19,550 nucleotides of DNA from Nitrospinota bacterium (GTDB lineage: Bacteria > Tectomicrobia > Entotheonellia > J063): assembly GCA_003696125.1 (NCBI GenBank), contig RFHZ01000234.1, positions 1 through 19,550 of the forward strand. Reading direction: 5' to 3'. The notes under the pieces were generated by a model that saw only the letters and a program-made list of their open reading frames with translations, was not told the origin of the DNA and did no database searches. A program made the translations under genes and the position numbers. Numbering within the stretch: position 1 is the first letter of the stretch; each line of letters starts with the position of its first letter. Shown here piece by piece: positions 1 through 19,550 of the stretch.

Positions 1-738
1 ATGCCAGTTGGCCAGATTGGCTGTGGCACGTGGACTCTGCCCGATCATCTCTGCGAGCCGGCGGAAACGGGTGAGGACTTCCTGGAAGACCTGTTGCGTC
101 TGGGGAGTCGGGGTGGTGTCCAGCTCCGGTACCTGTCCCCACTCCAGGTCGCTCTCCAGCAGGGGACTCTTCTCCAGTTGCTCCGGAGTGAGTTCAGACT
201 GGGGAAGGGCAAAGATGTCCAGCATCTCTCCCCGTCTCTGGTCACAGAAGACGATCTTGACCGGTGTCCCCTTGGCATAGATCCCGGGCCGGATGGTTCC
301 CCGCGTGGTCCGCACCCTGATCAGCATGGCCGTATCGGTCAGTTCACCCCTTTCCGTCTCCAGGAACACCCGGCCGGTACCAAAAGGGACCTGGTCCTTG
401 AAGCGGCTGGGGGCAAAGATGGTGATCACCGGTGTGGCCACCAGCACGCCGCGATCCTTTACGTACTCCTGCTGCATGGGGACAAAGTTACAGGCGGCGC
501 AGCGTTGCATGAAGGGGGGGATGATGACATGGTGGCATTCTGGACAGCGATGGGCGAGGAGACGGCAGGCATCACGCAGTTCGAGGAAGAAGGCGGAGAA
601 CTCGCCCTGGGAGTGTTGCAGGCCGGTAAACATGGCATCGTTCCGGAGGAGGTAGGTCTTGTTCTCTGCCCCTCTCACTTCCCGCATGCCTTGAGGGGGC
701 ATCATCTCCGGGGGGATAACGAATCTCTTTTCAGCCAT
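1..738 (-). CDS. Zinc-ribbon/OB-fold (DUF35-type) thiolase partner, C-terminus cut by the window edge
   Basis: The frame is open for 246 codons from ATG 738 down to base 1 with no stop, so the C-terminus lies outside the window. Residues 65-83 carry a rubredoxin-like zinc ribbon, CPEC...CAAC (Cys65, 68, 80, 83). A beta-rich stretch follows (VLVATPVITIFAPSRF, then GTGRVFLETERGELTDT), as expected for an OB fold. Proteins of this zinc-ribbon/OB-fold family bind thiolase-superfamily enzymes and often hold the acyl-CoA; examples are the archaeal thiolase/HMG-CoA synthase complex, BbsA and ChsH2. The gene starts 2 nt after the stop of the thiolase-like gene, with AAGGAGGG inside the end of that gene, so the two are probably co-translated. 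At 246 residues or more it is longer than stand-alone members of about 130-150 residues. The family call is firm; the reaction is unknown. Confidence 0.8.
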   Translation of the reverse strand, partial: MAEKRFVIPPEMMPPQGMREVRGAENKTYLLRNDAMFTGLQHSQGEFSAFFLELRDACRLLAHRCPECHHVIIPPFMQRCAACNFVPMQQEYVKDRGVLVATPVITIFAPSRFKDQVPFGTGRVFLETERGELTDTAMLIRVRTTRGTIRPGIYAKGTPVKIVFCDQRRGEMLDIFALPQSELTPEQLEKSPLLESDLEWGQVPELDTTPTPQTQQVFQEVLTRFRRLAEMIGQSPRATANLANWH

Positions 739-740
739 CT

Positions 741-1940
741 TTACGCCCTCCTTTCTAAAACCATGGCCACACCGTACATGGACAGCGAGGCACCGGTACC
801 ATGGATCATGCCGTGTTCAAGATCGCGTGCCCGCATCTCCCGCATGACGCTCCAGGTAGACATCATATTCGATCCACCCACAAAGTGCCCACCAAAGACC
901 AGGCCACCAGAGGGATTGACCAGCAACCTGCCTCCGGGCATGATGATCCCCTCTTCCACCAGGTCGTTGGCCCGTCCCAGCGGTACGACCCCCATCTCTG
1001 CCAGGGTGATCATCATCTGGGGGATAAAGGCATCGTGCAACTCGATGACTTGAATATCGTTAATGGTCAGACGAGCCTGCTTGAGTGCCTGTTGCGTGGC
1101 GACATAGTCGGAGTAAATCCGGTGGAGCACCTTGTAGCGCGTGATGTCTCTCCCCACAAAGTAGGGTTCATTTGCCGCCCCCACCCCCACGATCCAGATC
1201 GGTTCACGCCCGGTACGCTGGGCGATGGTTTGTGCCATGCGCTTGGAAGCAAAGATGAGGGCACAGGCCCCTTCCGTGTAGACACAGGTCTCCAGAGCTC
1301 TGATCGGGTAGACCACGTAGCGGGAGCGGAGGACCTGATCGGCGGTAACCGTTTCCCCCAGGCGTTGCGCATACGGGTTATTTTGAGCCTGCTGGCATAG
1401 GAGTTCTACGATCTTGGCCCGATTCTGAGGGGCCAGGTCCCCCGGGTGCTCATCCATATAGGCCTGGATGACCTCTGCGTAGCTCAGAGAGGCATGAGCG
1501 CCGAGAGGGCGTTCAAACCAGGGATCCCAGGAATACCCGATGGTCTGGACCACGGCGGGAGTGGGACTTGCGGCTTCAAAATCGTAACAGTCCAGCGCCT
1601 TCTCCACACCGAACACCAGCATGAGGTCGTAGAGACCGCTGGCGATCATGTTGTAGCCGGTGAGCATGGCATAGGCCCCGGTTGCCCCGCCATTTGATAC
1701 CCGGGTCAGCGGTTTGTTGGCCAGTCCGATGATCCCCTGCAGGCCGCTTTCCGGGATGGCTTGAAACTCAAAGATATCGTTGTAAATGCCGGCCACCCCG
1801 GCCTCCACTTCGTTGATGTGGATGCCGGCATCCTGCACCGCTGCAGCTACCGCCATCTGGGCCAGCTCCCAGAAGGTTTTTTCTACCCAGCGGGAACGAC
1901 AGGGGGTCATCCCGGCTCCAAGTATAGCCACCTCGTTCAT
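741..1940 (-). CDS. Thiolase-superfamily protein lacking the catalytic cysteine
   Basis: The 399-residue protein has the SCP2-thiolase/acetyl-CoA acetyltransferase layout. The N-terminus is VAILGAGMTP, the nucleophile loop is at 81-88, SGLYDLMLVFGVEKA is at 101-115, HDAF at 302-305 and GGHFVGG at 350-356. The nucleophile loop reads VSNGGATG, with Gly85 where thiolases have Cys. The second cysteine, normally near the C-terminus, is also absent (IHGTGAS, 379-385). The His of GGH is kept. Normal Claisen thiolysis through an acyl-cysteine is therefore unlikely. Cys-less members paired with a DUF35 protein include the steroid side-chain aldolase Ltp2, so C-C cleavage by a retro-aldol route, or a non-catalytic role, are options. 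ATG 1940 follows AGGAGGG at good spacing. It is the first gene of a two-gene operon transcribed away from the OFOR operon. Confidence 0.82.
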   Translation of the reverse strand: MNEVAILGAGMTPCRSRWVEKTFWELAQMAVAAAVQDAGIHINEVEAGVAGIYNDIFEFQAIPESGLQGIIGLANKPLTRVSNGGATGAYAMLTGYNMIASGLYDLMLVFGVEKALDCYDFEAASPTPAVVQTIGYSWDPWFERPLGAHASLSYAEVIQAYMDEHPGDLAPQNRAKIVELLCQQAQNNPYAQRLGETVTADQVLRSRYVVYPIRALETCVYTEGACALIFASKRMAQTIAQRTGREPIWIVGVGAANEPYFVGRDITRYKVLHRIYSDYVATQQALKQARLTINDIQVIELHDAFIPQMMITLAEMGVVPLGRANDLVEEGIIMPGGRLLVNPSGGLVFGGHFVGGSNMMSTWSVMREMRARDLEHGMIHGTGASLSMYGVAMVLERRA

Positions 1941-2060
1941 CCGTATCCCTCCTCTGGTAAGTAACTATGACGGGCATGGGCAGAGCTTATCACTCGTTTA
2001 TGACTACTGTATACGAATTGAGGGCAGAGATCAATAGAGGAACGCCGGATAGAAACAGGT

Positions 2061-2089
2061 TTGATCAAAGGTACGTATTTTGCTATATT
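2061..2089 (+). promoter_or_regulatory. Candidate sigma-70 promoter for the OFOR operon
   Basis: TTGATC (2061-2066) and TATATT (2084-2089) are separated by 17 bp, so both boxes are close to consensus at ideal spacing. Transcription would begin near 2096, giving a leader of about 180 nt that includes the TGTCCC repeats. Those repeats would then lie inside the transcribed leader, or a second, nearer promoter is used. Confidence 0.45.
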
Positions 2090-2179
2090 GGGCAGTAAAG
2101 GAGTAAACCGTTTTCCCCTGGGAAGGGGTGAGATACCTTGCCCTGACCGGGAAGAAGGGCATGGAGAGAGGGTCCATGT

Positions 2180-2220
2180 AATGGGACAGAATGTCCCTTT
2201 TGTTTCCAAAATGTCCCATT
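2180..2220. promoter_or_regulatory. Inverted-repeat operator cluster (GGGACA/TGTCCC)
   Basis: A 6-3-6 palindrome, GGGACAgaaTGTCCC, lies at 2183-2197. A third half-site, TGTCCC (2212-2217), is 20 bp from the second, about two helical turns, so it sits on the same DNA face. The outer arms AATGGGACA (2180-2188) and TGTCCCATT (2212-2220) form a 9-bp perfect inverted repeat. This pattern suits a dimeric or oligomeric regulator. Just downstream, GG (2229-2230) and GC (2241-2242) are 10 bp apart, the sigma-54 -24/-12 spacing, but the surrounding bases match that consensus poorly. Confidence 0.5.
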
Positions 2221-2279
2221 TGAGTGTGGGAAAGCTGAGAGCGTAGTGGTTGATAGAGTGGGAAAGGAGAAAAAAAGGG

Positions 2280-2516
2280 ATGGGCATGGAGGCAACATCG
2301 GTGAAGAAAAAAGAGCAGATACAAGCGAAGAAACCGGTAGAGATCGAAGTCGTCGAGGTATGGTGTAAGGGATGTAACATCTGTGTCCAGATCTGTCCCA
2401 AGGATTGTCTGGCCTTGGATAAGAACGGAAAGGTAGAAGTGGTGCATCTGGAGAACTGCTCTCGCTGTCTTCTGTGTGAGCTCTTATGTCCTGATTTTGC
2501 CATCAGGATTCGCTAG
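2280..2516 (+). CDS. korD: 2-oxoacid:ferredoxin oxidoreductase, delta (2x[4Fe-4S] ferredoxin) subunit
   Basis: This 78-residue protein has two classical [4Fe-4S] motifs, CKGCNICVQICP and CSRCLLCELLCP, each CxxCxxCxxxCP, separated by a short beta hairpin. This is the KorD/PorD layout, in which the subunit moves electrons from the catalytic beta-subunit cluster to external ferredoxin. I chose ATG 2280 because AAGGAGA (2264-2270) lies about 9 nt upstream; ATG 2286, two codons further on, is an alternative. An upstream TTG at 2250 keeps the frame open but has no ribosome-binding site. It is the first gene of the delta-alpha-beta-gamma operon, 12 nt before the alpha gene. The Lys/Glu-rich N-terminal 20 residues look unstructured. 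Confidence 0.9.
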   Translation: MGMEATSVKKKEQIQAKKPVEIEVVEVWCKGCNICVQICPKDCLALDKNGKVEVVHLENCSRCLLCELLCPDFAIRIR

Positions 2517-2528
2517 GGAGAGGAGACC

Positions 2529-3674
2529 ATGGAGACAGCCAAGAGAGTACGGCGGTTTATGCAGGGCAACAAAGCCTGTGCCGAAGCAGCGATTGCGGCG
2601 GGGTGTCGATTCTATGCCGGTTATCCGATTACCCCCTCTTCGGAGATTGCCGAGGAGATGGCGGTGTTGCTGCCCCGTGTGGGAGGGAAGTTCATCCAGA
2701 TGGAGGATGAGATCGCCTCGATGGGGGCTGTGATCGGAGCTTCGGTGGGGGGACTCAAAGCGATGACCGCGACCAGCGGTCCCGGGTTTTCCTTGAAGCA
2801 GGAAAATTTGGGGTATGCCATCTTTACCGAAATTCCCTGTGTGGTGGTGAATGTCATGCGCGGTGGACCGAGTACCGGTCTTCCTACGGCGCCCTCCCAG
2901 GCCGATGTCCTCCAGGCCCGCTGGGGAACGCATGGAGACCATCCCATCATCGTCCTCGCTCCCGCCTCGGTAAAAGAGATCTATGAATTGACCTTTCAGG
3001 CGTTTAATCTGGCCGAAGCCTTGCGGACTCCGGTTATTCTCTTATACGATGAGGTGATCGGGCATATGCGGGAGACGGTAGAGATTCTCGACCCACCCGC
3101 CTATGAGATCGTTGAACGCAAAAAACCTTTTTCTCCACCCGAAGAGTATCTCCCTTACGCACAGACCGAAGACGATGTGCCTCCCATGGCCAGTTTTGGT
3201 GAGGGATATCGGTACCATATCACCGGGTTGGTCCACGATGAACGGGGCTACCCGACGCAGGATCCTGCCGTGACAGAGGCACTGCAGCGTCGGCTGCATC
3301 GAAAGATCACCCGTCATCTCGACCAGATCCTCCGCTGGGAGGAGTTGGCCTTAGAGGACGCAGAGATCGCCATCTTCGCCTATGGGATTACCGCTCGTTC
3401 AGCCAGACAGACGGTCAAGATGGCCAGGGAAGCCGGAATGAAAGTTGGACTCTTCCGGCCGATCACCCTCTGGCCTTTTCCCGAGGAAGCGGTGACCCGG
3501 CTGGCGGCTCGGGTCGATCTGATCGTGGTGGCTGAGCTGAACCTGGGGCAGATGATTTATGAAGTCGAGCGGGTGAGCGGAGGGAGAGCGCGGGTTGTAG
3601 GCTGTCATAAGGTGAGCGGGGAGCCGCTCGCTCCCTGGGAAATCTGGCACGAGATCCAGCAAGCAGCCGGATAA
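2529..3674 (+). CDS. korA: 2-oxoacid:ferredoxin oxidoreductase, alpha subunit (KorA type)
   Basis: The 381-residue protein carries GYPITPSSEI (31-40), the signature of domain I of the OFOR alpha subunit, and TSGPGFSL (82-89). The central domain contains LRTPVILLYDEVIGHMRE, and the C-terminal domain (about 270-380) has the transketolase-like fold with FAYGITARSARQTV. With beta it forms the TPP-dependent site that oxidatively decarboxylates a 2-oxoacid to acyl-CoA, CO2 and reduced ferredoxin. The sequence type is closest to 2-oxoglutarate (Kor) enzymes, but substrate cannot be fixed by eye; branched-chain 2-oxoacids (Vor) are possible. ATG 2529 follows GGGAGAGGAG. The beta gene follows after 33 nt. 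Confidence 0.92.
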   Translation: METAKRVRRFMQGNKACAEAAIAAGCRFYAGYPITPSSEIAEEMAVLLPRVGGKFIQMEDEIASMGAVIGASVGGLKAMTATSGPGFSLKQENLGYAIFTEIPCVVVNVMRGGPSTGLPTAPSQADVLQARWGTHGDHPIIVLAPASVKEIYELTFQAFNLAEALRTPVILLYDEVIGHMRETVEILDPPAYEIVERKKPFSPPEEYLPYAQTEDDVPPMASFGEGYRYHITGLVHDERGYPTQDPAVTEALQRRLHRKITRHLDQILRWEELALEDAEIAIFAYGITARSARQTVKMAREAGMKVGLFRPITLWPFPEEAVTRLAARVDLIVVAELNLGQMIYEVERVSGGRARVVGCHKVSGEPLAPWEIWHEIQQAAG

Positions 3675-3707
3675 GAAGCTGCTGTAACCCTGAAGGAGGT
3701 TTTACCT

Positions 3708-4538
3708 ATGGTTGACTACCTGCAGTATCTCCGTCGAGAGATGTTTCCCCATATTCTGTGCCGGGGCTGTGGGCACGGCATTACGCTGAAAGCGATTCTT
3801 CGGGCTATTGAGCATGTGGGTCTGGACAGAGACCGGATCGCCGTCATCTCGGGGATCGGGTGTTCCGGGCGTCTCTCCGGCTATATGGATTTTTGCACCA
3901 TGCATACGACCCATGGACGACCCCTGGCCTTTGCCACCGGACTCAAGCTGGCCCGGCCCGAGCTCTCCGTGATCGTGATCACCGGTGATGGAGACAGCCT
4001 GGCCATCGGGGGTAATCACCTCATTCATGCCGCCCGCCGGAACATCGGGATCACCTGCCTCCTGCTCAACAACCGTATCTACGGCATGACCGGAGGACAG
4101 GTCGCTCCCACCACCCCGGAACAGCAGTTTGCCACCACCATGCCCTATGGGAATATCGATCCGACCTTTGATGCGTGCCGGCTGGTAGAAGCGGCCGGAG
4201 CCAGCTATGTGGCCAGAGGCACGGTTTATCACGCGGCAAACCTGGAGAAGCTGATTGCCGGTGGTTTGCAGAATGAGGGATTCTCCTTTATCGAGGTGTT
4301 GACCACCTGTCCCGAGATCTACGGCAGGCGAAATCGCCTGGGAACGGCTGCAGAAATGGTCCTGGCCTTGCGCGAGATGACCATCTCCCAGCAACGGGCC
4401 AAGAGCATGGCTCCCGAGGATCGCGAGGGGAAGATCGTGACCGGAGTGCTCCACCATGTCTCCAGACCGGAGTACACCGCCGTCTATGAAACAATTATCC
4501 AGAAAGCTCAGGCACTGCAGAGCGAGAAAGTCGGGTAG
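3708..4538 (+). CDS. korB: 2-oxoacid:ferredoxin oxidoreductase, beta (TPP-binding) subunit
   Basis: The 276-residue protein begins with the cluster-ligand motif CRGCGHG (18-24). A further cysteine lies at 52 (GIGCSGR) and others after HTTHG, so the proximal [4Fe-4S] cluster ligands appear intact. The TPP/Mg motif runs from GDGD (93-96) to NN (121-122) and ends in IYGMTGGQ. HTTHGRPLAFATGLKLA is the usual KorB segment. ATG 3708 has AAGGAGG (3692-3698) upstream. The gene lies between alpha and gamma in one operon, with no sign of damage. Confidence 0.93.
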   Translation: MVDYLQYLRREMFPHILCRGCGHGITLKAILRAIEHVGLDRDRIAVISGIGCSGRLSGYMDFCTMHTTHGRPLAFATGLKLARPELSVIVITGDGDSLAIGGNHLIHAARRNIGITCLLLNNRIYGMTGGQVAPTTPEQQFATTMPYGNIDPTFDACRLVEAAGASYVARGTVYHAANLEKLIAGGLQNEGFSFIEVLTTCPEIYGRRNRLGTAAEMVLALREMTISQQRAKSMAPEDREGKIVTGVLHHVSRPEYTAVYETIIQKAQALQSEKVG

Positions 4539-4555
4539 AGAGGTCAGCGCGAGCG

Positions 4556-5116
4556 ATGAGTTTCCGATACGAGATCAGGTTGAGTGGTGAGGGGGGACAG
4601 GGGATGATCCTGGCCAGCATCATCTTCGCCGAAGCAGCAGCCATCTATGAGGGGAAGAATGTGGTGCAGAGCCAGGTCTATGGTCCGGCTTCGCGGGGTG
4701 GAGCCACCAAGGCGGAGGTGATCATCAGCGATGAGGAGATCGATTACCCTAAGGCCACCTCCCTCGATTTCCTCCTTGCCCTCACCCAGGAGGCATGCGA
4801 CAAGTACTGGAAGGATCTGAAAGAGGGGGGGATACTGGTCGTCGATTCGTCCCGGGTCCATACCGTTCCCCAGGGGAATTTTACCATCTATCGCGTTCCC
4901 ATCATCGAAACCGCCCGGGAGAAGATCGGAAAGGAGATCGTCACCAATATCGTCTCCCTGGGGGTAATCACCCCCCTGATCGGCATTGTCTCCCCGGAGA
5001 TGGTGGAACAGGCCATCAACGACCATGTTCCTAAAGGGACCGAGGCGTTAAACCGGCAGGCATTCCACGCCGGGCTGGAACTCGGCCAGCTGCTGAAGAA
5101 TGCCCGCACGGCTTAA
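4556..5116 (+). CDS. korC: 2-oxoacid:ferredoxin oxidoreductase, gamma subunit
   Basis: The 186-residue protein opens with LSGEGGQGMILASIIFAEAA, the glycine-rich GxGGQG signature of OFOR gamma subunits, which bind CoA. Next come VQSQVYGPASRGGATKAEVI, with the conserved RGG, and an alternating alpha/beta fold. It begins 17 nt after the beta stop; the ribosome-binding site (AGAGAGG, about 13 nt upstream) is weaker than those of its neighbours. This is the last gene of the first OFOR operon and it converges on the second OFOR locus with only 55 bp between the stops. No stem followed by a T-run is visible in that gap. Confidence 0.9.
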   Translation: MSFRYEIRLSGEGGQGMILASIIFAEAAAIYEGKNVVQSQVYGPASRGGATKAEVIISDEEIDYPKATSLDFLLALTQEACDKYWKDLKEGGILVVDSSRVHTVPQGNFTIYRVPIIETAREKIGKEIVTNIVSLGVITPLIGIVSPEMVEQAINDHVPKGTEALNRQAFHAGLELGQLLKNARTA

Positions 5117-5171
5117 GCCTGGTTGCCCCCCGGGTCTTTCTGCTCCTGCCCAGAGGCCTGCCAGGTAGAGA

Positions 5172-6524
5172 CTAGCTCGACACCGGATGGTTCAGTACCG
5201 TATCCACCGCCTTAAGGTAGTCGGCAGCCTGTTCTCCATAGGTCTCGCTGATAGCTGCCTGATAAGCTTCGAGCGGAAAGAGGCCACTCAGCTTGAGGTA
5301 GAGACCGAGACCGGCAGCAGCGGCCAGCTTGCCAGAAGCCAGACGGCGGAGGGGCAGGGAAACGCATCTGGCCGCACTCTGGGGTTGCGGCAGGGTGGAG
5401 TCGATGATCACCATCGCTTCTGGAGAGAGACGATCGAGGATCCTCCTTCCCTGTAAGGTCTGCCAGCCGTCTTCCGAGACGATGATGACCCCATCGGCCT
5501 GCTCGATGCCGGTATAGAGGATCGGCTCCGGGCTTATCCCCACTTCGGAGAAGGAAAACCCGGTCCCCTGTGTGACCGGATTATCGTTCTTCTGGGTGGA
5601 GTACAGGCCAGACATGACCGCGGCCTGACAGAAGAGGCGGGCTGAGGATTGGACACGTTCCCCGGCAGAACCGCTCACCACCAGGCCTACCGGCCGGGTC
5701 AGGGTATGCTGGAAGCGGATAGGGATGGAGTCGTCGCTGGCCTGCACCTCGGTGCGGGGGTATTTCTCTTTATACGCCTGCCCGAAATCTGCCCTCTGCT
5801 CCCGCCGTACAAGTACTCCGGTGCTCCACCCCTGCTGGGCCACAACCTCCTTCAGGCGCTTGCCGGTCAGTTCATTCAACCGGGGACCAAAGGCGGTACA
5901 GAGTTCAACCGCCTCTACCAGGGCAAAACCGGGATAGGCGATGGCTTCGGAGATGACCTCAGGGAGATCGTGGTCGGTGGCAAACTTTCGTGCCACAAAA
6001 CCGGCTCCACAGCTCTGCATCATCTGGCAGATATCTAAGGGGGGAACGATATTCCCCCTGCGGGTGGTGGTGGTAATAAAGCCCAGGGGAGAGAGGGCGG
6101 AGTTCTGGCCACCGGTCATCCCGAAGAAGAGGTTGTTGTGGAGGATTACGGTAACATCGACGTTAAGCTGGGCAGCATGGACCAGATGCACCAGCCCGAT
6201 CATCGCCCCCCCATCACCGATCAGCACCACGGTCTTCAGCTTTCCCTCGGCCAGGATCCGATCGGCCAGGATGGTTCCGACGGCAAAGGCGGTCGAGCGG
6301 CCATGCGTGGTATGCACGGTATGCACGCTTTTAAAGAGGGCATCGGCCAACCCGACACAGCCGATATCGGTGGTGATATCCACATCGCTCGGATTAAGCT
6401 GTAGCTTGACCAGAGCGGCATCGAGTGCACGAATGAGTTGGCCATGGCCACAACCCTTGCAGTAAGGGAACTGCGGTTCATCAACCAGGTAAGAAGTACA
6501 GGTAACCACCTCACCGGTTTCCAT
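5172..6524 (-). CDS. Fused OFOR beta-gamma subunit with a degenerate gamma domain
   Basis: This is one 450-residue chain. Residues 20-250 are an OFOR beta subunit: CKGCGHG (22-28), a further Cys56 and the TPP motif from GDG (103-105) to NN (130-131) followed by FGMTGGQ. Residues about 276-445 resemble a gamma subunit, with RPVGLVVSGSAGER at the start and alternating alpha/beta segments after it. The gamma signature GxGGQG has become GSAGER (285-290), and the later RGG motif is replaced by QGTG. CoA binding by this half may therefore be lost or altered. I chose ATG 6524 because AGAGGAG sits 7 nt upstream; an in-frame extension to 6575 adds 17 residues without a ribosome-binding site. It follows its alpha gene by 78 nt. 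There is no ferredoxin subunit gene in this locus. Confidence 0.85.
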   Translation of the reverse strand: METGEVVTCTSYLVDEPQFPYCKGCGHGQLIRALDAALVKLQLNPSDVDITTDIGCVGLADALFKSVHTVHTTHGRSTAFAVGTILADRILAEGKLKTVVLIGDGGAMIGLVHLVHAAQLNVDVTVILHNNLFFGMTGGQNSALSPLGFITTTTRRGNIVPPLDICQMMQSCGAGFVARKFATDHDLPEVISEAIAYPGFALVEAVELCTAFGPRLNELTGKRLKEVVAQQGWSTGVLVRREQRADFGQAYKEKYPRTEVQASDDSIPIRFQHTLTRPVGLVVSGSAGERVQSSARLFCQAAVMSGLYSTQKNDNPVTQGTGFSFSEVGISPEPILYTGIEQADGVIIVSEDGWQTLQGRRILDRLSPEAMVIIDSTLPQPQSAARCVSLPLRRLASGKLAAAAGLGLYLKLSGLFPLEAYQAAISETYGEQAADYLKAVDTVLNHPVSS

Positions 6525-6602
6525 GATAAGACTCCTCTTTTTTCTTGAGACGATGTTGGTGATCCATGAGTCCATGAGATGCTGGCCTGGGGAGCAGACC
6601 TC

Positions 6603-7730
6603 TCAAGACGGCAGCACAGAAAGGATCTCCGCCGGGCTGATCATGCCCCCGATCTTATTGACTCCCAAGACCTCTTTCCCCGCAAAGAGGTGCCGGATCA
6701 GGCTCCGGTACTGTCCGGTCAGGTTCTCTTCGGCAATGACGATGCATTCCGCATCCTTGGCCGCCTGCAGGATGGCCTGCTCCGGAATCGGGAACAGGGT
6801 GAGCAGTTGCAGGAAGGAGACGGTTCGTCCCTCTTTCTGCGCCATCCTTGTCGCCTCTTTTGCGCTGCGAGCGGTGATGCCGAAGCTGATGATTAACGTC
6901 TGGGCTCCCGGCTGGAGATCGGCTTTGACCATGGTCATCTCTGCCGTCCGGGAGACGATCTTCTGCTGCAGGTGGGTGAGCACCTCCAGGGTTTCCGGGT
7001 CGTTTTTCTTCAGCCGGCCCAGCTTGTTATGTGCCGAACCGGTCAGGGTGACTTTGTACCGGCCCCCTACCGGGGAGAAAGGGGGAACCTCTTCCGGTTT
7101 GTGGAAGAAGTAAGGGATAAACTCCTCTCCATTCGCCGGGGTGAAAAGCTTTCTCTCTATAATGGGGATGGAGGGTAAGGCGGACAGGTCGATGCTCTCT
7201 GCGGTCATCCCCACCTCTTTATCAGAGAGGAGAACCACCGGCGTACGGAGCGTTTCTGCCCAGTTAAAGGCGTGGATGGTCAGCTCATAACACTCCAGGG
7301 GATTACTGGGGCAGAAGACAGGGATGGTATACCCCCCTGAGGTGACAAATTCGGTCAGCAGGATATCCCCCTGGGCTCCCTGCGTGGCCCCTCCGGTACT
7401 CGGTCCCAGGCGCTGGACCAGGACGATCACGACCGGCGTTTCCGTCATGATGGCGTACTGTACCGTCTCACTCATCAAACACCAGCCAGGACCCGAGGTG
7501 GCAGTCATCGCCTTAAAACCCCTCATGGAGGCACCAACACAGTAGCAGAGCACGGAAATCTCGTCCGGAGCACTGATGGCCACATCACCCTGTGCCGGCA
7601 GCTTTTCCGTCATCAACTGATAGATGCTTGAGGCCGGGGTGATCGGGTAGCCACTGAAGAAGCGACAACCAGCGGCCAGTGCTCCTTCTACCACCATCTG
7701 ATTGCCTGAACGGATAGCCATCTTGCGCAT
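6603..7730 (-). CDS. Second OFOR alpha subunit
   Basis: The 375-residue protein carries GYPITPASSI (27-36), ATSGPGW and ETLRTPVVLLSDKEVGMTAE, the same domain I and central landmarks as the alpha subunit encoded at 2529-3674, from which it is clearly diverged. The C-terminal domain has ISFGITARSAKEATRMA. It should pair with the beta-gamma chain encoded next. ATG 7730 has AAGGAGAG 8 nt upstream. The gene lies 33 nt downstream of the SH3b/YidD-like gene, so it probably shares the trxB transcript. The substrate is not readable from sequence; the paralogue may be for a different 2-oxoacid or for the reverse, reductive direction. Confidence 0.9.
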   Translation of the reverse strand: MRKMAIRSGNQMVVEGALAAGCRFFSGYPITPASSIYQLMTEKLPAQGDVAISAPDEISVLCYCVGASMRGFKAMTATSGPGWCLMSETVQYAIMTETPVVIVLVQRLGPSTGGATQGAQGDILLTEFVTSGGYTIPVFCPSNPLECYELTIHAFNWAETLRTPVVLLSDKEVGMTAESIDLSALPSIPIIERKLFTPANGEEFIPYFFHKPEEVPPFSPVGGRYKVTLTGSAHNKLGRLKKNDPETLEVLTHLQQKIVSRTAEMTMVKADLQPGAQTLIISFGITARSAKEATRMAQKEGRTVSFLQLLTLFPIPEQAILQAAKDAECIVIAEENLTGQYRSLIRHLFAGKEVLGVNKIGGMISPAEILSVLPS

Positions 7731-7763
7731 GATTACTCTCTCCTTCCTTTGTCGGCAGAGCCT

Positions 7764-8399
7764 CTACTCCTCTGGCTTCTGGCCCGGAGGGGAGGCCCAC
7801 CAGAAATCATTGCCTTCCACCGGGTCATAGGGCCAGAGGCGTCCAAACTTCCGGATACGAGGGGCGCGATGGACTTCATCGCGATCGTGCATGAGACGAT
7901 CAAAGGTCATAAGGATTCCCAGCAGGGCTCCATGCTTGCGGATCGCCTGCCGGCTGTAAGCCGAGGTGGTGGGGTAGAGGGAGCTGCGGGGACCGTCGGC
8001 AGGGGAGATGACCTGCTGGAAGAAGCGGATATAACTGGTAAGTGCGGTACGGGCACCGATAAAATCGGCAGGCGTCCTGGTGGGTCTGGAGAGGGGACGT
8101 TGCGGCTGGCGGAGGGGATTGGCAAGGACCAGATCGGCCGTGATCCACCCCTGTTCCCCCTCTCCTGTTTCCACTCGGTACCAGCCTCTTTTTTTCTCCA
8201 GGGCGATCAGCCGTTCTCCTCGCAGTACAGTCTTCCGTACCGGGAAGTGGAGTCCAGGGCCGGCGCGCACATGAACCTCTGTACCCCAGACGGTGATCAC
8301 TTCTGCCGCGAGCACGGGAAGAGGGAAGACGAGTCCCCCCAGAAGGAGACCCAGCAGGAATTTGCGGCCGTAGCTAAGGGGAAAGAGAAACGCCTCCAT
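7764..8399 (-). CDS. Exported SH3b domain fused to a cysteine-less YidD-like domain
   Basis: The 211-residue protein starts with a Sec signal peptide (GRKFLLGLLLGGLVFPLPVLAA, about 11-32; AA before the probable cut). Residues 34-95 are a bacterial SH3 domain (VHVRAGPGLHFPVRKTVLRG, then GWYRVETGEGEQGWI). Residues about 120-200 match YidD/DUF37: YIRFFQQVISPADGP, YPTTSAYSRQAIRKHG and YDPVEGNDFWW. YidD proteins normally have the CRFxPTCSxYA motif; here both cysteines are replaced (SSLYPTTSAYS). ATG 8399 follows GGGAG and lies 25 nt after the trxB stop. An open frame continuing upstream to 8660 overlaps trxB and is not coding. A cell-envelope function is likely; YidD helps YidC-mediated insertion, but an exported form cannot do this from the cytoplasm. 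Confidence 0.72.
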   Translation of the reverse strand: MEAFLFPLSYGRKFLLGLLLGGLVFPLPVLAAEVITVWGTEVHVRAGPGLHFPVRKTVLRGERLIALEKKRGWYRVETGEGEQGWITADLVLANPLRQPQRPLSRPTRTPADFIGARTALTSYIRFFQQVISPADGPRSSLYPTTSAYSRQAIRKHGALLGILMTFDRLMHDRDEVHRAPRIRKFGRLWPYDPVEGNDFWWASPPGQKPEE

Positions 8400-8424
8400 C
8401 TTTTCTCCCGATGCAGGTAAAGGC

Positions 8425-9348
8425 TCAGTCTTCCAATTCCCTGATGAACTTCTCCGCTTCCATCGCCGCCGCACACCCGGTTCCGGCCGCAGTAATCGCC
8501 TGCCGGAAGATCGGGTCTTGCACATCACCACCGGCAAAGACACCTGGTACGCTGGTATGCTGGCGTCGATCGGTGACGATGTAGCCGTGCTCATCGAGCT
8601 CGAGCTGGCCTTCAAACAGCTTGGTGTTCGGGACGTGTCCGATGGCGATGAAGAACCCATCCACGGCCAGGGTCGATTCTTCCCCGCTCTTCACGTTTTT
8701 TAAACGCAGTCCCTGTACCCCCTTCCCCTCTTCACCCAGGACCTCGGTGACGATCGTATCCCAGATAAAGGTGATCTTTTCGTTTTTCATGGCCCGGGAC
8801 TGCATGATCTGGCTGGCCCGTAGCTTGTCTCGCCGGTGGATGATGTAGACCTTTTGGGCAAAGCGGGTGAGGAATATCCCCTCCTCCATGGCGCTATCCC
8901 CTCCCCCCACCACGGCGACCACCCGATCCTTATAGAAGAAGCCGTCACAGGTGGCACAGGTAGAGACACCCCGTCCAAAGAACTCCGCCTCTCCCGGGAT
9001 GTTGAGCAGGCGGGGAGAGGAGCCGGTGGTGATGATCAAGGCCTTGGCTTCATAGGTCGTGCTCTGGGTTTTGAGCCAGAAGGGGTGACGGGAGAGATTG
9101 ACCTCTTCCACAAGATCGTATTCCACCCGCGCACCGAAGCGCTCCGCCTGCTGTCGCATCAGGTCCATGAGCTCCTGCCCGCCCAGCCCTTGGGGAAAGC
9201 CGGGGAAGTTCTCGATTTCGCTGGTCAGGGAGAGCTGGCCTCCCAGGGTATTGCCGGTGATGACCAGGGGAGAGAGTTCTGCGCGTGCTGCGTACAGCGC
9301 AGCGGTAAATCCGGCCGGGCCTGAGCCGATAATGATAACATTTTCCAT
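8425..9348 (-). CDS. trxB: Thioredoxin reductase
   Basis: The 307-residue protein is a full-length low-molecular-weight TrxR. The FAD-binding motif GSGPAG is at 8-13, the redox-active CATC at 131-134 (CATCDGFF), the NADPH-binding VGGGDSAMEE at 147-156, and the C-terminal FAD motif VPGVFAGGDVQD precedes RQAITAAGTGCAAAMEAE. It transfers electrons from NADPH through FAD to thioredoxin in the cytosol. AAGGAG lies 8 nt before ATG 9348. It is the first gene of a four-gene minus-strand operon leading into the second OFOR. Some TrxR-like flavoproteins use ferredoxin or F420 instead of NADPH; nothing visible here argues for that. Confidence 0.93.
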   Translation of the reverse strand: MENVIIIGSGPAGFTAALYAARAELSPLVITGNTLGGQLSLTSEIENFPGFPQGLGGQELMDLMRQQAERFGARVEYDLVEEVNLSRHPFWLKTQSTTYEAKALIITTGSSPRLLNIPGEAEFFGRGVSTCATCDGFFYKDRVVAVVGGGDSAMEEGIFLTRFAQKVYIIHRRDKLRASQIMQSRAMKNEKITFIWDTIVTEVLGEEGKGVQGLRLKNVKSGEESTLAVDGFFIAIGHVPNTKLFEGQLELDEHGYIVTDRRQHTSVPGVFAGGDVQDPIFRQAITAAGTGCAAAMEAEKFIRELED

Positions 9349-9563
9349 GTCTTTTCTCCTTAGGTTCTGTGTCGATCTATACTCTCGAGAGAGACCGTGC
9401 GGTTATGGGGCACACTCGACTCTGTTTTGCTGCTTGTCACTGGGCTCGACTCTGGTATAGAGTAGAGGGAATTCTCTCCAAAAAGATCGGTCATGGTTAC
9501 TAACATAGTTTGGTATACGGGGAGGGATTTGTCAAGGTGAGAGAAGGGAAAGGGGAGAGGGAA
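9349..9563. promoter_or_regulatory. Divergent promoter region between trxB and the TatD-family gene
   Basis: A plus-strand promoter candidate is TTGTCA (9434-9439), a 16-bp spacer and TATAGA (9456-9461), for the TatD-family gene. The 10-mer CTCGACTCTG occurs twice in direct orientation (9415-9424 and 9445-9454), 30 bp apart and straddling that promoter. A 10-bp palindrome, CTCTCGAGAG, is at 9382-9391, between the repeats and trxB. I could not place a good trxB promoter on the minus strand. Confidence 0.4.
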
Positions 9564-10349
9564 GTGCGAGCCATCGATGCTCACCTGCATCTGGACCGGA
9601 TCGATCCGGCCCATCGACAGCGCTTTATGAAACGGTTGCGTGAGGATGGAATAGAAAGAGTCGTTGCCGTGGCCACAGATGAGCGCTCATGTCATGAGCT
9701 CCTTGCCCTGCAAGCTCAATACCCAGGCCGGGTAGCCATTGCCCTGGGTTATCATCCCGAGCAGCCGTGGGATGAGGGAGAGGTGAAGAGGGTTCTGCAC
9801 CTGATCCGGACGCATCGCCAGGAGATTGTGGCCATCGCAGAGGTGGGGTTACCCTACTATTCCCTGCCAGAGGAAGAGCGCCAAAGGGGAAAGGGTGTCC
9901 AGTTTCTGGAAAGGGTGGAGCCGTTTGTGACCCTGGCCAGGGAGTTGGACCTGCCTTTGGTCCTGCATGCGGTTCATGAATCGACCGCACCGATGCTGCA
10001 GTTGTTGCGCCGTTATGGGATACGGAGAGCCCATTTTCACTGGCTGAAGGCGCCTTTGGCAGTGGTCAGACAGCTGGTGGAGACCGGGTACTATGTCTCG
10101 GTAACCCCGGAAGTCTGTTATCAAACCCGGGATCAGGAACTGGTGCGCCAGGTGCCTAAGCACTTGCTGCTGGTAGAGACCGATGCTCCCTGGCCCTATC
10201 CTCGACTGTTTCCCCGGCAACCGACCGAACCGAAGATGGTGTGGGCCGCGATCAGGATGATCGCCCGGCTCTGGGGCTGGGATGAGGAGGCCACGGCCAG
10301 ACAACTCTACGCCAATACGTCTCACTGTTACCCCCAGGGGAATGGATGA
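9564..10349 (+). CDS. TatD-family metal-dependent hydrolase
   Basis: With a GTG start at 9564 the protein has 261 residues and begins VRAIDAHLHLDR, the usual TatD N-terminus with the HxH metal site (His7, His9). The other metal ligands follow in order: Glu93 (AIAEVGLPYY), His135 (LVLHAVHE), His157 or His159 (AHFHWLK) and Asp207 (LLVETDAPWPYP). TatD proteins are TIM-barrel hydrolases, often nucleases acting on DNA or RNA 3' ends. I chose GTG 9564 because AGGGGAGAGGGAA precedes it and family members start at this point; GTG 9537 and TTG 9510 are in frame upstream. Some segments differ from standard TatD (GLPYYSLPEEE instead of GLDYY), so this may be a subfamily with another substrate. Confidence 0.85.
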   Translation: MRAIDAHLHLDRIDPAHRQRFMKRLREDGIERVVAVATDERSCHELLALQAQYPGRVAIALGYHPEQPWDEGEVKRVLHLIRTHRQEIVAIAEVGLPYYSLPEEERQRGKGVQFLERVEPFVTLARELDLPLVLHAVHESTAPMLQLLRRYGIRRAHFHWLKAPLAVVRQLVETGYYVSVTPEVCYQTRDQELVRQVPKHLLLVETDAPWPYPRLFPRQPTEPKMVWAAIRMIARLWGWDEEATARQLYANTSHCYPQGNG

Positions 10350-10357
10350 GCCTGGGG
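10332..10357 (+). terminator. Possible weak terminator at the TatD-family stop
   Basis: CCCCAGG (10332-10338) pairs perfectly with CCTGGGG (10351-10357) across a 12-nt loop that contains the stop codon. Only ATTT follows, so termination efficiency is doubtful. Confidence 0.3.
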
Positions 10358-10401
10358 ATTTGCAACCGGACCGTTGATCGCAGAGGGGTCAGAGAAAACG
10401 G

Positions 10402-10430
10402 TTGACAGACGGTCTGTTCCAGTGTATCTA
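10402..10430 (+). promoter_or_regulatory. Promoter with an overlapping palindrome, upstream of the FmdB-type gene
   Basis: A perfect -35 box, TTGACA (10402-10407), is followed at 17 bp by TATCTA (10425-10430), a weak -10. The 13-bp palindrome ACAGAC-G-GTCTGT (10405-10417) overlaps the -35 box and spacer, so a bound protein would block RNA polymerase. It would drive the FmdB-type gene and the small membrane protein gene, with a leader of about 125 nt. Confidence 0.5.
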
Positions 10431-10560
10431 TAAGTACAGAGTGGAGGGCAAGCTTTCTCCTTGTTATCGCTATCCTAGAGAAGAGTATTGGCCGGGCTTG
10501 CCCTCTGGCGAACCTGGAATCAGGGTCTCAGCTATCAGGAGAAGCGAAAGGAGGAGGCCT

Positions 10561-10725
10561 ATGCCGAGTTATGAATTTGAATGTGTGGATTGCAAAAAGA
10601 GCTTTGCCGTTGTACTCTCCATCAAAGAGCGGGAAAAAGGGGGAGTGCAGTGTCCACACTGCTCGGGGAAAAACGTTAAACCTCTGATTACGCCATTCCA
10701 GGTCAAAACGTCGAAGAAGAGCTGA
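10561..10725 (+). CDS. FmdB-type zinc-ribbon protein
   Basis: This 54-residue protein begins MPSYEFECVDCKKSF and has two CxxC pairs, Cys8/Cys11 and Cys32/Cys35 (CPHC). This is the FmdB_reg/CxxC_CXXC_SSSS zinc-ribbon family, small cytosolic proteins first linked to regulation of formamidase but mostly of unknown role. Family members usually start MPxYxYxC, which fixes the ATG; AGGAGG lies about 5 nt upstream. The C-terminus is short and basic. It is followed after 28 nt by a small membrane protein gene and shares its promoter. Confidence 0.85.
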   Translation: MPSYEFECVDCKKSFAVVLSIKEREKGGVQCPHCSGKNVKPLITPFQVKTSKKS

Positions 10726-10753
10726 TGGCGTCCTTTGGAGAGAGGGGAGACCT

Positions 10754-10960
10754 ATGGGGGCATTGAGTGGGTTACGGTGGTTACTTTTTTTGAACATTCT
10801 GGTAGGCCTCTGGCTGATCATATCCGGATTTGCCTCTTCCCTGCCGGAGGGGATTCGAGCGAAGATCGGTATGCTTCAACCCAAAGATTCACCGGTGCGG
10901 TGGAATATCATCGCTGCCGGAGTGGCGGTCGTCATCTTCTCCTTTATCGCCATTCTCTAG
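10754..10960 (+). CDS. Small membrane protein with two predicted helices
   Basis: I do not recognise a family. The 68-residue product has two hydrophobic segments: LRWLLFLNILVGLWLIISGF (about 7-26) and WNIIAAGVAVVIFSFIAIL (about 50-68). They are joined by a polar loop (PEGIRAKIGMLQPKDSPVR). The protein ends directly after the second segment. GAGAGGGGAG precedes ATG 10754 at normal spacing, and codon use resembles the neighbours, so it is probably real. It follows the FmdB-type gene in the same orientation and likely lies on the same transcript. Confidence 0.65.
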   Translation: MGALSGLRWLLFLNILVGLWLIISGFASSLPEGIRAKIGMLQPKDSPVRWNIIAAGVAVVIFSFIAIL

Positions 10961-11310
10961 AACCGCCGGGCAAGACGCTGTTTTCTCAAAAGAGTCTCAT
11001 GCCGGTCATCTGAGTATCAGACCGATTCGGATAGGGGAAACGACCGCTGGGGAGGGGTTACTCTTTCTAAGACCGCTAAAGGAGTGGCCTGGGAAGGAGG
11101 AGCTCTGTCCAGCGGTTGCGAGTCTAACCTCTCTTGGTCCATGTATGGGCAAGGCCGGTGGCGACTCATCTGTACCATTCTTGTTCTTCCTCCAGTAGCG
11201 GCTATCCGAAGCAGCACCCCCTTCTCTTTTTCCCTGAACCTCGCCGATCCGGCCGATACGCGGTCATACCTTTACCGTTCTCTGCAGGGGACGAATAGAG
11301 GAGGCGAGAG
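10961..11310. other. Leader/intergenic region before the solute-binding protein gene, with a possible structured RNA
   Basis: These 350 bp contain no convincing gene. ACCGCTGG (11043-11050) and CCAGCGGT (11109-11116) form an 8-bp perfect inverted repeat enclosing a second stem (ACTCTTT with AAAGGAGT, one bulge). A further pairing, GAGTC with GACTC, is possible between about 11120 and 11166. I do not recognise a known riboswitch consensus, T-box or tRNA. No clear sigma-70 promoter is visible. The open frames crossing it lack ribosome-binding sites and protein-like composition. Confidence 0.4.
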
Positions 11311-12951
11311 ATGAAGAGAAACGATTACCTGGGGAAAGGAATGACGAGACGGGCCTTCTTAAAGGGGATAGGAGGGGGAAGCCTGGTCATTACCCTCACC
11401 TCTTTCTCCGCTCGGAAGGCCTCCGGTGCGGTGAAACAGGACCTTGTCGTCGCTTACGATGCCTCTGATGCGCTGGGATGGGACCCGATGTCGCAGGCGC
11501 TTCCCACGCCAGACAAGACCATTGCCGCTTCGCTGTACAACGGACTGCTGAAGTGGCCGGATGGGGTCGCCGATCTGACGAAACTCGAGCCGGATCTGGC
11601 CGAATCCTGGGAGGTGTCAGGCGATGGCCTGCAGTGGACCTTCAAGCTGAGGGAGGGGGTGAGGTGGCACACCGTGTTCGGGGTAGACTTCGGAGAGTTT
11701 ACGGCCGAAGATGCTGCCTACTCGCTGACCAGAGCCGCCGATCCCAAGCGATCCGCCTTTGCCGGAGACTTTTCTGTCTTCCGGAAATTCGAGGCGACAG
11801 ACCGGTACACCTTACGGGTTACCCTTGCCTATCCGGTTTCTCCTGCGACGGTAAAGGGATTGCTGACAGACTACCACGGAGGCCAGATCCTTTGCAAGAA
11901 AGCGCTCGAGAAGTATGGAGATGCCTATCCCCTGCACCCGGTGGGGACCGGACCCTTCAAATTCCAGGAATATTCCCCCAACGAGAGTTCGACATGGCTA
12001 CCGCATGAGCGCTACTTCCGGGGTAAGCCGCATCTCTCCAGCTACCAGATGCGCTATATGGCTGATCTCAGCAGCAGGGAGCTGGCTTTCCGGAAGGGAG
12101 ATGTCCAGTTGATCGAGGGGGTCCGGGAACAGCATTGGGTCGATAAGATGCGGGCCCAGAAGGACACGGAGACCCTGGTTTTCGGTCCCGGCGAGCTGGT
12201 GCAACTCCATCTCAACATGACGCGTAAGCCCTTTGATGATATCAGGGTGAGAAAGGCGGTGTTTTACGCCATTGATCGTGATGGCCTCATTCGATTCATC
12301 GGCAAGGATACGACGGAACGAGAGGTGACCGCCTTGCAGAAGCACTACCTGGGGGCGCTTACAGAGGAAGAATTACCCAAGGAACTGCTCTACGATTATG
12401 ACCCGGACAAGGCCAAAGACCTGCTGGCACAAGCCGGGTACCCCAAGGGATTCGATGTGGAGATGGTGATCACCGAGCGGGCGTCTTACCGGAGGGCCAT
12501 GGTGGCTGTGCAGGAGATGTTGCGCAAGGTGGGTATCCGACTCAAGCTGAACGTGATCACCCATCCCGCCTACCACTCCCAGATCAGAAAAGACGTCAAT
12601 CCCATGGTGCTCTACATCTGTACCCGTTTCCCTACCGGTGATCAGATGCTCACCCAGTTCTTCCACTCCAGATCCATTGTGGGCACCCCTACCGGGGTGA
12701 CAAACTTCTCGCACTATACGGCCATTGACGAGCTGCTGGATAAGGCACGGCAGGAGACGGACCCTGCGGTGCAGGTCAAACTGTGGAAAGAGGCCCAGTT
12801 GCGTATCCTGGAGGATGCTGTCGCCTATCCGCTCTATACGCTGAAGTTTGCCTTTGCCAAGAAACCGTGGCTCGATATCGGATATGAGCTGCAATCGACC
12901 ATGCATTTAGGGGTACCGATCAGAAAAGACGCGAAAATCCTGGAACATTAG
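11311..12951 (+). CDS. Family 5 (peptide/nickel-type) ABC solute-binding protein, Tat-exported
   Basis: The 546-residue protein starts with a twin-arginine signal: TRRAFLKG (12-19), a hydrophobic core (GGSLVITLTSFSA) and ASGA near residue 40. The mature part is an SBP_bac_5 protein: AASLYNGLLKW, LAESWEVSGDGLQWTFKLREGVRW, FTAEDAAYSLTRA, HPVGTGPFKFQEYSPNESSTW, FDDIRVRKAVFYAIDRDGLI and PDKAKDLLAQAGYPKGFDVEM. It binds oligopeptides, opines, metal chelates or similar solutes outside the membrane and delivers them to the permeases encoded next. Tat export means it folds in the cytoplasm first. ATG 11311 follows GAGGAGGCGAG. The ligand cannot be inferred by eye. Confidence 0.93.
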   Translation: MKRNDYLGKGMTRRAFLKGIGGGSLVITLTSFSARKASGAVKQDLVVAYDASDALGWDPMSQALPTPDKTIAASLYNGLLKWPDGVADLTKLEPDLAESWEVSGDGLQWTFKLREGVRWHTVFGVDFGEFTAEDAAYSLTRAADPKRSAFAGDFSVFRKFEATDRYTLRVTLAYPVSPATVKGLLTDYHGGQILCKKALEKYGDAYPLHPVGTGPFKFQEYSPNESSTWLPHERYFRGKPHLSSYQMRYMADLSSRELAFRKGDVQLIEGVREQHWVDKMRAQKDTETLVFGPGELVQLHLNMTRKPFDDIRVRKAVFYAIDRDGLIRFIGKDTTEREVTALQKHYLGALTEEELPKELLYDYDPDKAKDLLAQAGYPKGFDVEMVITERASYRRAMVAVQEMLRKVGIRLKLNVITHPAYHSQIRKDVNPMVLYICTRFPTGDQMLTQFFHSRSIVGTPTGVTNFSHYTAIDELLDKARQETDPAVQVKLWKEAQLRILEDAVAYPLYTLKFAFAKKPWLDIGYELQSTMHLGVPIRKDAKILEH

Positions 12952-13047
12952 TCTTACCCCTCTTTTAGGAAGCAAGACGGGGAGTCGGGCAGCAGTAGCT
13001 TAAGGGGGCGGGCAGGAACCTCCCCTGGCAGAGATGGAGAGACCGAA

Positions 13048-13989
13048 ATGATCAGGTACGCGGTAAGGAGGGTTCTGGTAGCCATTCCCACGATTTTTAT
13101 CGCCGTTACCATCATCTTCATCATGATGCGGGTGATTCCGGGAGATCCTGCCACCGCCGCCCTGGGTAATTATGCCTCTGAGAGCGCCATCCAGGCTTTA
13201 AAGGAGCGGATGGGACTCAACCGTCCCCTCTATCTCCAATACCTGGATTACCTGGGAGGGCTCCTCCGTGGCGATCTGGGGAAGTCCTTTGTCAACGGGA
13301 ACCCGGTCGCCCCTCTGATCCGCAAATCCTTGCCTTATACCGTCGATCTCGCCCTCGGCGGGATCCTTATCGGGGTGATCCTGGGGATTCCCCTGGGGGT
13401 CATCACGGCCATCAAGAGGAACAGGATGGTCGATTACATCGGGCGGACCCTTTCCCTGGCCGGACTTTCCTTCCCGGAGTTTTATCTGGGGCTTTTGTTG
13501 ATCCTGGTCTTTTCCGTCTATCTGGATCTCTTCCCTTCCATCGGAGGAGGAGACCTGACAGACATCGGCGACCGGCTGTACCACCTGGCCCTGCCCGCAT
13601 TGACCCTGGGACTGATCATGACCGCCTATATCACGCGCATGACCCGGTCGGCGATGCTGGAGGTTATCCGGCAGGACTATGTCTCTACGGCCCGGGCCAA
13701 GGGGCTCAGCGAGATCAAAGTCGTAGGGAAACATGCCCTGAAGAACGCGTTGATCTCTGTCATTACCGTGATCGGTCTCTATGTGGGGATATTGATCGCG
13801 GGTTCGGTGATGTCAGAGATCGTGTTCAGCAGGCCGGGGCTGGGGAAACTGCTGATCGGTGCGATGAAAAATCGAGACTACAACATGATGCAGTCCATTC
13901 TCGTGATCATTACCAGCATCATCATTGTGGTCAACCTGCTTACAGACATCGCCTACAGTTTCTGCGATCCGAGGATACGCTACGACTAG
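13048..13989 (+). CDS. ABC transporter permease, DppB type
   Basis: The 313-residue protein has the typical DppB/OppB start (MIRYAVRRVLVAIPTIFIAVTII), the motif RVIPGDPA, and the periplasmic segment with GLNRPLYLQYLDYLGGLLRGDLG. Several further membrane segments follow. The cytoplasmic EAA loop is VSTARAKGLSEIKVVGKHALKNA. It forms the membrane channel with the DppC-type permease encoded 15 nt downstream. GGAGAG lies about 7 nt before ATG 13048. It follows the solute-binding protein gene by 96 bp, with no terminator between. Confidence 0.93.
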   Translation: MIRYAVRRVLVAIPTIFIAVTIIFIMMRVIPGDPATAALGNYASESAIQALKERMGLNRPLYLQYLDYLGGLLRGDLGKSFVNGNPVAPLIRKSLPYTVDLALGGILIGVILGIPLGVITAIKRNRMVDYIGRTLSLAGLSFPEFYLGLLLILVFSVYLDLFPSIGGGDLTDIGDRLYHLALPALTLGLIMTAYITRMTRSAMLEVIRQDYVSTARAKGLSEIKVVGKHALKNALISVITVIGLYVGILIAGSVMSEIVFSRPGLGKLLIGAMKNRDYNMMQSILVIITSIIIVVNLLTDIAYSFCDPRIRYD

Positions 13990-14004
13990 GAGGGGAAAGG
14001 CGGC

Positions 14005-14853
14005 ATGCCGGAGAGGATCACCCCGGCCCAGAGGATGTGGTGGACATTCAAGAGGAACAAGACCGCCCTGGTGGGGGCGGTAGGAGTATGCATCATTTTT
14101 GTGCTTGCAGCCGTAGGCCCGTTCTTCATGCCTTACGATCCTGTAGAGCAGCATCTCATGGACCAGTTGAAGCCTCCCTCCAGACAATACCTGTTTGGGA
14201 CAGATGTGTTCGGTCGCGACGTCCTCTCCAGGGTGGTGCTGGGGGCGCGGTTCTCTCTCATGGTCGGCCTCAGCTCGGTGATGATCGCGGTGGTGTTGGG
14301 GGTTCCTCTCGGGATTATCGCCGGGTATAAAGGGGGGACGATCGATACGGTGATTACCCGGGTGGTGGACATCTTGATGTCCTTTCCGGTGCTCATTTTG
14401 GGATTGATGATCAGAGCAGCCATAGGCGGGGGACTCACCGGGCTGGTGCTGGCCATCGGCATATCCATTACGCCTCGTTTTATCCGGCTGGCGCGTGGCC
14501 CGACCATCTCCATTCGGGAGAAGGAGTATGTAGAGGCGGCCAAGGCCATGGGGGTCAATGAGTTCAGGCTAATGTTCAGGCATATCCTGCCCAACGTCAT
14601 CAGCGATGTGGCGGTGATGTCAACCCTCTGGATCGCCCTGGCCATAAGGCTGGAGGCCAACCTGAGCTTTATCGGCATCGGGATCCCGCCGCCGACCCCT
14701 TCCTGGGGGGAGATGATCCGGAGCGGGGTGGACTTCCTGGTCAATGCCCCCTGGATCTCCTTTATTCCAGGGATGTTCATCCTTTTCACCGTCATGTCCT
14801 TCAACATGATCGGGGACGGGATTCGCGACATCATCGATCCCCGGCTGGATTAA
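14005..14853 (+). CDS. ABC transporter permease, DppC type
   Basis: The 282-residue protein has the DppC N-terminus: the cytoplasmic segment WWTFKRNKTALVGAVGV, the first helix, then FMPYDPVEQ and FGTDVFGRDVLSRVVLGARFSL. The EAA loop is EYVEAAKAMGVNEFRLMFRHILPN, and the C-terminus has FIGIGIPPPTPSWGEMI and DGIRDIIDPRLD. GAGGGGAAAGG precedes ATG 14005. It is the last gene of the transporter operon. No ABC ATPase gene (DppD/DppF) follows; the operon ends at the terminator near 14926-14963, so the ATPases must come from elsewhere. Confidence 0.93.
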   Translation: MPERITPAQRMWWTFKRNKTALVGAVGVCIIFVLAAVGPFFMPYDPVEQHLMDQLKPPSRQYLFGTDVFGRDVLSRVVLGARFSLMVGLSSVMIAVVLGVPLGIIAGYKGGTIDTVITRVVDILMSFPVLILGLMIRAAIGGGLTGLVLAIGISITPRFIRLARGPTISIREKEYVEAAKAMGVNEFRLMFRHILPNVISDVAVMSTLWIALAIRLEANLSFIGIGIPPPTPSWGEMIRSGVDFLVNAPWISFIPGMFILFTVMSFNMIGDGIRDIIDPRLD

Positions 14854-14858
14854 ACCGT

Positions 14859-14895
14859 TGGCAGGCGATCCCTGCCAGCGACAGGAAGGGATCGC
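14859..14895 (+). repeat. Overlapping alternative hairpins just after the DppC-type stop
   Basis: TGGCAGG (14859-14865) pairs with CCTGCCA (14871-14877) across a 5-nt loop. The overlapping arm GCGATCCCT (14865-14873) pairs equally perfectly with AGGGATCGC (14887-14895). The two stems share bases and cannot coexist. They lie 5 nt after the permease stop and could protect the 3' end or act with the downstream terminator. Confidence 0.5.
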
Positions 14896-14925
14896 TGATC
14901 GTTATGCCGAGACAAAGTCTATGTC

Positions 14926-14963
14926 CAGTCCCAGGGTCTCCAGGCCTTGGGGCTGTTTTTTTT
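14926..14963 (+). terminator. Rho-independent terminator of the transporter operon
   Basis: CAGTCCCA (14926-14933) pairs with TGGGGCTG (14948-14955), including one G-U pair, across a loop that can itself partly pair (CCAGG/CCTTGG). It is followed at once by eight T residues (14956-14963). This is a clear plus-strand terminator about 75 nt after the DppC-type stop. Confidence 0.8.
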
Positions 14964-15028
14964 GGCGGCAAGCTCTTTGCGGTCGAAGAGGTGACTCTGG
15001 CAGGATGAAGGGAGGAGAGGTTATCTGC

Positions 15029-15310
15029 TCAGGACTTACGTATTTTTGTGAAAACCCTTTAGTAAAGGAGGGTTCAAGGGGGTATATCCTGAAAATGCTG
15101 GTTCCTATTGGCTTAGAGGCGACTTTTCTGCGTCAGAATTGACCCTGCACATGCTGAAATGGTCACCAAAGAAGACGAAAATACCCCTTTTCGCTGGCAT
15201 TGAGGGGATACTGATGGCACTAAAAGCCTCTAAGAAGCAGGATCTTAGGATTTTGAGTGACTGAAAACTGCATCATTACAGCGCTTTTGAAAAAATGCGT
15301 AACCCCTTGA
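15029..15310. mobile_element. MITE-like element with imperfect terminal inverted repeats
   Basis: The left end holds TTACGTATTTTT (15036-15047) preceded by TCAGG. The right end holds AAAAATGCGTAA (15291-15302) followed by CCCCTTGA. On the opposite strand the right end reads TCAAGGGGTTACGCATTTTT, so the ends match over roughly 20 bp with a few mismatches and one gap. The interior (about 240 bp) has no plausible gene and is visibly AT-richer than the transporter genes. The AGGACTTACG-type end resembles ends of some IS5/IS630-group elements as I recall them. No transposase is present and I could not identify a target duplication. Confidence 0.45.
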
Positions 15311-15324
15311 CATAACCATGCAAC

Positions 15325-15339
15325 TCCAAAATTTTTGGA
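15325..15339. promoter_or_regulatory. 15-bp palindrome upstream of the restriction-modification promoter
   Basis: TCCAAAA-T-TTTTGGA is a perfect palindrome around a central T, about 50 bp upstream of the -35 box used for the methyltransferase gene. It could be an operator. A -35-like TTGACA at 15307-15312 lies just before it but has no -10 box at usable spacing. Confidence 0.35.
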
Positions 15340-15391
15340 ATTCATCTAGAATCTACAGCCAGCATGATGTCTTACTTACCTATTCCCTCGG

Positions 15392-15421
15392 TTGACACTC
15401 TCACACTCTGCAAGATATACT
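15392..15421 (+). promoter_or_regulatory. Sigma-70 promoter of the restriction-modification operon
   Basis: TTGACA (15392-15397) is separated by 18 bp from TATACT (15416-15421). Both boxes are near consensus. Transcription would begin near 15428, giving a leader of about 70 nt before the methyltransferase ATG. Confidence 0.65.
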
Positions 15422-15496
15422 CTCCTTAGCCATTCTTTGGAACCAGGAAAGAACTATGAGCCTTCTACTCCTAGGGTCGCGGAATAGGAGCAGGAG

Positions 15497-17548
15497 ATGC
15501 GGCAACCGATACAACTAACCCTCAATTTTCATTCCCCCCGTAGTAGTCAGCCGCAAAGTGCCGGTACGCAAGCCGTACCGATCGATGACACCTTCCCCGA
15601 GGATGCCGCAAATGCCCTGGCAACGCTTGAAGCGTTTAATAAACACCTCTATCGACCCAATACGTACCTGCATAAGTGGTGGGCACGGCGTTCAGGGACA
15701 ACGTTTCGGTATATTCTCAAACAGCTTGTATCTGACTCCACTAAACAGGATTTCTACGCACCGGGGGGGTTAGAGGGCAAAGTGATCCTTGATCCGATGA
15801 TGGGTGGGGGGACTATCCTCCATGAAGCCATTCGCATGGGAGCAAACGTCATCGGAGTCGATATCGATCCCATACCTGTCCTGCAGGCAAAAGCCACCTT
15901 AACGATATCCTCTCTGAGGCATAAGCAAGCCATCTTCAATCGGTTTTTTGACGCACTGCGGGAGCGCTTAGCTCCGTTCTATCGAACGACCTGTCCTCAC
16001 TGTGACCAAGAGGCTGAGGTCCAATTTATCCTGTACGGATTGCGCAGAACGTGTTCCTGCAGGGAAGTCGTCTTTGTTGACCGTCTTCTGTTGCGACAGG
16101 ATAAAGATCACGATGTCTACCTCTGTCCCAGTTGTCGAGAGGTTTACGTCGGTCTCAACCATTCCTGCTGCCGTCAAGGTGATACCCGAATCATGACAAA
16201 AGGGACGCAATGGTGTGAAGCATGCGGGACGGCGTTTACAGACATTCTCAACGAACCGTTTTCGCAACGGTATACCCCCCTTGTCGTGGTGGGGCAGTGT
16301 CCCCAACACCGACAGTTTTTCAAAGGGATAGCAGAAGACGATATGATGCTGTTGACGCAGGCTGCCCATCGCAGTCAACAAAGCCGTTTGAGGGATGCCG
16401 AGCACTTCCAGATACCCCCAGGGCCGAAATCGGACGATCTCCTCCGTAGAGGGATTACCTCTTTTCGTGAATTATTTACCCCACGCCAGTTACTTTATTT
16501 GGATACGTCATTGGAACTGCTGTCAACACTCCCTCATGGGGATCGCCTGTGGCTGGCCTTGTTACTCTCGACCTCGTTGGAATTCAATTCCCTTCTCTGT
16601 GGGTACAAAGGTGGTGATCTTCACCGGCCAGGAGCGATTCGTCACGTCTTCTCTCATCATGCCTATTCCTTTCCGTACACGGCTCTGGAAAATAACCCGA
16701 TATTCTCCGGGAACACATCAGGCACTCTGCATCGCCTCTTTAATGATCGCATCGTAAGAGCGGGACAATGGGCAATTGCCCCGACTGAAACTCGGATGAT
16801 CAATGGTCGTCGTACAAAAGTCTCTCTACCAGGTGAGATAGATGGTGGAACGCCTGTATATGACTGGGAAGCAGTGACCCAGGGCGAGCGGAATTTTCTG
16901 ATACTCCAGGCAGACTCTGCTATCCTAGACATTCCCGAAGCGATAGTCGATTATGTGGTTACCGACCCTCCGTATTATGATAGCGTGCAGTACAGTGATC
17001 TCTCCACCTTCTTTCGGGTCTGGCTTCGCCTCTTCCTCCCCACTGAAATAGACTGGTGTTACAACCCCTTGGCATCGGCGGTATCAGAGGGAAACATGGA
17101 TGGCGATCGTAAGTACGGTGCGGTGCTGGAGAAGATTTGGAAAATGTGCTTTCGAGCGCTCAAAAAAGAACATGGGCGACTTATCTTTACCTTCCATCAC
17201 TGGCATCCTGCAGCATGGGCAGCTTTAACCCTGTCGTTGAAGCACGCGAGATTTGTCTTGATGAATCGGTATGTTGTATTCTCTGAAAATCCCATCTCGG
17301 TGCATATTCGTGATCTTAAAGCCCTCAAGCATGATACGATTCTCGTGCTCAAACCAGATACTGGAGATGAGCCCTGTCGTCACTGGCCCAAACCTTCTGT
17401 GATTGACACCTCCGATAGCTATACCTTTTGTCGTGACTGTGGGACCGCATTAGGATGGTTTCTGCTCTCTGACTATAGTGCAGCCCAGATTCGGCATGCG
17501 TGGGCACAGTTACTCGAAGGGAAAGGCAATGCCAAGGCAGCCGGCTGA
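15497..17548 (+). CDS. Zinc-ribbon DNA amino-methyltransferase (COG1743/DUF1156-like)
   Basis: The 683-residue protein is an AdoMet-dependent N6-adenine or N4-cytosine DNA methyltransferase. KWWARRSG (60-67) resembles the HLWWARRP segment of DUF1156 methylases. Motif I is DPMMGGGT (99-106), followed by GVDIDP (120-125). Catalytic motif IV is TDPPYYDS (489-496). Between them sits an insert of about 350 residues rich in metal-ligand cysteines: CPHC (166-169), CSC (186-188), CPSC (210-213), CC (224-225), CEAC (240-243). A last pair, CRDC, is at 645-648. It should protect host DNA from the endonuclease encoded next, whose start overlaps this gene by 20 nt. ATG 15497 follows AGGAGCAGGAG. Base use is visibly more AT-rich than the transporter genes, suggesting transfer. 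Confidence 0.82.
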   Translation: MRQPIQLTLNFHSPRSSQPQSAGTQAVPIDDTFPEDAANALATLEAFNKHLYRPNTYLHKWWARRSGTTFRYILKQLVSDSTKQDFYAPGGLEGKVILDPMMGGGTILHEAIRMGANVIGVDIDPIPVLQAKATLTISSLRHKQAIFNRFFDALRERLAPFYRTTCPHCDQEAEVQFILYGLRRTCSCREVVFVDRLLLRQDKDHDVYLCPSCREVYVGLNHSCCRQGDTRIMTKGTQWCEACGTAFTDILNEPFSQRYTPLVVVGQCPQHRQFFKGIAEDDMMLLTQAAHRSQQSRLRDAEHFQIPPGPKSDDLLRRGITSFRELFTPRQLLYLDTSLELLSTLPHGDRLWLALLLSTSLEFNSLLCGYKGGDLHRPGAIRHVFSHHAYSFPYTALENNPIFSGNTSGTLHRLFNDRIVRAGQWAIAPTETRMINGRRTKVSLPGEIDGGTPVYDWEAVTQGERNFLILQADSAILDIPEAIVDYVVTDPPYYDSVQYSDLSTFFRVWLRLFLPTEIDWCYNPLASAVSEGNMDGDRKYGAVLEKIWKMCFRALKKEHGRLIFTFHHWHPAAWAALTLSLKHARFVLMNRYVVFSENPISVHIRDLKALKHDTILVLKPDTGDEPCRHWPKPSVIDTSDSYTFCRDCGTALGWFLLSDYSAAQIRHAWAQLLEGKGNAKAAG

Positions 17549-18359
17549 AGTATTTGGACACGCTCTGGGAGAGACCTCAGGGCAAGCGGTGGAAGATCGG
17601 AGTCGGTATCGGTGTCCTTTTCGTAACCACAAGTGCGACAAACAGAGCCGACTTATCCCCTATCCTATGGGAGTGTGCTCTGTGCACTATGGTGATCGGA
17701 TCATTGCCGTATGCCCAAGAAGATTTTTACAAGATAGCATTGTGTTTCAGCATATTGCGGATCACTATTTCGGCACCCAGAGTGATCTGGTGGTTTTTCA
17801 GGAGCTCAGTTTATCTCCTGTTGGGACATTCGACTATGTGATGGTACACCATAAACCTCTAAGTAGCGACGTTGTGGATTTTGTTATGATCGAATTCCAG
17901 ACAGGGCAGACGACAGGCACAGGTGGGTTGGTCAAAGGGCTTGAAGACTTTCTGCAGGGAGAAGAGATGGCCGGTAAGGATTATCGTTTTGGACTCAATT
18001 TGGCGGATATTTGGAAACGGTCTTTTACCCAGATCCTCAACAAAGGGGTAGTGCTGGAACGCTGGGGTCACAAAATCTACTGGATTGTGCAAGAGCCTGT
18101 CTATCAAAACCTTGTAGACCGTTATAACCTCAGAGATATGACCTACCACCCGAACCATAGTACAATTTTTATGATATACGATATCAGACAGAAGGCCGAG
18201 GGTTACGAGCTATTTCAGACCCGAATCGAATCTTCTACCATTGATGACTTGTTCAGCGCTTTCCGCCATAATCCTCATATCCCCCCTAAAGACGCTTTTA
18301 TCCAGAAGCTGCAACGCAGACTAAAAGCCAAAATGGAGTTAAAGATACAGCTTGGCTAG
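17529..18359 (+). CDS. NotI-like type II restriction endonuclease
   Basis: The 276-residue protein matches the NotI family as I know it. A Cys4 metal site comes first: CPFRNHKC (Cys29, Cys36), PMGVCSV (Cys50), VCPRRF (Cys62); in NotI this is an iron-binding fold that helps contact DNA. The PD-(D/E)xK-type core follows: Glu92 (FQEL), Asp102 (GTFDYV) and Glu122-Phe-Gln124 (IEFQTG). NotI uses Glu/Asp/Glu-x-Gln in the same order and similar spacing. A basic tail (KLQRRLKAKMELKIQ) ends the protein. It is shorter than NotI (about 383 residues), so its DNA-recognition parts probably differ, as may its site. ATG 17529 lies within the methyltransferase gene, pointing to translational coupling. An upstream GTG at 17478 is in frame but less likely. 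Confidence 0.78.
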   Translation: MPRQPAEVFGHALGETSGQAVEDRSRYRCPFRNHKCDKQSRLIPYPMGVCSVHYGDRIIAVCPRRFLQDSIVFQHIADHYFGTQSDLVVFQELSLSPVGTFDYVMVHHKPLSSDVVDFVMIEFQTGQTTGTGGLVKGLEDFLQGEEMAGKDYRFGLNLADIWKRSFTQILNKGVVLERWGHKIYWIVQEPVYQNLVDRYNLRDMTYHPNHSTIFMIYDIRQKAEGYELFQTRIESSTIDDLFSAFRHNPHIPPKDAFIQKLQRRLKAKMELKIQLG

Positions 18360-18483
18360 CAAGACCAAATTCAGAACCAAGTTCAGAATATTGACCTTTC
18401 TATAGAAGAGTCCTTTACTGAGAAGAAAGGGAATCGGTTTACCAATATCAAGAAGGCTTCTGCTTCAACACCTCCCAATAAAA
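18360..18483. other. Short non-coding stretch after the endonuclease gene
   Basis: I see no gene and no plus-strand stem followed by a T-run here. A short palindrome, AGAAGGCTTCT, lies near 18451-18461. Plus-strand transcripts may use the hairpin at 18484-18513, which is followed on this strand by GATTTTC. Confidence 0.4.
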
Positions 18484-18513
18484 AAGGAGCTAACCTTGAT
18501 CGGTTAACTCCTT
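18484..18513 (-). terminator. Rho-independent terminator of tRNA-Leu
   Basis: Read on the minus strand, AAGGAGTTAACC, a 6-nt loop (GATCAA) and GGTTAGCTCCTT form a 12-bp stem with a single G-U pair, followed directly by TTTTT. The mismatch is a wobble only on the minus strand, which fixes the direction. It begins 11 nt after the tRNA 3' end. Confidence 0.85.
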
Positions 18514-18524
18514 GATTTTCCTGA

Positions 18525-18609
18525 TGCCGAGGGCCGGACTCGAACCGGCACGGGCACAGGGCCCGTTGGATTTTAAGTCCAACGTGTCTACCAATTCCAC
18601 CACCTCGGC
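18525..18609 (-). tRNA. tRNA-Leu (anticodon TAA)
   Basis: On the minus strand the gene starts GCCGAGGTGGTGGAATTGG and ends GCCGGTTCGAGTCCGGC, CCTCGGC, A. The acceptor stem GCCGAGG/CCTCGGC is perfect. The anticodon arm is TTGGA-CTTAAAA-TCCAA, giving anticodon TAA, which reads UUA/UUG. A long variable arm (CGGGCCC TGT GCCCG region) marks a class II tRNA, and the T arm has GGTTCGAGTCC. The 3' CCA is not encoded; TCA follows the discriminator A. The gene lies between the restriction-modification operon and the second solute-binding protein gene. Confidence 0.97.
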
Positions 18610-18640
18610 AAGCGGTACACCTTCCCCTGGGGTCTGTAAT

Positions 18641-18669
18641 TGTTTATCATTTTTTTCCGGTTTCGTCAA
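18641..18669 (-). promoter_or_regulatory. Candidate promoter of tRNA-Leu
   Basis: On the minus strand, TTGACG (plus coordinates 18664-18669) is followed at 17 bp by TAAACA (18641-18646), inside an AT-rich stretch. The -10 box is weak. Transcription would begin about 25 nt before the mature tRNA end. Confidence 0.4.
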
Positions 18670-18712
18670 CTCTTTCTTTGGTATGGGAAATGGTACTGCC
18701 CAGGGAAATTTC

Positions 18713-18741
18713 TTGACAGGGAAGTCTGGGTATGGTAAGAA
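18713..18741 (+). promoter_or_regulatory. Promoter of the second solute-binding protein gene (extended -10)
   Basis: TTGACA (18713-18718) is followed at 17 bp by TAAGAA (18736-18741), with TGG directly before it as an extended -10 (TGn). The leader would be about 65 nt. This promoter and the tRNA promoter are back to back. Confidence 0.6.
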
Positions 18742-18814
18742 GAGAGCCGGTCTGTGGGAGATATGGAAGGATAAAAGGACTTATTGCCCCTATGCAGACG
18801 GAGGAGGGAAAACC

Positions 18815-19550
18815 ATGATCCACGAGATAATTCAAGCCTTAGAGCGAGGGAGGTATCGCGAGGTAGAGCTGAGCAGGCGAAAATTTCTCCACATTTCTGG
18901 CATTGCCGGTGGGGTGTTGCTCTCTCCAACATTCACGGCCAAACTGGCCCGGGCGCAGTTACGACGTCGCATCAAGGGCAAACCGATCACCGTAATCTGT
19001 GCCCAGGCCCAGGACCCGATCACCATGGATGCCCGCCAGCACACCGACACCGTCACCGCCAATGTCGTCGATAACCCCATGTTCGACTACCTGATCTATC
19101 GTGAATCAGAGAAGATGACGCTCGTCCCAGGGCTGGCGGAACGCTGGGAGCTCAAAGATGACCGTACCATGCGCTTCTACCTGCGTAAAGGGGTCAAGTT
19201 CCACAACGGGAAGGAGATGACCGCGGAAGACATCGCCCATGCGCTCGAGAGCATGAAGGATCCAGAATTCCTCAAGGTTTCACCGGGAAAACGCTGGAAA
19301 TCCTATGCCAAAGCCTGGGTGGATAATGAAAAGCCGATGACCGTCGTCGACCGGTACACCGTTGACCTCAACATGACCAAGACCTATCCCCTGGCCGAAG
19401 CCCGCTGTGCCGGGAGCATCGGTATGGCCGTCAACAAGGAATACGACCTCAGTGTCGGGTACGAGAAGTTCGGCCGCTCACCGATCGCCACCGGCATCTT
19501 CAAGTTCGTGGAGTGGGAACGCGATGTCAAGGTGGTCCAGGAAGCGCACG
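18815..19550 (+). CDS. Second family 5 ABC solute-binding protein, Tat-exported, cut by the window edge
   Basis: The frame is open from ATG 18815 to the right edge (245 codons), so only the N-terminal part is seen. SRRKFLH (20-26) is a twin-arginine motif, followed by a hydrophobic core (ISGIAGGVLLSPTF) and ARA near residue 47. SBP_bac_5 features follow: DPITMDARQHTD, VPGLAERWELKDDRTMRFYLRKGVKF, HNGKEMTAEDIAHALESMKD and SPIATGIFKFVEWE. GAGGAGGG lies about 6 nt before the ATG. It resembles the solute-binding protein encoded at 11311-12951 in type but clearly differs in sequence, so it is a paralogue rather than a recent copy. Permease genes would be expected downstream, outside the window. Confidence 0.9.
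   Translation, partial: MIHEIIQALERGRYREVELSRRKFLHISGIAGGVLLSPTFTAKLARAQLRRRIKGKPITVICAQAQDPITMDARQHTDTVTANVVDNPMFDYLIYRESEKMTLVPGLAERWELKDDRTMRFYLRKGVKFHNGKEMTAEDIAHALESMKDPEFLKVSPGKRWKSYAKAWVDNEKPMTVVDRYTVDLNMTKTYPLAEARCAGSIGMAVNKEYDLSVGYEKFGRSPIATGIFKFVEWERDVKVVQEAH

What the first reader, a model, noticed from the sequence alone, without database searches (positions are those of the whole stretch)
15497..18359. NotI-like restriction-modification operon with a zinc-ribbon DPPY methyltransferase
Seen: a 276-residue protein with four cysteines in a CPFxxxxC...GVCSV...CPRRF arrangement and an E...D...ExQ catalytic order, whose gene overlaps a DPPY methyltransferase gene by 20 nt. Known: NotI is an 8-bp cutter with a Cys4 iron fold and an E/D/E-x-Q active site. 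Inference: this is a complete type II system. The endonuclease is about 100 residues shorter than NotI, and the methyltransferase carries an unusually large cysteine-rich insert between motifs I and IV. The site may therefore be new, and may be long and rare. Both proteins would use metal-binding modules near DNA.
Basis: partly seen in the sequence, partly recalled or inferred. Interest (0 to 1): 0.75.

Follow-up and report, generated by a model that had tools for sequence, protein, structure and literature searches.

The report
NotI-type nuclease with zinc-ribbon methyltransferase partner
Two overlapping genes almost certainly encode a complete DNA-defence pair, a cutting enzyme of the NotI family and a methyltransferase that would protect the host's own DNA; the same pairing recurs in distant bacteria, its target sequence is unknown, and it is an uncommon combination of two known parts rather than a new kind of system.

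Summary
At 15497-17548(+) lies a 683-aa DPPY methyltransferase and at 17529-18359(+) a 276-aa nuclease, overlapping by 20 nt. The nuclease passes Pfam NotI (51.8 bits, cut-off 22). Its predicted fold matches NotI crystal structures (Z 14.0; next 7.6). Its only four cysteines and its E92/D102/E122-x-Q124 residues align with NotI's. The pair is inherited together: four further genomes carry both genes (42-64% identity), once with a damaged nuclease. Trees show two-sided shuffling: NotI-family nucleases pair with at least five methyltransferase types (D12 by far commonest), and zinc-ribbon methyltransferases with at least three other nuclease types; this combination forms one clade on each side. 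DPPY favours m6A, which would exclude GCGGCCGC, but DPPY enzymes making m4C are known. Verdict: a type II restriction-modification system, new variant of a known kind; specificity undetermined.

The parts
15392..15421 (+). possible sigma-70-like promoter (TTGACA-18-TATACT, 11 of 12 matches) ahead of the operon
   Evidence: consensus match only, 8 sites found against 4.9 expected by chance in the region
15497..17548 (+). zinc-ribbon DPPY amino-methyltransferase, 683 aa (motif I - Cys-rich insert - motif IV order)
15962..16867 (+). insert of about 300 aa (residues about 156-457) between AdoMet-binding and catalytic halves; zinc-ribbon-like cysteines at residues 166-243; presumed target-recognition region
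   Evidence: role inferred
17529..17548 (+). 20-nt overlap of MTase end and REase start (translational coupling inferred); same 20 nt in the closest relative
17529..18359 (+). NotI-family restriction endonuclease, 276 aa
17613..17714 (+). Cys4 metal-site segment of the nuclease (C29, C36, C50, C62)
17802..17900 (+). catalytic segment of the nuclease (E92, D102, E122-x-Q124)
18523..18610 (-). tRNA-Leu (taa) whose 3' end faces the operon; lies at the border of the lower-GC segment

Best explanation
A complete type II restriction-modification system. The MTase, an AdoMet-dependent amino-methyltransferase whose Cys-rich insert probably reads the DNA, would methylate one base, most likely adenine N6, in each strand of a target site. 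The NotI-type PD-(D/E)xK nuclease, held by a Cys4 metal module and using E/D/E-x-Q with Mg2+, would cut the same site when unmethylated. The MTase is encoded first and the REase start overlaps its end, so protection would be made first and the nuclease by coupled translation. Shown by computation: families, active-site residues, fold, recurrence and joint inheritance of the pair. Inferred: activity, methylated base, metal, dimeric palindromic recognition. Unknown: the site.
For: PF12183 over cut-off; a profile of the NotI family finds NotI 3bvq/3c25 at E 1.1e-7 with the cysteines, E145, the FDW aspartate and E-x-Q in register; predicted fold of the nuclease gives Foldseek E 1.8e-7 to 3bvq and VIA Z 14.0 over 217 residues to 3c25, next unrelated chain Z 7.6. 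MTase: N6_N4_Mtase over cut-off, class I core built from both ends of the chain, residues about 32-160 and 457-623. Both genes side by side in four other genomes, MTase 49-64% and REase 42-63% identical where whole; tight junctions (overlap 20, 20, 1 and 1 nt, or a 4-nt gap). Both trees put the window's genes next to the same relative (L164) and the NotI-linked MTases in one clade at 100/100. One relative (L168) has lost part of the nuclease beside an MTase open as far as the contig reaches, the usual direction of decay.
Against: No activity or methylome data. The nuclease model is of middling confidence (pLDDT 67.5; residues 38-47 and most of 126-161 under 50). The subfamily profile alone finds no PDB chain, so the link to NotI rests on the wider family profile, Pfam and the fold. 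The closest relative has Ser in place of C62.
Confidence: 0.92

Rival explanations
1. The two genes are a fragment of a larger BREX-, Hma- or DISARM-like defence system whose MTase is of the DUF1156/HmaB/PglX kind.
For: Weak matches of the MTase to PADLOC HmaB, PglX and DUF1156_MTase models and to NCBIfam anti-phage DUF1156.
Against: Far under the curated cut-off (73 bits against 1000 for NF042963). No helicase, ATPase or PglZ gene is seen in the window: neighbours are ABC-transporter genes and a tRNA. In relatives the pair stands without such genes too.
Confidence: 0.03
2. The nuclease has the same GCGGCCGC specificity as NotI.
For: Same family and fold.
Against: Low identity (16-19%); the family pairs with at least five unrelated MTase types, which speaks for several specificities; the DPPY partner favours adenine, absent from GCGGCCGC. 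But DPPY m4C enzymes exist (PMC3425538; PMC2890505).
Confidence: 0.05
3. The nuclease is inactive and only the MTase works (orphan methylation).
For: Such decay is seen in a relative (L168).
Against: In the window the frame is intact and all catalytic and Cys positions are present.
Confidence: 0.05
4. The system is a rare cutter with a 7-8 bp site, as the first reader proposed (a sub-case of the best explanation).
For: NotI itself has an 8-bp site.
Against: No data bear on site length; protein length does not tell it, as about 270-310 aa is common in the family.
Confidence: 0.3

Closest known systems
NotI (PDB 3BVQ, 3C25; Pfam PF12183)
   Same: PD-(D/E)xK fold, Cys4 module, E/D/E-x-Q active site, 217 residues aligned in structure
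   Different: 276 against 383 aa, under 20% identity, specificity unknown
NotI-family REase + D12-class MTase pairs (Thermus brockianus plasmid and hundreds of genomes)
   Same: NotI-family nuclease with an overlapping or adjacent MTase gene
   Different: nuclease only about 28% identical; MTase is D12 class without zinc-ribbon insert; gene order REase then MTase
Zinc-ribbon DPPY MTases with other nucleases (Tabrizicola, Acidiphilium plasmids; viral contigs)
   Same: MTase family, motif order, C210/C213, adjacent nuclease-like gene
   Different: 25-31% identity; nuclease is of another PD-(D/E)xK-like type (YPDF...EIKG, FDQAPDF...IEAK, SPDMV...IEVKK)
Sister NotI-type nucleases with a 525-aa TSPPY MTase (L166, L204, L205, L207/L208)
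   Same: nuclease about 41-43% identical to the window's
   Different: unrelated MTase with TSPPY motif and no zinc-ribbon insert
DUF1156 / BREX-related adenine MTases (PMC12839542)
   Same: adenine-type MTase with N-terminal DUF1156-like helical region and a target-recognition insert inside the core
   Different: below curated cut-offs; no BREX-related genes nearby

Membership tests
NotI restriction endonucleases (PF12183) | Match to the Pfam model over its curated cut-off | tested here: met
   51.8 bits against 22, E 9.2e-14
NotI restriction endonucleases (PF12183) | Active-site residues E, D, E-x-Q in order | tested here: met
   E92, D102, E122, Q124 invariant across the family and aligned with NotI
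NotI restriction endonucleases (PF12183) | Four cysteines of the metal fold | tested here: met
   C29, C36, C50, C62 in the window protein; metal itself not tested
NotI restriction endonucleases (PF12183) | PD-(D/E)xK core as in NotI | tested here: met
   Z 14.0 to 3c25, 13.9 to 3bvq; next chain 7.6
NotI restriction endonucleases (PF12183) | Iron bound in the Cys4 site | not testable with these tools
   needs metal analysis of purified protein
NotI itself | Recognition of GCGGCCGC | not testable with these tools
   no methylome or cleavage data
Type II restriction-modification system | Separate adjacent REase and MTase genes that stay together across genomes | tested here: met
Type II restriction-modification system | Same site cut and methylated | not testable with these tools
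   needs cleavage and methylation assays
DUF1156 (PF06634) | Match over the Pfam cut-off | tested here: not met
   17.1 bits against 24
anti-phage DUF1156 protein (NF042963) | Match over the NCBIfam cut-off | tested here: not met
   73.4 bits against 1000
DNA amino-methyltransferases (N6_N4_Mtase, PF01555) | Match over the Pfam cut-off, motif I and DPPY | tested here: met
   43.4 bits against 26.7; motifs at 99-106 and 490-493
alpha-group amino-methyltransferases | Order X-I-TRD-IV with DPPY | tested here: inconclusive
   order motif I - insert - DPPY fits (definition in PMC2890505); that the insert is the TRD was not tested

The most novel reading that the evidence does not exclude
A NotI-fold endonuclease subfamily that recognises a new A/T-containing, possibly long palindrome, read on the methylation side by a zinc-ribbon target-recognition module; the family would then be a set of related nuclease scaffolds with several distinct, still unread specificities.
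Probability: 0.3. Interest if true: 0.5.

Novelty: new variant of a known kind. Interest (0 to 1): 0.36.

Why it matters
NotI is a rare 8-bp cutter with a solved structure, yet its relatives are little described: three paper searches made for NotI-family, M.NotI and NotI-like systems found nothing in the held library. Here one nuclease family is seen with at least five unrelated methyltransferase types, and one methyltransferase family with several nuclease types. Since both partners of an RM pair must read the same site, such swaps make a natural test of how specificity is matched between unrelated proteins, and offer candidates for new cutters. The window's pair alone is an uncommon but understandable member.

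Tried and rejected
Close relatives by exact peptide patterns in genome and viral contigs: none. No phage record matches either protein. phmmer of the single nuclease finds no PDB chain, nor does the subfamily profile; only the wider family profile does. Alignment A1 was too diverse for a pattern search. No integrase gene is evident in the window's ORF list and no direct repeat of the tRNA end flanks the operon, so integration at tRNA-Leu is not shown. The NotI structure paper PMC2390919 is not held, so base-contacting residues could not be compared. Foldseek of the MTase model gives only general class I methyltransferases.

Full report
What is there. The window is one whole contig (C549) of a 4.18-Mb, 990-contig genome from a phylum of which only five genomes are held. 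Most of it has 53-61% GC; from 15 kb to 19 kb it drops to 47-51%. This segment lies between a peptide-transporter-like gene cluster ending at 14853 and a tRNA-Leu gene at 18523-18610 on the minus strand. It holds two intact genes on the plus strand: a 683-aa methyltransferase (15497-17548) and a 276-aa nuclease (17529-18359), overlapping by 20 nt. Lower GC and the tRNA border fit horizontal gain, but no integrase gene or flanking repeat was seen.

Nuclease. It passes Pfam's NotI model (51.8 bits against 22). Its only cysteines are C29, C36, C50 and C62, and E92, D102, E122, Q124, K163, R164, Q168, K172 and W179 are among the residues invariant in diverse relatives. A profile of six family members finds the NotI crystal sequence (3bvq, 3c25; E 1.1e-7) with the cysteines, E145, the FDW aspartate and the E-x-Q motif in register. 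AlphaFold2 on the window protein with 14 relatives gave pLDDT 67.5, pTM 0.70; Foldseek ranks the NotI entries 1-4 (E 1.8e-7) and VIA-align gives Z 14.0 over 217 residues against 7.6 for the next chain. So family membership is well supported. Residues 38-47 and most of 126-161 are modelled poorly.

Methyltransferase. It has motif I at 99-106, DPPYY at 490-494 and passes N6_N4_Mtase. In the model the class I core is made of residues of about 32-160 and 457-623, with about 300 residues inserted. The insert carries ten cysteines between residues 166 and 243 in the window protein. It is not peculiar to this gene: relatives at 25-31% identity on plasmids and viral contigs of bacteria and archaea have it, and C210 and C213 are invariant in an alignment of 11. 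Within the NotI-linked clade the middle cysteines are partly lost in L165 and L168, while C166, C169, C645 and C648 stay. A DUF1156 label is below Pfam's cut-off, and the NCBIfam anti-phage DUF1156 model is far below.

Is the pair real? Sampling 1,568 genomes in four phylum-wide draws, around a Pseudomonadota, a 'Deltaproteobacteria', a Chloroflexota and a Nitrospirae genome (named after the record titles of the centres), found the nuclease subfamily in a few. In four of these genomes the neighbour is the zinc-ribbon MTase: L164 (MTase 63-64%, REase 62-63% identical to the window's), L165 (52%, 45%), L167 (49%, 42-43%) and L168 (MTase about 53%, cut by the contig end; REase shortened by an internal deletion). 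Junctions are tight in all: overlaps of 20 nt (window), 20 (L164), 1 (L167) and 1 (L168), and a gap of 4 nt (L165). In sister nucleases (L166, L204, L205, L207/L208) the neighbour is instead an unrelated 525-aa TSPPY MTase.

Partner shuffling. Among all NotI-family loci held, the MTase next door was D12-class in 117, a cytosine-C5 enzyme in 12, and zinc-ribbon in the loci named above, some genomes being counted twice because loci overlap. Of 11 loci that scored 'none' by those queries six were inspected: five carry a beta-class TSPPYW MTase next to the nuclease, the sixth (L116) shows none on the short piece held. On the nuclease tree partner labels are strongly clustered (5 changes, least possible 4; shuffled mean 18.2), and the window's clade has 100/99 support. 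On the MTase tree the five NotI-linked enzymes form one clade at 100/100; other zinc-ribbon MTases have at least three other nuclease types beside them, judged from PD-(D/E)xK-like motifs read by eye (YPDF...EIKG, FDQAPDF...IEAK, SPDMV...IEVKK). The two YPDF-type proteins tested had no Pfam match.

How it most likely works. A type II system in which the MTase marks a site and the NotI-type nuclease cuts it when unmarked. The expected order of synthesis (MTase first, REase by coupling) follows from gene order and overlap; this is inference. The DPPY motif favours N6-adenine, and then the site must hold A and cannot be GCGGCCGC. This is not firm: M.CbeI has DPPY and makes m4C (PMC3425538), and M.Sbo13I is a probable m4C enzyme with DPPY (PMC2890505). 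Site length is unknown. Shortness against NotI means nothing, since most relatives have about 270-310 residues.

Assessment. The extrapolation to a new, long, rare site has no support yet. The added value is the evidence that the pair is an inherited unit in several distant genomes and that both partners belong to families that swap partners.

Noticed in passing
L022-L103 (genome and viral contigs): A NotI-family nuclease with a D12-class MTase, mostly 60-75% identical to a Thermus plasmid copy; 273 genome-contig stretches encode relatives of the query, and the best 80 span many phyla including methanogenic archaea: a remarkably widespread and uniform RM pair.
   Followed up: partly
L164:7768-8595: The closest relative of the window nuclease has Ser instead of the fourth metal-site cysteine (C62).
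   Followed up: no
L168:7002-7520 (-): Nuclease gene shortened by an internal deletion next to a zinc-ribbon MTase that is open as far as the contig reaches.
   Followed up: partly
L027, L048, L113: A stop codon falls within the matched stretch of these NotI-family nucleases while an MTase is found next door: possible decay, or a stop near the end of the stretch; not checked.
   Followed up: no
L166, L204, L205, L207/L208: Sister NotI-type nucleases paired with a 525-547-aa TSPPY MTase, mainly in the Nitrospirae-centred sample.
   Followed up: partly
L015:1543-2370, L016:3120-3938, L177:3120-3968: Unannotated ORFs of about 275 aa (YPDF...EIKG) overlapping zinc-ribbon MTase genes look like an undescribed PD-(D/E)xK restriction nuclease family; no Pfam or PADLOC match for the first two.
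   Followed up: partly
window 2250-5116 (+) and 5172-7730 (-): Two neighbouring, oppositely oriented gene sets that read like 2-oxoacid:ferredoxin oxidoreductases (judged from translations, no family search).
   Followed up: no
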